This document shows, piece by piece, positions 1-62,876 of a DNA stretch of 62,876 bases (positions within the stretch are counted from its first letter, which is position 1; every line of letters begins with the position of its first letter). The DNA is taken from IMG/VR virus record IMGVR_UViG_3300037558_002528, positions 1-62,876 of that record; one strand, 5' to 3'. Under the pieces are notes generated by a model. It saw only the letters and a list, made by a program, of their open reading frames with translations, ran no database searches and was not told the origin of the DNA. The DNA comes from a virus. The translations under genes and the position numbers were made by a program.

Positions 1-1
1 G

Positions 2-1522
2 GGTGGCCGCGAGATGGAGGTGCGTCGCCGCAAGAAGTCCGGCGAGGTGTTCTGGGCCAGCCTGTCGTTGTCGGTCATGCGTGACCAGAGCGGCCATCCG
101 ATCGGCCTGATCGGCTATCTGAACGACATCACCGAACGCAAGAATGCGGAAAAGCTGATCCATCACCTGGCCTATTACGATGCCTTGACGGGCCTGCCCA
201 ACCGCACCTTGCTCACCCGCACCGTGGATCAGGCGCTGACCGAAGCCCGCCATGAAAGCATGCACGGCTGCGTGATGTTCATCGACCTGAATCGCTTCAA
301 GCCCATCAACGATACGCTGGGTCATGTGGCCGGCGACATGCTGCTGGTGGAAGTGGCCCTGCGCTTGCGCCGCGCCTTGCGCGAGCAGGATGTGGTGGCG
401 CGCCTGGGCGCCGACGAATTTGCGGTGGCGCTGTTCGACATCGACAAGGATTACCATCCCGGCTTCGTGGCCCAGAAGCTGCTGGCCGTGTTCGATGATC
501 CGTTCTTCATCGATGGCCACGAGTTGCGCGTGGGCGCCAGCATTGGCGTGAGCATGTATCCGGAAGATGCCAGCGATACCGAAACCTTGCTGCGCCTGGC
601 CGACATCGCCATGTACCGGGCCAAGCAGGGTGGCGACAACAATGAAAACGGCTACGTCTATTACAGCGAAGAGATGAATCGCAACACGCTGGACCTGTTG
701 CGCATCGAAACCGGTTTGCTGCACGCCTTCGAATACAACGAATTGCTGCTGTACTACCAGCCCAAGGTGGATATGAACACCCTGGCCATCACCGGTGGCG
801 AGGCCCTGGTGCGCTGGCAGCATCCGGAGCGCGGATTGCTGCTGCCGGGTGAATTCATCCCGATTGCTGAAGAAACCGGCCTGATCGTGCAGTTGAGCGA
901 TTGGGTGCTGGACGCCGTGTGCCGCCAGGCGCGCTCGTGGAAAGAAGCCGGCCTGGCACCGATCCGCATCGCCCTGAACGTGACGGCGCGCGAATTCACC
1001 CGCTCCCTGCCGGACCGTGTGCGGGCGGCCCTGAACCGGCATGCGCTCAGCGGCGACTGGCTGGAGCTGGAAATCACCGAGAGCATGCTGATGCACAGCA
1101 CCGATCGCGTCATTTCCATCATGGAAAAGATCTGCAGCCTGGGCATCACGATTTCACTGGATGACTTCGGGACCGGCTATTCCAGCCTCTCGTACCTGAA
1201 GCGCTTCCCCATCAATACGCTCAAGATCGACCGCTCCTTCACCATGGGCATCCCTGACGATACCAATGACTGCGCCATTGCCAGCGCCATCATCGGCATC
1301 GCCAAGCAATTGCGCCACAAGGTCATCGCCGAAGGGGTGGAGACCGAAAAGCAATTCAACTTCCTGCGCGAAGCCGGTTGCAACGAATTGCAGGGCTTCC
1401 TCTTCTCGCGCCCCATTCCGGCGGCGGACTTCCATGCCATGCTGCTGGAGGGGCGCAAGCTCAACGTGATGCAGCAGGCGGCTTCGTCCGCCCTGCCTGC
1501 GGCAGGTCTGCCCGAGCAATGA
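2..1522 (+). CDS. PAS/GGDEF/EAL cyclic-di-GMP signalling protein (5' partial)
   Basis: C-terminal part of a cyclic-di-GMP turnover protein. The frame is open to the window edge and begins inside the end of a PAS/PAC fold (ending [12 protein letters not shown]), so the start lies upstream. Counting from the Met at base 14, a GGDEF domain follows with a degenerate active site (GADEF at about residues 132-136). The EAL domain keeps its catalytic landmarks: E263-[11 protein letters not shown], the [10 protein letters not shown] loop and IAEGVETE. This suggests a working phosphodiesterase whose cyclase domain is altered, perhaps regulatory. Chromosomal, outside the prophage. Confidence 0.93.
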
Positions 1523-1778
1523 GGCCACCGGCCGGTGAGCGCCTTCGCGCTGCCGGTCTCCTGCGTTTTCTCCCCGATTTCCGTGTTGTCCTGCGCTGGA
1601 TGCGGCCCTATGCTGGAGCCCGCCTTGTGAGAAATCTGAGACTTTCGGGCATTCTCTCGAAGTATTTCGGTCCGACTGGAGAATGTTGTCCAGATTTCAT
1701 CACGGATTTCACTGATTTTTGGCGGGCTGCCGTGTCAATGCATATTCTTCACCATACAACCAACGAAGGAGAACGATC

Positions 1779-2315
1779 ATGAAACGACGTATTGCACAGC
1801 TGGCCCTGCTGGCCTGCACCTCTGCAGCATCGCTGGCCATGGCGGCGGAGGCGCCCATCAAGGTGCCGCTGAACCTGGTCAATGGCCAGGGAGTGGTGGC
1901 TGCGGCGGGCGAGGTGACCATCAGCGAGACGCCGTATGGACTGGTGTTCCAGCCGGCATTGACGGGCTTGCCCGCCGGTGTGCACGGCTTCCACGTACAC
2001 CAGAACGCTTCCTGCGCGCCACTGGAGAAGGATGGGAAGATGGAGCCTGCCCTGGCAGCTGGCGGCCATTGGGATCCACAGAAGACGGGCAAGCATGAAG
2101 GACCCTACGGCGAGGGGCATCTGGGAGACCTGCCTGCCCTTTACGTGAGTGCGGATGGCAAGGCCGACTACCCGGTGCTGGCACCGCGCCTGAAGACGCT
2201 GGCTGAAGTGCGGGGACATGCGCTGATGGTGCACGTGGGCGGGGATAATCACTCGGATTATCCGGCTGCGCTGGGTGGCGGAGGCGTGCGGTTGGCGTGT
2301 GGGGTGATCCAGTAA
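1779..2315 (+). CDS. sodC: Periplasmic Cu,Zn superoxide dismutase
   Basis: 178-residue bacterial SodC, which dismutates superoxide in the periplasm. The ATG at 1779 is chosen because AAGGAG lies just upstream and the protein then opens with a Sec signal peptide ([12 protein letters not shown], cleavage likely after AMA). The copper and zinc ligand regions [24 protein letters not shown] and [11 protein letters not shown] are present, as is the C-terminal [16 protein letters not shown] region. Host gene next to the prophage; it has no partner gene in the window. Confidence 0.95.
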
Positions 2316-2429
2316 GGTTTTGCTCTGCTGGCGGCGCTGCGGGATAGGCGGTCAGGCACCATGCCTTGGATTGCTCTCGTGCAGCCGCATAAATTTGGAG
2401 TGCGGAATATATTGGAATATTGGAAGGAC

Positions 2430-2467
2430 AAATGAAAAACGGGTCCATCAGGACCCGTTTTTCATTT
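2430..2467. terminator. Bidirectional intrinsic terminator, original tRNA-Ser terminator
   Basis: Perfect 17-bp stem (2430-2446 with 2451-2467) around the 4-nt loop ATCA, with A and T runs on both sides, so it can stop transcripts in both directions. It sits 7 bp left of attL. Before integration the minus-strand tRNA-Ser ended here, so this was probably its terminator. It now ends the leftward phage operon and sodC transcription. Confidence 0.85.
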
Positions 2468-2473
2468 GAAGCT

Positions 2474-2491
2474 TTGGCGGAGACGGAGGGA
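2474..2491. repeat. attL core, 18-bp direct repeat
   Basis: TTGGCGGAGACGGAGGGA, identical to 62761-62778. Neighbouring bases differ on both sides (T versus A before, G versus T after), so the identity is exactly 18 bp. It is the detached copy of the tRNA-Ser 3' end. Confidence 0.95.
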
Positions 2492-2516
2492 GCAATATAT
2501 CGGTCCGTAACCCGCT

Positions 2517-2762
2517 TCAGGCGGCAGTCTTGTGGTTTTCGAATCCAGATTCACCAACAGATTCACCATCAGAATTCGCGGCCCGCGAGTTCATGCGTTC
2601 TTTGATCCATTCGTCGACCTCGCTCTCGACCCAGCCGACCGAGTGCGGACCCAACTCGATAGGGGCTGGGAAGCTGCCTTCCTTGACCTTGCGGTGCAGG
2701 GTGGTGCGCCCGATGGCCGTCTTCTTCAGGACGTCCTTGGTTTTCAGGATATTGTGGCTCAT
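2517..2762 (-). CDS. AlpA-family DNA-binding protein, candidate excisionase
   Basis: 81-residue winged-helix protein of the AlpA/MerR-like excisionase class: ILKTKDVLKKTAIGRTTLHR is the helix-turn-helix and VGWVESEVDEWI the conserved second half. Its stop is 26 bp from attL. On the circular phage it would face the integrase across attP, read in the same direction, which fits a role in excision. The ATG at 2762 overlaps the previous stop by 4 bp. It could instead regulate transcription. Confidence 0.8.
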   Translation of the reverse strand: MSHNILKTKDVLKKTAIGRTTLHRKVKEGSFPAPIELGPHSVGWVESEVDEWIKERMNSRAANSDGESVGESGFENHKTAA

Positions 2763-3121
2763 AGGATTCCCTTTCCGCGAGTGTCGATTACCGGTTGCTT
2801 TTCTTTCAGGCGGCGCACCGAGACCTTCAGGCGCTGCTCTTCCTTCTTGAGGGCTGCCACCCGCTCGTTCATCTCGGCCAGGGTACGCTTGACGCTGGCA
2901 TGATCGGACCAGGCGCGCTGCAGCACCACGGCATTGGTAGCCAGGTACTGGAACGGGTCCAAGACGGCTCCGCACTGTACGCAGTTGACCAGTCTGCCAT
3001 GCGAGTCCAAAGAGATCTTCGCATGCTGGCACATGTTGAATGGCTGCTTTTCCAGCGTGATGGTCTGCTCGGGCACTTCCTGCGGCACGCCCGGGAAGCT
3101 GACGACGTTCTGTTCGCTCAT
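2759..3121 (-). CDS. Phage zinc-ribbon-like coiled-coil protein, function unknown
   Basis: 120 residues. A central CQH...CVQCG pattern could bind one zinc ion, and the C-terminal third is a charged helix (LAEMNERVAALKKEEQRLK) likely to form a coiled coil. Coupled to its neighbours by 4-bp start/stop overlaps on both sides, so it belongs to the leftward operon. I do not recognise a function. Confidence 0.7.
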   Translation of the reverse strand: MSEQNVVSFPGVPQEVPEQTITLEKQPFNMCQHAKISLDSHGRLVNCVQCGAVLDPFQYLATNAVVLQRAWSDHASVKRTLAEMNERVAALKKEEQRLKVSVRRLKEKQPVIDTRGKGIL

Positions 3122-3600
3122 GGTTTCCACTCCACCAGCGGCTGTGCGCTGGACACGTACAAAGGGTGACGCGGCGCGCCGGCGACTACCGTGACGCCCA
3201 GGCACATCAGTCGAGCGCTGCGCTTGCCGAAGATCTCGCGCACCGCAACCACACGATCGGGGTGGGCATTGGCACCCCAGGCGCACACCACCAGGTCATG
3301 CTCGATCGCCGCGCGCTGCAGGTGCCAGTCGTTCTCCGGGCCGACGGGATCCGAGTGCTGCCAGAGCGCGCGCGGGTCGGTGGCTCGCAGGGCGTAGAGA
3401 TTGACCACCACGATGCCGCTGCAGCTCCAGGACCTGGCGAAGTTGCGGCAGCGCCGGATGGTCGGATCGTCCTCCGCCGCATCCGCAGTGCTGGGGTTCA
3501 GCATGATGAACAACGCAGGTCCACGCGTGGCGAAAGCGTCGTCAGCCTTACGCTCCAGCATGTAGCGGTAGGTTCCGCAGTCCGAGATGATCGCGCTCAT
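3118..3600 (-). CDS. DUF1643 domain protein
   Basis: 160 residues matching DUF1643 along its length: FIMLNPSTADAAEDDPTIRR, then VVNLYALRATDP, DPVGPENDWHL and VCAWGANAH. Members are common on phages and plasmids; no enzymatic activity is established as far as I know. The conserved N, D and R residues resemble a ligand-binding site. Overlaps neighbours by 4 bp at each end. Confidence 0.85.
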   Translation of the reverse strand: MSAIISDCGTYRYMLERKADDAFATRGPALFIMLNPSTADAAEDDPTIRRCRNFARSWSCSGIVVVNLYALRATDPRALWQHSDPVGPENDWHLQRAAIEHDLVVCAWGANAHPDRVVAVREIFGKRSARLMCLGVTVVAGAPRHPLYVSSAQPLVEWKP

Positions 3601-4004
3601 GCCTTGTCTCCTTCTTCTGCTGGCTGGCAGAGTGCGGCGGGTGCAGCCATAAGAGGCTGGTCAATGAGGAAGCCATAGCTATATCCACCGTCATGCCACG
3701 CAGGCCAATCTCGTACCTTCGAATCCTCGCCATCCTCGTCTTCAGCATTGCCAAACATTTCTTCGATGGCCTGGATTAAGCGCTCCTCATCATCGTTGAA
3801 CAGATCTGCCGCATCCTCTAGAGCAGAGTCCACCCGTACAACATAGAAGTTTGGTCGGGTGAAAAGCGGCGTTACCGCAAGAAGCTTGAGTCCATCTCCA
3901 AAGATCTCATCAATTAGAAGGGGCGTTATTTCGTACTCAGTGCCCCAGAATCTCATGATGCGGGCACGTTCGATATGTGCGCGAAGTTGTTCATGGGTCA
4001 TCAT
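3597..4004 (-). CDS. Hypothetical acidic phage protein
   Basis: 135 residues. The start at 4004 (MMTHEQ) is preferred because CAGGAG precedes it and its ATGA overlaps the upstream stop, as throughout the operon. The protein is rich in Asp and Glu in the middle (LFNDDEERLIQAIEEMF). No domain recognised. Confidence 0.65.
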   Translation of the reverse strand: MMTHEQLRAHIERARIMRFWGTEYEITPLLIDEIFGDGLKLLAVTPLFTRPNFYVVRVDSALEDAADLFNDDEERLIQAIEEMFGNAEDEDGEDSKVRDWPAWHDGGYSYGFLIDQPLMAAPAALCQPAEEGDKA

Positions 4005-4603
4005 TGCTCCTGATCCTCCACCGACGGGCAGAGTGCGGCGCGGGCTTGCCATCCTTCCCATGCACCTTGTGTCTTTGGATCGATATAGGCGGCGATTCCT
4101 TCTTCAAGGCCGTTTTGCAGGTTCAAGTGCGAGAACTCGCGCTCAAACTTGGCATGCTCATCCGCCACCGGCTGCGCCACCGCTGGCGAGGAGTCATCAC
4201 CGTTCTGAATGGCGTAGTACTGTTCTTCAGTTACGGCGTTCGCGGCCACCAGCAAATCTTCCCAAGTCCAATCTTCTTCGCTCAGAACTTCGCGCATTTC
4301 CGCGTTCAAGTGCATCGGCACCAAGACGAAGCCCTCAGGCACCGGCCCTGCTGGTAGCGCGAGCTGGGAGGCGCGGATGGCAGCGTTATATCCAAGTACA
4401 AAAGCTTTGCGCCCAGCGTCATCATCTTCGAACGACGGCAACTCCGGCAGCGCCTGCCCTTGCGGCTCCAGTGCGCGCTCTGCTAGGGCGAGCAGCGCGG
4501 CCTCTGCACGCTCCATACGCTGGTGCGCGATTGAGCCGGCAACGTGGTCTTGCTTCTCGGCCAGGATCTCCTTCAGGGCGGCTTGGATCAGGTCGGCGTT
4601 CAT
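4001..4603 (-). CDS. Hypothetical phage protein
   Basis: 200 residues. The N-terminal half is helical (AALKEILAEKQDHVAG, MERAEAALLALAERAL); the C-terminus contains AWEGWQARAALC, a motif common in small phage early proteins of unknown role. Coupled to both neighbours by 4-bp overlaps. Confidence 0.65.
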   Translation of the reverse strand: MNADLIQAALKEILAEKQDHVAGSIAHQRMERAEAALLALAERALEPQGQALPELPSFEDDDAGRKAFVLGYNAAIRASQLALPAGPVPEGFVLVPMHLNAEMREVLSEEDWTWEDLLVAANAVTEEQYYAIQNGDDSSPAVAQPVADEHAKFEREFSHLNLQNGLEEGIAAYIDPKTQGAWEGWQARAALCPSVEDQEQ

Positions 4604-4875
4604 GCAGCACCACCTTTCTGCGGGCGCATGGCGTCAAGAATCTCGCGCAGCTTCATGCCCGGGACGCCTGATACCGCATACATCACGCAGTCCTTGCTCT
4701 CACCATCGATGACGATCTCGGCGAGACGCGGGTGGCTCGCCAGCACGTCCAGCCGCGCGGTCTCTGCTTGCTGCTGCACCAGCACCACGCGCAGTGCAAC
4801 CAGGTCCTCGCGCGTGACAGGGGCAACGCCGTTCTCGCAGCTGGCGATCAGGTGGTCGATCTTTTCCAAGTTCAT
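4600..4875 (-). CDS. Hypothetical phage protein
   Basis: 91 residues from MNLEKIDHL. Two starts compete: ATG at 4881 overlaps the rtcB stop as ATGA, while ATG at 4875 has GAAGGG six bases upstream; the latter is used. The sequence suggests two helical segments. No family recognised. Confidence 0.6.
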   Translation of the reverse strand: MNLEKIDHLIASCENGVAPVTREDLVALRVVLVQQQAETARLDVLASHPRLAEIVIDGESKDCVMYAVSGVPGMKLREILDAMRPQKGGAA

Positions 4876-4877
4876 GA

Positions 4878-6098
4878 TCATCCCTTCACGCACAGGACCT
4901 GCTTGAGGGTATGCACCACCTCAACCAGATCAGATTGAGCGGCCATCACCGCATCGATATCCTTATAGGCAGCCGGGGTCTCGTCCAGCACCTCAGCATC
5001 CTTGCGGCATTCGACGCCGGCCGTGGCCGCGATGTGATCCTCGATCGTGAACTGCTTGCGCGCTTCGTTGCGCGACATCTTGCGCCCTGCACCGTGTGAG
5101 CAGGAGCAGAAGGCCTCGCGCTCGCCCTTCCCGCGCACGATGAACGACTTGGCACCCATACTGCCGGGAATGATCCCGAGTCGCCCTTCGTGGGCGTCGA
5201 CCGCACCCTTGCGCGTGACCATCACGTTTTCGCCGAAGTGGCGTTCCCACGAAACATAGTTGTGGTGGCAGTTCACTGCCTCGCAGTCGCACGTGAAGGG
5301 CTTCGGTATCGCCTGGTGCAGGGCCACCAGCGCCGCCTGCATCATCAGCTCGCGATTGATCCGGGCAAAGCCCTGGGCCCAGCCGACGGCCTCGAAATAG
5401 TCATCGAAGAGGTTGGAGCCTTGCGGGATGTAGGCCAGGTCCTGGTCGGGCAGGTTGATGAACCAGCGCTGCATATCGCGCTTGGCGGCCTCGATGAAGT
5501 AGCTTCCGATAGCATTGCCGATGCCACGGGAACCGGAATGCAGCATGATCCAGACGCGCTGCTGCTCATCCAGGCACAGCTCCACAAAGTGGTTACCGGT
5601 GCCTAGGGTGCCGGCGTGCGTGACTGCGCGCTCGGCCGGCCGCGACAGCTTCGGATGCTTGTGGGCCAGGACCGGCAGGAAGTCCATTTGCCGGCGCAGC
5701 GCTTCCGACGCGCCGTAGGGCGACTCGCCCCAGGCGCCGCGATCACCCGGGCCACCGTTGTTGGTCCGGCCATGGGGAATTGCTGCCTCGATCGCGCTGC
5801 GCAGCGGGCCCAAGTTGTCCGGGAGGTCCGAGGCCACGAGCGTGGTGCGCTGCGCGGCCATCCCGCAGCCGATGTCCACGCCGACAGCGGCCGGGATGAC
5901 GGCGCCCTTGGTGGCGATCACGCTGCCCACGGTGGCGCCCATGCCCCAGTGCACATCGGGCATCGCGGCCACGTGCTTATGGATGAAGGGCAGGCTGGCC
6001 AGGTTGCGCAGCTGCTGCTTGGCTGCGTCTTCTACCTGCACGCCACGCGTCCAGGCTTTGATGGGTTTTCCGGTGCTGTCGATGATTTCGAAGGTCAT
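4878..6098 (-). CDS. rtcB: RtcB-type RNA 3'-phosphate/5'-OH ligase
   Basis: Full-length 406-residue RtcB, close to the roughly 400 residues of the bacterial enzyme. RtcB joins 2',3'-cyclic-phosphate or 3'-phosphate ends to 5'-hydroxyl RNA ends using GTP and Mn2+. Metal-site residues are visible: D75-x-x-C78 in GVDIGCG, H170 in GTGNHFVE, H187 in MLHSGSRG, and the CHHN block at 277-280. The guanylylated histidine is H335 in CSCSHGAGRKMSR. It overlaps the upstream J-domain gene by 4 bp. No cyclase gene (rtcA) is present. In a phage its likely use is repair of tRNAs cut by host anticodon nucleases (inference). Confidence 0.95.
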   Translation of the reverse strand: MTFEIIDSTGKPIKAWTRGVQVEDAAKQQLRNLASLPFIHKHVAAMPDVHWGMGATVGSVIATKGAVIPAAVGVDIGCGMAAQRTTLVASDLPDNLGPLRSAIEAAIPHGRTNNGGPGDRGAWGESPYGASEALRRQMDFLPVLAHKHPKLSRPAERAVTHAGTLGTGNHFVELCLDEQQRVWIMLHSGSRGIGNAIGSYFIEAAKRDMQRWFINLPDQDLAYIPQGSNLFDDYFEAVGWAQGFARINRELMMQAALVALHQAIPKPFTCDCEAVNCHHNYVSWERHFGENVMVTRKGAVDAHEGRLGIIPGSMGAKSFIVRGKGEREAFCSCSHGAGRKMSRNEARKQFTIEDHIAATAGVECRKDAEVLDETPAAYKDIDAVMAAQSDLVEVVHTLKQVLCVKG

Positions 6099-6685
6099 GG
6101 CTTCAGTTCCTTTTCTGCTTCGGTGAGTGCGTTGTTCAATTCGGTCATACGTTCGTGGCTGCCACCGTTCTTGTCGGGATGCCTGGCGCTGGCCAGCTGC
6201 CGGTAGCGTTCCTTCACTTGGGGCATGGTCAGCGGCGGATGCTCCTCGCCGAAGTTCATCACCTCACGCCATGTGCGCTTCTTCTGTCCGGCTGGCGCCG
6301 GCAGCGCACGGAAGCCACTGAAGGTGGCGCGTACCAAGGCGAGAGTCCCGTGCCGAAGCTCGACGCGGCGCGCTTCCAGGATGTGGTGGATGGCCTGCAG
6401 GTTGGCTGCCGGCGTCAGGTACCGGTCCACCGGGATGCAAAACTGCTCACCGTCCCAAGTGAACCAGGCGGCGACGCCAGGATCCTGCGGTTTCTCGACG
6501 CCCAGCGAGCAGTTCGAGGAGAGCACCACGTTGGCCAGCGGCTTGCCGCTGTCGGTACCGAACTTGCGGAGGCTGTCCTGCACGTTCTTCAGGGCGCCGG
6601 CCAACGAAGTCTTGAAGCTGCCGGCTTCGCGGTGACGAGCCCGAGGGATGGTGTCAGGCCAATGAAGAGGGTAGGCGGTGGTCAT
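6095..6685 (-). CDS. J-domain (DnaJ-like) protein
   Basis: 196 residues. The C-terminal 45 residues form a short J domain with the diagnostic HPD at 169-171 (YRQLASARHPDKNGG), which stimulates the ATPase of DnaK. The N-terminal 150 residues do not match the classic zinc-finger or substrate domains of DnaJ. First gene of the segment below the plus-strand cargo gene at 6726; overlaps rtcB by 4 bp, suggesting co-expression. It may recruit host DnaK to phage replication or to RtcB; the latter is a guess. Confidence 0.85.
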   Translation of the reverse strand: MTTAYPLHWPDTIPRARHREAGSFKTSLAGALKNVQDSLRKFGTDSGKPLANVVLSSNCSLGVEKPQDPGVAAWFTWDGEQFCIPVDRYLTPAANLQAIHHILEARRVELRHGTLALVRATFSGFRALPAPAGQKKRTWREVMNFGEEHPPLTMPQVKERYRQLASARHPDKNGGSHERMTELNNALTEAEKELKP

Positions 6686-6725
6686 GGTAGGATTAGTTAA
6701 TTAAATAACATCCGGGAGCGCAAGA

Positions 6726-7139
6726 ATGGGGCAATATCAGGTAGTTCAACTCGAAAACGGGCGTTGGATTTGGACGTTCTTGACCGGCGATATGGTGGAT
6801 ACAAGGCGTTCTTTTGGTCACTCTGTTGTTGAATTCCCCAGTGCCGAAGAGGCAAATCAGGATCTGGTACGCCTTCAATCCGCGCAGCAAGTAGAAGGGC
6901 GTTACGTTGTGTCGGAGGGCTATCTGCAATCTCTCGTTAATCTGATTGCCGTAGCAGAGCCGAGCTGCGGAGGAGCGTCCATCGATGGCGTGCATTGGCA
7001 TGAGCCAGAAAACGAACGCGGAGCCAACTGGGATGTGTCTCATATCGGAGGCGCGGACGATGCACCAGCTTGTTACGACGCTATCCGCCCTAAAATCGAA
7101 GAGCTCAGGAGGCGATTCCTCATCGAGGATCCTCAGTAA
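6726..7139 (+). CDS. Plus-strand cargo gene, function unknown
   Basis: 137 residues, opposite to the operon around it, with GGGAGCG seven bases before the ATG and its own AT-rich upstream region (6687-6720, containing TTAGTTAATTAAATAA). Base composition looks lower in GC than the neighbours. This is the pattern of a moron expressed in the lysogen. It overlaps the methyltransferase gene tail to tail by 7 bp. No domain recognised. Confidence 0.7.
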   Translation: MGQYQVVQLENGRWIWTFLTGDMVDTRRSFGHSVVEFPSAEEANQDLVRLQSAQQVEGRYVVSEGYLQSLVNLIAVAEPSCGGASIDGVHWHEPENERGANWDVSHIGGADDAPACYDAIRPKIEELRRRFLIEDPQ

Positions 7140-9190
7140 CATTCTGCCGCTCCCTGTGTCACGCTCAGCGCTACGGCCACCGGCCGAACCCAGATCGGCG
7201 CCGCGCTGAGCTGGAACGTCTCGCCGGACCAGGCCAGCAGGAGAGTGCGCCCCATCTCGGAGGCGATGACCTCGGCGGCAGCTGGCGGCACGGCATTGCC
7301 GATGCGCTCGCGCCAGGCTTGATCCGACAGGCCGTCCAGCTCCAGCATCTCTTCCGGATCTACCAGCGACTGCAGTGCGGCCAGCTCCAAGGTCGTGAAG
7401 GGGCGGTGCCAGGTGCCGTCCGGCGCACGGATGACGCAGACTAGCTTGTCGGCCGCCGCCGGCATGCGCGGATCGGCGACCGACCAGCGGCCGTTGTCGT
7501 AGCTGGCCGCCGAGGCGACGGCGCCAGAGTGCGCATCCATGGGCAGCACGCCATAGTGGCCACCGGTCAAGTAGTGGTCGCCCTTCTGGGGAATGCCGGC
7601 CGGGCGCGGGTCGGCAACAGCGTACGCGCCGGTGTCATCGCCGCCGATCACGGTGCCGCTCGCGCCATCCCACTGCGCCACGGGATACTTGCTGAACAAC
7701 TTTCCCTCGCGTGCAGCACGCGGATCGGCGACCGCAAAGGCTCCTTGGCCCGTGGTGCTGCCGCTGATCACTGTGCCCGCTGGATCCTGCCAAGGCGTGA
7801 CGCCATACTTTCCGAACGACTCACCAGCGCGCCGAGGATCCGCCACGGCCTGGCCGCCAGAGCTTGGGCCGTGTCCGGATGTGACGGTACCGGCAGCACG
7901 ATCCCATTCCACCACCCGGTAGACGTTCTTGTGCGTACTCTCGATCGCGCCAGCGCGCGGGTCTGCCACTGAGAAGGTGCCCTGTCCAGGCGACTTGACA
8001 CCGATCACCGCGCCAGACGATTCGCGCCAGTCCAGCACGCCATACTGCTGATATTCGGCGGCACCCGCCGCAGCGCGGGGATCAGCCACTGCGAAGCGCC
8101 CGTTTGATGGCAGGGACTCTCCGGCCACGGCGCCCGAGGTATCGGTCCATGCATTGACTCCGTATCCGGCCGAGTAGAGTTCCTGGCGCGGATCTGCCAC
8201 CGCGAAGGAACCATTGTTCGGCAGGCTGCGGCCGGTCACGGTGCCGCGAGGCTCTTGCCAGTCATCGACGCCCAGGAAGCCGCCGTTGCGGTTCTCCGGC
8301 ACGATCAGGTAATCGCGCAGGTGGCCGTCCTCGATCGCTAGGCGGTTGAGGCTGCGCCAGTCCTTGCCAGCCTCCACGAACGCCAGGCGGACCCAAGTCT
8401 TCCACTGCAGCGACGGGATACGGTGCATCGGGCCGCCGGCCGGATCACCCGGGAGCGGCATCCGGCCCAAGATATCGCCCACCGCCAGCAGGCTGCGCTT
8501 CGGCGGTTCGTAGAGGAAGTTCGGCACCTTGGCCATGTGGCGGCCGACCAGCAGGAAGCGCTTGCGGCTCTGGGCCAGGCCGCCGATCTCGCCGCAGTCG
8601 TGAGTGGTCTCGGCGGTCGCATAGCCATACTGGCGCAGCAGCGCAACGATCTGGTCCAGCAGATGGCGACCGCGCGTGGCGATGCGCGGCACGTTCTCGA
8701 AGATGATCAGCTCCGGGGGATCGTCGGCCCAGGCCTCCAGCATAAGCCAGACGCCGCGCAGGGTCAGGCGGTTGAGTGCTTGGTATTTGTCGGTCTTGCT
8801 CTTGCCCTCGGCCAGCAGGCCGGAGAAGCCCTTGCACGGTGCAGAGAGAAACACGATATGCGGGCGCTCGCCGCTGGCAGCGCGGCGGATGTCGGCGGGG
8901 AGGGCCTCACGCCAACCAGGCGGCGGCATGTGACCGTGGAAGGCAAGGTACTGGTCCAGGTCGAACAGGTCCAGGGTCGTGGCCGGCACGCCCACCAGGC
9001 GGCCGAAATCGCGGTTCGCAGCGGCGTCCACGTCCACGCTGCCGATGCAGCGGAACTTGGCTACCATGTTGCCCACGCGGGCGCAGGCCCGGCTGAAGCC
9101 ACGTGCGCCGCCGCCGATGGCGCCGAACAGGTGGAAGTGGCGGATCTCGCGCACGTCGTCTTTGATGCCGGTGAAGGTGTCGCGCTTCAT
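7133..9190 (-). CDS. DNA cytosine-C5 methyltransferase with seven VADPR repeats
   Basis: 685 residues, well above the 350-450 usual for the family. Motif I is LFGAIGGGARGFSRA (21-35). The catalytic PC of motif IV is at 118-119 (SAPCKGFSG), motif VI ENV at 165-167, motif VIII QSRKRFLLVGR at 207-217 and the C-terminal motif RIGNAVPP at 629-636. Between motifs VIII and X, where the target-recognition domain lies, residues 308-575 hold seven diverged repeats of about 40 residues each ending in VADPR. It methylates cytosine at C5; the target sequence is unknown. Likely protects phage DNA from host restriction. Confidence 0.92.
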   Translation of the reverse strand: MKRDTFTGIKDDVREIRHFHLFGAIGGGARGFSRACARVGNMVAKFRCIGSVDVDAAANRDFGRLVGVPATTLDLFDLDQYLAFHGHMPPPGWREALPADIRRAASGERPHIVFLSAPCKGFSGLLAEGKSKTDKYQALNRLTLRGVWLMLEAWADDPPELIIFENVPRIATRGRHLLDQIVALLRQYGYATAETTHDCGEIGGLAQSRKRFLLVGRHMAKVPNFLYEPPKRSLLAVGDILGRMPLPGDPAGGPMHRIPSLQWKTWVRLAFVEAGKDWRSLNRLAIEDGHLRDYLIVPENRNGGFLGVDDWQEPRGTVTGRSLPNNGSFAVADPRQELYSAGYGVNAWTDTSGAVAGESLPSNGRFAVADPRAAAGAAEYQQYGVLDWRESSGAVIGVKSPGQGTFSVADPRAGAIESTHKNVYRVVEWDRAAGTVTSGHGPSSGGQAVADPRRAGESFGKYGVTPWQDPAGTVISGSTTGQGAFAVADPRAAREGKLFSKYPVAQWDGASGTVIGGDDTGAYAVADPRPAGIPQKGDHYLTGGHYGVLPMDAHSGAVASAASYDNGRWSVADPRMPAAADKLVCVIRAPDGTWHRPFTTLELAALQSLVDPEEMLELDGLSDQAWRERIGNAVPPAAAEVIASEMGRTLLLAWSGETFQLSAAPIWVRPVAVALSVTQGAAECY
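7466..8269 (-). repeat. Seven tandem protein-coding repeats in the methyltransferase recognition region
   Basis: Units share W-x3-SG-[TA]-V-x(8-11)-G-x-FAVADPR. VADPR occurs at residues 331, 368, 408, 449, 487, 525 and 571, spaced 37, 40, 41, 38, 38 and 46 residues. The DNA of the units has diverged, so this is an old duplication and not an assembly artefact. Confidence 0.9.
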
Positions 9191-9222
9191 GCTACGATCG
9201 CTCCAAAAAATGAGGGGGTCTT

Positions 9223-9912
9223 ATGCGTGAATGGTGGGACGAGTGGTACAACAAGTACGCAGCCATTGCCCTGGTGGTCGCGGGTGGCTACGGCGGCTAT
9301 CACGCCTATTGCTGGAGCAATCTCACGTCTTCCGACTGGGGGACATGGTTCGGCGCCATCTTCACTGCGCTGGCGTTCGGCGGCACTATCTTCTTGGCGA
9401 CGAAGGAAAGTCGTGATCGCAGCAGAGAGCAATGGGATACGGCCGTAGTGTTGGCTGCAGGCATTTTGGAGCGCATAGTTGCGATCCAAAATGCAATAAA
9501 GGGCGTCGACCAGTCGATTGAAGCCGCGCTGGAGGAGATTAGGGAGAATGCGGATCCGCAGACCCATGCGGCGACGCACTTCCTCGACTTTGCAGGTCGA
9601 GTGCATAAGGCATTGGCTGAGTGCCCGAAAATCACGGTTGAGGAACTCAAGGGCATTGTTATCCTCCCGGAGCAGTGCGCCGGGCATCTTGCGGCTACTG
9701 CTCAACGAATCGAAATGGTGAGTACCGATGCACGAAAGATCTACTGGGGAGCCGCACCTCCCGGTCTCAATCCGATTGCCTACCTCTTCGGAACGCAGCG
9801 AAACCTTGCTGCTTGTAAGATATCTCTGCGTCGTGCAGAGCGGGTCTGCCGTAAGGCAATTGCCGGGATAAATGCTGATCTCGTAGACCCCGATACGGCG
9901 AAAGCTGATTAG
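9223..9912 (+). CDS. Two-TM membrane protein, plus-strand cargo gene
   Basis: 229 residues with GAGGGGG before the ATG. Two membrane helices lie near the N-terminus (about residues 13-32 and 40-58), followed by a long soluble helical region (ILERIVAIQNAIKGV and beyond). It is transcribed against the leftward operon and ends 8 bp from the stop of the convergent ATPase gene. Isolated membrane proteins of this kind in prophages are often exclusion or defence factors; nothing in the sequence proves that. Confidence 0.7.
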   Translation: MREWWDEWYNKYAAIALVVAGGYGGYHAYCWSNLTSSDWGTWFGAIFTALAFGGTIFLATKESRDRSREQWDTAVVLAAGILERIVAIQNAIKGVDQSIEAALEEIRENADPQTHAATHFLDFAGRVHKALAECPKITVEELKGIVILPEQCAGHLAATAQRIEMVSTDARKIYWGAAPPGLNPIAYLFGTQRNLAACKISLRRAERVCRKAIAGINADLVDPDTAKAD

Positions 9913-9920
9913 CGTCGGGC

Positions 9921-11714
9921 TCATGCAGCCTCCCGCAGCGCCTCGATCACCCCATTGGCGATCCAGTACGAGGTGAAAGTAGGTGGGAGCTGGGCGGGCA
10001 ACTGCTTGAGCGTGCCGAACACCAACGCAGTTTCGATGTGGCCTTCCTCGGCCAGAGCATGGAGCCAGTTGATAGCATCCGAGCGGCCCGGCAGGTCCAG
10101 CACATCGAAGCGGTCCAGCATCAGGATGCGCAGGCCGGTCACCTGGGCGACAGCCTGGGCGATCATGGCATCGGTGCGCCATTGCTCGGACTCCGAGAGC
10201 AGGGCATAGGCGCGGCCGCCGGCGGTGATCGCCATATCGGCATCAATGTAGACGGATGCCCAGCCGCTGAAGGCCGCCGAGGCGGTGAGGGCGCTGTTGA
10301 TCGGCTTCAGTGCTTCGGCCAGCAGCTCGCCGGGGATGCCGTCGGGTGCGCAGGCATCGGCCACGGCCAGCCACGCCTTGACCTCTTCGTGCACCTTGGT
10401 GGCCTGGGCGGTCAGGGTGTCGGCGGCGTCCAAGGCACGCTGGGCGGCAGCGGCCGCCTCGATCGCTGCGGTCATTTCGGTCAGGCCAGCCCGCAGTTCG
10501 GCAAGATCGTCCTCCAGGGCCTTGATACCAGCCGAATGGTCGATGTCGAAATCCGTCTGCGCTTCCAGCTCGGCCAGGCGCTGGTCGGCACCGGTGGCAG
10601 CATCGAAATCCCGCCTCAGGTTCTTGACGCGGTTCTGCAGCACCTCCAGGCCACGTTCGTACTCAGGAAGTGAGTTCTTGGCATCGATGTCGACTTCGCC
10701 GACCGGCTTGATCGGTCCATGAGCGGCCTCGTAGGCATCCAGAGCAGCCAGGGCAGGGCGGTAGATATCATCGTCCTCGCCGCTGGCCTTGTAGGGGAAT
10801 TTCTCGACCATGCCATCCAGCGCATAGGCCAGGTCATGTACCAGGCCCAGCGGGCGGCCGCCAACGGCGCGGGTGCGCATGGCCACGACCTCCGGCTCGT
10901 ACTTGGCCAGCTCCTCTTCTGCACGCTTCAGGTTGCCGCTGATGTCGGGGGCCTTCTTGGAGAGTTCGCGCAGCTCGATGCGGCGCTGCTTGGCCTGCGC
11001 CTGGGCATTGTGCTTCGCGCGGGCCTCGCCGATCTGTCCATTGATCTTGTCGATTTCCTGGCGCACCTTGGCCACGTCCTCGGCGGTGTGTTCCACTGCC
11101 GGCACCGTCGGCTTCTTAGCTGCCCAGCCATCGCTGGCCACGCCGCCCCAGTGCGCGCCGGTGATCTGCTGCCAGGCACCTTTCTTCTTCTTCGCCCCTT
11201 CAGCCGCGAAGTCCTTGCCGGCCGGGAAGCCGGTGCGCAGGACTGGAATGACCGTATTCACCATCTGCGGATCGAGGTTGCGCGCGAGCAGGCGCTTCTT
11301 GATTTCCTCGGGCGACAGTTTGGTACCGCTGATAGCGAAGAGGAACGCGCGGCGTTCGTCATCCTTCATGGCGGCGAAGCGCTGGCCGTTCAGGGCCACG
11401 CCGATAGCCGCGCCAGTGGGCAGTCCATCCGAGACCTGGGACGCGCCCTTGGGCAGGTTGAATGCGTAGCTGCGGCCATCATCCAGGCCGACCAGCACGC
11501 CGCCGGCCTTGGAACCGGAATATACCAACGCCGGATATTCCTTCTTCAGCTTGGCACGCACGACTTCGCCGCTGATGGCCATGCGTACCGCTTCCTGCAC
11601 GCTGGACTTGCCCGAGCCATTACGGCCGGCGATCAGGGCGACGGGGGTGTGCAGCTTGATTTCGACCGAGCGTGCGCCCAGCACGTTATCGACTTGCAGA
11701 GTGGTGATTTTCAT
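9921..11714 (-). CDS. SMC/RecF/Rad50-like AAA ATPase
   Basis: 597 residues. Walker A is AGRNGSGKSS (29-38) in a RecF/SbcC-type N-terminus (MKITTLQVDNVLGARSVEIK). The middle is helical with coiled-coil potential (GLEVLQNRVKNLRRDFDAA), and a Walker-B-like LRILMLDRFDVLD lies near the C-terminus. It probably moves on or tethers DNA ends together with the nucleases encoded just upstream in the same operon. AAGGAAG precedes the ATG. Confidence 0.82.
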   Translation of the reverse strand: MKITTLQVDNVLGARSVEIKLHTPVALIAGRNGSGKSSVQEAVRMAISGEVVRAKLKKEYPALVYSGSKAGGVLVGLDDGRSYAFNLPKGASQVSDGLPTGAAIGVALNGQRFAAMKDDERRAFLFAISGTKLSPEEIKKRLLARNLDPQMVNTVIPVLRTGFPAGKDFAAEGAKKKKGAWQQITGAHWGGVASDGWAAKKPTVPAVEHTAEDVAKVRQEIDKINGQIGEARAKHNAQAQAKQRRIELRELSKKAPDISGNLKRAEEELAKYEPEVVAMRTRAVGGRPLGLVHDLAYALDGMVEKFPYKASGEDDDIYRPALAALDAYEAAHGPIKPVGEVDIDAKNSLPEYERGLEVLQNRVKNLRRDFDAATGADQRLAELEAQTDFDIDHSAGIKALEDDLAELRAGLTEMTAAIEAAAAAQRALDAADTLTAQATKVHEEVKAWLAVADACAPDGIPGELLAEALKPINSALTASAAFSGWASVYIDADMAITAGGRAYALLSESEQWRTDAMIAQAVAQVTGLRILMLDRFDVLDLPGRSDAINWLHALAEEGHIETALVFGTLKQLPAQLPPTFTSYWIANGVIEALREAA

Positions 11715-11770
11715 CGTAGTGCTTCCTTGTTGTTGTCGAGGCGGGCCGCACTGGGCGGCCGTCCTGCTGG

Positions 11771-12457
11771 TTATTCGACTTGGTACTGGCCCTGGCCAGT
11801 GGATTCCGGCGGATTGACTTCGCGGAAGTCCGGATCCTGGCCGCCGTCACCATCGTGACCGTCCAGCTGCAGGTTGCCGGTCTGGTCATCGTCGTCCGGG
11901 TCTTGAGCGGGCTGGCTGCCGCTGAAGTGGTCTTCCAGGTTCTGCCGGCGTTTTTTCTTGACCTGCTGTTCCTCGAAAGTCTTCTTCTCCGCTGGCGGGA
12001 TCAGGCTGATGTGCACCTCCTTGTTCAGCAGGGTGCTCAGCTTGGCGATGTCTTCCGGTGTGGCGCGGGCGCGCACGATGTATTCCATGTCCACCGCTGC
12101 CTTATCCTTCATCAGGAAGTGCACCTTGTTGATGTCGGCCTCGGTAAGCTTGATCTCGGACGGGCCGCCGGTGCCGGTGTGGGCGACGAAGGTGTAATCC
12201 TCCAGCGTGCCCTTCCAGGGGAAGCGAGGCATGGGCAGGCGCAGGACTGTCAGGCGTTCGCCGCTGACCATGTCGGTCTGGCCATCGCCCTTGTAGAAGG
12301 CCGGGCGCAGCTCTTCGTGGAAGTGGTCGAGCACATCGTTTTCCATCGGCGCCGAGACACCGATATCGACGGCGCCATGCTCTTCGCCTTTCTCGTCGGT
12401 CTCGTTGCGGAAATTCAGGCCGGTGATCTTCACCATCTTGTTTTCAATCTGGAACAT
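11771..12457 (-). CDS. Phage recombination-operon protein, function unknown
   Basis: 228 residues, GGAGAAACGA before the ATG. The N-terminal 160 residues look like a mixed alpha/beta domain (MVKITGLNFRNETDEKGEEH); the last 60 are acidic and disordered (DPDDDDQTGNLQLDG). An acidic tail plus position between ATPase and exonuclease resembles single-strand-DNA-binding partners in phage recombination cassettes, but I cannot confirm an OB fold. Confidence 0.6.
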   Translation of the reverse strand: MFQIENKMVKITGLNFRNETDEKGEEHGAVDIGVSAPMENDVLDHFHEELRPAFYKGDGQTDMVSGERLTVLRLPMPRFPWKGTLEDYTFVAHTGTGGPSEIKLTEADINKVHFLMKDKAAVDMEYIVRARATPEDIAKLSTLLNKEVHISLIPPAEKKTFEEQQVKKKRRQNLEDHFSGSQPAQDPDDDDQTGNLQLDGHDGDGGQDPDFREVNPPESTGQGQYQVE

Positions 12458-12492
12458 TCGTTTCTCCGTAGTTGCAGGGTGGTGGTGGGCGA

Positions 12493-13122
12493 TCAGGGGG
12501 CGGCCTGGGTGTTGCGGTCCTGCAGCGCGAAGAAGATGACGCGGCAGGCGGCCACATCGGCACCAGCATCGTGCGCGTTCTGCAGCGGCTGGCCGGTGAA
12601 GAATTCATAGGCCTCGGAGAGCTTTGGCTGCTTGGGGTTGTTGCGGCCCGCCTTTACCATGGCCGGGGAGGGCGGCAGGTTCACGATGTTGGTGGACGAG
12701 GTGCAGGTGCAGAAAGCAGGGCCAGCCTTCCAGTGGTCGGCGAAGGCGGCATCACGGTGGCGCATGCAGGCGATGCGCACCAGGCGAGCGTCAAACTGCT
12801 CGTTGTGGGCGATGCGGCCGTGCGTGGCCATTGCCCACATGCTGAAGAACATATCCAGCACCACTTTGGCGTCCAGGCCGAACATGGCGGCACGCTCGGT
12901 GCTGACACCGGTCAGGGCCTCGACGTCAGGAGGGATGACCCAGCCGGCCGGCTTGATCAGCTGGCTCATGCTGGCCACCGTGCGGCGGGTATCGAGGTCG
13001 ACCAGGTCGGCGGCCAGTTGGAAGATATGGGGCTGGCGCGGGTCCTCGGACGGTTCCTTGAAGAGGGGCAGGCCGGTGGTCTCGGTATCGTAGAAGAGAG
13101 CAGTGCGCATGGTGGCGATCAT
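12493..13122 (-). CDS. DEDDh 3'-5' exonuclease (DnaQ-like)
   Basis: 209 residues. Exo I is FYDTETTGLP with D12 and E14, Exo II is AHNEQFDARL with D111, Exo III is HDAGADVA with H184 and D189, giving the complete DEDDh set. Degrades DNA or RNA 3'-5' using two metal ions. The start at 13122 lies 2 bp past the upstream stop; an internal Met at 13110 is an alternative. Probably processes recombination or repair intermediates. Confidence 0.9.
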   Translation of the reverse strand: MIATMRTALFYDTETTGLPLFKEPSEDPRQPHIFQLAADLVDLDTRRTVASMSQLIKPAGWVIPPDVEALTGVSTERAAMFGLDAKVVLDMFFSMWAMATHGRIAHNEQFDARLVRIACMRHRDAAFADHWKAGPAFCTCTSSTNIVNLPPSPAMVKAGRNNPKQPKLSEAYEFFTGQPLQNAHDAGADVAACRVIFFALQDRNTQAAP

Positions 13123-13124
13123 CC

Positions 13125-14291
13125 TTATTCGGCGGTGTAGGTCTGCTGCGGCTTGGCGCGGCGGGTGGTGGTGCCGGCGGCAACCGGCTGAGTGGCGAAG
13201 GCTTCCTTGCGCTCGCGGTAGAAGGCGCGCAGTTCTTCCTGCTGGGCAGGGTCGGGCACATCGCCGATCAGGTCTGCGGCAACGTCCAGGACATCCGAAT
13301 CGGTCGCCTTTTCGAGAGAGTCGCGCACCTTGGCATAGGACAGCCCTTGGTCCTGGCCGCCGCCATCCTTCTGCTGGCCCTGGGCTGCCTGCTGGCTGGT
13401 CTCACCAGCAGGCCCGGCTGCCGTGCCGGTTTGGGCTGCCCCAGTTTCCTGCTGGGGACTTGCGGGGGAGTTCGGGTTGTCGTCTTCTTCGTCTTCGGCG
13501 TGAGAGGGTGCTGCAGCACTGCCCTGCGAAGGTGTGCGCAAATGGTTGATGTCTGCGGCCGGACGCGACTGCGCTTCGGGCATTTCGATATCGATGATGT
13601 CTGCAGCCTCCTCAACGGTCTGCAGGCCCATCAACAGCTCGGGGGCATAGAGCTTTCCGAAGAAACTAGCGGTCCGGTAGCGAAGCATCACCTCTGGCAT
13701 GGTCTGCCACTTGGATCCGCTCTTGCCGTACCAGCCTTCCTTGACCGCCATTTCGATCGAGACACGCGGGCTGTCGATACGTGCGCCCGTCTCGCGCTCG
13801 ATTGCCCAGGCGATGCATTCCAGGTTAGGGACAGTCACCTTGTGCTTGGTGGTCACGCGCTCACGGTTCACCCATTTGGTAGTCTCGTACTCGACTTCTT
13901 TCGGCCCAAGGTCCTTGAGGTCGAAGCGCAACGGAGAGAAGCGGCCGCAGCCGTTGATGGCGGCGATGATCCACTGTGAAGACCAAGAAGGACGGCCCTC
14001 GACGATGTACAGGTTCTGCATGACCATCAGAGGGTCAGCGCCCATGCGCTGGGCCATATTCAGTGACACCACGCAGTTGGCCAGGGCATTGGGATTTTCT
14101 CCCTTCTTTTCGTCCCATTGCCGGTAAGCCGCCGGCACCAGGGTGGATGAGGAAAGGAGTCGTGCCGCACGCTGCATGAGCTCGAAGGACTGCAGGCTGC
14201 CGAAGCCCATGGTCACTGCCGGCATGCTCTGTTCACGCGGCGATGGGCTCTTAATTTCCTGCAGGGTGGTGGTTTGCTGCTGTTGGGACAT
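13125..14291 (-). CDS. Putative RecT-like single-strand annealing protein
   Basis: 388 residues from MSQQQQTTTLQ; GGAGAG precedes this ATG. The core (VVSLNMAQRMGADPLMVMQN, then RPSWSSQWIIAAINGCGRFS) resembles RecT/Bet-type annealing proteins, and residues about 255-330 are a Gln/Ala/Pro-rich linker. The assignment rests mostly on the pairing with a RecB-like nuclease directly upstream, the classic exonuclease-annealase pair. A different early protein remains possible. Confidence 0.6.
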   Translation of the reverse strand: MSQQQQTTTLQEIKSPSPREQSMPAVTMGFGSLQSFELMQRAARLLSSSTLVPAAYRQWDEKKGENPNALANCVVSLNMAQRMGADPLMVMQNLYIVEGRPSWSSQWIIAAINGCGRFSPLRFDLKDLGPKEVEYETTKWVNRERVTTKHKVTVPNLECIAWAIERETGARIDSPRVSIEMAVKEGWYGKSGSKWQTMPEVMLRYRTASFFGKLYAPELLMGLQTVEEAADIIDIEMPEAQSRPAADINHLRTPSQGSAAAPSHAEDEEDDNPNSPASPQQETGAAQTGTAAGPAGETSQQAAQGQQKDGGGQDQGLSYAKVRDSLEKATDSDVLDVAADLIGDVPDPAQQEELRAFYRERKEAFATQPVAAGTTTRRAKPQQTYTAE

Positions 14292-14314
14292 GATCTCTCC
14301 AGATTGAAGGTGGG

Positions 14315-15115
14315 TCATTCGTGGTACATGCACGTGTTCCAGCGCGCGCAGTACTTGGGGCTGCACAGCTGGGACTGCGGGTTGGGATAAAAAAGGCCGG
14401 TCTGGAACATCACGGCGGCATACTCGATCAGGCCCTTCTGGGTTTCGGTGCCGACCATGACCCGCTTGGCATCGAAGATGCGTGACACGCCGACATTGGC
14501 CGAGGCCGTCGTTTGCAGCGCGATGATCTGGGCGCCGTCGGTAGGTTCGCCGTCGGTGTTCTCGGACATGAGCTGGTAGGCGCCGAGCTGGGCGGCACGG
14601 CCTTGGGTGTTCACCTCGCCGTTCGCAATTACCCGGGCACCGGTCTTGATGTCGGGGATGATCTTGCGGCCATCCACGCGCGCCACCCGGGCCCGGTCCA
14701 TGGTGCCGGTCAGGCGCACCAGGATCCCGTTGCCGCAATCAATCACCAGCGGCTCCAGTGCCATTTCGACGGACTGGTAGTCCATGTGCGGTGCGATCTG
14801 CGAGCAGTAGCGGGCCAGCAGCTTCAGGCCGATGGCTTCGCCCTCGCGCGGCTTCAGGTCATCCTGGCTGTAGTCGATTTCCTGCTCAGGGTTATGCAGC
14901 TTCTCTACGAACACACCGGCCGCGTCATCGATGCTTATGGGCGCGCCGTCCAGGTTGGCCTGGTCGTACGCGGCGGTGCCGGCATGGACGGCCGTGCCCA
15001 GCTGTGCGCGGAACCCACTCGGCTTGCGCATGCCCAGGATGTGTTCGCCTTCCCAGCGGTGGGCGCAATCAAAGAGGGAGCCCCAGGAGGAGGCGCGGAC
15101 GCGGATCTCGCTCAT
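14315..15115 (-). CDS. PD-(D/E)XK exonuclease, Cas4/RecB-like
   Basis: 266 residues. Visible motifs: LGTAVHAG with H44, TGTMDRA with D140, IPDIKTGA with D155-x-K157, then QLGAYQ. Cysteines at 17 and three near the C-terminus (CSPKYCARWNTC) fit the iron-sulfur arrangement of Cas4/AddB-type nucleases. It would resect double-strand ends for the annealing protein encoded 24 bp downstream. GGGAG lies before the ATG. Confidence 0.88.
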   Translation of the reverse strand: MSEIRVRASSWGSLFDCAHRWEGEHILGMRKPSGFRAQLGTAVHAGTAAYDQANLDGAPISIDDAAGVFVEKLHNPEQEIDYSQDDLKPREGEAIGLKLLARYCSQIAPHMDYQSVEMALEPLVIDCGNGILVRLTGTMDRARVARVDGRKIIPDIKTGARVIANGEVNTQGRAAQLGAYQLMSENTDGEPTDGAQIIALQTTASANVGVSRIFDAKRVMVGTETQKGLIEYAAVMFQTGLFYPNPQSQLCSPKYCARWNTCMYHE

Positions 15116-15300
15116 GGCTCGTCTCCCTGCACCGGCGTGGCCAGCTGCGCCAGCTCGGCGGCCGGGAATTTGTGCACCAGGCGCTGGTTCAACTGGAGCA
15201 GGCCAGCTTCCTCGGCGCGCCGGTCGGAGTCGGTCATCAGCAGGATCACGCCGATCATCAATGCGGCGCCGGCATAGGTGAGGGCGGTGGAGCGCTTCAT
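15112..15300 (-). CDS. Small single-TM protein
   Basis: 62 residues with an N-terminal membrane anchor (LTYAGAALMIGVILLM) and a short cytoplasmic or periplasmic tail. Overlaps the nuclease gene by 4 bp and the upstream gene by 1 bp. Role unknown. Confidence 0.6.
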   Translation of the reverse strand: MKRSTALTYAGAALMIGVILLMTDSDRRAEEAGLLQLNQRLVHKFPAAELAQLATPVQGDEP

Positions 15301-15554
15301 CAGAAATCTCCCTTATTGGGGTCGTGGTCCTCGATGCTCAAGGCGCAGCCGACGAAGGTCGGGCCATTGAGGTCTTCGCGCTCACGGTGCGCGATATAGC
15401 CTTGATGCGCACGGTGTTGGCCGGTCCGCTGCTCTTGCTTGATGGCCTTGCAGCTCTTGCTGCAGAACCGAGCCCAGCCGCGTTTCCGGTCTGCCACGCG
15501 GGCTTCGAAGGGCTTGCCGCAGGTCCTGCATTTGTAGGTAGCCTTCGCAGCCAT
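15300..15554 (-). CDS. Small zinc-finger protein
   Basis: 84 residues from MAAKATYKCRTCG. Two cysteine pairs, CRTCG and FCSKSC, form a treble-clef-like zinc site followed by a basic stretch. TGATG overlap with the HNH gene upstream. Possibly nucleic-acid binding; exact role unknown. Confidence 0.65.
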   Translation of the reverse strand: MAAKATYKCRTCGKPFEARVADRKRGWARFCSKSCKAIKQEQRTGQHRAHQGYIAHREREDLNGPTFVGCALSIEDHDPNKGDF

Positions 15555-16060
15555 CAGGAGGCCCTCCGCAGCACGGCCTTCACATGCAGCGCGATCTTCT
15601 CGGGCGCCGACAGGTAGCCGGCTTCCGCGTTGCACAGCTTGTGCGCAAGGAAAAGGTTGCTGATATGGTTCGGTCCGCCGTGGGTGGCCGGCACCAGGTG
15701 CTCTTCCGATTCTTCCTCGACGGCCACGGGCTCCAGACAGAAGAAGCAGGCTCCGCCATCGCGCTCGCGGATCGCGGCCAGACGCGGCGGGCTCTTTTTC
15801 TTCTTCGGTGAACGGGCATTGCCGCGCCAGGCGGTCCCGGACGTGAAGGCGTCGAACGCCAAGCGGGAGTCGCTACCCACAAAGGTGATCTGGCCCTTGG
15901 CGTTCCGGTAGACGATCTGCACGGATCCATTGGCCGAGAAGCGCAGCAGCTCGTACTCATTGGTGGGCGTGAGCAGTTCCGCGCCGTGCGATGCCAAGAA
16001 GGCCTTGAACGTCTTGGCCTTCCTGCGGAACACCGCTTCTGTGATCGGAGACTCGCTCAT
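15554..16060 (-). CDS. HNH endonuclease
   Basis: 168 residues. C-terminal HNH core: RERDGGACFFCLEPV, then EEHLVPATHGGPNHISNL and HKLCNAEAG, with the cysteines of the zinc knuckle and the catalytic His in EHLVP. The N-terminal half (residues 1-100) is a separate domain I do not recognise. Starts at 16060 (MSESPITEA), overlapping the upstream gene by 4 bp. Confidence 0.82.
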   Translation of the reverse strand: MSESPITEAVFRRKAKTFKAFLASHGAELLTPTNEYELLRFSANGSVQIVYRNAKGQITFVGSDSRLAFDAFTSGTAWRGNARSPKKKKSPPRLAAIRERDGGACFFCLEPVAVEEESEEHLVPATHGGPNHISNLFLAHKLCNAEAGYLSAPEKIALHVKAVLRRAS

Positions 16061-16329
16061 TGCGCACGCTCCTTCAGCATCTTGTCGGCGTACGCGCCGC
16101 GCAGCTCTACCAGCTGCTCCAGCGACTCCTGCCAAGCGGCGTTACGTCCCATGCGACGGAAGAAAATCTCGTTCGCCCAGGCCAGGTCGATCGGCGCATA
16201 CGCGGCAAAGTAGTCGCGCAGGCTCATCCCCTCGGGGATCCCGTGCAATATGGCTGGAATGACTTCGCCACTCGGGCCAATGGCCACGCCGCCCGGGAAG
16301 GCCGGTCCGCCAGTCTTGTCGGTGGCCAT
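16057..16329 (-). CDS. Small phage protein, function unknown
   Basis: 90 residues. GMSLRDYFAAYAP is a motif of many small phage early proteins, though its role is unclear. The ATG at 16329 is used; a GTG at 16332 is an alternative with better spacing to GGGAG. Overlaps both neighbours. Confidence 0.68.
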   Translation of the reverse strand: MATDKTGGPAFPGGVAIGPSGEVIPAILHGIPEGMSLRDYFAAYAPIDLAWANEIFFRRMGRNAAWQESLEQLVELRGAYADKMLKERAQ

Positions 16330-16589
16330 CACACACCGCTCCCAGACTTGGCTGCAGGGGCCACGACAGTTGCCTCCGTGGGCATGGTGGTCAGCGGCGC
16401 GCGCAGGGCCTCCTGAAGCAAGATCAGCATGATGATGGCGCCGGCCACGAACGAGGCGCCGTACAGCGCCCAGGTGGCGCAGCGCTTCGCCACGCGCACC
16501 ACGCGCCGGCGCAGGCGGGAGACAGTCGGGCGCGGCTTCTTGGCGGTATCGACGCCGGCGCGCCAGTCGATCAAATGCAGATGGCTCAT
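16329..16589 (-). CDS. Small single-TM protein
   Basis: 86 residues. A basic N-terminal half (SRLRRRVVRVAKRC) precedes one membrane helix (WALYGASFVAGAIIMLILL), then a short polar tail; a type II orientation is likely. In the leftward operon; function unknown. Confidence 0.6.
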   Translation of the reverse strand: MSHLHLIDWRAGVDTAKKPRPTVSRLRRRVVRVAKRCATWALYGASFVAGAIIMLILLQEALRAPLTTMPTEATVVAPAAKSGSGV

Positions 16590-16717
16590 GCTATGGCTCC
16601 AGAGAAAGCGGCCAGCACGGCGCACAGCGCCATGAGGGCCACGGTTGCTGTGCGAGGAAGGCCGGCGGTAGCGATCACCGGCATCAAGACCAGGAAGAAG
16701 AGGGCGGGGAAGTTCAT
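16586..16717 (-). CDS. 43-residue membrane peptide
   Basis: MNFPALFFLVLMPVIATAG... is almost wholly hydrophobic with two possible helices. GGAG precedes the ATG and a 4-bp overlap joins it to each neighbour, which argues for a real gene despite its size. Confidence 0.5.
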   Translation of the reverse strand: MNFPALFFLVLMPVIATAGLPRTATVALMALCAVLAAFSGAIA

Positions 16718-16977
16718 GCTGCAGCTCCGTCCGCATCGATGTCGGCGTTGGCCGCAGCCTTCTCGGCCGCGCGCGCCCGGCGGGCCAGATAGGCCTGCTT
16801 GGCCGGCTCGTCGCCGATGCGGTTCATAATCGACAGGTGCTGTTCGTGCCGCTGGCCATAGGTCATGCCCAGGGCCTTCATCGCGATCTCGTTGATGACC
16901 TGGACGCGGCGGGTGTAAGTGCGCGACTGCGCACACTGGCGCATGATCTGTTCGAGGGCTTGGCGGTGGGAGCTCAT
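16714..16977 (-). CDS. Hypothetical phage protein
   Basis: 87 residues, helical and basic, with an Ala-rich C-terminus (ARRARAAEKAAANADIDAD). Coupled to both neighbours by 4-bp overlaps. No domain recognised. Confidence 0.6.
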   Translation of the reverse strand: MSSHRQALEQIMRQCAQSRTYTRRVQVINEIAMKALGMTYGQRHEQHLSIMNRIGDEPAKQAYLARRARAAEKAAANADIDADGAAA

Positions 16978-17312
16978 TGCGCACCTGCCTTGGCCAAGGT
17001 GGCCTTCATCGAGTCGAGGTCTGAAAAGGACCAGAAAGCCTGGTGCGCCTCGATGGTTTCGATGGCCAGCCGGAGCAATTCCACCAGGTGGTCATGAGCA
17101 TTGCAAGCGCGGACAATGAATTCAGCGGTGGCCTGCGCCACGTCGTTGCCATCGCCATCGGTCATGCCAGTGACGATGAAGGCAAAGGCGGAATGATCCT
17201 TTGCATTGACCTCGGTCCAGCGCCCGCCTTCGGTCATGAGCTCATGAACGGCCGCGCTCGGATACTCGGTGCCAAGGGAATAAGGTGTAGCGGTGTGAGC
17301 CGTGATGCTCAT
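16974..17312 (-). CDS. Hypothetical phage protein, first gene after the structured leader
   Basis: 112 residues from MSITAHTAT, with GAGGAG upstream. The family is found in small phage early regions (FIVRACNAHDHLVELLR is characteristic). It directly follows the RNA candidate at 17404-17544, and its ribosome binding site can pair with that RNA, so it may be the regulated gene. Confidence 0.65.
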   Translation of the reverse strand: MSITAHTATPYSLGTEYPSAAVHELMTEGGRWTEVNAKDHSAFAFIVTGMTDGDGNDVAQATAEFIVRACNAHDHLVELLRLAIETIEAHQAFWSFSDLDSMKATLAKAGAQ

Positions 17313-17403
17313 GGTTTTCTCCTCGTTATAGGCGGCCAGGTCAACCAACCTGGCCGGCGCTTCGGCTTTCGCTGCATGTTTCAACGGCAAAGGAATGTTT
17401 CGC

Positions 17404-17544
17404 GCCAACATCAGAGCGGGCCGGATTGGGTACCGGCTGGGCGAGGAAGTCTGTTACCTCGTGGCTCGCCGGCTTACAAAGTCCGGTGCCTTCCCACTGT
17501 GGCCAGCAGTGCGCCTGCTTGTGCGCTCCCGCTCTGATGTTGGC
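17404..17544 (-). ncRNA. Structured RNA candidate (c4-antisense-like architecture)
   Basis: A perfect 17-bp inverted repeat (17404-17420 with 17528-17544) closes a 107-nt region that itself folds. There is a CACTG/CAGTG hairpin near 17493-17509 and a longer arm built from CCGGA/TCCGG and GGCGAG/CTCGCC pairs. No convincing ORF lies here. The strand is taken from the operon around it. The layout recalls the c4 antisense RNAs of P1/P7-type phages, a family with homologues in other phages. The identity is not established. Confidence 0.55.
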
Positions 17545-17676
17545 CCTGGCCTTTCTCGACGCCAGGGCGGTCTACTCGCAGGGGCCGCTGCGATACCGGG
17601 GCGCTGGCCAGAATCAAATTCGGTGTTTTGTTTCGGAGAACACCCAGGCATGCAGGCCTGTTTGAAACTCCACCAT
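17545..17676. other. Gap upstream of the RNA candidate
   Basis: With 17313-17403 and the RNA candidate this makes a 364-bp stretch without a convincing gene. Short inverted repeats are present (GTGTT/AACAC near 17622-17643 and around AGGCATGCAGGCCT), possibly part of the RNA or its promoter. Confidence 0.4.
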
Positions 17677-17811
17677 CTAGCCGTAATCCAGCTGGCCCGG
17701 CCTCGCCGGTTCGGCCCCGCTGCCGGCGGCATCTGCATATGCGTCAGGCTTCAGCGGAGCAGTTGTGCTGCACATGGCAGCGATCAAAATCAGCAGGAGC
17801 ATTGCCGTCAC
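17677..17811 (-). CDS. Possible small membrane peptide
   Basis: 44 residues from a GTG at 17811 that overlaps the upstream TAG by one base. It opens with a hydrophobic segment (MLLLILIAAMC) then a polar tail. The cysteine resembles a lipobox but Met at -1 is unusual. Coupling is the main support. Confidence 0.35.
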   Translation of the reverse strand: MTAMLLLILIAAMCSTTAPLKPDAYADAAGSGAEPARPGQLDYG

Positions 17812-18164
17812 TAAGCCCCGATGCCGTACTCGGCAACGAAATCGGCGTAGTCCTGGACTTGGCGGTGCGTCATGTCGAGGGCATCTGTACGGTCGCCATC
17901 GGCCTGGGCGCGGAAGAAGCGGTCGGCATGCGCCTGGCAACCGGCAATGAACGAATCGCTGGCGATCTGGAAGAGGTCGAAGCCGTCGCCCGGCACCGTG
18001 GCCGCTTCGACGCTGTAGCCGATGACGCGCCAGCCATCACGCTGGGTGGTCACCCACAGGTGGAAGGTCTGGCCGTCGCGCTGGTAGGTATCTCCGAGCA
18101 GGCCGGCGCTATCCCTCAGGTTGGCCGGGCGGATCGGATGAAGTTGGGTAGGGGTGTTGGGCAT
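17811..18164 (-). CDS. First gene of the leftward early operon, function unknown
   Basis: 117 residues from MPNTPTQLH; GGAGCAAGCG sits correctly before this ATG. The protein is compact (FHLWVTTQRDGWRVIGYSVE suggests beta strands) without a recognised domain. It lies immediately downstream of the OL-like operators, the position of the first PL gene of lambda. Confidence 0.65.
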   Translation of the reverse strand: MPNTPTQLHPIRPANLRDSAGLLGDTYQRDGQTFHLWVTTQRDGWRVIGYSVEAATVPGDGFDLFQIASDSFIAGCQAHADRFFRAQADGDRTDALDMTHRQVQDYADFVAEYGIGA

Positions 18165-18193
18165 CGCTTGCTCCAGCATTCGGTTGTAAGTGA

Positions 18194-18267
18194 CTACAAC
18201 CAAAGGTTACAACAAGCGATTTGGTTCTGCAACACAAAGTTGTAGAAATTGTGAAAAAAAGTTGTAG
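18194..18267. promoter_or_regulatory. OL-like operator cluster
   Basis: Three 19-bp sites with 6-bp arms and 7-bp spacers: CTACAA-N7-TTACAA (18194-18212), CTGCAA-N7-TTGTAG (18227-18245) and TTGTGA-N7-TTGTAG (18249-18267). A perfect GGTTGTA/TACAACC palindrome (18182-18201) overlaps the first. The same architecture recurs at 19815-19891, so CI or Cro probably binds both clusters. Confidence 0.75.
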
Positions 18268-18283
18268 TCTGGATGATGAGGCG

Positions 18284-18305
18284 AAAAAAAACCGCCTGGC
18301 GGCGG
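18284..18305 (-). terminator. Terminator of the repressor operon
   Basis: On the minus strand CCGCC-GCCA-GGCGG is followed by eight T. It lies 28 bp beyond the stop of the SLATT-like gene and separates the repressor operon from the OL-like control region. Confidence 0.8.
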
Positions 18306-18332
18306 CTTCTGTACTACGGAAAAAGTTGAGAC

Positions 18333-18890
18333 TTATGCTTTAACTTCGATGCTCTGGCGGTCGAAATCCCAGAAGTGAGCTAGCAACTGTTTGTAGAAAG
18401 GGATCTTTACCACCGAGGCCTTATCGTTTCTCGCAATCTTGAGCTGATTTTCACAGATGATGACAAGGGCAGTAAGAGCTGGCGGCTCACCTCCCTCTAT
18501 TGTTAAGAGCCGGGATTCCCACTTGGAAAGATCGGACTCCACAAAATCACGTTCCCCAGCAAGAGCAATGTCAGCCAATAGAGCTTTGTAGCTCTTCGCA
18601 AACTCGGCATGTTTCTTTGAGCGGTCCGCGAATGAAAACACCAGGGAAAGAGTAGACGAAGCTGTAATAGCCAGGGCAATACGAGTGAGGGCAACTGGAT
18701 CGGCTAATTTTGCGAGTGCAGCCGAGCCGCCAATAACCGCAATTGCCTTACCGCATTTATCGAAAAGTTCAAAAAAGCGTTCCCGCTTCTGATGATAGAC
18801 GCAGGAAATCTCTGCCCTGCAGAGGATTTCATCACGCTTTTCCCAAAGGTAATCTTCGGCGGTCTTTTCAGTTTGCGGATTATCACTCAT
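18333..18890 (-). CDS. Two-TM SLATT-like protein in the rexAB position
   Basis: 185 residues. After a soluble N-terminus (about 45 residues) come two hydrophobic segments (about 47-64 and 68-90), then a helical domain with SKWESRLLTIEGGEPPALTA and a conserved-looking CENQ. This layout resembles SLATT-type two-TM effector proteins, predicted pore formers of bacterial immune systems. It is the last gene of the repressor operon, starts in a 4-bp overlap, and would be expressed in the lysogen. The base composition is AT-richer than its neighbours. The SLATT assignment is inference. Confidence 0.65.
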   Translation of the reverse strand: MSDNPQTEKTAEDYLWEKRDEILCRAEISCVYHQKRERFFELFDKCGKAIAVIGGSAALAKLADPVALTRIALAITASSTLSLVFSFADRSKKHAEFAKSYKALLADIALAGERDFVESDLSKWESRLLTIEGGEPPALTALVIICENQLKIARNDKASVVKIPFYKQLLAHFWDFDRQSIEVKA

Positions 18891-19087
18891 TTTTTTGGTG
18901 GCCTTGGAGGCGTTCTGGCTTTCGTTGAGACAGGCATGATTTCTTTGCCGTCCATTCCAATACTACACCCGTCAGTCGATCGGTGTCGAATTGATCCTCT
19001 TTGGGAGGCGAGCGGCTTTTCCGCTTTTGCTTTATTGGCAGAATTTGATGAACTGGACGTCGAAGGCGTTCTCTTGATGTTTGACAT
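18887..19087 (-). CDS. Small basic Ser-rich protein, partner of the SLATT-like gene
   Basis: 66 residues from MSNIKRTPSTSSSSN, with AAAGGG before the ATG. Rich in Ser, Lys, Arg and Pro, so probably unstructured. It starts 33 bp past the repressor stop and its stop overlaps the next start (ATGA), forming a repressor-X-Y operon like cI-rexA-rexB. Confidence 0.6.
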   Translation of the reverse strand: MSNIKRTPSTSSSSNSANKAKAEKPLASQRGSIRHRSTDGCSIGMDGKEIMPVSTKARTPPRPPKK

Positions 19088-19120
19088 GATGCCCTTTCTT
19101 GGCACAACGGGAGCGTTTTG

Positions 19121-19795
19121 TTAGAAGTGTTCTCTCTGCAATAGAACGACACGACCAATCACAATGCACGTCGCCTGAGTGCATTCGTGCCGGTGATAGC
19201 GCTTCTGGTCCGGGTTATCCGAAACCAGGAACCATCGACCAAAGTCGCGCACCATGCGCTTGATGATGTCTTCGCCATCAAAGTTGATCGCATAGACCTC
19301 ACCATCCTTCGGGACGGTGTCCGCGACGTTGATGACGACCGTATCCCCATCGGACATGGTTGGTTCCATACTCTCACCCTTGACCCCCACGGCGATGAGC
19401 TTGGCGGCGCTGTATCCCTTCTTAAGCAGCCATTCCTTTCGGAAAGTGATCGGACGGCCTTCGTCCGGCACCTCGATTGATTCGAAGCCGGTGATGCCGG
19501 CAGACAGTTTCAACTTCACTTTTTTTATTTCTATAAAGTCGGGGTTGTCTGGATCGTGCTCGATAACCCTGGTGTAGTTCTTCGGCAACGCGGGCGCCTC
19601 GGCCTCGCCGTAGCGGAGAAACACTTCCGACACGCCCAGGTACTCCGCCGTCAGGCGAAGATTGTCCCCTCGCGGCTCGGAAGCGCCAGCGATCCACTTT
19701 TGCACGGCCTGCGGGCTGACCCCGACGAATCGGGCCATCTCGGACTGGTTGCCACCGTTCTTGGCATTCAGTGCCTGGCGTATGCGGTCATTCAT
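19121..19795 (-). CDS. CI-like repressor, XRE HTH plus S24/LexA peptidase
   Basis: 224 residues from MNDRIRQAL. The helix-turn-helix is MARFVGVSPQAVQKWIAGAS (20-39). The C-terminal domain has the Ala-Gly autocleavage site at 99-100 (LSAGITG), the serine nucleophile S142 (KGESMEPTMSDGD) and the lysine K179 (EDIIKRM). So the protein should self-cleave with RecA after DNA damage, inducing the phage. An upstream Met at 19804 is a less likely start. It would bind the TTGTAA-type operators beside it. Confidence 0.93.
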   Translation of the reverse strand: MNDRIRQALNAKNGGNQSEMARFVGVSPQAVQKWIAGASEPRGDNLRLTAEYLGVSEVFLRYGEAEAPALPKNYTRVIEHDPDNPDFIEIKKVKLKLSAGITGFESIEVPDEGRPITFRKEWLLKKGYSAAKLIAVGVKGESMEPTMSDGDTVVINVADTVPKDGEVYAINFDGEDIIKRMVRDFGRWFLVSDNPDQKRYHRHECTQATCIVIGRVVLLQREHF

Positions 19796-19814
19796 ATTTT
19801 CCATTCTCGCGAGA

Positions 19815-19891
19815 TTACAAATAGCCGTTGTAAATTGCACTGCAAATATTGGTTGTAGAAATTCGCTCGTTGTTGTAACTTATGGTTGTAA
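19815..19891. promoter_or_regulatory. OR-like operator cluster between repressor and cro
   Basis: Three 6-7-6 sites: TTACAA-N7-TTGTAA (19815-19833), CTGCAA-N7-TTGTAG (19840-19858) and TTGTAA-N7-TTGTAA (19873-19891). One more TTACAA half-site lies at 19904-19909, against the cro start. The second site has the same arms as 18227-18245 in the left cluster. Divergent promoters for repressor and cro must lie here. Confidence 0.8.
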
Positions 19892-19911
19892 TCAACTCGT
19901 CTCTTACAACC

Positions 19912-20208
19912 ATGGACCTCATCGAAGAAACTGGCATTGCCAAGGCGGTGCGCCTTGCCGGTAGCCAAACGGCACTGGCCAACGGCATATCCCAGATTGC
20001 GGAGGCCAAGGGCGGCAAAGGCGTCACGCCTCAAGCAGTGCAGAAATGGGCCGCTCAGGGCTTTGCGCCGCCGGAGCGCTGTCGCGAAATCGAGGACTTC
20101 CTCGAGAAACGCGTTACCCGATACCAGCTGAACCCGGCCATCTTCGGTTCCGCTGAGGATGCAATTGCCGCCGCTCAGGTGCCGACAGCTGAACAGGTGC
20201 AACCGTGA
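19912..20208 (+). CDS. Cro-like (YdaS-type) regulator
   Basis: 98 residues from MDLIEETGIAKAV. The fold is VRLAGSQTALANGISQ then VTPQAVQKWAAQGFAPPERC, typical of YdaS/Cro proteins; the second helix SPQAVQKW-like motif matches that of the CI protein, implying shared operators. No Shine-Dalgarno is visible before 19912, so the message may be leaderless; an ATG at 19882 in frame adds ten residues. Confidence 0.85.
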   Translation: MDLIEETGIAKAVRLAGSQTALANGISQIAEAKGGKGVTPQAVQKWAAQGFAPPERCREIEDFLEKRVTRYQLNPAIFGSAEDAIAAAQVPTAEQVQP

Positions 20209-20522
20209 GCACCGCCGCAGACCCAGTCTCGCCGGACCTTGCGGAAATTACACGCAAGACCGGTGCACGAATTCAATCCGACATCTTGTCGCGCCTTGCA
20301 CACGTCACGCAGGAGCATGCAGCGACTTGCATGAACGTTGATCCGAGCACGGTCAGCCGCCTGAAATCCGGTCTGGACCAGTTCTGCCTGCTGCTGGCCG
20401 CCATCGGCTTCCAGGTCGCCGCCTCCGATTCCGTCGTCATCAGCCAGAAGGAGCTGTCCGGCCTGAAGTACTTGGCCGCGCGGTACCTGGAGGCCGACAT
20501 GCAGAAGGACATCCGGCTGTGA
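20205..20522 (+). CDS. CII-like transcriptional activator
   Basis: 105 residues, GTG start overlapping the cro stop by 4 bp. ARIQSDILSRLAHVTQEHAA, VDPSTVSRLKSGLDQFC and LLLAAIGFQV follow the lambda CII pattern of HTH and tetramerisation region. In lambda CII activates the repressor-establishment and integrase promoters. Confidence 0.85.
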   Translation: MSTAADPVSPDLAEITRKTGARIQSDILSRLAHVTQEHAATCMNVDPSTVSRLKSGLDQFCLLLAAIGFQVAASDSVVISQKELSGLKYLAARYLEADMQKDIRL

Positions 20523-20848
20523 AACACAATCCCGCCGTCAGCGAACAGATCGTCGCCTTCCTGGAAGCGAATCCGGGCAGCCGCTTGGGCGAAGTCCAGC
20601 AGCATGTGCTAGGCCTGGGCCTGTCCACGGAGAAGGGCATCCAGAACGTCATTCACCACCTGGTGAAAAAGGAAGCGCTGAAGGTCGACCGAACCAAATA
20701 CAACGCCTTCCGCTACTCGATCAACGATGAGACGCGCCATGTGATCCGCGTCGAAGCCGCGCGCTTCGAGATACCCGCGGAGTTGGCCGGGCCCGTCGTG
20801 CCGCCCATGGTCTGGTCGATGCGGCATCTGCTGGGAGCCGCGTCATGA
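20519..20848 (+). CDS. Phage winged-helix-like protein
   Basis: 109 residues, GTG start in a 4-bp overlap. GSRLGEVQQHVLGLGLS and KGIQNVIHHLVKKEALKVDR look like a winged-helix DNA-binding domain. Possibly a replication or transcription accessory protein. Confidence 0.65.
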   Translation: MKHNPAVSEQIVAFLEANPGSRLGEVQQHVLGLGLSTEKGIQNVIHHLVKKEALKVDRTKYNAFRYSINDETRHVIRVEAARFEIPAELAGPVVPPMVWSMRHLLGAAS

Positions 20849-21429
20849 TGCCCGTCAAAGCCTTGGATGCAGCCCGTTACGGCAGGCTGGTTCCTATCGT
20901 CCATCAGCGTGGAGGGTGGCTATGTCGCTGCGATTGTGGCGCTGAATGCGTGGTCACGGGCTCTCATTTGCGCGAGGGACGAGTGCAGTCCTGTGGCTGC
21001 CTGAATCGCGAAAAACGCGCTCAGGCGAAGAAGCACGGTATGCGTCACAGCCGAACCTGGACCATCTGGAATCTGATGCGCCAACGCTGCACCAATCCGA
21101 AAAATGGTTCGTTCAAGAACTATGGCGCGCGCGGCATCACCGTCTGCGAGCGCTGGTCGGACTTTTCAGCATTTCTTGCTGATATGGGAGAAGCCCCCGC
21201 TGACCGGACTATCGAACGCATCCGCAACAACGAAGGGTATGCACCGGAAAACTGCCGGTGGGCGACTCGTGCTGAACAGGCCCTGAACACTCGCCGGAAC
21301 CGGCTTATCACGCTCGCCGGACGGACCCAACCGCTCCTGCTTTGGTGCCAGGAATTGCAAATTCCATATTGGACTGCACACGCTCGTCTTCGTCGTGGGG
21401 CATCACCTGAAAAGGCCCTTGCCAAATGA
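20845..21429 (+). CDS. HNH/AP2-type homing-endonuclease-like protein
   Basis: 194 residues. N-terminal zinc-binding pattern CRCDCGAEC...SCGCLNREK, followed by WNLMRQRCTNPKNGSFKNYG, ITVCERWSDFSAFLADMGE, IERIRNNEGYAPENCRWAT and a C-terminal helix-turn-helix-like tail. This is the family of freestanding phage homing-type nucleases. It is fully overlapped into the operon (ATGA at both ends), so it may have been domesticated. Confidence 0.75.
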   Translation: MMPVKALDAARYGRLVPIVHQRGGWLCRCDCGAECVVTGSHLREGRVQSCGCLNREKRAQAKKHGMRHSRTWTIWNLMRQRCTNPKNGSFKNYGARGITVCERWSDFSAFLADMGEAPADRTIERIRNNEGYAPENCRWATRAEQALNTRRNRLITLAGRTQPLLLWCQELQIPYWTAHARLRRGASPEKALAK

Positions 21430-23942
21430 AAGATTACGAAGACTTTTTGCGCGAGAAAATTCGACTTGCATCATTCGCTGGCTTTGCCATTGAGGATAGT
21501 GAGCTGAATCCAAATCTCCGTCCCCATACTCGCGATATTGTCAAATGGGCCTTACTGGGCGGCCAGCGCGCCATTTTCGCCAGCTTCGGCCTGCACAAGA
21601 CAGCAACCCAGCTCGAGATCATGCGCCAGGTCGGTATCCATCGCCCCGGCCTGCGCCTGATCTGCATGCCGCTGGGCGTGCGACAGGAGTTCGTGCGCGA
21701 GGCCGCCGAGCGCTTCGCCGGCGACTGCGCCATGGACCTGCGCTTCATCCGCTCGGACGCCGAGATCGGCGACGAACGCACCGTCTACCTGACCAATTAC
21801 GAGAGCATCCGCGAGGGCAAGCTTGATGTCTCCCGCTTCCGGGCGACCAGCCTGGACGAGGCGAGCGTGCTGCGCAGCTACGGCAGCAAGACCTATCAGG
21901 AATTCCTCCCGGCGTTCGCGCCCGTCGAATTCAAGTTCGTGGCCACGGCCACGCCCAGCCCCAACCGGTTCAAGGAATTGATCCACTACGCCGGCTACCT
22001 GGGTGTCATGGACACCGGCCAGGCGCTGACCCGCTTCTTCCAGCGTGATGCGGAGAAGGCCGGGAACCTGACCCTGTACCCGCATAAGACTGAAGAGTTT
22101 TGGATGTGGGTGGCCAGCTGGGCGGTGTTCATCCAGCGCCCGAGCGATCTCGGCCACAGCGACGAGGGCTACGTGCTGCCCGAGCTGGACGTTCGGTACC
22201 ACGAGGTGCCCAGCAACTACGGCGCGGCCGGTACCGAGAAGAACGGGCAGGGCCTGCTCATCCCCGACGTGGCCATGGGCCTGTCCGCTGCAGCCGAAGA
22301 GAAGCGCAACAGCATGCCGGCGCGCGTGGCCCTGGTGGCCGACCTGGTCGCCCAGGATCCGGAAGATCACTTCATCGTCTGGCACGACCTGGAAGACGAG
22401 CGCCATGCCATCCAGCAGGCCGTCCCGGAAGCGGTCAGCGTCTGGGGCACCCAGGACTTGGAGGTGCGCGAAGAGCGTATTCGTGACTTCAGCGATGGGA
22501 AATGCCGCGTGCTATCCACTAAGCCGATCATCGCGGGCTCCGGCTGCAACCTGCAGCGGCATTGCCACCGCGAGATCTTCGCGGGGATCGGCTTCAAGTT
22601 CAACGATTTCATTCAGTCAATTCACCGGGTCCACCGCTTCGGCCAGCGCCAGCGCGTGCGCATCGACATCGTGCACACGGAATCCGAGCGCGAGGTCCTG
22701 CGCACGCTGCGCGCCAAGTGGGACCAGCACATCGAAATGGGCAACAAGATGACAGAAATTATCCGGAAATTCGGGCTGAGCCAGCTGGCCATGCAGGAGA
22801 CGCTGTCCCGCTCCATCGGCGTCGAGCGGATCGAGGTGCGCGGCGACCGCTTCGCGGTGGCGAACAATGACTGCGTGGCCGAGGCTAAGCTCCAGCCCGA
22901 CAACTCGGTCGGCCTGATCGTCACCAGCATCCCTTTCGCCAACCACTACGAATACACCCCGAGTTACAACGACTTCGGCCACACCCAGGACAACGCCCAC
23001 TTCTGGGCCCAGATGGATTTCCTCACGCCCGAGCTGCACCGGATCCTGCAGCCCGGTCGCATCTACTGCTGCCACGTGAAGGACCGCATCAACTTCGGGA
23101 ACGTCACCGGTGCGGGTGTCCCCACCGTCAGCCCGTTCCACGCGGAAGCCCTGTTCCATGGCCTGAAGCATGGCTTCGACTACATGGGCATGATCACCGT
23201 GGTCACCGACGTGGTGCGCGAGAACAACCAGACCTACCGCCTGGGCTACACCGAGATGTGCAAGGACGGCACGAAGATGGGCGTAGGCTCCCCCGAGTAC
23301 GTCCTGCTCTTCCACAAGCCGCAGTCCGACCGCTCGCGTGGCTACGCCGACGTCCCGGTGAAGAAATCGAAGGACGAATACAGCCTGGCCCGGTGGCAGG
23401 TCGATGCGCATGCCTTCTGGCGCTCCAGTGGCAACCGCCTGCTGTCGGCCGACGAGATGGCCGCCTACGGCCCGGAGAAGCTCGCCAAGATGTTCACCGA
23501 GCACAGCCTCGAGAACGTCTATGACTTTGATTTCCACGTGCGCGTGGGCGAGCAGCTGCTGGAGCGCCAGGCGCTGCCCAGCACCTTCATGAGCCTCGCG
23601 CCCGGCAGCCATCACCCTGACGTGTGGCACGACGTGCTGCGGATGAAGACTCTCAACGGCGAGCAGGCCAACCGCGCGGTCGAGAAACACATCTGCCCCC
23701 TGCAGTTCGACATCGTGGACCGGCTCATTGAGCGCTACAGCAATCCCGGCGACCTTGTCTATGACCCGTTCCATGGCCTGGGCACGGTCGGTGTGCGCGC
23801 CATCAAGGCAAGTCGGCGCGCTGGCGGCTCCGAGTTGAACCCGGCCTATTTCCTTGATCAGGTCCACTACCTGCGCGCCATGGAGCGCGAGGTCAGCATG
23901 CCGACCCTGTTCGACTTCGATGAAATCGAGCGTGCTGCATGA
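21426..23942 (+). CDS. Helicase-DNA methyltransferase fusion
   Basis: 838 residues. The N-terminal half is a SNF2/DEAD-like helicase: motif I FGLHKT (54-59, His replacing the usual Gly), motif II DEAS (144-147), motif III ATATPS, motif VI VHRFGQRQRV near 404. The C-terminal half is an amino-methyltransferase with the catalytic TSIPFANHYEY near 500 (a DPPY variant) and the AdoMet loop DPFHGLGTVG near 780. Such fusions resemble anti-restriction proteins of the DarB type. Likely modifies phage DNA, on adenine N6 or cytosine N4. Confidence 0.85.
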   Translation: MKDYEDFLREKIRLASFAGFAIEDSELNPNLRPHTRDIVKWALLGGQRAIFASFGLHKTATQLEIMRQVGIHRPGLRLICMPLGVRQEFVREAAERFAGDCAMDLRFIRSDAEIGDERTVYLTNYESIREGKLDVSRFRATSLDEASVLRSYGSKTYQEFLPAFAPVEFKFVATATPSPNRFKELIHYAGYLGVMDTGQALTRFFQRDAEKAGNLTLYPHKTEEFWMWVASWAVFIQRPSDLGHSDEGYVLPELDVRYHEVPSNYGAAGTEKNGQGLLIPDVAMGLSAAAEEKRNSMPARVALVADLVAQDPEDHFIVWHDLEDERHAIQQAVPEAVSVWGTQDLEVREERIRDFSDGKCRVLSTKPIIAGSGCNLQRHCHREIFAGIGFKFNDFIQSIHRVHRFGQRQRVRIDIVHTESEREVLRTLRAKWDQHIEMGNKMTEIIRKFGLSQLAMQETLSRSIGVERIEVRGDRFAVANNDCVAEAKLQPDNSVGLIVTSIPFANHYEYTPSYNDFGHTQDNAHFWAQMDFLTPELHRILQPGRIYCCHVKDRINFGNVTGAGVPTVSPFHAEALFHGLKHGFDYMGMITVVTDVVRENNQTYRLGYTEMCKDGTKMGVGSPEYVLLFHKPQSDRSRGYADVPVKKSKDEYSLARWQVDAHAFWRSSGNRLLSADEMAAYGPEKLAKMFTEHSLENVYDFDFHVRVGEQLLERQALPSTFMSLAPGSHHPDVWHDVLRMKTLNGEQANRAVEKHICPLQFDIVDRLIERYSNPGDLVYDPFHGLGTVGVRAIKASRRAGGSELNPAYFLDQVHYLRAMEREVSMPTLFDFDEIERAA

Positions 23943-24396
23943 TCCCGGTTGAGCAACCATTCCTGGCCACTGGCGAGACCTGGATGCAGGTCCGCGACGG
24001 CAATGCGACAGCTAGAGCACTGTTCGACCGCCACTACTCTCGGTACCGATACAAGGACGGCCGCGACCAATCGCGCTTCGTCGGCCCGGGCGAGAAGATG
24101 GTGCTGCTCACCCCATGCGCCCGCGCTCTGTGCGCCTGGCGCCGCTTTATCAGCGCTGACGATCAGGTCGGCGTGAACTGCGCAATTTTCAGGAACGAGG
24201 GCGCTGGGCTCTCCAGTCTCCTCATTCAAGCCGCCATGCAGATGGCTTGGCAGCGTTGGCCTGGCCAGCGCCTCTACACCTACGTCAATCCCCGCAAAGT
24301 CGCCAGTGCAAATCCCGGCTACTGCTTCAAGCAGGCCGGCTGGCGCCTTTGCGGCATCACCAAGACCCGAAGGCTCTTGGTGCTGGAGGTATTCCC

Positions 24397-24400
<4 letters not shown>
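23939..24400 (+). CDS. GNAT/Mom-like protein, candidate DNA-modification enzyme
   Basis: 153 residues, ATG overlapping the methyltransferase stop by 4 bp. ALFDRHYSRYRYKDGR, FVGPGEKMVLLT, GVNCAIFRNEGAGLSS and LYTYVNPRKVASANPG then CFKQAGWR are conserved-looking blocks. The fold resembles GNAT acyltransferases, and the RHYS block together with the coupling to a DNA methyltransferase suggest phage Mu Mom, which modifies adenine. This is an inference from pattern and context. Confidence 0.6.
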
Positions 24401-25559
<1,159 letters not shown>

Positions 25560-25563
<4 letters not shown>

Positions 25564-25991
25564 CCGCCGCGCCCGGCATGTGCTCCGCCTACGGCTGCCC
25601 GTGCGCGGCCACCGCCTCCAACGGCGGCAGCAGCTGGTTCTGCACCTACCACTTCGGCACCGAGGCCACCTCATGGGCGCGCATCACCCTGGAGCTCAAG
25701 CGCCTGGAGTGGCTGCTGACCGTCTGCCGTGGCATCCGCGTCTGGTACGGCACCGAGCGCTGGGAGCGCGTGTACCGGCTGATCCAGAAGGACATCGTCC
25801 TGCACCAGCGCAGCGACCTGCTGTTCAACCGAGAGGTCGACGGCAACGTCACGAACTGGCTGCGCCGGCCGGAGACGTTCATCGACCACTCCGTGCGCGG
25901 TTCCATGCAGCCAAGCCTCCCCGTGACACCCCAGCAGGTCGCCGTCCAGGACCCCGTTCAGCGCGTGCAGTTCGCTGCGCCCACCGCATAA
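25560..25991 (+). CDS. Hypothetical zinc-finger phage protein
   Basis: 143 residues; ATG overlaps the previous stop by 4 bp. The N-terminal CSAYGCPCAATASNGG and FCTYHF pattern can bind zinc. The rest is helical with WERVYRLIQKDIVLHQRSDL. Located just after the replication protein; role unknown. Confidence 0.65.
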
Positions 25992-26020
25992 CCCACCACC
26001 ACCGAAAAGGAGAAACACCC

Positions 26021-26236
26021 ATGCCCACCTACCAAATCGGCTCCCGCCCCGCCCAAGGGAAAGACATCAGCCGCCCTGTGCGCCTTGGTGAGAAGTCGGC
26101 CACCGGCGGTGGCTATCGCCCAGGCGATCGCGTTCCCATCGTCGCCACCATGTCCAAGCCCGGCAAATACCAGCCGCACATCGGGGCGAAGGAATCGGCC
26201 AAGTTCGTTGCCCGCACCCGCGCTACGCACCGCTGA
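26021..26236 (+). CDS. Small basic phage protein
   Basis: 71 residues from MPTYQIGSR with AAAGGAGA upstream. Basic, rich in Gly and Pro (GEKSATGGGYRPGDRVPI). No domain recognised. Confidence 0.6.
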   Translation: MPTYQIGSRPAQGKDISRPVRLGEKSATGGGYRPGDRVPIVATMSKPGKYQPHIGAKESAKFVARTRATHR

Positions 26237-26254
26237 CAGGGCGATTCGACCCCC

Positions 26255-26437
26255 ATGCCCTCCGGCCGCTATGACCTGACCAAACTTGACGATTGCATAA
26301 GGCTCGTCAGGTCGACGGCCCCGAGGCAGGACCTGGCCAACGTGATGTTGGCCGCCATCGAAAGGATGCCCGGTGCACCTACCCGGGTTGAGATTCTGGA
26401 AACGATGAAAAAGGAGAAACACGATGAAAGACGATGA
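26255..26437 (+). CDS. Small hypothetical protein
   Basis: 60 residues (MPSGRYDLTKLDDC...), helical; no good ribosome binding site is visible, but it overlaps the next gene by 14 bp and fills the operon. Possibly a small helical DNA-binding protein. Confidence 0.5.
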   Translation: MPSGRYDLTKLDDCIRLVRSTAPRQDLANVMLAAIERMPGAPTRVEILETMKKEKHDERR

Positions 26438-27101
26438 GAGCCTGGACAGCCCGCTGGAGACCTCCGAGGACGAGGCGCGGCCGTATCGTGCTGGCGGTAA
26501 GAAGGCCGGCCAGGTGGTCGATGCCAACTACTGGGCCGGCGACGAGGAGGCCATCAGCAAGGCGCTGGTGGAGCTGGACGACATCGCCACGGCACATGAC
26601 CGGCACGAGCTGGGCCTGCCGCTGTGGCTGCCCGAGCAGCACGAGAAGCTGGCCGAGGTGCTGCGCAAGATGCTGGTGAAGCAGCGCGCCGACCTGATGC
26701 AGGCCCAGCCCGCCGACCCCACCAAGTATCTGCTCGGCGTCAAGTTCAGCGCCTCGGACGCCACCAAGATGGTGGAGGATGCCATCGCTGCGTCCGGTTA
26801 TCCCTGGACCGCCGCCGCCCGCGATGTCCTGGCCGAGCGCCGCCGGCAGCAGGAGGTGGAGGGCTGGACGCCTGAGCGTGATGACATGTACACCAATTGC
26901 GAGCTGGCACGTGCTGCTGCGACCTATTCGGTCTGCACGAGAGCCCATGAGCTGAAGGTCTGTGACGTCGTAGCTTGGCCGTGGCCGATTCACTGGTGGA
27001 AGCCGAGCACCTACCGCCGCAACCTCGAAAAGGCCGGCGCCCTCATCCTGGCCGAAATGGACCGCCTGGACCGCGCAGCGGAGAAGGGCGGTGCCGCATG
27101 A
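26424..27101 (+). CDS. Phage protein with C-terminal WKP domain
   Basis: 225 residues; AAAAAGGAG lies before the ATG. The C-terminal part, DVLAERRRQQEVEGWTPERD then WPWPIHWWKPSTYRRNLEKA and GALILAEMDRLDRA, is a widespread phage early domain of unknown function. The N-terminal half is acidic and helical. Confidence 0.72.
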   Translation: MKDDESLDSPLETSEDEARPYRAGGKKAGQVVDANYWAGDEEAISKALVELDDIATAHDRHELGLPLWLPEQHEKLAEVLRKMLVKQRADLMQAQPADPTKYLLGVKFSASDATKMVEDAIAASGYPWTAAARDVLAERRRQQEVEGWTPERDDMYTNCELARAAATYSVCTRAHELKVCDVVAWPWPIHWWKPSTYRRNLEKAGALILAEMDRLDRAAEKGGAA

Positions 27102-27331
27102 CCACCGCAACCCTGTTCGACCAGGTCATCGCGCACCTGAACCTGAAGAACGACGCCGCCCTGGCGCGGCACCTGCAGACGGCCCCGCCGACCATCAGCA
27201 AGATGCGCAACAACGTCATCCCCCTGAGCGCCATCCTGATGGTGCGCATCAGCGAGGACACCGGCTGGCCGACCAAGCAGATCAAGGCGGTGATCGCCGA
27301 GGGCGATGGCCAGGAAGGCGGTGCCCGATGA
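27098..27331 (+). CDS. Small helix-turn-helix protein
   Basis: 77 residues, ATGA overlap with the previous gene. LKNDAALARHLQTAPPTISK then MVRISEDTGWPTKQIK forms an XRE-like helix-turn-helix. May repress its own operon or another phage promoter. Confidence 0.72.
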   Translation: MTTATLFDQVIAHLNLKNDAALARHLQTAPPTISKMRNNVIPLSAILMVRISEDTGWPTKQIKAVIAEGDGQEGGAR

Positions 27332-27525
27332 GCAAGCTCACCATCCGCTTGGCTGTCCTGGAGGACGGCGACGAGGCCATGGCAGTCGATATCGGCTTCG
27401 CTGAGATGCATCAGGCGCTGGACGCATATTTCGACATGGTTTCGCGGCTGCTGTCTTGCGAAGAATTCGCCAAGTATCTGCAGGAGGTGAAGGATCACGT
27501 GGCCAGCATGGGGAGGTTGCAATGA
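27328..27525 (+). CDS. Small hypothetical protein
   Basis: 65 residues from MSKLTIRLAVLEDGDE. Mixed strand-helix, possibly a small alpha/beta fold. 4-bp overlaps on both sides. Confidence 0.6.
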   Translation: MSKLTIRLAVLEDGDEAMAVDIGFAEMHQALDAYFDMVSRLLSCEEFAKYLQEVKDHVASMGRLQ

Positions 27526-27848
27526 TCGCCGCCATTCCCGACGACGACCAGCCTCGCATCATTGAGCAGGTCGTCCGCCTTCCCGGCGTGGTTCATCGCG
27601 TCAACATCGGCACGATCACGGTCGAGGATCTGCCTGCGCCACCTTCGCGCGACCAGATGGTTGATATCGATGCGCTGGCCCAGCGCTTGGGCATCAAGCG
27701 TCAGCCCTCCAAATTGACGGAGTTCCAGGACATGCTACTGCAGGAGCTGGAGCGCCACGCCCACATGCCAACTCGGTTCCCGCCTCGTCGCTGCCTGTCC
27801 TGCGGAGCCCAGACCGACGCCGACGGCGACCTGCCGTGCGACCACTGA
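27522..27848 (+). CDS. Hypothetical protein with C-terminal zinc knuckle
   Basis: 108 residues from MIAAIPDDDQ, coupled by overlap. C-terminal RRCLSCGAQTDADGDLPCDH gives a possible CCCH zinc site. Function unknown. Confidence 0.6.
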   Translation: MIAAIPDDDQPRIIEQVVRLPGVVHRVNIGTITVEDLPAPPSRDQMVDIDALAQRLGIKRQPSKLTEFQDMLLQELERHAHMPTRFPPRRCLSCGAQTDADGDLPCDH

Positions 27849-27858
27849 GGAGAACCCC

Positions 27859-28032
27859 ATGAACGCCATCCTTGCCGCCGCTCTGGTTCTGATCGCCGCC
27901 GTCGTGTTCCGTGGCGAGCCCTCCATCGCCGAGCTGGCCCGCCAGTACGTGCAGCTGCGCGTGCAGATCTATGCCGAGACCCATCCTGTCGCCGACGAAG
28001 AGCCGGCCACTACCGAAGGAGCATCCAAGTGA
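27859..28032 (+). CDS. 57-residue membrane protein
   Basis: MNAILAAALVLIAAVVF is an N-terminal membrane anchor, followed by a polar tail (PVADEEPATTEGASK). GAGGAGAACCCC precedes the ATG and the stop overlaps the next GTG start. Confidence 0.6.
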   Translation: MNAILAAALVLIAAVVFRGEPSIAELARQYVQLRVQIYAETHPVADEEPATTEGASK

Positions 28033-28229
28033 CCAAGCGCAAAGTGATTTCCCGCAAGAACCTGCCCACCCGCATGCCGCTCGCGCTGACGATCGCGCTC
28101 GGTCTACTGCTCGACCGCTGCGCGGCTCCTGGCTGGGTCTGGGGCGTCGTCGGTACCCTCATGGCCGTGGTCTGGATCGCGGTGATCTTCGGCATGCTCA
28201 GCGAGGACGATGTTGAGGTGCTGAAGTGA
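28029..28229 (+). CDS. Small two-TM protein
   Basis: 66 residues, GTG start in a 4-bp overlap. Two hydrophobic segments (PLALTIALGLLL and WGVVGTLMAVVWIAVIF). Role unknown; possibly a small membrane inhibitor. Confidence 0.58.
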   Translation: MTKRKVISRKNLPTRMPLALTIALGLLLDRCAAPGWVWGVVGTLMAVVWIAVIFGMLSEDDVEVLK

Positions 28230-28711
28230 AGCCCATCACCCTGATCCTGCCGTATCCAGTCTCGGCCAACGCCTACTGGGCCACGCGCATCATCCCGGCC
28301 AACCGCGTGAAGCAGAAGCCGGCCATGGCCATCACCTACGTCACAAAGGAAGCCGAGGCCTACAAGACCGAGGTCGGCTGGAAGATCCGAGCCGCCGGCC
28401 TGGTGCAGCCCATCACCGGCCGCGTGCAGATCGACGTGCGCCTCTACCCGGCGCGCCCCCAGGACTGGCAGAAGCGCCAGCGCCAGGAGGGCGCCGCCTG
28501 GGATGACACAGTGCGCTGCATTGACCTCGACAACGCGAACAAGGTGCTGCTCGATGCCCTCAAGGGCGTGGCCATCGAGGATGACAAGTGGGTGCGCCGC
28601 ATCGTGGCCGAGCGCATGGAGCCCGACGCCGATGGCGCGCGCGTGGTGCTGACCATCACGCCGCTGGCCGTGGCGCAGCCGCAGGCTGGGCTGTTCGGGG
28701 AGGCGGCATGA
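28226..28711 (+). CDS. RusA-family Holliday-junction resolvase
   Basis: 161 residues, GTG start. PYPVSANAYWATR at the N-terminus and DLDNANKVLLDALKGVAIEDDKWV carry the RusA acidic active-site residues and the conserved lysine. Cuts four-way junctions; in phages it processes recombination and replication intermediates before packaging. Confidence 0.9.
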   Translation: MKPITLILPYPVSANAYWATRIIPANRVKQKPAMAITYVTKEAEAYKTEVGWKIRAAGLVQPITGRVQIDVRLYPARPQDWQKRQRQEGAAWDDTVRCIDLDNANKVLLDALKGVAIEDDKWVRRIVAERMEPDADGARVVLTITPLAVAQPQAGLFGEAA

Positions 28712-28938
28712 ATACCGTCGGGAAATGCTCGGGCCTGATGGGGAAGCTTCTCGGGCACCGCTTTGAAGCGCGCTACGACTACGGCGCGCCGACCATTCTC
28801 CCGGAGTATCTGCAAGGGCCTGCTTACCGGGTAATCGAACTCACCAAGTCAAGCCGCCCGATGGCCTACAAGCACGACATCTGTGCCCGTTGCGGGATGG
28901 TCAGGACATTGCACAGCCAGCAAAAGGTGATTTCATGA
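28708..28938 (+). CDS. Small hypothetical protein
   Basis: 76 residues from MNTVGKCSGLMGKLLGHRFE. A CARCG pair near the C-terminus plus earlier Cys could bind zinc. Overlaps both neighbours by 4 bp. Confidence 0.6.
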   Translation: MNTVGKCSGLMGKLLGHRFEARYDYGAPTILPEYLQGPAYRVIELTKSSRPMAYKHDICARCGMVRTLHSQQKVIS

Positions 28939-29816
28939 GCTGGCGCCACGACCAACTGGCCAACGACCTGGCCAAGCACCTGCGCAGCGTGGGCGACCGT
29001 GTGGTGTGGACCGACATGCAGTTGGGCCCGTCCGGATCGCCGCGCCCGGACGTCTACACCATCCCGAAGAGCTACGCCAAGTTCCGACCGCTGGCCTACG
29101 AGGTCAAGATCTCGGTGGCCGACTTCCGCCGCGACATCACCGCCGGCAAGTGGCAGTCGTACCTCAAGTTCGCCTCGGGCGTCATCTTCGCGGTGCCGGC
29201 CGGGTTGATCCGGAAGGAGGAGGTCCCTGCAGGCTGCGGCCTCATCGCCCGCAACGACAGCGGCTGGCACAACCTCAAGGGCCCGACGCTGGCCAAGGTC
29301 GACACGCTGCCGCAGGAGGTCTGGCTGAAGCTGCTCATCGATGGGATCGGGCGGGAGGTCACGCGCAACGACCCAGTGACGCGCACGGCTTCGGAGTTCC
29401 ACGCGGAGGACCAGATCCGCAAGAAGTTCGGCGAGGACCTCGCCCGCGCCCTGAGCGATCGGGGCATGGCGCGATACAAACTCGAACTGGAGACGGCGAA
29501 GCTGAAGACGTCGACCAAGGAACTGGAGGACGCCGAGCGCGAGCGCATGCAACACGCCCGCAAGCGGATTGAGGAAGAGCTGGCGCACCTTCGGTATTCG
29601 CAGTCTGCCTTTGCCGTGGCCCTGGGCGTGCCGAAGGATGCTTCCGGCTACGACATTGCGCACGCCGCGCTTGAGGCCCGCCAGCGCCTGGTGGGCAACG
29701 GAGAGATCGAGCGCCTGCGCGAGAAGTTGCGGCACGCGCGCCGGTACTTGGACGATGGCCTTGAGGATCTGCCCACCGTCGATCCTGGCGCTTTCCAAGC
29801 GGAGGAGCTGCTGTGA
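28935..29816 (+). CDS. MmcB-like PD-(D/E)XK nuclease with coiled coil
   Basis: 293 residues. The N-terminal 150 residues fit the MmcB/DNA-repair nuclease fold: SPRPDVYTIPKSY and LAYEVKISVADFRRDI give the D...E-x-K active site, and YLKFASGVIFAVPAGLI follows. The second half is a long coiled coil (KLELETAKLKTSTKELEDAE). Probably acts on DNA repair or recombination intermediates. Confidence 0.75.
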   Translation: MSWRHDQLANDLAKHLRSVGDRVVWTDMQLGPSGSPRPDVYTIPKSYAKFRPLAYEVKISVADFRRDITAGKWQSYLKFASGVIFAVPAGLIRKEEVPAGCGLIARNDSGWHNLKGPTLAKVDTLPQEVWLKLLIDGIGREVTRNDPVTRTASEFHAEDQIRKKFGEDLARALSDRGMARYKLELETAKLKTSTKELEDAERERMQHARKRIEEELAHLRYSQSAFAVALGVPKDASGYDIAHAALEARQRLVGNGEIERLREKLRHARRYLDDGLEDLPTVDPGAFQAEELL

Positions 29817-29920
29817 GCACCGACACCGTGGATCTGGTCCTGACCATCATCCTGTTGGCCGCCCCGTTCGCAGGCGTCCTGGCCATGTTCGTCCATCACG
29901 CAGCACGGGAGGGCCAATGA
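29813..29920 (+). CDS. 35-residue membrane peptide
   Basis: GTG start and TGA stop both overlap neighbouring genes by 4 bp. One hydrophobic helix (LVLTIILLAAPFAGVLAMFV). The double coupling supports it despite its size. Confidence 0.45.
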   Translation: MSTDTVDLVLTIILLAAPFAGVLAMFVHHAAREGQ

Positions 29921-30225
29921 CGCGCGTGTACGTGGCCGGGCCCATGACCGGCCTGCCCGAACTGAACTTCCCCGCCTTCCACGCGGCCGCCGCCGAGCTG
30001 CGCGCCCAGGGCTTCGACGTGGTGAACCCCGCCGAGATCAACGCCGACCCGTCCGCCGGCTGGGTGGCCTGCATGCGCGCCGACATCGCGCAGCTGGTCA
30101 CCTGCGACGAGATCCTGCTGCTGCCCGGCTGGGAGAACTCGCGCGGCGCGACGCTGGAGCGCCACATCGCCCTGAAGCTGGAGATGGGCGTCCGCTACCA
30201 CCAACACCCGAGGAACGAATCATGA
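29917..30225 (+). CDS. DUF4406 / nucleoside 2-deoxyribosyltransferase-like protein
   Basis: 102 residues: VYVAGPMTGLPELNFPAFH, DVVNPAEINAD, DIAQLVTCDEILLLPGWENS and RGATLERHIALKLEM follow the deoxyribosyltransferase-like fold, with glutamate in the ATLE block as candidate nucleophile. It may act on nucleosides or a nucleotide signal; the substrate is unknown. Confidence 0.82.
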   Translation: MTRVYVAGPMTGLPELNFPAFHAAAAELRAQGFDVVNPAEINADPSAGWVACMRADIAQLVTCDEILLLPGWENSRGATLERHIALKLEMGVRYHQHPRNES

Positions 30226-30389
30226 TGAAGGTCCGCAACATGGCCAAGCTAGTGCGCCTGGAGGCCGAGCGCCGGCAGTACATCCGCATGAAGAACCGGC
30301 TTCTGTACGGGCGCATGACCGCAGCAACGGCGCGCCTGCCAGGTGGCCTGCGCGGCATTGGCGCAGTTCGTGGGGAGCTCGCGCCATGA
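30222..30389 (+). CDS. 55-residue basic protein
   Basis: MMKVRNMAKLVRLEAERRQY is strongly basic and helical. Coupled by 4-bp overlaps on both sides, so likely real. Function unknown. Confidence 0.5.
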   Translation: MMKVRNMAKLVRLEAERRQYIRMKNRLLYGRMTAATARLPGGLRGIGAVRGELAP

Positions 30390-30715
30390 GCCGCCAGCCC
30401 ACCATCAACGAGGATTTGGCCGAGACCATCCTGCTCACCATGGAGCGCGGCGTCGATTACGAGGCCAGCGAGCTCGCTGACCGGATGGAGCTGCCCACCA
30501 GGTCGATTTACCTGATGCTGCGCCAGCTGGAGGATCGCGGCGACCTGACCAGCAAGCGTGCCGGCCGGGAACGTCTCTTCCAGAAGCGGGACCCGGCCAT
30601 GGTCGCCGCCCGTGTGCAGCCGCCCATCGAGGCCAAGCCGCTCACCGGCTACGACCTTGGGCGCCACATGCGCCTGTGCCAGGGCAGCCGCAAGCCGGAC
30701 ACGGGGATGGCCTGA
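30386..30715 (+). CDS. Small winged-helix protein
   Basis: 109 residues. NEDLAETILLTMERGVDYEA then ELADRMELPTRSIYLMLRQL and GDLTSKRAGRERLFQ form a winged helix with a basic wing. Probable DNA-binding regulator of the middle region. Confidence 0.7.
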   Translation: MSRQPTINEDLAETILLTMERGVDYEASELADRMELPTRSIYLMLRQLEDRGDLTSKRAGRERLFQKRDPAMVAARVQPPIEAKPLTGYDLGRHMRLCQGSRKPDTGMA

Positions 30716-30945
30716 TGGCGCTGCCGTCACGGAACTACCGGGATCCGCTGGAGCAGCTCATCGAGCGCGAGGCGGCGACGTGCAAGGGGTGCGCGTTCCA
30801 GGTGGTGGTCTTTACCCGCCAGACCTGCAGCAAACAGAATCAGCAACACGGCCGGCGCTGCCGGCACTACACGGAGAAAGAGGGAAAGAGCCATGTTCAA
30901 TGCGACCGCAAAACGGGTGCCACGCAAGATCGAGGCGATGAATGA
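30715..30945 (+). CDS. Small cysteine-cluster protein
   Basis: 76 residues. CKGCAFQVVVFTRQTCSK and GRRCRHY form a conserved phage cysteine cluster, probably zinc-binding. It overlaps the next gene by 53 bp in another frame. Confidence 0.72.
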   Translation: MALPSRNYRDPLEQLIEREAATCKGCAFQVVVFTRQTCSKQNQQHGRRCRHYTEKEGKSHVQCDRKTGATQDRGDE

Positions 30946-31273
30946 TCGCCAGCGCGATGGGACGGAGTACTGCCTCGACGTCTGGGCCGCCTGGATGCGT
31001 AAGGATGACCGGGACCTGGGCGTGCAGAGCATGAGGGGCGAGAGCGAAGGGGACGCCGCGCTGGCGCGCCGTGACAACGAAATCGCCGAGGCCACCGACG
31101 CCATGATGCAGAGCCTGGTCCTGCGCCACCGGTGGGCGATCTGGAAGAAGTTCGGCATCACGACTGCCTGGCGCTTTCCGAACGCCGACCTGGCTGAGAC
31201 GTACGTGGAGGCTGTTGCGGCCCTGGAACCGCTCTTGCGGAAAAATGTTGCAACTCGAATGCAGTTCGGGTAA
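30893..31273 (+). CDS. Putative late antiterminator (Q-like)
   Basis: 126 residues. YCLDVWAAWMRKDDRDLG, MMQSLVLRHRWAIWKKFG and FPNADLAETYVEAV resemble Q-like/DUF1133 proteins. It is the last gene of the early right operon and stands directly before a terminator (31330-31363) and the late genes, where lambda Q lies. A Q-like role would let polymerase read through that terminator. Confidence 0.6.
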   Translation: MFNATAKRVPRKIEAMNDRQRDGTEYCLDVWAAWMRKDDRDLGVQSMRGESEGDAALARRDNEIAEATDAMMQSLVLRHRWAIWKKFGITTAWRFPNADLAETYVEAVAALEPLLRKNVATRMQFG

Positions 31274-31329
31274 ATTTCGCGTCACGGGGTGTTTCTGCTC
31301 GCCTGAAGGAAAGTAGAGACACCACATCG

Positions 31330-31363
31330 AAGCCTCGTTTCTCATCGGAAGCGGGGCTTTTTT
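31330..31363 (+). terminator. Intrinsic terminator before the late region
   Basis: 11-bp stem with three G-T pairs (31330-31340 with 31349-31359) and a T run. It ends the early right operon and may be the site overcome by the Q-like protein. Confidence 0.8.
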
Positions 31364-31421
31364 GTTTCCGCTTTTTCATTATTGGCCGCTCTTGCGGCTT
31401 TTTTCATTTCTGGAGCCCAGA

Positions 31422-31661
31422 ATGCCTAAGATGCGCGCCAAGATGCAGTTGAACAAGATCGAGCAGCACGTCGGCTGCGAAGTGCTGCACTTCAATGCCG
31501 TTGCCGCCGCGAGCTACCCCTCGGATGGTAGCGACGAAGACAACACCTTCGCCAAGTTCTCGCCCTCGGCCACCCTGAGCCTGACCGTCGCCAACCCTGC
31601 GCTGATCGGCCAGTTCAAGGTCGGCCAGAAGTATTACGTGGATTTCAGCCCGGCCGAATAA
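31422..31661 (+). CDS. Conserved small phage protein
   Basis: 79 residues from MPKMRAKMQLNKIEQ. The pattern EDNTFAKFSPSATLSLTVAN then QKYYVDFSPAE is a widespread phage family of unknown function, probably a beta-rich small structural or accessory protein. A terminator directly follows. Confidence 0.7.
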   Translation: MPKMRAKMQLNKIEQHVGCEVLHFNAVAAASYPSDGSDEDNTFAKFSPSATLSLTVANPALIGQFKVGQKYYVDFSPAE

Positions 31662-31716
31662 GGCCTGGCAGCGAGCTTCCTCTGGCCGCGTAGGAATGGA
31701 AACATAACGCGTGCAT

Positions 31717-31752
31717 AAGCCCAGTCGAGCGATTGACTGGGCTTTCTTTTTT
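31717..31752 (+). terminator. Intrinsic terminator
   Basis: Perfect 10-bp stem AAGCCCAGTC/GACTGGGCTT (31717-31726, 31735-31744), 8-nt loop, then TCTTTTTT. Confidence 0.88.
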
Positions 31753-31897
31753 GGGATGCGAAACCCGATCCCTGTCCGTTTGAGGCAGGGCACCACCGGT
31801 GAGCATTGTGAGCAGTGCCAGCGGAGTGACCAGTCACGCTGGGGCGCTTGACGCCCTAACCGCCGCCGGGACGCTGTAACCCGGCACCAGTTTCCGT

Positions 31898-31972
31898 TTG
31901 CCCTAAAGATTGCGGTGGTCGGCTGGTCTCCAAAACCGTGCAGCGGCGGTTCGAATCCGTCAGGGCATGCCA
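31898..31972 (+). tRNA. Non-canonical tRNA-Trp-like gene (anticodon CCA)
   Basis: The acceptor stem TGCCCT/AGGGCA, T-arm GGCGG-TTCGAAT-CCGTC and encoded CCA are clear. The anticodon arm GGTCTCCAAAACC is that of bacterial tRNA-Trp, with anticodon CCA at 31930-31932 and G at the discriminator position. The D-arm is odd: four weak pairs (GATT/GGTC) and a 5-nt loop; U8 is absent and the first pair is T-T. It may be a specialised or degenerate tRNA. Confidence 0.65.
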
Positions 31973-31973
31973 T

Positions 31974-32048
31974 GCAGCCGTAGCTCAGTGGTAGAGCTAC
32001 AGCCTTCCAAGCTGAGGACGAAGGGTTCGATTCCCACCGGCTGCTCCA
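31974..32048 (+). tRNA. tRNA-Gly (anticodon TCC)
   Basis: Canonical cloverleaf: acceptor GCAGCCG/CGGCTGC, D-arm TAGCTCAGTGGTAGAGCTA, anticodon loop CTTCCAA reading GGA and GGG, T-arm GGGTTCGATTCCC, and CCA encoded. One mismatch at the top of the anticodon stem. Starts one base after the previous tRNA, so the two are a unit. Confidence 0.93.
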
Positions 32049-32090
32049 CCATCATCGTAGTGTCTCCCTGGAGAAATCCAGCTTGCCCGC

Positions 32091-32115
32091 AGCCCGCAAG
32101 GGTCGCGGGCTTTTT
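32091..32115 (+). terminator. Intrinsic terminator after the tRNAs
   Basis: AGCCCGC/GCGGGCT stem (32091-32097 with 32105-32111) followed by TTTTT. Confidence 0.82.
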
Positions 32116-32132
32116 CATTTCGGAAGAATCCA

Positions 32133-32381
32133 ATGTCGCAAGTCAACATCAATGGCTCTCTGTTCGATGCCGGCTTCACGCTCTCGGGCTGCGTGCTGGA
32201 TTCGACCAACACCTACGTGATCCATCCGGATTCCTTGCAGCAGGCGCTGACCTACAACGGTCCGGGCGGTGCGGTGGACTCCGTGACCGTCGGGCCCGAC
32301 CTGCGCGGGTTTTTCTACAAACAGACCGTGACCTACACCGGGGCAAATCCTACGGGCTTCTCTGCGTGGGTGAAGCAATGA
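32133..32381 (+). CDS. Small hypothetical phage protein
   Basis: 82 residues (MSQVNINGSLFDAGFTLSG...), beta-rich. Its stop overlaps the next start by 4 bp, so it is probably a partner of the SGNH-hydrolase protein. Confidence 0.6.
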   Translation: MSQVNINGSLFDAGFTLSGCVLDSTNTYVIHPDSLQQALTYNGPGGAVDSVTVGPDLRGFFYKQTVTYTGANPTGFSAWVKQ

Positions 32382-34570
32382 GCATCGTCGACCAGATCAA
32401 GAGCGCTGCCATTCTGGGGCTGGCAAAGAATCCAGTCGTCATCACCGGCACCCTGGGCGCGGGCAATGTTCTCACTGCCTCGCTGCGCGCCGGCTTCTCG
32501 GCCACAGGCTTTCAGTGGACCAGCAACGGGTCGGACATCTCCGGCCAGACCGCCAACACCTATACCCAGCTCACTACGGACCGAGGATCTGTGATCGGGT
32601 GTCGCGCAATCGGGCTGGCATATGCGGGCAGCGCGGGCACCGTGCCAGTGGCCGTTCCCGGCGTACCGACAGGCTTGACGGCCACGGCAGGTAATGGCCA
32701 GATTTCTGGTGTAGCCATTGCACCTGCCGACAATGGAGGGGCAGCAATCACCGGCTATCAGATGCCCGTGTATCGTGCTTCGGACAATGTGTTGTTGGGA
32801 ACAGCAGCAGGCGCAGCGCCGAACCTGACATTGACAGGAATTGCGAACGGCGTCGCAGTCTATGTGAAAATGGCAGCGGTCAATTCGGTCGGAGTTGGTC
32901 CGCTTACTGCTGCCTCCAATATTGTGACACCCGCAGCTGGTCCGGCCGTTACCAGCGCTCCGACGATCAATTCCGAACCGCGCGTTTACGAATTGCTGGA
33001 TGCAACGCCGGCCACATTTAGCGGCGCGGATACCGTCGTCAGCAGTGTTTATGCCGATGGTGTGTTGCAAGGCCCGTTGCCTTTCCGCGTCACGATTGCC
33101 TGCATCAATAAAACGCTTACGGTTCTCTCCGTGGGGACCAACTCTTCGGGCAGCACGCCGAGCAGCTCATCCGGTTCGCAGTGTCGTCCTGTGCTTTCTG
33201 CGTCCAAACGCACAGTCCTTTCGCCTTCGGTGTCGACGGCTGGTACGAACAACGTGCGCACCTCGCGTTTGGGGGATATCAGCAACGAAACGGTAGTTGA
33301 CCCATTCTTTGAAATCTGGAATGGTTGGGTTGACGCGTCGGCCACAACTGTTGCGGGCGAAAAAGGCGTGGGTAACGTGGTGCCATACCGCCTAGCGCTT
33401 TTGTTGAACCTGAACGGGATCAGCCAAGACCAATCGTCGGCCACGCAGTACCTGCCGACATGGTTCAAAGCTGCGGCGGGCAACTCCGGCTACCTGTACA
33501 AATTGGATGGTAGCGAAGCTACGGCAGCGGAGTTCACGGCGGCCGGTGGCCTGCTATCGGGCGACGGCTACACCATCACGATGCCGGATGGCTGGCGCGC
33601 GAACTCTGACCGGCTTACCGGCGTAACAATCGTCAAAAACACCCGTTACATGGTGGTCAGCGAGTGCGCCCCGGCGGTCGGTGCCAAATATCCGAGCGGC
33701 GTCGTGTCGTCCGGTCGCGCTGATCTTGGCGACATGAACAAAGACGCCACATTCTCGAATGCCATTACGGTCAAGAACTGGACGACTCTTTCCGGCGTGG
33801 CGACGGGTTCTGTTATCGCCGCACCGTGCAATGTGTACGGGTTCGGAACGTTCGGCAAAAAGACGGTTACAGCAGGCGGCGACAGTATTGCTCGCGAAAA
33901 CCACGATAGCCAAACACCGACGGGCGTGCTGTATGGCGATGCGGATGGTTGCTGCGCGTTCCTGAATCGTGCGCTCAACATCGGCGGCTATAACTGGACT
34001 CGTGCAGCAGTCAGCGGGACCAGCGCAACCAACGTTGCCAAAAACGGCGGCTATGCGCAACGTGCATTGCAAGGCCGGTTCGCAGATGCCGACATTTGCA
34101 ACATGGGGAACAACGACCGTGGCTTACCGTGGCTTGGTGCAGCCGGAACGGGGCTCTATCAAACATTGCGGTTCTTGTGGGCCACCATTCGTAACTACCG
34201 CAAGAACGGCAGTACGTCGGCAATTTGCGCTGTGACGTTTCCCCCGCAAGCCACTTCTACCGATCTTTGGGCAACGACTGCAAATCAGACCGTAACCTAT
34301 CTGTCCACAGCGGCAGGTAACGCAAACTATCGACCGTTCCTCAATGCGGGAGTCTTTGGCGCTGGAGACTGCACAGCAGGATACGACATGTATGCCGCGT
34401 TGTACGCTGCCGCGACTGCTGCTGGGTTCACGGATATTGTGGATCTTAAAATTCCGGCTAATGGCACGGCACAGGCAGGTTATTTCGACAGCACACACCA
34501 GCAAGCAGTCTTGCACGCTGGAGTTGCATCCGACATGGCGTCGAAGATGCCGGCATTGATTGGGTTCTAA
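32378..34570 (+). CDS. Large protein with Fn3-like and SGNH-hydrolase domains
   Basis: 730 residues. Residues about 88-188 form a fibronectin-III-like domain (PGVPTGLTATAGNGQ to GPLTAASNIVTP). The C-terminal 230 residues look like an SGNH/GDSL hydrolase: GGDSIARE with S503, the CNMGNND block, and DSTHQQAVLHAG with D704-x-x-H707. Such enzymes remove ester groups, typically acetyl, from polysaccharide. It may be a receptor-processing virion protein. Position before the terminase, far from the tail genes, is unusual. Composition is AT-richer in the hydrolase part. Confidence 0.75.
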   Translation: MSIVDQIKSAAILGLAKNPVVITGTLGAGNVLTASLRAGFSATGFQWTSNGSDISGQTANTYTQLTTDRGSVIGCRAIGLAYAGSAGTVPVAVPGVPTGLTATAGNGQISGVAIAPADNGGAAITGYQMPVYRASDNVLLGTAAGAAPNLTLTGIANGVAVYVKMAAVNSVGVGPLTAASNIVTPAAGPAVTSAPTINSEPRVYELLDATPATFSGADTVVSSVYADGVLQGPLPFRVTIACINKTLTVLSVGTNSSGSTPSSSSGSQCRPVLSASKRTVLSPSVSTAGTNNVRTSRLGDISNETVVDPFFEIWNGWVDASATTVAGEKGVGNVVPYRLALLLNLNGISQDQSSATQYLPTWFKAAAGNSGYLYKLDGSEATAAEFTAAGGLLSGDGYTITMPDGWRANSDRLTGVTIVKNTRYMVVSECAPAVGAKYPSGVVSSGRADLGDMNKDATFSNAITVKNWTTLSGVATGSVIAAPCNVYGFGTFGKKTVTAGGDSIARENHDSQTPTGVLYGDADGCCAFLNRALNIGGYNWTRAAVSGTSATNVAKNGGYAQRALQGRFADADICNMGNNDRGLPWLGAAGTGLYQTLRFLWATIRNYRKNGSTSAICAVTFPPQATSTDLWATTANQTVTYLSTAAGNANYRPFLNAGVFGAGDCTAGYDMYAALYAAATAAGFTDIVDLKIPANGTAQAGYFDSTHQQAVLHAGVASDMASKMPALIGF

Positions 34571-34682
34571 GTTATTTTGGGGCTGCTAGATCCGTAAGGG
34601 CCTCAAGCAATTATTTCCCCGCTCGCCGGCAACACGGGTAAATGACCGGCATGGCTCGCACGATATGGAAGCCCTCCTTCTC

Positions 34683-34701
34683 CGGGCGCAATGCCCGTTT
34701 T
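34683..34701 (+). terminator. Weak terminator before the packaging genes
   Basis: 5-bp stem CGGGC/GCCCG with loop GCAAT, followed by TTTTA. The rest of 34571-34741 shows no gene. Confidence 0.5.
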
Positions 34702-34741
34702 ATTCGGCGCGGGGCGAGCAGTAGTTCAAGAGGTTTTTCCC

Positions 34742-35521
34742 ATGAGGATCACAGACAAAATCCGGCGTCTGGTCGATGAGTACTTGATCGACCTGAACGC
34801 GGCGCAGGCGGCTATCCGCGCTGGCTACAGCCCGCGCACCGCCAAGCAGATCGCGTACGAGACGCTCAATAAGCCGGAGGTGCAGGAGCTGGTGCGCGAG
34901 CGCCAGGCCGCTCTGGCCGAGCGCACCGAGATCACCCAGGACGCTGTGCTGCAGCGCCTGTGGGCAATCGCAACCGCCGACCCCTCGCAGCTGATGCAGT
35001 TTCGCCGCACCTGCTGCCGGTACTGCTGGGGCAAGAAGTTCGGCTACCAGCGCACCGCGCAGGAGATGAAGGCCGACCGGGCCAGCCACGCTAAGACGAT
35101 GGCCGAGAAGAAGGCCGAAGCCACCCGCGCTGGCCAGGCGTTCATGGAAACGCCCTTCGACCAGGCCGGCGGCACCGGGTACGACGCGCGCAAAGATCCG
35201 AATCCGAAGTGCCCGGAGTGCTTCGGCCAGGGCCACGGGAACGCTTACTTCGAAGACACCCGGAAGCTGCAGGGCAATGCCAAGTTCCTGTATGCCGGTG
35301 TGAAGCAGGGCAAAGAGGGCCTGGAGGTCAAGACCCTGGACCCGATCGAGGCCCTGAAGCTGGTTGGCCAGCACCTGGGCATGTTCAAGACGAAGGTGGA
35401 ACACAGCGGCGCGAATGGCCAGCCGCTCGCGCCTCCAGTGTTCCACGTCACATTTGCGGGAGAGGAAGGCGATGGCGGCGGTCAATCTGACGTTCGCGCC
35501 CAAGTTCCGCCCCCTGTTTAA
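34742..35521 (+). CDS. Terminase small subunit
   Basis: 259 residues from MRITDKIRR with AAGAGG upstream. [20 protein letters not shown] is the helix-turn-helix that binds the packaging site, and [20 protein letters not shown] follows, typical of the terminase_2 family. An inserted zinc ribbon (CRYCWG at about 97 and CPECFG at about 158) makes it longer than average. Overlaps the large subunit by 50 bp. Confidence 0.92.
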
Positions 35522-36746
35522 ACCGAAGCGCTACAAGGTCTTCTACGGTGGCCGCGGCGGCGCCAAATCCTGGGAAATCGCTCGGGCACTGATCTTGATC
35601 GCGAGCAGCCGGAAGGTGCGTATCCTCTGCGCGCGCGAGGTGCAGAACACGATCAAGGACTCTGTCCTGAAGCTGTTGAAGGACCAGATCGATAAGTTGG
35701 GTCTCGGGCCGTGGTTTCATACGACGGATAGCAGCATCCGCAGCTCGGTCGGTTCTGAATTCATCTTCAAGGGCCTGCGTACGGACCCGAACGGGGTGAA
35801 GTCGACCGAGGGCATCGATATCTGCTGGGTGGAGGAAGCGCAGACGGTCTCCGCCGACTCTTGGGAGGTCCTGACTCCAACCATCCGCCAGGAAGGATCC
35901 GAAATCTGGATCAGTCTGAATCCAGGTGAGGAGGATGATCCGACCTACCAGCGCTTCGTGGCCAATCCGCCGGACAATTCGGTGGTGGTCGAGGTGAATT
36001 ATTACGACAACCCCTGGTTCCCCGATGTGCTCCGCCAGGAGATGGAGTATTGCAAGCGCGTCGATTACGATGCCTACGAGCACATTTGGCTGGGCAGGCC
36101 GAAGAAGATCAGCGCCGCAGTTATCTTCGCGGGCAAGTACCGCGTGGACGCGTTCAGCGATGACCTCTGGCGCCAGGCAGATCGCCTGTTCTTCGGTGCC
36201 GACTTCGGTTTTGCACAGGATCCATCCACGCTGATCCGATCCTTCGTGATTGGTAACAAGCTCTACATCGAGTACGAGGCCTACGGAATCGGCGTGGAGC
36301 TGGACGAGATGTGGAAGCTGTATGCAGGCAAGGAGGGCGCAACCGCTGAGCAGCTAGCCACCTGGAAGCCGGGCGACGATGCCAAGTTCCCCGGGATCCC
36401 TGGGGCGCGCGACTGGCCGATCAAGGCCGATAACTCTCGGCCGGAAACAATCAGCTTCCTCAAGCGCCAGGGTTTCAACATCGCGGCAGCGGCCAAGTGG
36501 CAGGGTAGCGTCGAGGACGGCATTAGCCACCTGCGTGGCTTCGAAGAGATCGTGATTCACGAGCGCTGCAAGCACATGGCCGCCGAAGCGCGCCTTTATT
36601 CATACAAGGTCGACAAGACGACGAAGGAGATCCTTCCTGTCATCGTCGACAAGCACAATCACTGCTGGGACGGCGTGCGGTACGGTCTGGATGGCTACAT
36701 CCAGCAGCGCGGCGGCCTGGGCGTCTGGTCGCGCCTAGCTCAGTAA
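35472..36746 (+). CDS. Terminase large subunit
   Basis: 424 residues from [10 protein letters not shown]. ATPase: Walker A GGRGGAKS (26-33), Walker B ICWVEEAQ. Nuclease: [13 protein letters not shown] and the later [24 protein letters not shown]-type. Translocates DNA into the prohead and cuts concatemers. Starts inside the small-subunit gene, a common coupling. Confidence 0.95.
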
Positions 36747-36764
36747 AACCGAGGAATTGACACC

Positions 36765-38207
36765 ATGACCCGCAAATCGAAGCGATCTGCAGGCCACGCC
36801 GGCGCACGCCAGCAGACCAACGACTCGTTCCAGAACGCCCAGGCCCGCCTGGGCTGGGGCACGAACAACCAGTCCTCGGGCGCTACCTACTCGCTGTCGT
36901 ACCAAAGCCGAAACCGCGTGCAGCTGGAGGCCGCCTATCGCGGATCCTGGATCGTTCGGGCGGCCGTGGACGCCATCCCAGAGGACATGACCCGCTGCGG
37001 CGTGGAGATGTCGGGCATCGACCCGGCCTCCATCACCGAGATGGAGACTGCCATGGTCTCCCTGGGGATCTGGGACAAGTTGTGCGAGACCGGCAAGTGG
37101 GCGCGCCTGTATGGCGGCGCCATCGGCGTCATGCTGATCGAGGGCCAGGACCTGACCACACCGCTGCGCGTCGAGTCGATCGGCAAGGGCCAGTTCAAAG
37201 GGCTGGTGGTGCTGGACCGTTGGATGGTGGCGCCGCCGGTGGGCAAGGTGGTCACCGAGTTCGGCCCTGACATGGGCAAGCCGGTGTTCTACGACATCCT
37301 GGCCGAGTTCATGGGCCTGCCGAAGGGACGCATTCACTACAGCCGGGTCATCCGTCTGGAGGGCGATGATCTGCCGTATTACCAGCGCATCGCGGAGAAC
37401 GGCTGGGGCCTGTCTGTACTGGAACCTCTCTGGGACCGCCTGATCGCCTTTGATAGTGCCTCGGTCGGTGCCGGCCAACTGGTCTACAAGGCGCACCTGC
37501 GCACCTACTCCATTGAAGGCTTGCGGCAGATTATCGCGACGGGAGGGGATGCCCTGAAGGGTCTGCTGTCGCAGATCGAGTTCACCCGGCTTTCCCAGAC
37601 CAATGAGGGCATGACGGTGATCGACTCGACCGACAAATTCGAGGCGCACACCTATACCTTCGCCGGCCTCTCGGACATGCTGATCCAGTTCGCGCAGCAG
37701 CTGTCGGGCGCCCTGGGCATCCCACTGTCTCGCATCTTCGGGCAGTCCCCGGCCGGCCTGAGCGATACCGGCGAAGGGCCGCGGCGCCAGTACCACGAGA
37801 AGGTGCACCAGAAGCAGGAGAAAGACCTGCGCACGCCGCTGCAGCGCCTGTTCTCGGTGATGTCTATGTCGGTGCTGGGCAAAGAGCTCGATCCGAGCTT
37901 CCAATTTGCGTTCAAGACGCTGGACGAACCTACCGAGGTGGAGAAGGCGGAAGTGGCCGACAAGAAAACCACCACAGTGGTGAGTGCCCTGGACGCGAAC
38001 CTGATCAAGCGCTCTACGGCCATGAAAGAGCTCAAGGGCATGGCATCAGGCACCGGCATGTTCGGCAACATCACGGATGAAGAGATCCAAGATGCCGAGA
38101 AGCAAGAGCAGGACGAACCGCCCCCGGGCGCAGGGCTGGATCTGCCTGACCTGAGCTCCCTCACGACCAAGGACTCACTGCTCAAGCGGCTCTGGAAAAG
38201 ACGATGA
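36765..38207 (+). CDS. Portal protein (DUF1073 family)
   Basis: 480 residues matching DUF1073: AAYRGSWIVRAAVDAIPEDM, GKWARLYGGAIGVMLIEGQD, LYYR-like region DDLPYYQRIAENGWGLS, and ALGIPLSRIFGQSPAGLSDT near 310-330. Forms the dodecameric vertex through which DNA passes. The C-terminus ends in an acidic then basic tail. Confidence 0.93.
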   Translation: MTRKSKRSAGHAGARQQTNDSFQNAQARLGWGTNNQSSGATYSLSYQSRNRVQLEAAYRGSWIVRAAVDAIPEDMTRCGVEMSGIDPASITEMETAMVSLGIWDKLCETGKWARLYGGAIGVMLIEGQDLTTPLRVESIGKGQFKGLVVLDRWMVAPPVGKVVTEFGPDMGKPVFYDILAEFMGLPKGRIHYSRVIRLEGDDLPYYQRIAENGWGLSVLEPLWDRLIAFDSASVGAGQLVYKAHLRTYSIEGLRQIIATGGDALKGLLSQIEFTRLSQTNEGMTVIDSTDKFEAHTYTFAGLSDMLIQFAQQLSGALGIPLSRIFGQSPAGLSDTGEGPRRQYHEKVHQKQEKDLRTPLQRLFSVMSMSVLGKELDPSFQFAFKTLDEPTEVEKAEVADKKTTTVVSALDANLIKRSTAMKELKGMASGTGMFGNITDEEIQDAEKQEQDEPPPGAGLDLPDLSSLTTKDSLLKRLWKRR

Positions 38208-38953
38208 TCATCACCCTGGATCGCCGGAAGAAGAACCGGAACCCGGTGCGCACCACTGGCGCCGAACAGCGCTACGCCATGCAACTAAAGAAGGTGGCGG
38301 CGCAGGTCCAGGCGATCATCAGCCCGTTCGAGCCCGGTGACATCCGGTCGGTGCCGACCATCCAGCAGCTACTGGATGCCTACGCCCAGATGCTCAAGCC
38401 GTGGGCCACCCAGACCGCCAGCAACATGCTGATGGACGTGGCGCTGCGCGATGAGAGCGCCTGGAGGACCATGGCCAAGGAAATGTCTCGGGCGCTACGC
38501 CTGGAGATCGCCGAGGCACCGACGGGCCGGGTGCTGCAGGATCTGCTGGCCGAGCAGGTCACCCTGATCACCAGCCTGCCGGTGGAGGCCGGCCAGCGCG
38601 TGCATGAGCTGACGCTCAAGGGCCTGGAGGACTCCACGCGCGCCAGCGAGATCGCCAAGGAGATCATGCGCTCGGGCGAGGTGACCAAGAGCCGGGCGCT
38701 GCTGATCGCCCAGACCGAGGTCAGCCGCACGGCCACCTCGCTCACCCAGGCCCGGGCCGAGTACGTCGGGAGCCCAGGGTATATCTGGCGCACCAGCGGT
38801 GACAGCGATGTTCGTGAGGATCATCGGGAACTGGAAGGCCAGTTCATCCCATGGAACCAGCCGCCCATCGCGGACAAGCGCACCGGCCGCCGGGCGCACG
38901 CCGGCTGCATCTATCGGTGCCGCTGTTTCCCAGAAGTAGTTATTCCTGATTGA
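38204..38953 (+). CDS. Phage Mu F-like head morphogenesis protein
   Basis: 249 residues; ATG overlaps the portal stop by 4 bp. C-terminal Mu-F domain: LLIAQTEVSRTATSLTQARA, YIWRTSGDSDVREDHRELEG, GRRAHAGCIYRCRCFPEVV, where the Cys/His residues end the domain. A minor head protein. Confidence 0.9.
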   Translation: MIITLDRRKKNRNPVRTTGAEQRYAMQLKKVAAQVQAIISPFEPGDIRSVPTIQQLLDAYAQMLKPWATQTASNMLMDVALRDESAWRTMAKEMSRALRLEIAEAPTGRVLQDLLAEQVTLITSLPVEAGQRVHELTLKGLEDSTRASEIAKEIMRSGEVTKSRALLIAQTEVSRTATSLTQARAEYVGSPGYIWRTSGDSDVREDHRELEGQFIPWNQPPIADKRTGRRAHAGCIYRCRCFPEVVIPD

Positions 38954-38955
38954 CC

Positions 38956-39471
38956 ATGGCACGACATATTCACGTTCATTTCTACACCGGTGACGCCGGC
39001 GAGTGGAAGGAGGGCGATCACCCGCGCGCGGAGAACGGCCAGTTCGGTACCGGTGCCGCTGGCGCCGCAGCGGGGCAGGGCAGTGTCACACTGCGCGGCA
39101 ATGAGCTTGGCGGCTATGCCGATATCAAGGAGCTGCGCCAGAAGGCCCTGGTCTATGCCGAGCGGTTCATCGGAAAGCGCTTCAAGAACGCGGCCACCGG
39201 CAACGAGATCCAGGTGACGCGCTCGGGCGTGAAGCACACGGTGTTCGGCAGCCGAGACGACCTGATCAAGAGCATCCCTGCGATCCCCGATCTGCTGGAG
39301 AGATCCAAGTTGGTGGCCACCTCGCCGGACAAGCGCGGCGACCCGAACATCCTGGCGGTGGAGACCTACGAGGCCCAGCTGCATCTGGCCGGGGAGCCGC
39401 ACAAGGTGATTTTGACGGTCAAGGCGTACCAGGACGGGCGCCGCTACTACGACCATGGCTTGGTGAAATGA
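38956..39471 (+). CDS. Head-linked protein with LPD3/barnase-EndoU-like nuclease domain
   Basis: 171 residues. The N-terminus contains HPRAENGQFGTG, a sequence common at the ends of phage polyvalent and head proteins. The C-terminal 120 residues (GNEIQVTRSGVKHTVFGSRD, YEAQLHLAGEPHKVILTVKA, DGRRYYDHGLV) resemble the barnase-EndoU-colicin-RelE-like nuclease fold of polyvalent proteins, with His and Lys residues suited to RNase chemistry. It may be packaged with the head and injected. An alternative TTG start lies at 38950. Confidence 0.65.
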   Translation: MARHIHVHFYTGDAGEWKEGDHPRAENGQFGTGAAGAAAGQGSVTLRGNELGGYADIKELRQKALVYAERFIGKRFKNAATGNEIQVTRSGVKHTVFGSRDDLIKSIPAIPDLLERSKLVATSPDKRGDPNILAVETYEAQLHLAGEPHKVILTVKAYQDGRRYYDHGLVK

Positions 39472-39588
39472 AAAAGGACCGCCAATTGACTTTCAAGTCT
39501 CGGTTCCTCGCACGCTGCGGAGGCGTGGTGGTTTAAACCTTGGCGATCCAGAAACAATTATACGCCGCTTCCCGAAAACTGAAGATCC

Positions 39589-39612
39589 AGCCCGCCCCGC
39601 GCGGGCTTTTTT
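39589..39612 (+). terminator. Intrinsic terminator before the protease/capsid genes
   Basis: AGCCCGC/GCGGGCT stem with loop CCCGC and TTTTT. The sequence 39472-39588 shows no gene and may contain a promoter for the capsid genes. Confidence 0.8.
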
Positions 39613-39625
39613 ACGTGCCTACGCC

Positions 39626-40414
39626 ATGAGCAAGCCCTGCAGCTGCAAAAAATGTAGCGCCCCCGCTACGAAGACGACCGATTCCATCACCGCCAGCGGC
39701 TTCCTGACCAATGAGCAGCTGGGGCCGAAGCAGTCGATCACCGCCGAGGGCTTCCTGCTGTGCGAGGAGGTGCCCATCGCCCGCATCGGCCCGCAGATGT
39801 ACGCGGCCATCGAGCTTCCGGACCTGGAGGACAAGGACGGCGTGATCGAGGTCGAGCGCGATGCCGACGTCGTTTTCAGCGCCGAGACCATTGCCAGCTT
39901 CACCGGCAAGCCCGTGACCATCGAGCATCCCTCCGAATTGGTCACGCCGCTGACCTGGAAGAACGTCGCCAAGGGCACCGTGCACAACGTGCGGCGCGGC
40001 GAGGGCGACAAGGCAAATCTGCTGCTGGCCGACCTGCTGATCACTGACCAGGAGCTGATTGAGCTCATCGTCAAGAAGAAGCTGAAGGAGATCAGCTGCG
40101 GCTACGACGCCGAATACGAGCAAATCGCGCCTGGGCGGGCGCGGCAATCGACCATCGTGGGCAACCACGTGGCGTTTGTAGAAAGCGCCCGCTGTGGACC
40201 TGTGTGTTCTGTGCAGGATTCTGGAAAATTGATTGGAGAAACCCCCATGGCTGTAAAGCTGACCAAGTCGGCCATTGCCGACAAACTGCGCAAGATTTTC
40301 AACACCCGTGACTCGGAGGCCCTGGAGAAGGTCCTGGACGAGATGCCCGACGGCGCCGGTGGTGACGACAAGGACACCCATGTCCACATCCACATGGGGG
40401 GGGCGAACCGGTGA
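39626..40414 (+). CDS. DUF2213 prohead-protease-type protein, N-terminal part
   Basis: 262 residues. Residues 1-200 match DUF2213: TASGFLTNEQ, IARIGPQMYAAIEL, IASFTGKPVTIEHPSELVTP, AKGTVHNVRRGEGDKAN, KEISCGYDAEYEQI and GNHVAFVESARCG. The reading frame ends just after a run of eight G at 40396-40403, inside the HVHIHMGG linker. A shift there would join it to the next frame (see 40411). Probably processes or scaffolds the head. Confidence 0.85.
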   Translation: MSKPCSCKKCSAPATKTTDSITASGFLTNEQLGPKQSITAEGFLLCEEVPIARIGPQMYAAIELPDLEDKDGVIEVERDADVVFSAETIASFTGKPVTIEHPSELVTPLTWKNVAKGTVHNVRRGEGDKANLLLADLLITDQELIELIVKKKLKEISCGYDAEYEQIAPGRARQSTIVGNHVAFVESARCGPVCSVQDSGKLIGETPMAVKLTKSAIADKLRKIFNTRDSEALEKVLDEMPDGAGGDDKDTHVHIHMGGANR

Positions 40415-41019
40415 AGCCGTCCGGCACCACCGATGAGGATGATCCCGCTGCTGGCAAGGGCGACGACCCGGTGCTGGCGGCTATCGCCAAGGTGGCCGCC
40501 GCTGTCGAAGTCCTCGGCCAGCGCGTATCGGCGCTGGAGTCCGGCAAGACCACCGACTCGGAAGAGAAGGTGCCGCCGGAGGCCAAGACCACCGATGCCG
40601 ATGAAAAGGATCCTCCGGAAGCCAAAATGACCGGCGACTCCTCTTCCCTGGTGGCCGAGTTCCAGGACGCCAAGTCCCGCGCCGAAATCCTGGCACCGGG
40701 CATCAAGTTCCCGACCTTCGATGCCAAGGCTGACTTGAAGACCTCGGTCGACGCGCTGTGCAGCTTCCGCCGCCGCGCCCTGACCGTGGCCCTGGCCGGC
40801 GAGCACGAAGATCTGATCAAGGTGGTCACCGGCGATGCTGACGTCGGCAAGTTGACCTGCGACTCGGCCAAGGCCTTCTTCAATGCGGCTTCCGAGCTGG
40901 TGAAGAACAAGAACGCCTCGGTGCAGACCCACCAGCAGCAGGTCCAGTCGCAACCCACATCGTCCTTCCAGGACATCAACAAGACGCACGCCGCTTTCTG
41001 GGCGCGCAAACCCAACTAA
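40411..41019 (+). CDS. DUF2213 protein, C-terminal part (frameshift-linked)
   Basis: 202 residues if it starts at GTG 40411, which overlaps the upstream stop. The frame is open upstream through the G8 run: a -1 shift there yields HMGGGEPVKPSGTTDED. The region is an acidic coiled coil (LAAIAKVAAAVEVLGQRVSA) and a helical tail ending HAAFWARKPN, as in scaffold-like C-termini of DUF2213 proteins. May be a separate scaffold or a shifted extension. Confidence 0.78.
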   Translation: MKPSGTTDEDDPAAGKGDDPVLAAIAKVAAAVEVLGQRVSALESGKTTDSEEKVPPEAKTTDADEKDPPEAKMTGDSSSLVAEFQDAKSRAEILAPGIKFPTFDAKADLKTSVDALCSFRRRALTVALAGEHEDLIKVVTGDADVGKLTCDSAKAFFNAASELVKNKNASVQTHQQQVQSQPTSSFQDINKTHAAFWARKPN

Positions 41020-41028
41020 GGAGCTGTC

Positions 41029-41778
41029 ATGCCCTCTCTGCAAGCCTATCAATACCGCATGCCGGCTGGTTTTGCCGGCGACCTGCAGCGCGCCGAAGTC
41101 GCTGTTATCGAGCCCCAGATCATTGACCCTGCCGCACCCCCGCTGTCCTTCGGCGTGCCGGTGAAGCTGGTGTCCGGGAAGATCCAACCCATCAACAGCG
41201 CCTCCGACGGCGTCAACTCGGTCTACGGCGTGAACCTGCGTCCGTACCCGATCCAAGGCAACGGCACCGATCCCCTGGGCACCTCGACCCCGCCGAGCTC
41301 CGGCGTGGCCGACATCCTCAAGCGCGGCTACGTCAACATCGTGCTGGGCGGCAGTACTGCTGCAGCAAAGGACGGCCGCGTGTATGTGCGTACCGCCAAC
41401 CCCAGTGCCGGCAAGCCGCTGGGCGGTTTCGAAGCCGCGCCCGAGTATGCAGTGACCGCCGGTGCCAATACTGGCAACGGCACTCTCGGCTCCGTCTCGA
41501 CTGGCGCCTCGCCGATGAGCGGTTCCTACAGCATCAAGTTCACCAGCTCCACCGCGTTCAACGTCACTGCTCCGGACGGCTCCAACCTTCCCGCTGGCGT
41601 CGTCGGCACCCCGTACACCAACGCCCAGATCAACTTCACGGTCACCGCTGGTGGCACCGCGTTCGCGGCCAACGACTCGTTCACCATCGGCCAGAACCTG
41701 ATCGTGCTGCCCAAGCGCTGGTACTTCACCGGCCCGGCCGATGCCTACGGCATCACCGAGCTGGCCGTCAACTACTAA
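41029..41778 (+). CDS. Head decoration / structural cement protein
   Basis: 249 residues: YQYRMPAGFAGDLQRAEVAV, GVPVKLVSGKIQPI, VYGVNLRPYP and GYVNIVLGGSTAAAKDGRVY form a family encoded just before DUF2184 capsid proteins that binds the capsid surface as cement. The C-terminal half is beta-rich with low-complexity Ala/Thr/Gly. Confidence 0.8.
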   Translation: MPSLQAYQYRMPAGFAGDLQRAEVAVIEPQIIDPAAPPLSFGVPVKLVSGKIQPINSASDGVNSVYGVNLRPYPIQGNGTDPLGTSTPPSSGVADILKRGYVNIVLGGSTAAAKDGRVYVRTANPSAGKPLGGFEAAPEYAVTAGANTGNGTLGSVSTGASPMSGSYSIKFTSSTAFNVTAPDGSNLPAGVVGTPYTNAQINFTVTAGGTAFAANDSFTIGQNLIVLPKRWYFTGPADAYGITELAVNY

Positions 41779-41810
41779 TCCCGGCGCCGCAAGCGCATCA
41801 ACTCACAGGG

Positions 41811-41837
41811 CCCCGCTCCGGCGGGGTTCTGCATTTT
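41811..41837 (+). terminator. Hairpin before the capsid gene
   Basis: CCCCGC/GCGGGG stem, loop TCCG, followed by TTCTGCATTTTT. May terminate weakly or protect the capsid message from decay. Confidence 0.6.
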
Positions 41838-41850
41838 TGGAGCCATAGAA

Positions 41851-42918
41851 ATGGATATGTCCGTACAGAAGCACCTCAAGGCCCGGGAGATCGCCATCGC
41901 GTCGAGCCGTGTCGCCCGCGCCTACACCCGTGACCAGCAGTACACCTACGACCAGGCCACCGTCGACTCGACCGGCGCCTTCCTGGTGGGCCAGCTGGAA
42001 CGCCTGGACCAGACCCTGAACGAACCGCTGGTCGAATACACCTGGTCGCGCGACATCGAGATCCGCACCGACGTCTCGGCGGCCGATGAAGTCGCCTCGT
42101 TCACCAACTCGGCGTTCGCCATGTCCGGCGGCATCAACCCGGGTGGCCTGAACTGGATCTCCAACGAGGGCAATGCCCTGGCCGGTCCCTCGCTGGACAT
42201 CGGCAAGACCCCGCAGCCCATGCGCCTGTGGGGCGCGGAAGTCCGCTACACCGTGCCTGAGCTGGTGAAGGCCCAGAAGCTGGGCATGCCCATCGATGCG
42301 CAGAAGGTCGAGGCCATGAACCTCAAGCGCAACATGGACCTGGACAACATCGTCTACATCGGCGATGCGAATCAGGGCTTCACCGGCCTGGTCAACTCCA
42401 CCAGCTTGGTGGGCAGCGTCTCGAACGTGGCCAATGGCGCCGCTGGCACCCCGCAGTGGACCACCAAGACCCCCAACGAGATCCTGAAGGATGTCAACGA
42501 GCTGCTGACCACCGCCTGGCAGAACGCCGGCTGGAAGGTGATGCCCAATCGCCTGCTGCTGCCCCCGGCTCAGTACGGATATCTGGCCTCGACCCTGGTG
42601 AGCCTCTCCGGCAATCAGTCGATCCTGACCTACGTGCTGGAGAACAACATCTGCACCAAGTCCGGCACCCCGCTCGAGATCCTGCCGCTGAAGTGGCTGA
42701 TCGGCGGCGGTACGGGCGGTACCCTGGGCCAACTCGGCACCGTTGACCGCATGGTCGCGTACAACAAGGACAAGAAGTATGTCCAGTTCCCCATGACCGA
42801 GCTGCAGCGCACCCCGCTGGAATATCGTTCGCTGTTCCAGATCACCACCTACTGGGCGCGCTTCGGTCAGGTCGAGTTCCGTTACGGCACGACCCTGGCC
42901 TACCGCGACGGTATCTAA
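41851..42918 (+). CDS. Major capsid protein (DUF2184)
   Basis: 355 residues. Landmarks of the DUF2184 HK97-fold family: REIAIASSRVARAYTRDQQY, ELVKAQKLGMPIDAQKVEAM, NLKRNMDLDNIVYIGDANQ and YTYWARFGQVEFRYGTTL-like end. The likely start at 41851 has GGAG nine bases upstream. It follows the cement gene and precedes the connector genes, as in other myophages of this type. Confidence 0.93.
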   Translation: MDMSVQKHLKAREIAIASSRVARAYTRDQQYTYDQATVDSTGAFLVGQLERLDQTLNEPLVEYTWSRDIEIRTDVSAADEVASFTNSAFAMSGGINPGGLNWISNEGNALAGPSLDIGKTPQPMRLWGAEVRYTVPELVKAQKLGMPIDAQKVEAMNLKRNMDLDNIVYIGDANQGFTGLVNSTSLVGSVSNVANGAAGTPQWTTKTPNEILKDVNELLTTAWQNAGWKVMPNRLLLPPAQYGYLASTLVSLSGNQSILTYVLENNICTKSGTPLEILPLKWLIGGGTGGTLGQLGTVDRMVAYNKDKKYVQFPMTELQRTPLEYRSLFQITTYWARFGQVEFRYGTTLAYRDGI

Positions 42919-42929
42919 GGAGAGGGCGA

Positions 42930-43391
42930 ATGGCTAAAATCTATGTCCATACGCCCTTCGAACTCCAGCATGGGCCGGAAAAGCTGGAGTTCGGGGTAGG
43001 CGTGCACGAGGTCGCCCGCGACGTCGCTGACCACTGGTACGTGCAGCACTTCATCGGCGAGGATCCTGGCGCTGGCAAGTCCGAGGACAGCCAGGCCGCC
43101 GACGCCCTGCTGGTCGAGCTGGACGGCCGCGAGCAGGAACTGCGCAAGCAGCTCGGCCTGCTGGAAGCCGAGAAGGCCGACCTGATCGAGCGCGAGAAGA
43201 AGCTTGCCGAGGCCGAAGAAGCCGCCAAGGCCAGGGCAGCGGAGCTGGAGAAGCGTGACCTGGCCCTGGCAGATGCCGAGGCCGATGTCCGGGCCAAAGC
43301 GGCGGCAGTCGATCTGCGCGAGGCCGCGGTGGCCGAGCGCGAGAAGGGTGCGGACGCCAAGACCGAAGGCAGCACCAAAAACAAGAAGTGA
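42930..43391 (+). CDS. Coiled-coil structural accessory protein
   Basis: 153 residues. The N-terminal 45 residues (KIYVHTPFELQHGPEKLEFG) form a small conserved domain; the rest is a long Glu/Ala/Lys coiled coil ending in a basic tail. Found in head-to-tail regions of similar phages; role unknown. Confidence 0.72.
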   Translation: MAKIYVHTPFELQHGPEKLEFGVGVHEVARDVADHWYVQHFIGEDPGAGKSEDSQAADALLVELDGREQELRKQLGLLEAEKADLIEREKKLAEAEEAAKARAAELEKRDLALADAEADVRAKAAAVDLREAAVAEREKGADAKTEGSTKNKK

Positions 43392-43400
43392 CGGGAAACC

Positions 43401-43784
43401 ATGGACTCAGCGACTTTCAGGCAGGACTTTCCAGAGTTTGGCGACACAGGTGTCTATACCGATGCCCAGGTCACGTTCTGGCTGACGGTCGCTGAGAACC
43501 TGGTGAACCGTGAGCGCTGGGGTGGTCTGGCTGACCAGGGTGTGGAACTGGTTACCTCTCACCACTTGGTGCTGGCGCGGCGCGATGAGCTGGCCTCCTC
43601 GGTCGGCGGCGTACCCGGCCTGATGACGGGGCCGCAGTCGAGCAAATCTGTCGACAAGGTAAGTGCCAGCTTCGACACCGGCAGCGCCACAGTGGACGGC
43701 GCCGGCTTCTGGAACCTCACCACCTACGGCGTGCGATACGCCTCTCTCGCAAAACTCTTCGGCGCCGGCGGCTTGCAGGTATAA
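43401..43784 (+). CDS. Head-tail connector protein (DUF4054)
   Basis: 127 residues: FRQDFPEFGDTGVYTDAQVT, LTSHHL-type core VELVTSHHLVLARRDELASS and VGGVPGLMTGPQSSKSVDKV with YGVRYASLAKLFGAGG. A neck adaptor in this myophage type. Confidence 0.88.
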   Translation: MDSATFRQDFPEFGDTGVYTDAQVTFWLTVAENLVNRERWGGLADQGVELVTSHHLVLARRDELASSVGGVPGLMTGPQSSKSVDKVSASFDTGSATVDGAGFWNLTTYGVRYASLAKLFGAGGLQV

Positions 43785-43808
43785 CGCCCGGCCGCCAGCA
43801 AGGCGGCC

Positions 43809-44360
43809 ATGCCCGATTTCATCAAGATAGACAACCTCGCAAAGGTCCTCCAGGCGATCAACGATCTGGCGGGCAAGGACGTGCTCGTCGGTATCCCTGA
43901 CAGTGCGCCGGAGCGGGAGCCGGACGATGACGGCGGCATGCCGCCACCCAGCAACGCCGTCATCGGCTACCTGCAGGAAACGGGCATGCCCGAGCACAAC
44001 GTGCCGGCGCGGCCGTTCCTGGTCCCTGGCGTGGCCAGCGTGCAGGACAAGGTGGCCAGCCGCTTGGGTAAGGCGGCCGAGGCGGTGCTGAGCGGCGACA
44101 AGAGCGGTGCAGAGTCCCAGATGGGACGTGCGGGCCTGGAAGCCCAGAACGCCGTGCGTGCGCGCATCAACAGCGGCATCGGCCCGGCGCTTTCCGAAGC
44201 AACCCTGCGCCAGCGCGCGCGGCGCGGCCGGAAGGGCGCCATGCTGGAGCTGGAGCGGCGCGCCGGGGGCATGGAGCCCAGCACCGAATACGCCAAGCCG
44301 CTGGTCGACACCGGCCAGTTGCGCAATTCAATCACCTATGTCATTCGGAAGAAAAGCTGA
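43809..44360 (+). CDS. Tail/virion-morphogenesis protein
   Basis: 183 residues. DVLVGIPDSAPEREPDDDGG then PARPFLVPGVASVQDKVASR and PLVDTGQLRNSITYVI are the marks of the Mu G/HK97 gp10-like tail-completion family. Acts at the head-tail junction. Confidence 0.82.
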   Translation: MPDFIKIDNLAKVLQAINDLAGKDVLVGIPDSAPEREPDDDGGMPPPSNAVIGYLQETGMPEHNVPARPFLVPGVASVQDKVASRLGKAAEAVLSGDKSGAESQMGRAGLEAQNAVRARINSGIGPALSEATLRQRARRGRKGAMLELERRAGGMEPSTEYAKPLVDTGQLRNSITYVIRKKS

Positions 44361-44362
44361 CC

Positions 44363-44734
44363 ATGGCGTTGCTTGATGTCACCGACGTGCTGCTGGACCC
44401 CGATTTCATGGATCTCGGGATCATCTGCTGCCGGCAGGACCAGGTCGTCGGAGACGACGGCCGGGCCGCCAACACCGAAACGCAGACACCATTTGCGGGT
44501 GTGGTGACCAGCGACAGCGGCGATGTGCTGCAGCGGATCGCCGAGGGCAGCAGGATCGTCGGATCCATCACGATCCACACGATCTTCCGCCTGCAGGATG
44601 GCGGTGCCGGCCGTGATGCCGATGAGGTGATCTGGAGCGGTACCCGCTACACGGTCTCGAACGTCAACAACTACTCCCACTTCGGCCGCGGCTTCGTCGC
44701 TGCGACCTGTGACCTGAAACCACTCTCCGGATAG
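44363..44734 (+). CDS. Head-tail joining protein, family not identified
   Basis: 123 residues, beta-rich (FAGVVTSDSGDVLQRIAEGS, IWSGTRYTVSNVNNYSHFGR). It lies in the neck module, 2 bp after the previous stop and 3 bp before the terminator protein, so a neck or tail-terminator role is probable. Confidence 0.65.
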   Translation: MALLDVTDVLLDPDFMDLGIICCRQDQVVGDDGRAANTETQTPFAGVVTSDSGDVLQRIAEGSRIVGSITIHTIFRLQDGGAGRDADEVIWSGTRYTVSNVNNYSHFGRGFVAATCDLKPLSG

Positions 44735-44737
44735 ACC

Positions 44738-45328
44738 ATGAATACGAGCGCAACAGGCGGCTACCTGGTGCCGGCTGTTGCCTCGCCGCCGCTGGAAGAC
44801 GACGCCCTCGATACCCTGCTGCAAAACATGATCGCGGGCATCTCTGGTCTCCAGGGCGCCATGGTGCGCCCGCGGTGGCAGCCCACGGTACCGAAACAGC
44901 CGGAGCCGGGCGTGAACTGGTGCGCCTTCGGCGTGATGAGCCAGCAGAACGATGCCGGCCCGGCCCTCCAGCATGACCCTGCTGGCCAGGGCAACGACGT
45001 CTATATCCGCCACCAGGATCTGACCGTGCTGTGCAGCTTCTACGGTCCTGGCGCCAAGGGCCTCGCCCAGGCGCTGGCCGATGGCCTGACGATCCCGCAG
45101 AACAACGAGGCTATCGGCGCCCAGGGCATGCGCTTCGTCGATGCAGAAGTCATCCGCGCAGTGCCCGACCTAGTGAACCAGCAGTGGATTCGTCGGTACG
45201 ACTTGAACATCAGGATGCGCCGCAAGATCCAGCGCACCTACCCAGTTTTGAATCTCCTGTCGGCCACAGTGCAGACGCAAACCGACGGCAGCCTGCCGAT
45301 CACCCCGAACCAAACCATCACCGAATAA
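44738..45328 (+). CDS. Neck terminator protein (gp12-like)
   Basis: 196 residues. NWCAFGVMSQQNDAGPALQH, YGPGAKGLAQALADGLTIPQ, VNQQWIRRYDLNIRMRRKIQ are typical of the phage neck/tail-terminator family in DUF3383-type myophages. It sets the upper end of the tail. Confidence 0.82.
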   Translation: MNTSATGGYLVPAVASPPLEDDALDTLLQNMIAGISGLQGAMVRPRWQPTVPKQPEPGVNWCAFGVMSQQNDAGPALQHDPAGQGNDVYIRHQDLTVLCSFYGPGAKGLAQALADGLTIPQNNEAIGAQGMRFVDAEVIRAVPDLVNQQWIRRYDLNIRMRRKIQRTYPVLNLLSATVQTQTDGSLPITPNQTITE

Positions 45329-45340
45329 AGGAAGGCCACC

Positions 45341-46816
45341 ATGAACAATGGATTGCCCGTGTCGCGCCTGATCGACGTCACCATCAACATGTCGCCGGCG
45401 GCCGCCCAAGGCGCGAACCTGAACACGGCGCTGTATCTTGGGGCCACCCCCGTGATCGACACCGCAGAGCGCATGCGCGCTTATGGCTCGATTGGCGAGG
45501 TCGGCAACGACTACAGCACTACCGATCCGGAATATCTGGCCGCGAAATTCCACTTCCAGCAGACTCCGCAGCCGTCCGAGGTGCTCATTGGCCGCTGGGC
45601 CAAGACGGCGACGTCTGGCCTGCTGCGTGGTGCTGCGCTGTCGACCGCCCAGCAGGCGCTGGCGACCTGGAAGGCTGTGACTGCCGGATCGTTCCGGGTC
45701 ACCATCGACGCCACTGTCAAGACGCTCTCCGCCCTAGACTTCTCGGGCGTGAGCAACTTGAACGGCGTGGCCACCATCATCACCACGGCCCTGGCCGGCG
45801 CGATCTGCGTATGGAATGGCACCCAGTTCGTGATCACGTCGCCCACCACCGGAGCGAACTCCAAGGTCAGTTACGCCAGTGCCACCGGATCCGGCACCGA
45901 CATCTCGGCCATGCTCGGCATGACCAGCAGCGTGGCGCCGGCACCGGTCGACGGTATCGTGGCCGAGGCCCCGGACGCCTGCGTTTCGCTGTTCCTGAAT
46001 CGCTTTGCGAACAAGTTCCTCGGCCTGGCGTTTGCAGATACCTCGCTGACCAATGACCAGCATGTGGCGGTCGCGGACCTGATTGAGGCAGATCAGGCAC
46101 ATATTTACGGAGCTACCACTCAAGAGCCGGGCACCCTGGACAGCACCGTCACGACCGACCTGCTGTCTCGGTTCAAGGCCAAGGGCTACAAATATTCGTT
46201 CGCTCAGTACTCCAGCACCAGCCCATACGCTGCGGCATCGATGTTCGGTCGCCTGCTGACGACGGATTTCGATGCGAACAACACCACGATCACCCTGATG
46301 TTCAAGCAGGAGCCGGGCATCGTGGCCGAGACACTGACCACGTCCCAGGCCAATACGCTGCAGGACAAGCGCGGCAACGTGTTCGTGGCCTACAGCAACG
46401 ACACCGCGATCATCCAATACGGCATCACCCCCAGCGGCATCTACATCGACTCGGTCTACAACTCGATCTGGTTCCAGAACCGTGTGCAGACTGACGTCTA
46501 CAACCTCCTGTACCAGAGCACGACCAAGATCCCGCAGACCGATGCGGGCAATGCGCTGATTGCTTCGGTGATCGAGGGTGCGTGCGAGGCAGCGGTGAAC
46601 AACGGTTACCTGGCACCGGGCGTGTGGAACGCCGGCGGCTTCGGTGTGCTGAAGCAGGGCGATACCCTGAGCAAGGGCTACTACGTCTACGCACCACCGA
46701 TTGCCTCGCAATCGCAGTCGGACCGCGAGGCACGCAAGTCGGTGCCGTTCCAGATCGCGGCCAAGGAAGCCGGCGCCATCCACACCGCTGACATCCTGAT
46801 CAACGTCAACCGCTAA
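45341..46816 (+). CDS. Contractile tail sheath protein (DUF3383)
   Basis: 491 residues with AAAGGAAG upstream. [60 protein letters not shown] and [20 protein letters not shown] identify DUF3383. The outer contractile tube that drives the spike; it defines the phage as myovirus-type. Confidence 0.94.
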
Positions 46817-46830
46817 GAAAAGGCTGAAAA

Positions 46831-47271
46831 ATGGCAACTTATTCCTTGATGGATGTGCAGGCGTCGTTCGCCGGCCCCTCGGGTGCATTCGAGCTGGGCT
46901 ATGGAGAAGCGGTAGCCGAAGAGGGTATCGACATCGTCCGCAACGGCGACAAGAACACCATGACCATGGGCGGCGATGGTGAGGGCATGCACAGCCTGCA
47001 TGCTGACAAGTCCGGCCAGATCACTCTGCGCTACCTGAAGACTGCACCGATCAATGCCAAGCTGATGGCCGCCTACAACGCCCAGACCATGGACAGCCGC
47101 TTGCACGGTAAGAACATCATCACGGTGACGAACTCCGCCAGCGGCGATGTGCATGCCGGGCGCCAGTGCGCCTTCAAGAAGGTCCCCGACATGAAATACG
47201 CCAAGGATGGCGATATCGTGGCCTGGGTCTTCGACGTGATCAAGCTCGACTCGATGCTGGGTACCTACTGA
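46831..47271 (+). CDS. Tail tube protein (DUF3277)
   Basis: 146 residues: YSLMDVQASFAGPSGAFELG, EEGIDIVRNGDKNTMTMGGD, LRYLKTAPINAKLMAAYNAQ and DIVAWVFDVIKLDSMLGTY. The inner tube inside the sheath, always encoded right after DUF3383. Confidence 0.92.
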   Translation: MATYSLMDVQASFAGPSGAFELGYGEAVAEEGIDIVRNGDKNTMTMGGDGEGMHSLHADKSGQITLRYLKTAPINAKLMAAYNAQTMDSRLHGKNIITVTNSASGDVHAGRQCAFKKVPDMKYAKDGDIVAWVFDVIKLDSMLGTY

Positions 47272-47273
47272 TC

Positions 47274-47720
47274 ATGGGCATCGAACTCGAAGTGGCCGGG
47301 AAGGCCTATTCCATCGGCAAGATGTCCGCGATGAAACAGTTTCACGTCTCGCGCCGCATCGCGCCGCTCATCCCCAAGCTGATTCCCCTGTTCACCCGCG
47401 TGAAATCGTCCGGGGGCGCCATTTCTGCCGACCTGGACGGCATGGCCGAAGTGCTGCAGCCGTTTGCTGATGCCTTGGCCGAGATGAATGACGCCGATGC
47501 GGAATACGTGATGGGCGCCTGCATGGCCGCAGTTCAGCGGAAGAATGAGTATGGTTGGACAGCGGCCTGGAACGAGCAGGCAAAGGGCCCGATGTTCGAT
47601 GACATCGACCTGGGTGTCATGCTCCCGCTCACCGTGCGCTGCATCGTGGCGAACCTTGGCCCTTTTATTCAAGGGCTGCTTACAAGCCCAGGGGGCAGCC
47701 CGGAGACTCCAGCTGGCTGA
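47274..47720 (+). CDS. Tail assembly chaperone
   Basis: 148 residues after the tube, before the tape measure. GIELEVAGKAYSIGKMSAMK, FHVSRRIAPLIPKLIPLFTR and VRCIVANLGPFIQGLLTSPG are its landmarks. In the -1 frame beyond GGGGGC (47691-47696) a further conserved domain is open, so part of the product is probably made longer by frameshift, as with lambda G/GT. Confidence 0.85.
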   Translation: MGIELEVAGKAYSIGKMSAMKQFHVSRRIAPLIPKLIPLFTRVKSSGGAISADLDGMAEVLQPFADALAEMNDADAEYVMGACMAAVQRKNEYGWTAAWNEQAKGPMFDDIDLGVMLPLTVRCIVANLGPFIQGLLTSPGGSPETPAG

Positions 47721-47725
47721 AGTCC

Positions 47726-47905
47726 TTGCCGGATGGTGAGGACTGGCTGCTGGCCCCGGCGCTGGCCGGTGTCTGCCGGTATGAATCCATCATCGACGGC
47801 ACGCTCGGGCTGCACGACATCGCCCTGATGAATGATGCCATGGCGGTGAAGGCTGACAACGAAGCAGAGGCGCGCCGGCGGGCGCGGAACGAGGAAAATG
47901 GCTGA
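47726..47905 (+). CDS. Tail assembly chaperone extension (-1 frame)
   Basis: 59 residues if translation began at TTG 47726, but no convincing ribosome binding site is present. The frame is open from before 47690 and overlaps the chaperone. It contains DGEDWLLAPALAGVCRYESI and LGLHDIALMNDAMAV, a domain seen after tail chaperones. Ends 8 bp inside the tape-measure gene. Most likely expressed as a frameshift fusion. Confidence 0.7.
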   Translation: MPDGEDWLLAPALAGVCRYESIIDGTLGLHDIALMNDAMAVKADNEAEARRRARNEENG

Positions 47906-49592
47906 TACCGCGATCATCAAGGAGTTCCTGGTCGCCCTGGGTTTCAAGGTCGATGAAAAAGGCCTGAAGAACTTCAAGGAGGGCGTGGATGGTGCGACCA
48001 AGGGAGTGGTGCGCCTGGTTGGCACGATCCAGGGTGCTGCGCTCACCATCGGGGCGGGCGTCTCGGCCATGGCCTCCAAACTGGAGGGCCTGTATTTCGT
48101 CAGCCAGCGCACCGGTGCCGCGGCCACCAGCCTGAAGGCCTTTGAGTATGCAGCCAAGAACCTGGGCATCAGCAGTCAGGCCGCCTTCGGCACCGTCGAG
48201 AACCTGGCCAAGTTCCTGCGCGAGAACCCGGCCGGCGAGGGTTATCTCCAGGCCATCGGTGTGCAGACGCGAGACGCCAATGGCCAGCTGCGCGACACGG
48301 TGGACATCCTGTCGGACCTTGGCCAGGAGCTGGGCAAGCGGCCGACCTGGCTCGCGTCCCAATACGGCAATGTGCTGGGTATCGACCAGAACCTGCTGCT
48401 GGCCATGCGCAATGGCGATTTCGCCAGCTTCATGCAGCAGTACCGCGAGATGTCCAAGAACAACGGCCTCGACAAGGCCGCCGAGGATGCTCATAAGTTC
48501 ATGATCCAGCTGCGGGATCTGAGCACGACCTTCGAGAACTTTGCCATCCGGCTGGAAGGGGCGCTCGTCCAGAAGATCGGCCCGAAGCTGCAGGCCTTCC
48601 GCGAGTGGTTCGAGAAGAATTCACCGCTGATCGCTGATCGCATCGCCTCGATCGCCTCCGCCATCATCGATGCGGCTGCCGCCATGGGGCCGCCACTGGC
48701 CGCCCTGGCCGACATCTTCATCAGCCTGGACAAGGCTACCGACGGTTGGAGCTCGAAGATCCTGGTGGCCATTGCCGCTTTCAAGATTCTCGGCGGCTTC
48801 CAACTGGTGGCCGGCATCTGGAAGATGGTGACCGCTCTGCGCGCCATGGGCGCGGCCTCGGCCGCTGCCGGTGCGGCTGCCGGAGGCGGGGGCGCAGCTG
48901 CAGGTGCCGCGGCGGGCGGTGGGCTGCTGGCCAGGATGTTTCCGTGGCTGGCCAGGGCAGGAGTCGGTCTGGGCCTGTTGCTGCACAGCGGTGACCTGAA
49001 CTCAGGTGAAAAAGAGGAACTGCAGAAGCGTTGGAAAGCCGCTGGCATCAATCTGGACAAAGAACCCGGCCGATCAGCCGCCGACCTCGTGGGATTCTTC
49101 AAGAATCTTGGCTGGTCGCATGACCAAGCAGCCGGGATAGTTGCGAATTTGAAAGCGGAGAACTCCTCATTCGACCCGCGTCAATCCGGAGATGGTGGGC
49201 GCGCCTATGGAATTGGTCAATGGCACCCGGATCGCCAAGCCAACTTCCGGGCCTGGTCTGGCAAGGACATCCGTGAATCCAGCCTGATGGAGCAGCTCCA
49301 GTTCGTGAACTACGAGCTCACACGTGGTGCTGAGCAGCGCGCCGGCCAGCTCCTGCGGGCAGCGCAGAACGCTCAACAGGCCGGCGACATTGTTTCCCGG
49401 TATTACGAGCGGCCGCGTGACACCGAGGGCGAGGCTGCCCGTCGAGGCGCATCGGCAGTCGAACTGGCCCAGCAGACCAACATCAACATCTATGGCGTCA
49501 ACGATGCCAGCAGCGCAGCGCAGTCGGTTTCGGCTGCCCAGCGCGAGGTCAATGCTGACATCGTGAGAAACCTGCAAGGGGCAATTCAGTGA
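47898..49592 (+). CDS. Tape measure protein with tail lysozyme domain
   Basis: 564 residues, short for a tape measure. Residues 1-300 are helical (FLVALGFKVDEKGLKNFKEG, LEGLYFVSQRTGAAATSLKA). An Ala/Gly-rich hydrophobic stretch lies near 300-360. Residues about 395-480 form a phage-tail-lysozyme domain: FFKNLGWSHDQAAGIVANLK, SGDGGRAYGIGQWHPDR. It fixes tail length and locally cuts peptidoglycan during injection. Confidence 0.92.
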   Translation: MADTAIIKEFLVALGFKVDEKGLKNFKEGVDGATKGVVRLVGTIQGAALTIGAGVSAMASKLEGLYFVSQRTGAAATSLKAFEYAAKNLGISSQAAFGTVENLAKFLRENPAGEGYLQAIGVQTRDANGQLRDTVDILSDLGQELGKRPTWLASQYGNVLGIDQNLLLAMRNGDFASFMQQYREMSKNNGLDKAAEDAHKFMIQLRDLSTTFENFAIRLEGALVQKIGPKLQAFREWFEKNSPLIADRIASIASAIIDAAAAMGPPLAALADIFISLDKATDGWSSKILVAIAAFKILGGFQLVAGIWKMVTALRAMGAASAAAGAAAGGGGAAAGAAAGGGLLARMFPWLARAGVGLGLLLHSGDLNSGEKEELQKRWKAAGINLDKEPGRSAADLVGFFKNLGWSHDQAAGIVANLKAENSSFDPRQSGDGGRAYGIGQWHPDRQANFRAWSGKDIRESSLMEQLQFVNYELTRGAEQRAGQLLRAAQNAQQAGDIVSRYYERPRDTEGEAARRGASAVELAQQTNINIYGVNDASSAAQSVSAAQREVNADIVRNLQGAIQ

Positions 49593-50164
49593 TCTTGGAC
49601 AACGTGCTCATCACCCCAAAGAAGATCGGGGCGATCTCCATTCAAGTCGCCATCGAGGAGACTTGGGAGGATGAGATGCAGATCACCGAGCACCCTGTGG
49701 AGAGGGGGGCGGAGATCTCGGATCACGCCTTCAAGCGCAATCCGATGGTGACAATGCAGTGCGGCTGGAGCAACTCGGACTATGCGGCGATCCTGGGCAC
49801 CGCTGAGGGCGTCTTCTTCGGCGGCTCACTACCTTCGTCCGAGTACATCCAGCTGGTGTATTCGCAGCTGCTGGAACTGCAGGAGTCGGCGCAGCCATTC
49901 AGCGTGATGACCAGCATGCGGATCTACGACAGCATGCTTTTCAAATCGCTGGTGGTGAAACGGGATCCGCGCACGGGTAACGCCCTGATGGCGCAGGCCA
50001 CGCTGAAGGCTGTCCGGATCGTGGATACGCGGGCGACGTCGTTGCCGGCCCGCACCGACCAGGCGCAGCCGGCGAAGACCGCTGAAACCCAGAACACTGG
50101 GGTGAAGGCTGCGCTGCCCGCAACGCCCGCGCCCGGCGGCACGGTTTCGCCGGAGAACATGTGA
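49589..50164 (+). CDS. Dit-like baseplate protein
   Basis: 191 residues, GTG start overlapping the tape-measure stop by 4 bp. MQITEHPVERGAEISDHAFK is the hallmark of the family; FSVMTSMRIYDSMLFKSLVV and a disordered Pro/Ala tail follow. Connects the tail tip with the hub. Confidence 0.82.
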   Translation: MILDNVLITPKKIGAISIQVAIEETWEDEMQITEHPVERGAEISDHAFKRNPMVTMQCGWSNSDYAAILGTAEGVFFGGSLPSSEYIQLVYSQLLELQESAQPFSVMTSMRIYDSMLFKSLVVKRDPRTGNALMAQATLKAVRIVDTRATSLPARTDQAQPAKTAETQNTGVKAALPATPAPGGTVSPENM

Positions 50165-50484
50165 TGCCGAACTTCTTTGAAATCCCGCTGGATCCGACGC
50201 CCCAGAAGTTCTCGGTCACGTTGGGCAACGTCACCTACCAGATGACCGTGCAGTACCGTGCAGCGGGCGGCGCAGGCTGGGTGCTGGACATTGCCGACGT
50301 GAATGGGAATTCACTGGTCAACGGCCTCCCGCTGGTGACCGGGTGCAATCTGCTGGAGCAATACGACTATCTCGGCTTCGCCGGCCGCCTTTGGGTTCAG
50401 GGTGTGGGCGATCCCGACAACACGCCCACCTATGAGGATCTGGGTGTCGGATCGCATGTGTTCTGGGTGACTGATAGCACCTGA
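50164..50484 (+). CDS. Baseplate plug protein
   Basis: 106 residues. FEIPLDPTPQKFSVTLGNVT, YQMTVQYRAAGGAGWVLDIA and GCNLLEQYDYLGFAGRLWVQ match the baseplate-plug family. The ATG shares one base with the previous stop; a GTG at 50161 is also possible. Confidence 0.8.
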   Translation: MPNFFEIPLDPTPQKFSVTLGNVTYQMTVQYRAAGGAGWVLDIADVNGNSLVNGLPLVTGCNLLEQYDYLGFAGRLWVQGVGDPDNTPTYEDLGVGSHVFWVTDST

Positions 50485-50630
50485 TCAATAAAGCAGCCTC
50501 ATTTTGAGGAAAAAAACAGGTAGTAAAGCAATAAAACCGAAAGAGGGTACCCACGGCGACACTTTTCGGGATCCGGAAAAAGAAATACTTCGGCCACGTT
50601 GATCTCGCGCGTGGCAAGCCGCAAAAGCAA

Positions 50631-50666
50631 AAGCCCGCTGATGTTGACGCATCAGCGGGCTTTCTA
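50631..50666 (+). terminator. Strong hairpin within the tail operon
   Basis: Perfect 13-bp stem (50631-50643 with 50650-50662), 6-nt loop, followed by TCTATTT. It lies in the 211-bp gap 50485-50695, which shows no other gene and appears AT-richer than the operon. It may lower expression of downstream baseplate genes or mark an insertion point. Confidence 0.75.
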
Positions 50667-50695
50667 TTTCCACCACCTATCGGAAACATAGGCAA

Positions 50696-50884
50696 ATGAA
50701 ACATGAGAAGAATTCTAGCACTCGACGGCCTGGAATCAAGCTGGCCATCGATTGGCTGAAAGGGGTCAAGATGGATATTCCATACAGTCGTTGGGTGATG
50801 TTCGCGATCGGCACCTATGTGCTGTGCGCAGCATTCGACAAGCTGGCAGCCGCGCTGTGCAGCCTTCTGCCGCTCTTGCATTGA
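50696..50884 (+). CDS. Small membrane protein in the baseplate operon
   Basis: 62 residues, or 37 from ATG 50771, which has the better AAAGGGG upstream. One membrane helix (RWVMFAIGTYVLCAAFDKLA) then a hydrophobic tail. Not a known baseplate component; perhaps a late-acquired cargo peptide. Confidence 0.5.
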   Translation: MKHEKNSSTRRPGIKLAIDWLKGVKMDIPYSRWVMFAIGTYVLCAAFDKLAAALCSLLPLLH

Positions 50885-50891
50885 GGTCACC

Positions 50892-51866
50892 ATGAGCACG
50901 ATGCAATACGGCCGAAAGGTATCGCTGATCGTCGGCCAGGATGCTGGTGCAGCGCTGGACCTGTCGGAGTTGCGCATCGTGTTCGACGTGAGACGCGGCG
51001 ACCTGCAGACTCCAAATTCGTTGCGCGCGCGCGTCTACAACGTCTCGGAAACCACCCGACAGCGTATCGAGCGGGAGTTCACGCGCATCGTGCTGCAGGC
51101 GGGCTACGAGGGCAACTTCGGCATCATCTTCGATGGCACCATCAAGCAGGTCCGGCGTGGCAGGGAAAACCAGACGGATACCTACCTGGACATCACGGCG
51201 GCCGATGGTGACAGCGCCTACAACTTCGCGGTGGTGAATACCTCGCTGGCAGCGGGGTCGACGCTTGATCAACGCGTCAGGGCCGCTTGTACTGCCATGG
51301 AACCTTTTGGCGTGAGCCTCGACTACATGTTCGAAGTGCCGAAGAACCCGCTGCCGCGCGGCAAGGTTATGTTCGGCATGGCCCGGGACTTCATGCGGGG
51401 TGCGGCACGCACGGCGCAGGCGGTGTGGAGCATTCAGGACGGCAAGGTGCAGCTGGTGCCGGAGACCTCATACCGGCCCGGGAACATCCCGGTCATCACA
51501 TCGGAGACGGGCATGGTCGGCCTGCCGGAGCAGACCCAGAATGGCATCACGGTCAAGATGCTGCTTAATCCTTACGTGAAGATCAGCCAACTGATCTGGT
51601 TGGACAACGCCAGCATCCAGCGCTATGAATACAGCCTGAATACGCAGCAGCAGGCGCAGAACTTCCGGGTGGGGCTGCAGGCAAAGATTCAAGATGACGG
51701 CTTTTACTACGTCATGACGGCCGAGCACCACGGGGATACACGCGGACAGGACTTCTATACAGACGTCATCTGCCTGGCAGCCGATGTTACGGTACTGCCC
51801 GACAGCTTCAAGGATAAGCACACGGTGCCGCCTGCAGATGTGGCCATCATCAAGAAGTTCGGTTAG
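50892..51866 (+). CDS. Baseplate hub protein
   Basis: 324 residues from MSTMQYGRKV. LDLSELRIVFDVRRGDLQTP, LRARVYNVSETTRQRIEREF and ETGMVGLPEQTQNGITVKML suit the gp44/gp27-like hub family of contractile tails. Lies between plug and spike genes. Confidence 0.8.
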   Translation: MSTMQYGRKVSLIVGQDAGAALDLSELRIVFDVRRGDLQTPNSLRARVYNVSETTRQRIEREFTRIVLQAGYEGNFGIIFDGTIKQVRRGRENQTDTYLDITAADGDSAYNFAVVNTSLAAGSTLDQRVRAACTAMEPFGVSLDYMFEVPKNPLPRGKVMFGMARDFMRGAARTAQAVWSIQDGKVQLVPETSYRPGNIPVITSETGMVGLPEQTQNGITVKMLLNPYVKISQLIWLDNASIQRYEYSLNTQQQAQNFRVGLQAKIQDDGFYYVMTAEHHGDTRGQDFYTDVICLAADVTVLPDSFKDKHTVPPADVAIIKKFG

Positions 51867-51899
51867 CGACAACGATCTTCGAACACTTCCACCGAATCT

Positions 51900-52643
51900 A
51901 TGGATCGACGAGAAAGGGTAGCGGACCCAGAAACCGCCTTGCGCGAAGCCTTTGATGGCCTCCGTACCGGCATCTGGACGGCTCTGCCTTGCATTATTGA
52001 ATCATTCGACGAGGATGCACAAACCTGCTCCGCGCAGCCGACCATCAAGATGCTGCAGCGTCAGGTGGATGGCACGATCATCAGCGTCTCGCTGCCGCTG
52101 CTCTTGGACTGCCCTGTGCAGTACCCGGGCGCCGGCGGCTGCAGCATGACCTTCCCTGTCACCCAGGGCGACGAGTGCCTGGTGGTGTTCGCCTCCAGGT
52201 GCATCGACAGCTGGTGGCAGTCTGGCGGGATCCAGGAGCAGGCGGAGCTGCGCATGCACGACCTGTCGGATGGCTTTGCCATCCTGGGCTTCCGCTCCCG
52301 GCCGCGCGCCCTGGCCAACGTCAGCACCACTTCCGCGCAATTGCGCTCGGACGATGGGGCCACCTTCATTGACCTGAACCCCGGCACCGGCGAGATCAAG
52401 GTGGTTGCACCTGGTGGCTTTGATGTGTTGGCCCCGCACAGCTCGTTCTCCGGATCGGTCCTGATCAAGGGCGTTTTCACCTTCATCGCCGGCATGGTGG
52501 GCTCGTCGGTCAGCGGTGCCGCTGCCGTCTTCACCGGCATCTTGAATGTGATCGGCCAGATCACCGCCAATGGCAAGCGCGTGGACGACACGCACACCCA
52601 TACCACCACGACGGCGGGCAATCCGACCAGCTCCGTGAACTGA
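51900..52643 (+). CDS. Gp138-type membrane-puncturing spike
   Basis: 247 residues. GIWTALPCIIESFDEDAQTC then QYPGAGGCSMTFPVTQGDEC and FASRCIDSWWQSGG are the Gp138 OB-fold domain; residues about 140-200 are beta-helical (GTGEIKVVAPGGFDVLAPHS), and the C-terminus holds HTHTTT, suited to coordinate a metal at the spike tip. It pierces the outer membrane after sheath contraction. Confidence 0.92.
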   Translation: MDRRERVADPETALREAFDGLRTGIWTALPCIIESFDEDAQTCSAQPTIKMLQRQVDGTIISVSLPLLLDCPVQYPGAGGCSMTFPVTQGDECLVVFASRCIDSWWQSGGIQEQAELRMHDLSDGFAILGFRSRPRALANVSTTSAQLRSDDGATFIDLNPGTGEIKVVAPGGFDVLAPHSSFSGSVLIKGVFTFIAGMVGSSVSGAAAVFTGILNVIGQITANGKRVDDTHTHTTTTAGNPTSSVN

Positions 52644-52653
52644 GGAACCCTCC

Positions 52654-53007
52654 ATGCGGTACAGAAAAGAGGATGCCGACGGCGATTACGTCTTCGGCAG
52701 GCAGGAACTCGACTTTTACAAGGACAGCCCGGAGGCCGTCGCCCAGGCCGTGGACACGCGCCTGAAGTTGCTGAAGGGCGAATGGTTCGTGGATACCAGC
52801 GATGGCACGCCATGGAGCACAGAGGTCCTAGGTAACAACACTCAGAGCACCTACGACGCAGCAATCCGACAGCGGATCCTGCGCACGCCTGGCGTGCTGC
52901 GCCTGACCGCCTACAGCAGCACCGCCAATGCGGAAACGAGACATCTGTCGGTCAACGCGACCATCGACACGATCTACGGAACAACCCAAGTCCAGAGCCT
53001 ACTGTGA
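52654..53007 (+). CDS. Baseplate wedge protein (gp25/W-like)
   Basis: 117 residues. DSPEAVAQAVDTRLKLLKGE, WFVDTSDGTPWSTEVLG and IRQRILRTPGVLRLTAYSST resemble gp25-like baseplate proteins. The stop overlaps the gpJ start. Confidence 0.85.
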   Translation: MRYRKEDADGDYVFGRQELDFYKDSPEAVAQAVDTRLKLLKGEWFVDTSDGTPWSTEVLGNNTQSTYDAAIRQRILRTPGVLRLTAYSSTANAETRHLSVNATIDTIYGTTQVQSLL

Positions 53008-54182
53008 TCACGACGACTGCACCGACCATCGACGCCAACGGCATCACGGCGCCCACCTATGCGGACATCCTGGACTTTCTCAAGACCAAGTACCGCGCGA
53101 TCTACGGTGAGGACATCTATCTGGAAAACGACAGCAAGGATGGCCAACTTCTGGGCGTCTTTGCCGCAGCGATCAACGATGCCAATTCCGTGTCGGTCGC
53201 GATCTACCGATCATTCAGCCCGTCGACGGCGCAGGATGAGGCCCTGGCCAGCAACGTGAAGATCAACGGCATCAAGAAGAACAGCGCCAGCTATTCCACG
53301 GCCGATATTCTGATCGTTGGCCAAGCTGGAACCCCCATCAATGGCGGTTCAGTTCGCGACCAGAACAACAACATCTGGGCGCTCCCGGCCAGCGTGAGCA
53401 TCCCGCCCGCCGGATCCATCACGGTGACCGCGACATGCACCACCATCGGCGCGATCGAGGCACCTGCCGGAACGATCGATACGATTAACACACCCACCCG
53501 TGGATGGCAGACCGCGAGCAATTCGGCCGATGCGGTACCAGGTGCCGAGGTGGAGACCGATGCAGCGCTGAGGGCGCGCCAGAAGATCTCGACGGCCATT
53601 CCATCCCTGACCGTCTTCGACGGAATCGTCGGGGCGGTGGCCGGAGTCCCAGGAGTTACCCGGTACCGCGGCTACGAGAATGATACCGACAGCACCGACA
53701 GCAACGGCATCCCTGAGCACTCGATCTCCCTGGTGGTGGAGGGGGGCGACTCATTGGCGATTGCCAATGCAATCGCGGCCAAGAAGACGCCCGGTACGCC
53801 CACCTACGGGACAACGTCCCAGGTGGTCACCGATATCTATGGGCGTCCAATCACCATCAAGTACTTCCGTCCGACGAATGCCCCGATCACGGCAGTGCTC
53901 ACGATCAAGGCATTGACCGGCTATACATCGCTTGTCGGTACCGCAGCCCAGCAGGCCATCGTCGACTACATCAATGGCACCGGCATCGGTGGTGGCCAAG
54001 CAGCGTGCGTCGAATGGGATAGCTGCATTGCAGCTGCCAAGGCAGTGGACGGCTCGTCCACCTTCAAGATCGTTTCGCTGGCCCTGACCGGGCCGCATGG
54101 CGCTGGCACCCCCGACGCCTCGCTGCTGTTCAACGAGGCAGCCAGCGCCGCGCTGGCCTCCATCACCCTGAACGTGACATGA
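53004..54182 (+). CDS. Baseplate J-like protein
   Basis: 392 residues, GTG start. YLENDSKDGQLLGVFAAAIN, GAIEAPAGTIDTINTPTRGW, ETDAALRARQKISTAIPSLT and EHSISLVVEGGDSLAIANAI are the J/gp47 landmarks. Forms the baseplate wedge ring. Confidence 0.93.
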   Translation: MITTTAPTIDANGITAPTYADILDFLKTKYRAIYGEDIYLENDSKDGQLLGVFAAAINDANSVSVAIYRSFSPSTAQDEALASNVKINGIKKNSASYSTADILIVGQAGTPINGGSVRDQNNNIWALPASVSIPPAGSITVTATCTTIGAIEAPAGTIDTINTPTRGWQTASNSADAVPGAEVETDAALRARQKISTAIPSLTVFDGIVGAVAGVPGVTRYRGYENDTDSTDSNGIPEHSISLVVEGGDSLAIANAIAAKKTPGTPTYGTTSQVVTDIYGRPITIKYFRPTNAPITAVLTIKALTGYTSLVGTAAQQAIVDYINGTGIGGGQAACVEWDSCIAAAKAVDGSSTFKIVSLALTGPHGAGTPDASLLFNEAASAALASITLNVT

Positions 54183-54183
54183 C

Positions 54184-54846
54184 ATGGCAGACATCGCTGA
54201 TTACACCGGGCTGATCACATCGGAGCATAACCAGAAGCCCAAGTTCATGGCCGTGATTGAGGCGATCTGCCAGCCCATGGTCGATAGCATCAACTTCCTG
54301 GAAGAGCTGCCTTTTGATTTCGATCTGGATGAAGCCATCGGCGTCCAGCTTGATGCGGTGGGCGAGTGGGTGGGAATTTCACGGCACATCAGCGTCCCGC
54401 TGGCTGGCGTCTATTTCTCATTTGATATTGCGGGCGTGGGTTTTGATCAAGGCGTATGGAAGGGGCCATTCGACCCGGATACCGGACTCACCACGCTGGA
54501 CGATGAGACCTACCGTCTGCTCATCAAGGCCAAGATCGGAGCGAACCACTGGGATGGAACCTTAGCGGGTTCAGCCGCGATCTTGAACAGCATTTTCGAT
54601 TCTGGCACTCACGTGTTCATCGAAGACCACCAGGATATGTCGATGACCATCGGGGTGTCCGGCGCTATTCCATCGCCCGTGTTCCTGGCGCTTTTGGCCG
54701 GTGGATACATTCCTATCAAACCAGCTGGCGTGAGGATTTCCATCTCAGTCGTCACGACCGTTGACGGTGCGCCGCTTTTCGGCTTCGACATGAATAACCA
54801 GTTTGTAGCCGGCTTCGACACCGGTGCCTGGGCCCGCACTCTTTAA
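54184..54846 (+). CDS. Baseplate/tail protein (DUF2612)
   Basis: 220 residues matching DUF2612: LDEAIGVQLDAVGEWVGISR, FDPDTGLTTLDDETYRLLIK, AKIGANHWDGTLAGSAAILN. Likely the counterpart of gpI linking baseplate to fibre. Confidence 0.88.
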   Translation: MADIADYTGLITSEHNQKPKFMAVIEAICQPMVDSINFLEELPFDFDLDEAIGVQLDAVGEWVGISRHISVPLAGVYFSFDIAGVGFDQGVWKGPFDPDTGLTTLDDETYRLLIKAKIGANHWDGTLAGSAAILNSIFDSGTHVFIEDHQDMSMTIGVSGAIPSPVFLALLAGGYIPIKPAGVRISISVVTTVDGAPLFGFDMNNQFVAGFDTGAWARTL

Positions 54847-54855
54847 AGGAACAAC

Positions 54856-55623
54856 ATGGCAGTCAATAACTTTCTTCCGTTCGGTACCGCAGGCGGTGCA
54901 AACGTCATTGATCAGGTGACCTACTCGGGCCTGGCAGCTCGCTCCGCCGGCTTTTCTTCTGGTACTGCGCAATCCGCACAGTTGAACAAGGTGTGGCGCC
55001 AATCCAGCATCATGGCCGCCGTGCTGGCGCAGCTGATCGTCGATCGCACGGGAGCAGACGCGATTGATGACGGCACCACCAGCACACTGCTGGCCAACCT
55101 GAAGTCGGCGACCGCCGCCTTGAACGGCGACAGCACGCAAGTTTTCAACGCTGCGAATCCTGTTGCTGGATCTACTGGGAATAGCCAGGTGTTGAATCGT
55201 CAATATGCCGACGGCCGATATTTGCAAGGCTCTGTCGTCACTCCGGCATCAGACCCGACCTATGCGGATAGCAGCGTGAATCCGCCCAGCACGAGCTGGG
55301 TGCGTGGCGCAATGTCCGCAATCGCAACGGCGGCAGGGTTCGTGTTCTCGGTCAATGCCACGGGCTACATCAAGCTGCCTAGCTGGCTTGGCGGTTTCAT
55401 CATGCAATGGGGAAGCACCTCTTCCATTGCTGTAAATGGCTCCGTCACAACCGCGCTGCCGCTGACGTTCCCGAACAACCATCTGATTTCGTTGGGCGTG
55501 CTGAATACCGCAAATGCCGCATGGGTTGGCGTTTCCAGCAAGACACTGAGCAGCGTAACCATCGCCAATAGCAACGCATCAAGCAACCCTACATCTGCCT
55601 TCTTCCTTTCCATCGGAAATTGA
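54856..55623 (+). CDS. Tail fibre protein
   Basis: 255 residues. The N-terminus (MAVNNFLPFGTAGGANVIDQ) attaches to the baseplate; the C-terminus, NATGYIKLPSWLGGFIMQWG then ALPLTFPNNHLIS, is a Gp53-like receptor-binding domain. Short for a fibre. Confidence 0.88.
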   Translation: MAVNNFLPFGTAGGANVIDQVTYSGLAARSAGFSSGTAQSAQLNKVWRQSSIMAAVLAQLIVDRTGADAIDDGTTSTLLANLKSATAALNGDSTQVFNAANPVAGSTGNSQVLNRQYADGRYLQGSVVTPASDPTYADSSVNPPSTSWVRGAMSAIATAAGFVFSVNATGYIKLPSWLGGFIMQWGSTSSIAVNGSVTTALPLTFPNNHLISLGVLNTANAAWVGVSSKTLSSVTIANSNASSNPTSAFFLSIGN

Positions 55624-55624
55624 T

Positions 55625-55963
55625 ATGCCGACATACTTTTTCACCAAAAATCCCGTTGCCTTCTACGTCAAGGAAATTTCCGGTGATGCCATTCCGGAAG
55701 ATGCCGTAGAGATCACGGAGGAAGAGCATGCAGCACTCTTGGTAGGCCAGGCTGCCGGCAAGGTGATCAGTGGAGATGCTGAAGGGCGCCCAATTTTGAT
55801 CGACCAGGCCGCGCCGTCTGGCCAAGCCGTGGCCATGGCAGCGATCATGGCCCTGGAGGCCACCGTGACCCAGCGCCGACTGAGGGATGCCATCTTGGGG
55901 ACTGATGGAGGTTGGTTGAAGGACGTCGAAGCCAAGATCTCGGTACTGCGCTCCAAGCTGTGA
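55625..55963 (+). CDS. Tail fibre assembly protein (Tfa-like)
   Basis: 112 residues. YFFTKNPVAFYVKEISGDAI and VEITEEEHAALLVGQAAGKV, with VTQRRLRDAILGTDGGW in the C-terminal part, follow the Tfa pattern. Chaperone for fibre trimerisation, immediately after the fibre gene. Confidence 0.82.
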   Translation: MPTYFFTKNPVAFYVKEISGDAIPEDAVEITEEEHAALLVGQAAGKVISGDAEGRPILIDQAAPSGQAVAMAAIMALEATVTQRRLRDAILGTDGGWLKDVEAKISVLRSKL

Positions 55964-57025
55964 TTACTTATGGCTAAGTGCCGGTGCGGCCTGTAAAGAA
56001 TGCGCTCGGTGCTCTCCGTACAATGCCGCGCTTAAGATAGAACTTCGGCGCAACACGAAATACAGGCCGAGTGAAAAGGCGATGGCAAATGTGGTCATCG
56101 AGATAGCTTTTGTCCATCCGCCTCCAAAGTAGAGCGGGAACATTCCGAGACCAGTGAAACTGAAGTGGGCAACATACACCGGCAACGTCAGCCTACCCAG
56201 TTTTGCAAGCCATTTTGAGGCACGGGTGCTCTGAAGGCCGTAAAGAACTGCCCAGGTGCAGAGCATCGCAAGCAATGGCAGGCCGATGATATAGGTTTTA
56301 TCTACCCAGATCTTGCGAGAGCCTACCAACTCTATGATGTGTGCTGGCAATAATGGGACATCGTAGAACTGCCAATAGGGGAGCAACACCATGTATGCGA
56401 AACCTGCGACAGCGGCGGTCAGCCAGTTGAATCGGCCGAACGAACTGAGCCACGCTTGATACTTCGCAACCGTGTAACCAGCAATGAAAAAGGGGAAGTA
56501 CCAACTGACGTAGACCAGCGTACCCGGTAACGGCCACGCCTGGTACTTTCTGTCGAGCACGATGTAAAAAGCGATAAATGCGAAAGTCTCCAGCGCAGAG
56601 GAAACGCGTGGGCTTCGAAAAAAAAATGACGACGCATTGTGAATTAGCCAAGCCATCGCCTGGATGAGAAAAAGCACCAAGAGAAACCACACGTAGTCTG
56701 GGCCGTGAATCCACGTATTCAGATAGTCGAGCAAAGTGGAATTCTTAAATTTTCCGTACAGCAGATACCCGAGTAACACCCAGGTAGCGCAAGGCAAAAG
56801 CAGTGAGAATGCCTTACGTCGGATGAAGTCCGGCGTCTCGAATCGGCCATATGCAGTGAAGCCAGCAAGAAGCATGAAAAATGCCACGTGATAGGTATAG
56901 ATGACCTTTCCGATAATCCCGGCGGGGATTATGTGTCCGGCCACAACCAGCAAGATGGCAAAGCCTCGCAAACTATCGAGAAGTCCGTTTCTTTCGTTAT
57001 CAGCCACTATTTCCCCGACCCTCAT
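55964..57025 (-). CDS. Acyltransferase-3 family membrane protein (lysogenic conversion)
   Basis: 353 residues with about ten membrane helices. LLDSLRGFAILLVVAGHIIP contains the conserved R and H of the OafA/acyltransferase-3 family, and YTYHVAFFMLLAGF the second His. Its stop abuts the fibre-assembly stop, and it reads against the late operon with AT-rich DNA and its own upstream region. Such phage genes O-acetylate surface polysaccharide, which changes serotype and blocks further adsorption. Confidence 0.88.
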   Translation of the reverse strand: MRVGEIVADNERNGLLDSLRGFAILLVVAGHIIPAGIIGKVIYTYHVAFFMLLAGFTAYGRFETPDFIRRKAFSLLLPCATWVLLGYLLYGKFKNSTLLDYLNTWIHGPDYVWFLLVLFLIQAMAWLIHNASSFFFRSPRVSSALETFAFIAFYIVLDRKYQAWPLPGTLVYVSWYFPFFIAGYTVAKYQAWLSSFGRFNWLTAAVAGFAYMVLLPYWQFYDVPLLPAHIIELVGSRKIWVDKTYIIGLPLLAMLCTWAVLYGLQSTRASKWLAKLGRLTLPVYVAHFSFTGLGMFPLYFGGGWTKAISMTTFAIAFSLGLYFVLRRSSILSAALYGEHRAHSLQAAPALSHK

Positions 57026-57071
57026 ATTTGTATTTAACTAATTTTTCTTAATTTTACAGGTTTGCTTTTCT

Positions 57072-57093
57072 GCCCGCCCAGCGCGGGCTTTTT
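57072..57093 (+). terminator. Intrinsic terminator before the lysis genes
   Basis: GCCCGC/GCGGGC stem with loop CCAGC and TTTTT (57072-57093), between the divergent acyltransferase and lysis genes. Confidence 0.72.
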
Positions 57094-57108
57094 CATTTTG
57101 GGGGCTCA

Positions 57109-57504
57109 ATGCCAGAACCAACAACCAGCGCGGCGACGGGGTATGCCGTCTCGATCGGCACAGTGACTCTGACGGGTGCATTTCTTGGCCTGCAGTATGA
57201 CCTGCTGCTCGCCGGAATCTTCGGCGGCTGCGTGGCGCTCTCGTTCACTCGGCAGACGTCGCTGCTGCGCATGGCCATCACGTTGGTCACCAGCGCCTTA
57301 GTAGCGGCCTACGGGGGGCCGGTGGCCATGGCCTGGGCAGCGCAGTCGTCCTATTTCGAATGGACGGCCAAGATTCCAGAACAAATGCGCTTCTTCAGCG
57401 CCTTCGCCATCGGAGTCTGCTCTCAGACCTTGGTGCCGCTGGCGCTGCAGCAGCTGCAAAGTCGATTCGGAGGGGGTAATCCACAACCAGGAGCCTCCCA
57501 ATGA
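57109..57504 (+). CDS. Holin candidate 1
   Basis: 131 residues with three hydrophobic segments (SIGTVTLTGAFLGLQYDLLL, LLAGIFGGCVALSF and MAITLVTSALVAAYGGPVAM). First of the lysis cassette and directly before another small membrane protein and the endolysin, so it is a probable holin. Confidence 0.75.
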   Translation: MPEPTTSAATGYAVSIGTVTLTGAFLGLQYDLLLAGIFGGCVALSFTRQTSLLRMAITLVTSALVAAYGGPVAMAWAAQSSYFEWTAKIPEQMRFFSAFAIGVCSQTLVPLALQQLQSRFGGGNPQPGASQ

Positions 57505-57788
57505 CCAATTACCTTCTGATCATCAACCTCGTGGCCGCCGGTCTGATCTTGCTGCGCGCGCTGTGTGCCCTCAACGAAATGACTACAGGTGTCGAGCATC
57601 ACCTCGACAGGCTGTTTTGCTCGGTACTGGCAACCGGTGCAGTAGCCGTTCTGCTGGGCCCGCTGTATGGCTATACGTCGCCGCAGACAGGCGAAGTGGC
57701 CATGAATGCCGGGTTCGCCGGCCTCTACGCTGTTCCCTGGCTCTACGTGGCGGCGCGCCAGCGCCTATGGAGAAAATCAAATGGATAA
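57501..57788 (+). CDS. Holin or antiholin candidate 2
   Basis: 95 residues, three hydrophobic segments (NYLLIINLVAAGLILLRAL, VLATGAVAVLLGPLYGY, GLYAVPWLYVA) and a basic C-terminus. Overlaps the first holin candidate by 4 bp and the endolysin gene by 8 bp. One of the pair may restrain the other. Confidence 0.72.
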   Translation: MTNYLLIINLVAAGLILLRALCALNEMTTGVEHHLDRLFCSVLATGAVAVLLGPLYGYTSPQTGEVAMNAGFAGLYAVPWLYVAARQRLWRKSNG

Positions 57789-58245
57789 TCGCAAGGCATT
57801 TCTCGACACCCTGGCCTTCAGCGAGATCGGCGCGCCGCTGCTGAAGGTCTCCGACAACGGCTACAACGTCATCGTGGGCTCCACGCCATGGAAGCCCATT
57901 CTGTTCGACAGCTATGCCGATCACCCCCGCCGTCTGATCGCGCTCAATCCTACGCTGTCCTCGACGGCCGCCGGCCGCTACCAGCTCCTGGCCCGCTACT
58001 TCGACGCCTACAAGAAGCAGCTGAACCTGCCTGACTTCTCGCCAGAGAGCCAGGATGCCATCGCGCTGCAGCAGATCATGGAACGGGGCGCGCTCGCTGA
58101 CGTCGACGCCGGGCGCTTTGATATAGCGGTCGGCAAGGTTCGCAACATCTGGGCTTCCCTGCCGGGCGCGGGCTATGGCCAGCGCGAGAATAAGCTGGAG
58201 ATCCTGCGCGCGCAATTCGCTGCCGCCGGCGGGATGCTGGCATGA
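57781..58245 (+). CDS. Lambda R-like endolysin (lytic transglycosylase, GH104)
   Basis: 154 residues from MDNRKAFLDT. It aligns along its length with lambda R: AFLDTLAFSE with the catalytic E15, YNVIVGSTPW, FDSYADHPRRLIALNP, SSTAAGRYQLLARYFDAYKK, FSPESQDAIALQQI and RNIWASLPGAGYGQ. Cuts peptidoglycan glycan strands from the periplasm; lacks a signal peptide, so it needs the holin. Confidence 0.95.
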   Translation: MDNRKAFLDTLAFSEIGAPLLKVSDNGYNVIVGSTPWKPILFDSYADHPRRLIALNPTLSSTAAGRYQLLARYFDAYKKQLNLPDFSPESQDAIALQQIMERGALADVDAGRFDIAVGKVRNIWASLPGAGYGQRENKLEILRAQFAAAGGMLA

Positions 58246-58766
58246 GCGTCCTGGCCATGCTGCGCATCGTCCCGTCCTGGTGCTACTGGATCCTGGCCCT
58301 GGTGGCGCTGTGCTTGGGCTGCGAGATCCACGGCGCCGGCCGCGTGCAGGCCAAGTGGGATGCGCAGGTGAAGCAAGAGCAGGGCGCCGCCGAAGCCGCG
58401 CTGGACCTGCGGCGCGAACAAAACCGGGCCATCGGCGCCGAGCAGGCGCTCAAGTCGGCCCAGATCCAGAAAGGTCATGATGATGAAATGGCAAAAGTGC
58501 GTGCTGATCTGCGCAATTCTGAGCGGCTGCGCCTCGGTGCAGCCTGGTGCGACGGTGGCACTCCCGGACCCGCCCAAGCCAGTGGCGCCGCCGGCGGCGA
58601 TGGAGCCGGTACCGCCGGCTGGTTACTTCCTCCAGAGCTGGACAGCGCTGTTCGCGCGCTGATCGGCCAGGCCGAAGAGGCTGCGGCCACGGCGCGTGCA
58701 GCGCAGGCATTCATCAGAGAAAACGGGATGGCGGAACCACAATCCGCCTCGGATTCCGGTGGGTGA
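58242..58766 (+). CDS. Rz i-spanin (DUF2514-like)
   Basis: 174 residues, ATG overlapping the endolysin stop by 4 bp. N-terminal anchor (WCYWILALVALCLGC), then a long coiled coil (AQVKQEQGAAEAALDLRREQ, ALKSAQIQKGHDDEMAK). Fuses inner and outer membranes with Rz1 in the last lysis step. Confidence 0.9.
   Translation: MSVLAMLRIVPSWCYWILALVALCLGCEIHGAGRVQAKWDAQVKQEQGAAEAALDLRREQNRAIGAEQALKSAQIQKGHDDEMAKVRADLRNSERLRLGAAWCDGGTPGPAQASGAAGGDGAGTAGWLLPPELDSAVRALIGQAEEAAATARAAQAFIRENGMAEPQSASDSGG
58477..58662 (+). CDS. Rz1 o-spanin lipoprotein, nested in Rz
   Basis: 61 residues in the +1 frame wholly inside Rz. Lipobox LSGC with lipidated C18 (VLICAILSGCASV), then a Pro-rich mature part (LPDPPKPVAPPAAMEPVPPA). 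Lambda-type nested arrangement. Confidence 0.93.
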   Translation: MMMKWQKCVLICAILSGCASVQPGATVALPDPPKPVAPPAAMEPVPPAGYFLQSWTALFAR

Positions 58767-58944
58767 CTAAGAGGGTTGCGGTGGGCAAATTCGCAGCACA
58801 TATCGACAGGAATTTCAACATTAAAAACCGAAGTAGATTAATGGAGACCGACCCGCGAGCTGCATGGGGAGGAGATGGATCAATCGTGACCAACTTGACC
58901 ACGGTTCAGCCTGTGCGCCAGGGCTGCCTCACCATCACGATGTG
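58767..58944. other. Intergenic, nothing recognised
   Basis: 178 bp after the lysis genes. No promoter, terminator or gene was clearly visible. Confidence 0.5.
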
Positions 58945-59391
58945 TCAGCTTTTCTTGCGAGATTTTGGCGCTACTGGATCTTTGCCGAGGTGCTTGATGA
59001 GAGCCATTTTGTCGACCTTAACTGAGGTCTTTTCCCTGTAAAAATCACTCAATTTTTTGGCCTCAGGTTGGCGCAAGCTGCTTGAAACCATATCGGGCGT
59101 CACGATGACGTTTTCGAACGCGACCGTTGGCTTGGAAATTACCTTCCGGATAGCCCTCAGGTGCTCATCCACCTCGTCCCAAGATTGAGGATAGCCGCTG
59201 GAGTCCAGAATCACTCGAACAAGGGGGGCCCCGTGCTTCTCGGTCGGCATTGTCGTAAATGAATCAGTCAGGCGCGCGATGATCTCCGCATTCAGACTGC
59301 GACCAACCGCATCGGCAGCTTGCTGAAGGGCGTCCCGAAGTTCATCCGTCATGCGGAGCGGGTAGGGGGCTTTTTGGTGGCGGTCGGTCAT
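58945..59391 (-). CDS. Arc-type ribbon-helix-helix regulator
   Basis: 148 residues. KAPYPLRMTDELRDALQQAA then AVGRSLNAEIIARLTDSF is the Arc/MetJ ribbon-helix-helix. About 95 further residues form an additional domain (YPQSWDEVDEHLRAIRKVIS). Its start lies 3 bp from a TAGA/TCTA palindrome (59394-59408), so autoregulation is likely. Divergent from a second Arc-like gene. Confidence 0.85.
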   Translation of the reverse strand: MTDRHQKAPYPLRMTDELRDALQQAADAVGRSLNAEIIARLTDSFTTMPTEKHGAPLVRVILDSSGYPQSWDEVDEHLRAIRKVISKPTVAFENVIVTPDMVSSSLRQPEAKKLSDFYREKTSVKVDKMALIKHLGKDPVAPKSRKKS

Positions 59392-59393
59392 GG

Positions 59394-59465
59394 GTTAGAT
59401 TATCTAACTGACGCCAAAAAGAATCAAGATTCCACTTGACTCTAGAATCATGTGGATTCTATGAT
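59394..59465 (+). promoter_or_regulatory. Divergent operator/promoter of the immI-like region
   Basis: Promoter for 59512: -35 TTGACT (59436-59441), 18-bp spacer, -10 TATGAT (59460-59465). The spacer carries TAGAATC-N5-GATTCTA (59443-59461). Further elements are GAATC-AA-GATTC (59421-59432) and GTTAGATTATCTAAC (59394-59408). P22 Arc also binds between the -35 and -10 of its ant promoter. Confidence 0.8.
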
Positions 59466-59511
59466 GATGTTTATGCGGTGCTGATTCCGCGTTACGACCG
59501 AAAGGATAACC

Positions 59512-59676
59512 ATGAAGAAACAGGCGGCACCTTACCCCCTGCGCCTTCCGCCGGATCTGCGGAGCTGGGTTGAGCAGTGCGCTGAGAAAGAGGCGCGAAG
59601 TGTGAATAATTTCCTCATCTTGCTGGTTTCACAAGCAAAAGAGGCGATGGCATCGACTGCAAATGCGGCGCAATAA
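59512..59676 (+). CDS. Short Arc-like ribbon-helix-helix protein
   Basis: 54 residues: AAPYPLRLPPDLRSWVEQCA then RSVNNFLILLVSQAKE. The size of P22 Arc. AAAGGATAACC precedes the ATG. Reads divergently from the longer Arc-type gene, like the arc-mnt arrangement. Confidence 0.8.
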   Translation: MKKQAAPYPLRLPPDLRSWVEQCAEKEARSVNNFLILLVSQAKEAMASTANAAQ

Positions 59677-59681
59677 AAGAA

Positions 59682-59716
59682 AACCCCGAACAAGCTTGGC
59701 GGCCAGGTTCGGGGTT
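59682..59716. terminator. Hairpin after the small Arc-like gene
   Basis: 10-bp stem AACCCCGAAC/GTTCGGGGTT, 15-nt loop. On the minus strand it is followed by TTTTCTTTTA, so it may end a minus-strand RNA such as an antisense RNA; on the plus strand the T run is missing. Confidence 0.5.
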
Positions 59717-59745
59717 AATAGTGAACCCATCAGAAAGGAAACACT

Positions 59746-59901
59746 ATGCAAGATCATAGTACGCCGGCGGACGCCGGTCAAACTCAGCGCGAGCAGCGCG
59801 TCATTCGAACCACGGATGGCGGCCGTTTCTCCAAGCAATCCCGCGAGCTGCTTGCGCGAGCCTATGCCGTCCTGGCGCTGACTGGAGGCCGTCATGAGTA
59901 A
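59746..59901 (+). CDS. 51-residue protein, function unknown
   Basis: MQDHSTPADAGQTQREQRVI... with AAAGGAAACACT before the ATG; it overlaps the next gene by 8 bp. Central FSKQSRELLARAYAVLAL could be helical. Probably a small regulator. Confidence 0.55.
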   Translation: MQDHSTPADAGQTQREQRVIRTTDGGRFSKQSRELLARAYAVLALTGGRHE

Positions 59902-60190
59902 CGTCGCCTCCATCAAGAAGATGGTGTCCGGCTCCAAGGTCGTCTCGCGCTACGGCGTGCACGCCTCTCACAGCGGAAACTGCACGCGCGTTGAGCAAAG
60001 CTTCGTCGCCCAGGGGCCGGCAGAAACGGCGGCAAACAAGGCTGCGCAGTTGCAGGCCTTGCTCCACATGACCTACGGAGAACAGGATTCTGCCTTTTCC
60101 CGCATGAACGAAGAGCTCCGGGACAACCTGATGTGGCTTGCCGCGGATCTGAGCGGCCAAATCCGCGTGCTGTGCGACTTGGCGAAGTGA
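59894..60190 (+). CDS. Hypothetical protein of the immI-like operon
   Basis: 98 residues from MSNVASIKKMVSGSKV. The C-terminal half is helical (NKAAQLQALLHMTYGEQDSA). Sits between the small regulators and the Rha gene, 7 bp before it. No domain recognised. Confidence 0.6.
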   Translation: MSNVASIKKMVSGSKVVSRYGVHASHSGNCTRVEQSFVAQGPAETAANKAAQLQALLHMTYGEQDSAFSRMNEELRDNLMWLAADLSGQIRVLCDLAK

Positions 60191-60197
60191 GGGCACG

Positions 60198-60806
60198 ATG
60201 ACGACTATTCAATTGGCAAATATCCAAGGTGAGGCGCGGGTGGATACCCGTGCAATGGCCGATCACCTTGGCAGGCAGCACCATAGCGTCTATAAGATGG
60301 TGAAAGACTACAAAGCCGACTTCGAGCAGCTCGGAATACTTCGATTTGAAATCGAAGAAATGGGAGGTAAGCGCGGGCAGCCTGAAAAGTACGCCATGCT
60401 GAACGAGGATCAGTGCTACCTGCTGCTGACCTTCTCGCGTAATACAGCGAAAGTCCGGCAATTGAAGGTCAATTTGGTGAGGGCCTTCAAACAGGCCCGC
60501 CTGGGCCAGAAACATACTACGGCGCGGGACCGCCTGCCGATGCAGCACAAGGTTCTGGAAATTGGCGTTGACCGTCGCGTTTCGCCCACAGTAGTGCAGG
60601 CGAACGTGAACCGCTATATGGGTGTCCGCCGCAGCCGGTACGCGTCGATGTTGCAGCTGGAGCAGGGCATTGGCCTTTGTGATAGATATCTCTCGCGCAC
60701 CGAAACCGCTGAGGACCAAAAGTGCATCAGCGAGAACCACGATGCCTTGTATGGCGAGTCGCGACAACTTTGCCTTCTCACCCTGGCGTATGTGCCTGAT
60801 CGTTAA
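60198..60806 (+). CDS. Rha-family phage regulatory / antirepressor-like protein
   Basis: 202 residues. The N-terminal 95 residues are the Rha domain: VDTRAMADHLGRQHHSVYKM, EEMGGKRGQPEKYAMLNEDQ, CYLLLTFSRNTAKVRQLKVN and LVRAFKQAR. The C-terminal half is unrelated to the common Ant partner domains as far as I can see. Rha/Ant proteins control lytic growth or antagonise repressors. Confidence 0.85.
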   Translation: MTTIQLANIQGEARVDTRAMADHLGRQHHSVYKMVKDYKADFEQLGILRFEIEEMGGKRGQPEKYAMLNEDQCYLLLTFSRNTAKVRQLKVNLVRAFKQARLGQKHTTARDRLPMQHKVLEIGVDRRVSPTVVQANVNRYMGVRRSRYASMLQLEQGIGLCDRYLSRTETAEDQKCISENHDALYGESRQLCLLTLAYVPDR

Positions 60807-60822
60807 GTCACAGCAGAACCAG

Positions 60823-60859
60823 GCCCCGAGCTTCCCGCGTGGAGGCTCGGGGCTTTTTT
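60823..60859 (+). terminator. Intrinsic terminator after the Rha gene
   Basis: GCCCCGAGC/GCTCGGGGC 9-bp stem (60823-60831 with 60845-60853), 13-nt loop, six T. Separates the immI-like operon from the LexA-box gene. Confidence 0.9.
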
Positions 60860-60947
60860 GCGTTCCTGCTGTCGTATCGGCTACAGCTTGTAAAGCGGAA
60901 ATATCGGCTGTGGCTTATGAGGCAGCCTATCTCTGCAGGTGTGGATA

Positions 60948-60967
60948 TACTGTTTGCTCATACAGTA
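60948..60967 (+). promoter_or_regulatory. LexA (SOS) box
   Basis: TACTGTTTGCTCATACAGTA: CTGT-N8-ACAG with TA at both ends, fully symmetric in the outer 5 bp. It lies 9 bp before the ATG of the gene at 60977. LexA would repress it until DNA damage. Confidence 0.85.
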
Positions 60968-60976
60968 TTTCTGACC

Positions 60977-61363
60977 ATGCCAAAGCGTCCCCTACACCTG
61001 AAGGATCCCCTATCGGTAGCCGAGCTGCGCCAGCTCTACCGCCAGAACCCAACGCCCGAGCTCGCCCGTGCGCTGTGGGAGATCGCGCGCCTGAAGCACC
61101 GCATGGAGCAATTCACCGAGGAATACATCAAGCTCATGGCCATGTGGCCACGGAACACCGGCGGCCGGCCTGTGCTGCTGGAAACCCTGAAGGCCGATAT
61201 GCTGGCCGAGACGCGTGAGGCATGGCCACGCCCGCGCGAGAAGGAAAATCCGCTGGATTTCAGGAAGGGAACCCAGTTCGCAGACCTGGACGATGAGCAC
61301 CCGGAAGACCGGTGGCTGATGGGGCAGTGGATCAAGAAGTACGGGCAACCGCCGGACTCCTGA
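60977..61363 (+). CDS. SOS-controlled phage protein, function unknown
   Basis: 128 residues from MPKRPLHLKDPLSVAELRQL. Helical in the first half (NPTPELARALWEIARLKHRM), basic-acidic in the second (WPRPREKENPLDFRKGTQF, WLMGQWIKKYGQPPDS). No conserved domain recognised. It is transcribed alone behind a LexA box and converges on the integrase. It may help induction or block a host function after damage. Confidence 0.75.
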   Translation: MPKRPLHLKDPLSVAELRQLYRQNPTPELARALWEIARLKHRMEQFTEEYIKLMAMWPRNTGGRPVLLETLKADMLAETREAWPRPREKENPLDFRKGTQFADLDDEHPEDRWLMGQWIKKYGQPPDS

Positions 61364-61376
61364 CGATGCCGCAGTT

Positions 61377-62597
61377 CTATGCAACCAGGTGCAGCGGCGG
61401 CCTGGCGGCTTCAACCAGCCGATCGATGTAATCTGACCAGTCCTGCATCATCTTGGTCCGCTCTGCGAGAAACTTGGCACGGTCGTATGCTTTATCCACC
61501 TTATTGCCCTTGGCGTGCGAGAGCTGCAGGTCCACTACCTCATGCCGATAGCCAAGCTCCTGCTTGAGCACGCCCATGGCAAGAGACCGGAAGCCATGCC
61601 CAGTCATCCTGCCGCCATAGCCGATGTTCTCCAGCACTTTCAGGATTGCACCGTCCGACATGTGGGTATCCGGACGGCGCTGGTTTGGGAAGACAAATTG
61701 GTGTCGTCCTGAAATTGGCTGCATCTCTCGGAAGAGTGCAACGCATTGCCAGGAGAGGGGTACCACGTGGCCGCGCCCCTTTTTCATCCGCTCAGGTGGA
61801 ATATCCCATACCGCCTTATCCAGATCCGGCTCCGTCCAGGGCACAGCGATCAGCTCGGTTGTCCGGACGAATGTCCTCATCATCAGCCACAGAGCTACCC
61901 GCGTGGCCGGGAACATGTGGTGCTTGCTGTTGACCAGGTCCTTGATGAACTGGGGAAATTCCTCGACGGTGATCGACGCGAAGTGGCCCTTCTTGGGCTT
62001 TTTCATCACGTCCTTGAGCGCGGCAGCCGGGTTGCCCTGGGTATCGCCGCAGACAATTGCAAAATTGAAAATACGGGCAACCATGCCACGGCAGCGGCTG
62101 GCGATCTCCAGTGCGCCGCGCTTCTCGATCTCGCGGAAGACCAGCAGCAGGCGCTGGGGGGTGATCTTGGCAATCGGATCCTGGCCGATCACAGGGAAGA
62201 CATCGGTCACAAGGCGATGCAGGTTCTCTTTCGCCGTGCCATCGCCCCATTCATCGCTGGCGGCCATGTGCGCATGCCACTCCCTGGCCACCACCTCAAA
62301 CGTTCGGGCCTGGGCCACTACTTGGGCGATCTTGCTGATCTGTTTCTCGACTGCAGGGTCATTGCCAGCCTTCAACATCCGGCGGGCGTCTTCCCATTTT
62401 TCCCTGGCATCGGCCAGCGAGACATCCGGATAGGTGCCCAGAGAAAGAGACTTTTGCTTGCCCCCGAACCGGTAAGCCCCAGTCCAGTACTTGCCGCCGC
62501 CAGGGTGGACTGACAGGGATAGTCCGCGCGCGTCGGACAACTTGTAGAGCTTTTCTTTCGGCTTTGCAGCACGGCATCCGGCGTCGGTAAGGGGCAT
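61377..62597 (-). CDS. int: Tyrosine integrase, P4-type
   Basis: 406 residues. N-terminal DUF4102 arm-binding domain (MPLTDAGCRAAKPKEKLYKL, KSLSLGTYPDVSLADAREKW), core-binding domain, then the catalytic domain: R in FVRTTELIAVPW, H-G-F-R in MTGHGFRSLAM, second His in QLSHAKGN, Tyr in DKAYDRAKFL. Integrates the phage at tRNA-Ser and excises it with the AlpA-like protein. No strong ribosome binding site; upstream repeats look like arm sites. Confidence 0.95.
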   Translation of the reverse strand: MPLTDAGCRAAKPKEKLYKLSDARGLSLSVHPGGGKYWTGAYRFGGKQKSLSLGTYPDVSLADAREKWEDARRMLKAGNDPAVEKQISKIAQVVAQARTFEVVAREWHAHMAASDEWGDGTAKENLHRLVTDVFPVIGQDPIAKITPQRLLLVFREIEKRGALEIASRCRGMVARIFNFAIVCGDTQGNPAAALKDVMKKPKKGHFASITVEEFPQFIKDLVNSKHHMFPATRVALWLMMRTFVRTTELIAVPWTEPDLDKAVWDIPPERMKKGRGHVVPLSWQCVALFREMQPISGRHQFVFPNQRRPDTHMSDGAILKVLENIGYGGRMTGHGFRSLAMGVLKQELGYRHEVVDLQLSHAKGNKVDKAYDRAKFLAERTKMMQDWSDYIDRLVEAARPPLHLVA

Positions 62598-62617
62598 TTG
62601 TTGGTGAATTTTTCAAT

Positions 62618-62636
62618 GTTGGTGAAATTCACCAAC
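62618..62636. repeat. Palindrome upstream of int, probable arm/operator site
   Basis: GTTGGTGAAATTCACCAAC, a 19-bp palindrome. A GTTGGTGAA copy occurs to the left (62600-62608) and TTACCAAC to the right (62641-62648). Repeats TTGGAACAA-C/T-TCA lie nearer attR (62728-62741 and 62749-62760). Typical of integrase arm sites, though autoregulation is possible. Confidence 0.65.
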
Positions 62637-62692
62637 GAATTTACCAACAAAATTTTGGGCACGCAACGCACAATGCGGAACAACATGAAACA

Positions 62693-62729
62693 AAAAAGCC
62701 GCTGAGACTTAGCGTCAAAGCGGCTTTTT
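62693..62729 (-). terminator. Phage-borne terminator downstream of tRNA-Ser
   Basis: 11-bp stem AAAAAGCCGCT/AGCGGCTTTTT with a 15-nt loop (62693-62703 with 62719-62729). On the minus strand it follows the tRNA 3' end by 32 bp, so it replaces the original terminator at 2430-2467. Confidence 0.82.
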
Positions 62730-62760
62730 GGAACAACTCAGAACTTCTTGGAACAATTCA

Positions 62761-62778
62761 TTGGCGGAGACGGAGGGA
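62761..62778. repeat. attR core, 18-bp direct repeat
   Basis: Identical to 2474-2491. It covers the encoded CCA end and 3' acceptor-stem/T-arm part of tRNA-Ser, so integration leaves the gene intact on this side. Confidence 0.95.
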
Positions 62779-62855
62779 TTCGAACCCTCGATACAGGTTT
62801 AAGCCCGTATGCTTCCTTAGCAGGGAAGTGCCTTCGACCACTCGGCCACGTCTCC
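62762..62855 (-). tRNA. tRNA-Ser (anticodon GCT)
   Basis: 94 nt including the encoded CCA. Anticodon arm CTTCC-CTGCTAA-GGAAG, long class II variable arm ATACGGGC...CCCGTAT, T-arm GAGGG-TTCGAAT-CCCTC, acceptor GGAGACG/CGTCTCC. Reads AGC and AGU. Integration site of the prophage. Confidence 0.97.
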
Positions 62856-62876
62856 ACACTGAAGGCTGTTATCGCA

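What the first reader, a model, noticed from the sequence alone, without database searches (positions are those of the whole stretch)
7133..9190. Cytosine methyltransferase with seven recognition-domain repeats
Seven diverged 37-46-residue units ending in VADPR fill the region where C5 methyltransferases read their target. This expands the protein to 685 residues. Such a repeat array could give several target specificities, like multispecific phage methyltransferases, or bind extended DNA.
Basis: partly seen in the sequence, partly recalled or inferred. Interest (0 to 1): 0.72.

Follow-up and report, generated by a model that had tools for sequence, protein, structure and literature searches.

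The report
Phage DNA methyltransferase with seven recognition modules
A temperate phage carries one DNA-methylating enzyme whose target-reading part has been copied seven times in a row (2 to 11 times in its relatives, with units gained, lost and swapped whole), so that one protein can probably mark several DNA sequences and shield the phage from several bacterial restriction enzymes at once.

Summary
It is a C5-cytosine methyltransferase of 685 aa with all catalytic motifs. Seven units (aa 304-575, period 37-46 aa, ending VADPR) sit between motifs VIII and IX.

The unit profile aligns to the target-recognition core of ordinary C5 methyltransferases (M.HhaI, M.SPbeta; E 3e-4, 0/150 column shuffles as good). 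In 107 relatives unit number runs from 2 to 11. Near-identical genes differ by whole in-frame units or by swapped internal blocks. Units fall into recurring classes that differ in the two patches flanking an invariant V; the first and last classes are nearly fixed.

A distant phage group (RR1-A, ARM81) also carries tandem units of this kind. [quoted passage not shown]

Best reading: an orphan, multispecific anti-restriction methyltransferase with a modular recognition array, a new variant of a known kind (Bacillus phage multispecific enzymes). Which unit reads which site is unknown; a site-avoidance test was inconclusive, and AlphaFold2 could not model the array.

The parts
7133..9190 (-). C5-cytosine DNA methyltransferase gene, 685 aa
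   Evidence: PF00145 1.1e-12; phrog_32684 4.7e-107, phrog_116 2.4e-51; fold of a relative: M.HaeIII Z 24.8, M.HhaI Z 23.7
8282..9190 (-). catalytic domain, aa 1-303 (motifs I-VIII); AlphaFold2 pLDDT mostly 80-97 for aa 11-260
9098..9136 (-). motif I, FHLFGAIGGGARG, aa 19-31 (cofactor site)
   Evidence: sequence; G26, G28, G31 invariant or nearly so
8831..8839 (-). motif IV, PCK, aa 118-120, with the catalytic Cys119 invariant in the family (Q is usual in third place)
8690..8698 (-). motif VI, ENV, aa 165-167
   Evidence: invariant
8558..8572 (-). motif VIII, QSRKR, aa 207-211
8186..8281 (-). unit 1, class A (first-position class), GFLGVDDWQEPRGTVTGRSLPNNGSFAVADPR
8075..8167 (-). unit 2, class A copy, YGVNAWTDTSGAVAGESLPSNGRFAVADPR; absent as a 111-nt in-frame block in L009, L005 and L004
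7955..8050 (-). unit 3, class D, QQYGVLDWRESSGAVIGVKSPGQGTFSVADPR
7832..7927 (-). unit 4, class F, NVYRVVEWDRAAGTVTSGHGPSSGGQAVADPR; class E stands in its place in L005 and L009
7718..7813 (-). unit 5, class B, GKYGVTPWQDPAGTVISGSTTGQGAFAVADPR
7604..7693 (-). unit 6, class B variant, KYPVAQWDGASGTVIGGDDTGAYAVADPR; absent as a 114-nt in-frame block in L004
7466..7561 (-). unit 7, class C (last-position class), GHYGVLPMDAHSGAVASAASYDNGRWSVADPR
7133..7465 (-). C-terminal part aa 576-685: motif IX (RPFTTLELAALQ, aa 596-607) and motif X (GNAVP, aa 631-635)

Best explanation
It is an orphan, multispecific C5-cytosine DNA methyltransferase of a temperate phage. One catalytic domain (motifs I-VIII plus IX-X) carries, in the usual slot for the target-recognition domain (TRD), a tandem array of seven TRD cores. 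Each core presents two variable patches around a fixed T/A-V pair. Inferred mechanism: the enzyme engages DNA with one unit at a time next to the catalytic cleft, and each unit class accepts its own short cytosine-containing site, so that one protein methylates several motifs. The marked phage DNA then resists several type II restriction enzymes when it enters a new host. Phage recombination gains, loses and swaps units as in-frame blocks, retuning the set of protected sites. Shown: the fold class, the intact motifs, the array, its homology to TRD cores, and whole-unit gain, loss and swapping. Inferred: that each unit is an active reader, that one unit gives one site, and the anti-restriction role.
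For: Catalytic motifs conserved across 36 aligned sequences; a relative's model matches M.HaeIII (Z 24.8) and M.HhaI (Z 23.7). The unit profile aligns to the TRD core just before motif IX in 25 ordinary C5 enzymes, E 3e-4. Real score 21.3 against a shuffled mean of 9.9, sd 1.9, max 15.6, 0/150; all eight large classes align to the same place. In ordinary C5 enzymes the better single matches sit at this place (WDEPAPTLTT...). Copy number 2-11. In-frame whole-unit indels of 111, 114 and 120 nt at or near VADPR junctions between relatives; window and L009 keep 88-98% DNA identity upstream of and into the array, fall to 53-64% over a 360-nt internal block, then return to 91-93%. Of 55 pairs with core identity 95-99%, 36 differ in array, for example the window AADFBBC against L009 ADEBBC. 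Between-class information concentrates at unit positions 1-6 and 16-26; the V and VADPR are nearly fixed. A distant tandem-array group (ARM81ld and ARM81mr 5 units, RR1-A 8 detected) shares the core (hhalign 13.3 against null max 9.5; [quoted passage not shown] kinship stated in PMC5537653). Relatives lie on phages and on 167 plasmid records, 66 of them conjugative. No restriction gene stood out among the conserved flanking ORFs.
Against: No methylation data for this enzyme or any VADPR-type relative was found. AlphaFold2 gives no structure for aa 270-578 (pLDDT mostly under 40). The unit profile does not score against M.SPbeta or M.HhaI singly. The unit/site avoidance test was inconclusive: D with YCCGGR was t 4.3 in the discovery DNA but 0.5 in held-out DNA; B with AGCT was 3.6, then 2.9 at rank 16 of 172. 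The near-fixed first and last classes and the strict order suggest that some units may be structural. The published assays call the distant enzymes relaxed, with partial protection, and one homologue (Phi2LM21_p23) showed no activity in E. coli (PMC5537653).
Confidence: 0.77

Rival explanations
1. One real reader plus structural repeats. Only one unit (the last, class C, next to motif IX, or the first, class A) reads DNA, and the rest are a scaffold or tether that adds affinity or processivity.
For: Class A is first in 87 and class C last in 104 of 108 arrays, and a two-unit A+C enzyme exists (L060).
Against: Interior units keep class-specific residues in the two candidate reading patches over great distances (for example sttgqGAfAVADPR in class B across 89 loci), which a mere spacer would not need. 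All large classes align to the TRD core.
Confidence: 0.12
2. Relaxed or near non-specific cytosine methylation: the array grips DNA and the enzyme methylates many CC/GC contexts, without one unit per site.
For: The authors who assayed the distant group describe relaxed specificity and at least one C in a CC motif (PMC3925955; PMC5537653).
Against: Those were restriction-protection panels, which cannot separate several discrete sites from loose specificity. Discrete conserved unit classes with whole-unit turnover fit discrete sites better.
Confidence: 0.08
3. The units jointly read one long composite DNA site (extended binding).
For: Tandem spacing of 37-46 aa and a strongly conserved order (D before E/F before B/H/G, with few exceptions).
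Against: Unit number and content differ even between genes whose catalytic parts are 97-99% identical; a composite site would change or fail with each such event.
Confidence: 0.03

Closest known systems
Multispecific C5 methyltransferases of Bacillus phages (SPbeta, phi3T, rho11s, SPR, H2)
   Same: Phage-borne orphan C5 enzyme; several contiguous TRDs of about 40 aa between motifs VIII and IX, each with a T-L/V pair; protection from several restriction systems (PMC12707154; PMC5923457; details of TRD size and motif from memory of the Trautner, Wilke and Lange papers).
   Different: Those are about 440-500 aa with 2-4 TRDs (memory). Here there are 7 (2-11 in the family), with a shared VADPR end, recurring classes, fixed end classes and a different catalytic lineage. 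The unit profile has no direct hit in the SPbeta enzyme.
Large relaxed-specificity m5C methyltransferases of proteobacterial phages (ARM81mr_p29, ARM81ld_p31, RR1-A, Phi2LM21_p23, Paracoccus JCM7686_0772 and _2655)
   Same: The three fetched (ARM81mr, ARM81ld, RR1-A) are C5 enzymes with tandem units built on EPxxTVT; Paracoccus enzymes placed in this group by PMC5537653 were shown to protect many sites.
   Different: Different repeat consensus (no VADPR); BLAST to the window protein only E 0.08. The passages read describe relaxed specificity and do not mention a TRD array. I did not see the Paracoccus sequences.
Annotated C-5 cytosine-specific DNA methylases of Pseudomonas phages LKA5, H66, PP9W, Dobby and of Marinobacter phage PS3
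   Same: Same family, 55-60% identity over 97-98% of the protein.
   Different: Annotated by the catalytic domain only; no account of the array was found.
M.HhaI / M.HaeIII (monospecific)
   Same: Catalytic fold; one TRD core at the place of the array.
   Different: One TRD, one site.

Membership tests
C5-cytosine DNA methyltransferase (PF00145) | Family HMM match and catalytic motifs I, IV, VI, VIII, IX, X in order | tested here: met
   48.5 bits, cut-off 22; Cys119, ENV, QxRxR, GNAVP conserved; PCK instead of PCQ; NCBIfam dcm matched below its cut-off (38.9 of 100.65 bits)
C5-cytosine DNA methyltransferase (PF00145) | Class I methyltransferase fold of M.HhaI/M.HaeIII | tested here: met
   on the two-unit relative L060: Z 24.8 to 1dct, rmsd 3.1 over 282 residues
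C5-cytosine DNA methyltransferase (PF00145) | Makes 5-methylcytosine in DNA | not testable with these tools
   needs expression and bisulfite or LC-MS
Multispecific phage C5 methyltransferase (Bacillus phage type, as a functional class) | More than one TRD in tandem between motifs VIII and IX | tested here: met
   seven units homologous to the TRD core by profile comparison
Multispecific phage C5 methyltransferase (Bacillus phage type, as a functional class) | Methylates two or more distinct sites, each lost with its own TRD | not testable with these tools
   indirect only: published assays on a distant group
Multispecific phage C5 methyltransferase (Bacillus phage type, as a functional class) | Orphan, without a partner endonuclease | tested here: inconclusive
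   no endonuclease was evident among conserved ORF clusters within about 4 kb in relatives, but shadow ORFs made the clusters noisy; a PDDEXK_1 ORF at 14315-15115 lies in the recombination cluster
Bacillus SPbeta-group methyltransferase (by descent) | Direct sequence kinship beyond the general C5 fold | tested here: not met
   no unit HMM hit; whole-protein tblastn E about 1 to phi3T
ARM81/RR1-A large m5C methyltransferase family | Same repeat consensus and close sequence identity | tested here: not met
   BLAST E 0.08, repeat without VADPR; both match phrog_116, which is a broad family that also matches ordinary enzymes

The most novel reading that the evidence does not exclude
A swappable recognition code: each 37-46 aa unit class reads one short cytosine site, up to 11 units share one catalytic domain, and phages and conjugative plasmids retune the set of protected sites by gaining, losing or exchanging whole units. 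The code could then be read by comparing methylomes of natural variants that differ by one unit.
Probability: 0.6. Interest if true: 0.78.

Novelty: new variant of a known kind. Interest (0 to 1): 0.62.

Why it matters
If each unit is a reader, this is the largest TRD array I know of in a C5 methyltransferase (7 here, up to 11), in a family spread over phages and conjugative plasmids of Pseudomonas, Burkholderia and others. It would explain how one phage gene can beat many restriction systems, and why distant enzymes were described as relaxed. The natural differences of one or two units (L015/L087, L027/L050, window/L005) make the unit-to-site code directly testable with a few expression plasmids and EM-seq, and would supply swappable modules for programmable cytosine methylation.

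Tried and rejected
Structure of the array: both AlphaFold2 jobs gave pLDDT mostly under 40 there, so no fold is claimed. PDB sequence search with the single protein gave nothing useful; the family profile found mainly DNMT1 and M.HaeIII, through catalytic motifs. Site avoidance by unit class (172 palindromic motifs, 86 contigs, then tree-corrected) suggested D with YCCGGR and B with AGCT. On 1.1 Mb of held-out DNA from 48 of the same phages, D failed and B stayed at t 2.9 among many deviating motifs, so no unit was assigned a site. Recent slippage as source of the array: rejected, DNA copies are too diverged. Beta-propeller reading: disfavoured because unit number varies from 2 to 11. Direct kinship to SPbeta TRDs by the unit HMM: no hit. 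phrog_116 as proof of kinship with ARM81/RR1-A: rejected, too broad. The two units counted in L108/L109 are probably an undercount (first detected unit at aa 377); L062 and L068 arrays are truncated by contig ends or incomplete.

Full report
WHAT IS THERE. The coordinates are right, but the gene runs on the minus strand: 9190 down to 7133, 685 aa. Pfam calls a C-5 cytosine DNA methylase (PF00145, 1.1e-12, over the cut-off) and PHROGs a phage methyltransferase. In 36 aligned sequences the glycines of motif I, PC(K) with Cys119, ENV, Q-R-R and GNAVP are invariant or nearly so. AlphaFold2 gives a confident catalytic domain. The same domain in a two-unit relative matches M.HaeIII at Z 24.8 and M.HhaI at 23.7. 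So the enzyme looks catalytically intact. The third residue of motif IV is K rather than Q throughout the family.

THE UNITS. Seven units lie between motif VIII (aa 207-211) and motif IX (aa 596-607). Each is about 32 conserved residues plus a spacer; from one VADPR to the next they are 37, 40, 41, 38, 38 and 46 aa. They are far beyond chance: all 21 pairs beat every shuffle, and each unit scores 40-58 bits with the family profile. At DNA level the copies are diverged, so the array is old.

RELATIVES. 77 viral contigs, 33 bacterial genome contigs, 36 phage records, mostly Pseudomonas, and 167 plasmid records, 66 of them conjugative, carry relatives. Unit number runs from 2 (L060, 477 aa, complete) to 11 (L061) over 108 arrays including the window. 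Clustering the units gives recurring classes. Class A is first in 87 arrays and class C last in 104. Interior classes (D, E, F, B, G, H and rarer ones) are optional but keep a strict order. The window is A-A-D-F-B-B-C.

TURNOVER. Close relatives differ by whole units. Of 55 pairs with 95-99% identical catalytic parts, 36 have different arrays. DNA alignments show in-frame blocks of 111, 114 and 120 nt missing at or near the VADPR codons. Between the window and L009, DNA identity is 88-98% upstream of and into the array, falls to 53-64% over 360 nt of internal units and returns to 91-93%.

WHAT A UNIT IS. I searched ordinary single-site C5 methyltransferases with the unit profile. The better matches were single copies of a short element just before motif IX, such as WDEPAPTLTTQFYGFGNGRF followed by HPEQDR. 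Profile-profile alignment against 25 such enzymes places the unit on that element: the SPbeta enzyme's VYSPEGLSPTLTT and M.HhaI's IYSTRGIAITLSAYGGG. E is 3e-4; no column-shuffled profile of 150 reaches the score, and each of the eight large classes aligns there by itself. In M.HhaI this stretch holds the recognition loops around T250 (established knowledge). Within the units, class-specific residues concentrate at positions 1-6 and 16-26, on both sides of the fixed V, whereas positions 7-12 vary without regard to class. This is the pattern expected of reading surfaces on a common scaffold. The classes were themselves defined from these columns, so the contrast is descriptive.

FUNCTIONAL PRECEDENT. 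Paracoccus prophage enzymes JCM7686_0772 and _2655, cloned in E. [quoted passage not shown] PMC5537653 groups them with proteins of about 700 aa in phage RR1-A and, more distantly, ARM81. I fetched RR1-A, ARM81ld and ARM81mr. All three carry tandem units on an EPxxTVT core, 5 in each ARM81 enzyme and 8 detected in RR1-A. Their core aligns with the VADPR unit (13.3 against a null maximum of 9.5). They are not close kin (BLAST E 0.08), and the phrog_116 match that they share with the window is uninformative because that family also contains ordinary enzymes. So tandem recognition arrays appear in at least two distant groups, one of which has multi-site protection data. I did not see the Paracoccus sequences themselves.

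MECHANISM. Most likely, one catalytic domain is served by alternative readers, as in the Bacillus phage enzymes, giving methylation of several motifs and protection from several restriction systems. No endonuclease partner stood out near the gene. It lies near the RecT, exonuclease and ATPase genes of a temperate phage with an integrase at 61377-62597 and a baseplate gene. Steps shown here: fold, motifs, array, homology to TRD cores, unit turnover. Inferred: activity, one unit per site, anti-restriction role.

ATTEMPT TO ASSIGN SITES. If a unit protects a site, phages lacking it might avoid that site. A tree-corrected scan suggested D with CCGG contexts and B with AGCT. On held-out DNA of the same phages the first vanished and the second was weak. 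I assign no sites.

NOVELTY. Multispecific phage C5 enzymes with tandem TRDs are known. New here, as far as the held literature shows: the number of units, the catalogue of recurring classes with near-fixed ends and order, the whole-unit turnover, and the finding that enzymes previously called relaxed carry such arrays. Hence 'new variant of a known kind'. Most subscription papers, including the primary ARM81 paper and the Trautner papers, could not be read.

Noticed in passing
window 4878-6098 (-): Full-length RtcB-type RNA ligase (PF01139, 1.6e-129) in a phage early region, next to a small protein with a weak J-domain match (6095-6685).
   Followed up: no
window 9921-11714 (-): SMC/RecN-like ATPase of 597 aa (AAA_23, weak PADLOC hits to DndD and PtuA); ORFs overlapping this region recur next to the methyltransferase in about 23 relatives.
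   Followed up: partly
L003 4000-6140: In a 97% identical relative the catalytic domain carries a 91-nt insert that looks like a tandem duplication and breaks the frame: a dead gene, a variant, or an assembly error.
   Followed up: partly
plasmids collection: 167 plasmid records carry relatives of this phage enzyme, 66 of them conjugative, mostly Pseudomonas, Roseomonas and Burkholderia; a few Bacillus, Priestia and Paenibacillus records appear too.
   Followed up: no
L315, L316, L317 (Aeromonas phages ARM81mr and ARM81ld, Rhizobium phage RR1-A): Enzymes of the group described in the literature as relaxed-specificity carry 5, 5 and 8 detected tandem EPxxTVT units, a second, distant array family.
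   Followed up: yes
window 21426-23942 (+): 838-aa ORF matching a phage helicase profile (phrog_16) and, at aa 480-830, a profile named DNA methyltransferase (phrog_67).
   Followed up: no
window 55964-57025 (-): Acyltransferase_3 gene on the minus strand among plus-strand ORFs downstream of tail genes, possibly a surface-modifying lysogenic conversion gene.
   Followed up: no

Follow-up and report, generated by a model that had tools for sequence, protein, structure and literature searches.

What is the strongly folded element between two genes of the minus-strand early operon in IMG/VR virus record IMGVR_UViG_3300037558_002528, and does it act on the gene that follows it? We analyzed a stretch of 62,876 nucleotides (positions 1 to 62,876 of the record; hereafter, the window), which is prophage-like, with a repressor, recombination genes and a tail region, and with an integrase that adjoins a tRNA gene at the right end. 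The element lies on the minus strand in a gap of about 364 nt (17313-17676), and the ATG of the next gene (17312) is about 91 nt downstream of it. The initial annotation had seen a highly structured RNA, closed by a perfect 17-bp repeat around 107 nt and containing internal arms, in a leader directly before this gene. The repeat was borne out at 17404-17420 and 17528-17544 with a spacer of 107 nt; in 25 dinucleotide shuffles of the window, no inverted repeat of this kind (at least 17 perfect pairs, within 200 nt) turned up. The position in the gap before the gene stands as well, but the element does not mark the operon start: two ORFs precede it, one of 116 codons and a short one that is lipoprotein-like, and a terminator-like site (18303-18291) lies upstream of both and of the element. 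Near the left end of the record there is another perfect hairpin, of 18 bp with a 4-nt loop (2429-2468).

Relatives of the element were not reached through its neighbors. With the neighboring genes as bait, no shared leader was found in viral contigs; the flanking 116-aa protein had no match as query, and the downstream 112-aa protein retrieved related operons that lack the element. Two prophages (L131 and L132) came from a search with the 364-nt leader in 393 genomes of the taxonomic family to which a Herbaspirillum locus had led. Compared with the window, they keep both arms, the upstream hairpin and the hairpin just inside the 3' arm, and differ in the middle. When 18 nt of the 3' arm were used as a pattern, three more copies of this plan were found, in the viral contigs L160, L161 and L162. 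A covariance model built from these six copies, the window included (R1), found divergent copies (L165-L168 and others) in which closing stems of other sequence still pair, and which brought out the two sequences that stay constant in the family, GCGUGGANGGACACGC and GCCGGUAUCRAGCCCGGC. R1 also settles the direction of the element, as it scores the window copy, one of its six seeds, at 140.6 bits on the minus strand versus 36.8 bits on the plus strand; the folding energy is -75.2 kcal/mol on the minus strand (z -5.2), and the plus strand has a z of -5.25. Several candidates were discarded on the way: a hairpin near recT in L114 has, by eye, a repeated, operator-like TTACAGGTTG motif, and the blast matches L133 and L134 have no fold in common with the element.

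The family is large. Pattern scans of viral contigs gave at least 120 stretches for each of the two constant sequences, and a direct scan extracted at least 165 distinct copies, almost all from phage or prophage contigs, versus none from the reversed sequence. R1 matched most of these contigs on which it was run, but only 1 of 94 viral contigs that had been picked for recT or for relatives of the downstream gene. With stricter filters, a second model (R2) found three copies when 398 genomes of the phylum were searched. A few ORFs next to these chromosomal copies and next to two Oxalobacteraceae loci were tested, and none belonged to a phage protein family. The score of R2 on the window copy is 51.7 bits (E 7.8e-7, from a shortened model calibration and with the window among the 71 seeds).

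All copies share one architecture: a closing stem P1, a 2-nt linker C-R, the hairpin P2, a hypervariable domain, and the hairpin P3, which abuts P1. P1 has 6-20 bp, most often 7-9; P2 is a 5-bp hairpin with the loop GAWGGA, and P3 a 5-bp hairpin with the loop NNUCRARY and a G-C closing pair. The hypervariable domain spans 41-220 nt and has no common motif except for a weak enrichment of CCGAAAGG-type tetraloops. Left unaided, RNAalifold recovered the same 18 pairs from 71 copies, namely P1 (8 bp modelled), P2 (5 bp) and P3 (5 bp). In the MAFFT alignment of these copies, 99.8% of the cells pair, a count that is inflated by the pre-filtering of the copies for pairing; the compensatory changes that the initial annotation had proposed to look for in homologues are present as double changes in 17 of the 18 pairs. 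The covariation score is 0.595, versus 0.134 for shuffled and at most 0.094 for slid alignments; sliding the register lowers the paired share to 29-42%, and no shuffle reached the observed values.

Three tests, on P1 length, the P2 loop and the P3 loop, are free of selection on the feature tested. In contigs chosen by P2 and P3, but not by P1, P1 has a mean length of 8.1 bp, versus 1.8 bp with swapped partners, and P1 and P3 occur together at 92 of 113 P2-selected sites (2-7 with swapped partners). Of 80 contigs selected by P3, 59 have both P1 and P2; the P2 stem varies widely among them, but its loop is GAAGGA in 32 and GATGGA in 16 (48/59), and the linker is usually CG or CA. Finally, when any P3 loop was allowed in P2-selected copies, it had 8 nt in 85 of 93, with U3 in 82, C4 in 83, R5 in 82 and A6 in all of these 85, and the closing G-C pair in 83. 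A conserved, covarying secondary structure is thus well supported. Two observations speak against a protein: the lengths of the elements fall in all three remainders modulo 3, and an open sense frame is lacking in 68 of the 165 copies.

In the window, the family copy spans 17404-17544 on the minus strand. The arms of P1 (5' arm 17528-17544, 3' arm 17404-17420, together the inverted repeat) pair with probabilities of 0.96-1.0, and the stem covaries in the family. P2 (17511-17526) consists of GCGC, the loop ACAAGCAG and GCGC, with a pairing probability of about 0.99, and P3 (17420-17437), of GCCGG, the loop UACCCAAU and CCGGC, directly abuts P1. Internal hairpins fill the variable domain (17438-17510), and the family consensus fold, at -74.0 kcal/mol, is 1.2 kcal/mol above the minimum-energy fold, so that the internal arms are also confirmed. 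A further hairpin, P0 (CCCTGGC/GCCAGGG, 17544-17567), is stacked immediately 5' of P1, at a position where other seed copies have, by eye, a hairpin of other sequence. Both loops depart from the family forms GAWGGA and UAUCRAGC; the window's P2 loop, CA-AGCA, deviates from an elbow-type D-like loop. The window copy is therefore a divergent member of the family that keeps P1, P2 and P3, with both loops changed at the elbow positions.

Does the element control the gene behind it? The initial annotation had proposed that CTTCCTCG pairs with the CGAGGAG of the ribosome-binding region of the gene at 17312 and had likened the RNA to c4, and for such an antisense RNA or anti-Shine-Dalgarno switch there is both the phage location and real complementarity; the proposed anti-Shine-Dalgarno lies in one of the internal hairpins (CGAGG/CCUCG). 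The complementarity is, however, not conserved among homologues. CGAGGAG is absent from the other seed copies; L160 keeps the element but has a different downstream gene and no CGAGGAG, and some copies have no same-strand gene shortly downstream. With copies in so many gene contexts, a leader that shuts the ribosome site in cis did not hold up. Nor did the likeness to c4: when the window and the part 17200-18350 were scanned with Rfam, at gathering and at relaxed thresholds (E up to 10), c4 was not among the matches, and even the relaxed threshold gave nothing convincing near the element; the c4 antisense RNA of phages P1 and P7, likewise an RNA of a phage operon, has neither sequence nor structure in common with the element by this search. 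We regard c4-type or anti-Shine-Dalgarno control of this gene as extremely improbable. Between the element and the ribosome site we read an 8-bp hairpin, GGCCAGGU/ACCUGGCC (17334-17355, minus strand), from the sequence.

The element matches no family in Rfam 15, including the large phage RNAs GOLLD and ROOL, and a scan of the window at the gathering score found two tRNAs and nothing else. Its layout nevertheless recalls tRNA. As in tRNA, a 2-nt linker leads to a D-like arm whose loop has GG, and a T-like arm with UCRA in its loop and a closing G-C sits on an acceptor-like stem without a linker. The equivalents of U55, C56, R57 and A58 are present in 82, 83, 82 and 85 of the 85 copies, and that of G53-C61 in 83. 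In tRNA, residue 18 of the D loop enters the T loop and is paired there with residue 55, and 19 and 56 form a Watson-Crick pair (PMC4810234). It is likely, as judged from sequence, that the P1-P2-P3 layout and the GG and UCRA loops mimic this elbow. For the window copy, docking of the loops is uncertain, because both are changed at the elbow positions and leave no canonical GG/UC pair.

There are also clear differences from tRNA. The T-like loop has 8 nt, one more than the T loop of tRNA; the D-like stem has 5 bp; the acceptor-like stem has 6-20 bp and, often being 8-18 bp long, exceeds that of a canonical elongator tRNA; and the equivalent of residue 8 is C instead of U. Neither Rfam (RF00005) nor ARAGORN called a cloverleaf with an anticodon arm at the element in the window or the tested carriers, and there is no excess of CCA after position 7 of the 3' strand of P1. 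Because of the extra T-loop nucleotide, the 5-bp D-like stem, and the lack of a recognized anticodon arm and of CCA, we speak of a tRNA-like element and not of a tRNA. A tRNA-like domain coupled to a second, non-tRNA domain is also found in tmRNA, but the family element is small, has a D-like stem and no called tag frame, and ARAGORN found no tmRNA with tag peptide in 60 loci. Mimicry of tRNA is well known from RNA viruses and a few cellular RNAs. Viral tRNA-like structures such as that of TYMV share the D/T-loop type of elbow mimicry, here proposed for the family, but lie at the 3' ends of RNA genomes, whereas the family element is internal to the genomes of DNA phages.

Bacterial Y RNAs (YrlA with Ro60/Rsr) also contain a tRNA-like module, which is closed where the 5' end pairs with the 3' end, and Rsr and Y RNA genes sometimes lie beside rtcB (PMC7790460). 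The prophage in the window has a gene for an RtcB-type RNA ligase (4878-6098), and one could thus envisage a Y RNA, with the tRNA-like module as a handle and P1 binding Ro60/Rsr. Yet the ligase gene is present in the window alone of the 50 family carriers tested, so that we rejected a link between RtcB and the element. The Ro60/Rsr (TROVE) protein was found in none of 34 carrier records, two bacterial genomes with seed copies among them; there is no Rfam match, and the family, unlike Y RNAs, is phage-borne, with a large hypervariable domain at the anticodon position. The Y RNA explanation is already largely refuted and, in our estimation, very unlikely.

The carriers are well over a hundred unrelated phages, and the copies are un-annotated. 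Named phages were identified with a short composite query and model matches: Caulobacter phage DMCA, Pseudanabaena phage Pan3, Acidovorax phage AP1 (two copies), Alcaligenes phage QDWS595, and Komagataeibacter phages phiKX1 and phiKX2. In DMCA, the element occupies 25553-25687 of the record, on the plus strand. Plasmids of Roseomonas mucosa and Sinorhizobium meliloti each have a model match, too. No carrier was gained from a second search of phages with a short query, whose matches are mostly inside annotated genes. None of the named carriers has an annotated feature at the element, the Sinorhizobium record being almost without annotation altogether. Phages of Alpha- and Betaproteobacteria and of cyanobacteria are among the carriers, as are viral contigs without an assigned host. 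The family is apparently previously undescribed, as no description of another RNA class in open-licence PMC papers (a scope that excludes subscription papers and preprints) matches it.

A segment of 309 bp around the element is 93% identical between the window and L160, although the flanking genes differ; the module therefore moves as a unit. One might take it for a MITE-like mobile DNA element, with the arms of P1 as terminal inverted repeats, particularly since six related copies have an identical P1 arm sequence around a divergent interior and a P1-only mini form exists. But the sequence of P1 changes freely across the family while its pairing is kept, P2 and P3 covary around fixed loops, and no target-site duplication is seen by eye beside the seed copies. 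The covariation refutes this explanation, to which we give almost no credence.

There is no fixed neighbor gene; the neighbors differ from phage to phage. Several carriers hold two copies, tandem pairs included, and some copies adjoin tRNA genes or sit between them, for instance in the phage tRNA arrays of L231 (1934-2237) and L237 (4283-4826). In the annotated stretches of named carriers the element always has the same orientation as the gene or tRNA that immediately precedes it, and in two of these carriers the next downstream gene is on the opposite strand. The constant orientation, together with the window copy's place between genes of one operon and the P0 hairpin stacked on P1, would suit a processing or regulatory element in cis: RNase P or RNase III would be attracted by the tRNA-like fold and the long P1, such that the polycistronic phage mRNA is cut or protected and no separate RNA acts in trans. 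RNase P does handle substrates other than tRNA, including the phage M3 and C4 RNAs (PMC11143913). However, P1 varies from 6 to 20 bp, its flanks have no constant cleavage-site bases, and if the element were just a place for cutting, its structured hypervariable domain of 41-220 nt would be left unexplained. We consider action in cis possible, but rather unlikely.

The variable neighbors, the opposite-strand genes downstream, the proximity to tRNA genes and the carriers with two copies instead favor action in trans, which is the most likely mode for these sequences. With moderate confidence, we suggest that the family is a phage-encoded tRNA-like non-coding RNA, in which an elbow scaffold displays a variable arm. 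P1 would correspond to the acceptor stem, the linker to residues 8-9, P2 to the D arm, and P3, stacked on P1, to the T arm; the loops of P2 and P3 would dock to form the elbow, and the hypervariable domain, at the position of the anticodon arm, would be presented as a payload that differs from copy to copy. The RNA would be transcribed as part of phage operons or tRNA arrays and could be a stable adaptor or decoy. Its target would be a factor of the host or the phage that recognizes tRNA elbows, conceivably an enzyme of tRNA processing or modification, or a defence nuclease that cuts tRNA. It has been proposed that YrlA, also a tRNA-like RNA, possibly competes with a nuclease that cuts tRNA (PMC7790460). 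Whether DNA phages deploy a whole class of RNAs whose elbow displays fast-evolving arms, as decoys or adaptors in conflicts between phage and host over tRNA (its processing, its modification, or defence by tRNA cutting), is a more speculative matter, and we would at present rather doubt it. A covariation-supported family in gaps that annotators left blank would be a sizeable unannotated share of phage biology. It may be a tool by which phages engage the host machinery for tRNA handling, and it offers a testable tie between the two, with a short searchable signature, GCGUGGANGGACACGC ... GCCGGUAUCAAGCCCGGC.

Some loci hold further structures. L132 has a match to a type III hammerhead-like ribozyme (574-640; 30.6 bits, below the Rfam cut-off of 48.5) in which the core CUGAUGAG...CGAAAC is present; the match is on the 5' side of a long stretch that looks non-coding and also contains a family copy. 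The two prophages L132 (1048-1283) and L131 (1867-2103) share a further segment, about 237 nt long and 91% identical, which in both precedes the family copy; it has no Rfam match and is possibly another RNA module. L174 (2218-2283) and L175 (1501-1566) have a 66-nt hairpin of P1 only, identical in sequence to P1 of the window copy; a weak full-length family match lies about 570 nt away. Perfect hairpins of 18 and 16 bp (CCACACAGAAGC...) lie upstream of relatives of the window gene 16974-17312 in L006 (4371-4448) and L018 (4530-4609); their arm resembles P1 of L167, and the family models have no convincing match there. Upstream of a relative of the same gene, L006, L016, L017, L018, L021 and L035 share conserved mosaic segments, and these partly non-coding leaders, as they appear to be, may hold further new RNAs.

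What the first reader, a model, noticed from the sequence alone, without database searches (positions are those of the whole stretch)
58945..60806. Second immunity locus resembling P22 immI
Two divergent Arc-type genes, a promoter whose -35/-10 spacer holds the TAGAATC/GATTCTA palindrome, two small genes and a Rha/Ant-like protein reproduce the arc-mnt-ant logic of P22. Both operators contain TAGA/TCTA elements as in the Arc operator. So the phage seems to have two regulatory circuits.
Basis: partly seen in the sequence, partly recalled or inferred. Interest (0 to 1): 0.7.

Follow-up and report, generated by a model that had tools for sequence, protein, structure and literature searches.

The report
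P22-type antirepressor-control cassette carrying Rha

Summary
The anatomy is real. Homologous DNA in sister phage WC36-2 has the same RNA in front of a true P22-type ant gene. In the window that ant is missing: the 51-codon ORF is the ant start joined to a downstream micro-ORF. Sister phages carry the cassette about 8 kb away between tail genes, so it moves ('ant moron'). Across about 16 such cassettes the RNA stays while the antirepressor changes (P22_AR_N, BRO-N, AntA, Rha). Both Arc proteins of a cassette tend to share DNA-contact residues (identical APYPLR here), predicting a shared GAATC operator, CI/Cro-like. The main repressor is a separate C1/Cro/CII locus at 19.1-20.5 kb. Not a strict immI member (no ant); a new variant. 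That Rha is the antirepressor is inferred, not shown.

The parts
58945..59391 (-). arcL: 148-aa ribbon-helix-helix (Arc/Mnt-type) repressor, mnt position
   Evidence: PF03869 E 6e-9; nearest PDB sequence pArc/Arc/Mnt; closest named phage relative is the Mnt-like gene of the Edwardsiella phage Edno5 immI region
59394..59408 (.). palindrome GTTAGATTATCTAAC over the -10 and start of the leftward promoter
59399..59427 (-). leftward promoter-like site TTGATT-17-GATAAT; predicted start lies on the arcL ATG (leaderless transcript, inferred)
59420..59461 (.). four GAATC/GATTC half-sites spanning the leftward -35 and the rightward promoter (a fifth at 59483); predicted shared operator
59436..59465 (+). 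rightward promoter TTGACT-18-TATGAT with TAGAATC-N5-GATTCTA in the spacer (59443-59461)
59512..59676 (+). arcR: 54-aa Arc-type repressor, arc position
   Evidence: PF03869 21.1 bits (cut-off 20.4); weak PDB match to Arc
59678..59745 (-). sar-like antisense RNA (about 68 nt): 5' hairpin covering the Shine-Dalgarno of ORF51, then terminator hairpin with T-run
   Evidence: fold z -4.5; covariance model built without the window gives 17.3 bits, E 0.01, second best in the window; homologous to the WC36-2 site, which Rfam sar hits at 30 bits
59753..59781 (-). Psar-like promoter TTGACC-17-TATGAT, conserved in WC36-2
59746..59901 (+). ORF51: first ~14 codons match the start of the WC36-2 ant gene, the rest matches the 27-aa micro-ORF that follows ant there
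59894..60190 (+). ORF98: unknown small protein, start overlaps the end of ORF51
   Evidence: no Pfam match, no phage match
60198..60806 (+). Rha-family protein (pRha N-domain, own C-domain), 85% identical to Rha of the WC36-2 cassette
   Evidence: PF09669 E 3e-16
60821..60855 (+). intrinsic terminator closing the cassette
19121..19840 (-). C1-type main repressor (HTH_3 + Peptidase_S24): the first regulatory circuit
19909..20522 (+). Cro/YdaS-like (19909-20208) and CII-like (20205-20522) genes of the main immunity locus
61377..62597 (-). integrase next to tRNA-Ser (62762-62855): right end of the prophage

Best explanation
An ant-moron / immI-type cassette, mobile within this phage group. In the lysogen ArcL (mnt role) holds the rightward promoter off. 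On infection, or when repression fails, the arcR-ORF51-ORF98-Rha operon is transcribed. ArcR then shuts the operon down through the same GAATC-type operator that ArcL uses, and the sar-like antisense RNA blocks the ribosome-binding site behind arcR, so that only a short pulse of the antirepressor-type protein is made. In this phage the P22-type ant has been lost (start codons fused to a downstream micro-ORF), and the last antirepressor-type gene of the operon is Rha, whose translation would depend on coupling through ORF51/ORF98. Shown by sequence: gene order, promoters, palindromes, RNA fold and conservation, homology to an intact sister cassette, relocation, separate C1 locus. Inferred: binding, RNA expression, coupling, and that Rha acts on the C1 circuit.
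For: Arc pair and Rha. Sister cassette in WC36-2 and three IMG/VR contigs: arc-arc-ant(P22_AR_N E 3e-40)-micro-ORF-Rha; DNA homology across RBS, ATG and Psar 82.6%, E 5e-14, and Rha 81%. P22 sar ends at the base before the ant ATG (L007 532-599, ant 600); same register in the window and WC36-2. Antisense promoter followed by terminator: 0 of 2000 shuffles. RNA structure over 14 relatives without the window: 90% cells paired, 10 of 18 pairs with changes on both sides, 0/500 shuffles, slid controls 39-55%. Cassette elsewhere in sister phages: window-equivalent 50472/50903. Antirepressor exchange: BRO-N, pRha, AntA, P22_AR_N behind the same RNA. Loci in which the RNA faces a small ORF followed by an antirepressor: L146 (Rha), L144 (AntA+KilAC, right after lysozyme-Rz as in the window), L139 (BRO+KilAC). 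Shared recognition strand: identity at Arc positions 9 and 11 within a cassette 0.53 vs 0.21 permuted, P 2.5e-4, n 15; five divergent Arc pairs without sar show none. Roles of mnt, arc, sar, ant in P22: PMC11016777, PMC2629481.
Against: Rfam's sar model does not report the window's RNA; R1 ranks another intergenic site (31286-31364 +) higher, so the RNA call rests on position, promoter and homology more than on the model score. No ant domain remains. Rha is known for an IHF-dependent block of growth and is called an antirepressor mainly by annotation (PMC4936722). Translational coupling over two ORFs is not demonstrated. No expression data.
Confidence: 0.7

Rival explanations
1. Decaying ant moron: deletion of ant left the repressors, the RNA and a bystander Rha; the cassette no longer acts on the lysis-lysogeny choice.
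For: ORF51 is an ant start joined to a downstream micro-ORF; degraded ant morons are known in P22-like phages (PMC2629481).
Against: Both Arc frames, the promoters, the RNA and Rha are intact and Rha is 85% identical to the sister copy; cassettes with a small ORF at the RNA and an antirepressor further down recur (L139, L144, L146).
Confidence: 0.22
2. The cassette is a moron with another job (for example superinfection exclusion or interference with other prophages); Arc/sar merely keep a growth-inhibiting Rha low.
For: Rha proteins of phi80/P22 inhibit phage growth in IHF-deficient hosts (PMC4936722); the cassette sits outside the immunity region and moves.
Against: Sister cassettes carry a bona fide Ant behind the same controls, and other cassettes AntA, BRO-N or KilAC proteins.
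Confidence: 0.25
3. The antisense RNA is an ordinary terminator or a member of the Betaproteobacteria toxic sRNA family (RF02278).
For: RF02278 is the best Rfam match at the site, full length, 24.7 bits.
Against: Below the gathering score of 50; none of 30 strong RF02278 loci from Burkholderiales has arc, ant or Rha nearby; the promoter, start-codon register and homology to the WC36-2 sar match are specific.
Confidence: 0.1

Closest known systems
P22 immI region (mnt-arc-sar-ant, X01916.1)
   Same: divergent ribbon-helix-helix repressors, operator in the spacer of the rightward promoter, about 68-nt two-hairpin antisense RNA ending at the start codon behind arc, separate C2/C1-type main immunity
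   Different: no ant (P22_AR_N); Rha at the end of the operon with two small ORFs between; promoters not overlapping; other operator; both Arc proteins share the recognition strand; located between lysis genes and integrase
'ant moron' of P22-like phages (Villafane et al. 2008, PMC2629481)
   Same: inserted independent transcription unit in the late region, variable content, degraded ant in some
   Different: different phage group; found at two different places in sister phages; Rha present in both
Phage WC36-2 cassette (OL791266.1, L001) and matching IMG/VR contigs
   Same: arcL, arcR, sar-like RNA with Psar, micro-ORF, Rha (85% aa)
   Different: has ant, lacks ORF98, lies between tail genes, different Arc recognition strand and operator words (GTGAC-type)
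Edwardsiella phage Edno5 immI (PMC6372524)
   Same: closest named relative of ArcL; mnt-arc-ant among late genes
   Different: ant present, no Rha
Rha proteins of phi80/P22 (PF09669)
   Same: pRha N-terminal domain
   Different: there a late-operon gene under IHF control; here behind Arc/sar control

Membership tests
P22 immI region | two divergent Arc/Mnt-type repressors | tested here: met
   PF03869 for both, divergent
P22 immI region | operator-like palindrome inside the rightward (ant) promoter | tested here: met
   TAGAATC-N5-GATTCTA between the -35 and -10; binding not testable
P22 immI region | overlapping mnt and ant promoters | tested here: not met
   annotated overlap in P22; here sites at 59399-59427 (-) and 59436-59465 (+)
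P22 immI region | sar antisense RNA over the ribosome-binding site behind arc | tested here: met
   by position and anatomy: two hairpins, Psar, terminator, register, homology to the WC36-2 site; by Rfam score not met, see next family; expression not testable
P22 immI region | ant gene with P22_AR_N behind arc | tested here: not met
   no P22_AR_N in the window cassette; only the first codons of an ant-like start remain
P22 immI region | acts on a separate C2-type main repressor | tested here: inconclusive
   C1 with HTH_3 + S24 present; interaction not testable
Rfam sar RNA (RF00262) | score above gathering cut-off | tested here: not met
   no match in 58900-60900 up to E 5 nor in 59660-59800 up to E 1; sister WC36-2 30.0 bits, cut-off 43
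Rfam Betaproteobacteria toxic sRNA (RF02278) | score above gathering cut-off | tested here: not met
   24.7 of 50 bits; contexts differ
Phage_pRha (PF09669) | pRha domain above curated cut-off | tested here: met
   60.2 vs 29.9 bits
Phage_pRha (PF09669) | IHF-dependent growth inhibition or antirepressor activity | not testable with these tools
   needs an experiment

The most novel reading that the evidence does not exclude
The unit that evolves as a whole is the regulatory chassis, not ant: a mobile pair of Arc repressors that read one common operator (a ribbon-helix-helix version of the CI/Cro switch) plus a sar antisense RNA, into which unrelated antirepressor domains (P22_AR_N, AntA, BRO-N, Rha) are swapped; in this phage it drives Rha through translational coupling to a sar-controlled leader ORF.
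Probability: 0.45. Interest if true: 0.65.

Novelty: new variant of a known kind. Interest (0 to 1): 0.5.

Why it matters
It extends sar-type antisense control beyond P22-like enterobacterial phages to Burkholderiales and Pseudomonas prophages and to antirepressors unrelated to Ant. It offers a clean natural comparison, the same cassette with ant and without it, for asking what Rha does. It also makes a testable prediction that the two repressors of a cassette share one operator.

Tried and rejected
Close-relative scans with ArcL (viral contigs) and Rha (genomes) found nothing, so a broader Rha alignment was used. RF02278 as the identity of the RNA: rejected on score and context. RF00262 scans of Pseudomonadaceae and Burkholderiales gave many weak hits that are plain terminators without arc genes; only those with an arc gene, plus L123, were used. 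P22_AR_N in Burkholderiales is rare (5 of 300 genomes), and in the fetched loci not beside arcs. The window's own R1 hit at 31286-31364 was checked: no arc pair and no facing start codon. ORF98 versus the L144 small ORF looked alike by eye, but BLASTP found no match. The MAFFT alignment misplaced the 5' hairpin in the first set; a larger set and a hand-written structure were used instead. Divergent Arc pairs without an antirepressor (L141, L143, L145, L147, L148) have no sar-like RNA and served as controls.

Full report
Check of the observation. The 62.9-kb window is an IMG/VR virus record, a prophage whose right end is an integrase (61377-62597 -) beside tRNA-Ser. Left of it, after the endolysin and Rz genes, lie two divergent Arc-domain genes (58945-59391 - and 59512-59676 +), two small ORFs and a Rha-domain gene, closed by a strong terminator. 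The palindromes are real and beyond chance: two perfect 7-bp inverted repeats where 0.04 are expected (P 0.006), and five GAATC/GATTC words in 120 bp (0.6 expected; P 0.009 allowing for any 5-mer). The rightward promoter's spacer holds one palindrome, and the leftward promoter's -10 is covered by another. The predicted leftward start falls on the arcL ATG, so its mRNA may be leaderless (inference).

What was missed. On the - strand a promoter (TTGACC-17-TATGAT, 59781-59753) is followed by an RNA that would start at the base before the ORF51 start codon and end in an intrinsic terminator just behind arcR. In P22 the sar RNA ends at the base before the ant start codon (X01916.1: sar 532-599, ant 600). 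The window RNA folds into a 5' hairpin over the ribosome-binding site and a terminator hairpin (z -4.5). A promoter followed by a terminator at this spacing appeared in 0 of 2000 shuffles.

The sister cassette. Phage WC36-2 (83.8% identical over much of the right half of the window) and three IMG/VR contigs carry the same cassette: arcL, arcR, sar-like RNA, a 227-aa Ant with the P22_AR_N domain (E 3e-40), a 27-codon micro-ORF, and Rha 85% identical to the window's. Rfam's sar model hits the WC36-2 RNA at 30.0 bits (below its cut-off of 43), directly before the ant ATG. DNA homology to the window spans RBS, start codon and Psar (82.6%, E 5e-14) and Rha (81%), but not ant. The window's ORF51 consists of the ant start (MQDHSTPADAGQTQ vs MRHHSLPAHAGQIQ) continued by the micro-ORF (FSKQSRELLARAYAVLA vs FSKQSAELLGRAYALLA). 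So ant has been lost here, or was gained there. In the sisters the cassette lies between tail genes at window-equivalent 50472/50903, about 8 kb from its place in the window: it moves. This is what P22 workers call an ant moron (PMC2629481).

How general it is. A scan of bacterial genomes with a Rha alignment and family searches gave further cassettes in Pseudomonas and Burkholderiales: arc-arc-RNA followed by BRO-N then Rha (L020), Rha then Rha (L068), P22_AR_N (L122), AntA (L124, L136), BRO-N (L149), small ORF then AntA+KilAC directly behind lysozyme-Rz (L144), small ORFs then Rha (L146), and arc-arc-Rha-RNA-ORF-BRO+KilAC (L139). L126 has a Cro/C1-type repressor in the mnt place; L123 has the RNA between two AlpA-like genes. 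On 14 such RNAs, window excluded, a two-helix structure is kept in 90% of cells with 28 both-sided changes (0/500 shuffles; slid controls far lower). A covariance model from them finds the window RNA at 17.3 bits, E 0.01, second in the whole window. That is supportive but not decisive on its own. Rfam sar does not report the window RNA. The best Rfam match, RF02278 at 24.7 of 50 bits, is a widespread Burkholderiales sRNA; none of 30 loci examined has arc, ant or Rha nearby.

One operator for two repressors. ArcL and ArcR of the window share the strand APYPLR. In Arc, residues 9, 11 and 13 of this strand contact bases (established knowledge of the Arc-operator structure; not tested here). Over 15 sar cassettes, identity at positions 9 and 11 is 0.53 within a cassette against 0.21 when partners are shuffled (P 2.5e-4), while the helices differ little (0.33 vs 0.30). 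Five divergent Arc pairs without sar show nothing (0.10 vs 0.12). The cassettes are related and few, so the P value is indicative. The natural reading is that both proteins of a cassette read the same half-site, here probably GAATC, so repressor and autoregulator would compete for one operator, as CI and Cro do.

Mechanism. P22: Mnt represses arc-ant, sar RNA binds ant mRNA, Arc represses mnt and moderates ant, and Ant binds the C2 repressor (PMC11016777). By analogy, in the window ArcL keeps the operon off in the lysogen. When it is on, ArcR and the antisense RNA limit output to a short pulse. Because the RNA covers only the ORF51 start, control of Rha would need coupling through ORF51 (overlaps ORF98) and ORF98 (ends 8 bases before Rha). 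Cassettes L139, L144 and L146, with a small ORF at the RNA and the antirepressor further down, show that this layout is not unique. The presumed target is the C1/Cro/CII locus at 19.1-20.5 kb. Rha as antirepressor is an inference: Rha proteins are known for blocking growth in IHF-deficient hosts (PMC4936722).

Verdict. It works like immI but is not filed as a member, because the ant gene was looked for and not found. It is a new variant of a known kind.

Noticed in passing
window 31286-31364 (+): Intergenic two-hairpin element scores 33 bits (E 5e-7) with the sar-type model, higher than the cassette's own RNA, but no arc pair or facing start codon is near; may be a free-standing phage sRNA or only a terminator.
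   Followed up: partly
window 50472-50903: Moron hot spot between tail genes: sister phages carry the arc-sar-ant-Rha cassette here; the window carries a short stretch with a terminator and a small hydrophobic ORF instead.
   Followed up: partly
window 31898-32048: tRNA-Trp and tRNA-Gly genes in tandem inside the prophage.
   Followed up: no
window 55964-57025 (-): 353-aa multi-membrane protein on the opposite strand at the end of the tail genes, by eye an acyltransferase-3-like surface-modifying moron; no family search made.
   Followed up: no
L123 (about 2396-2966 on the reverse strand): A sar RNA at Rfam's cut-off (43.0 bits) sits between two AlpA-like regulator genes with a divergent RHH-like gene instead of an Arc pair.
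   Followed up: partly
L126 2221-2688 (-): A Cro/C1-type HTH repressor replaces Mnt in an arc-sar-ant cassette.
   Followed up: partly
L019 (Edno5) 2687: The annotated ant start codon of Edno5 lies inside what looks like the sar terminator hairpin; the true start is probably further downstream.
   Followed up: no
Burkholderiales genomes: RF02278 toxic sRNA is present above cut-off in 75 of 200 Burkholderiales genomes, up to 9 matches in one genome; none of 30 loci lies near arc/ant/Rha.
   Followed up: partly
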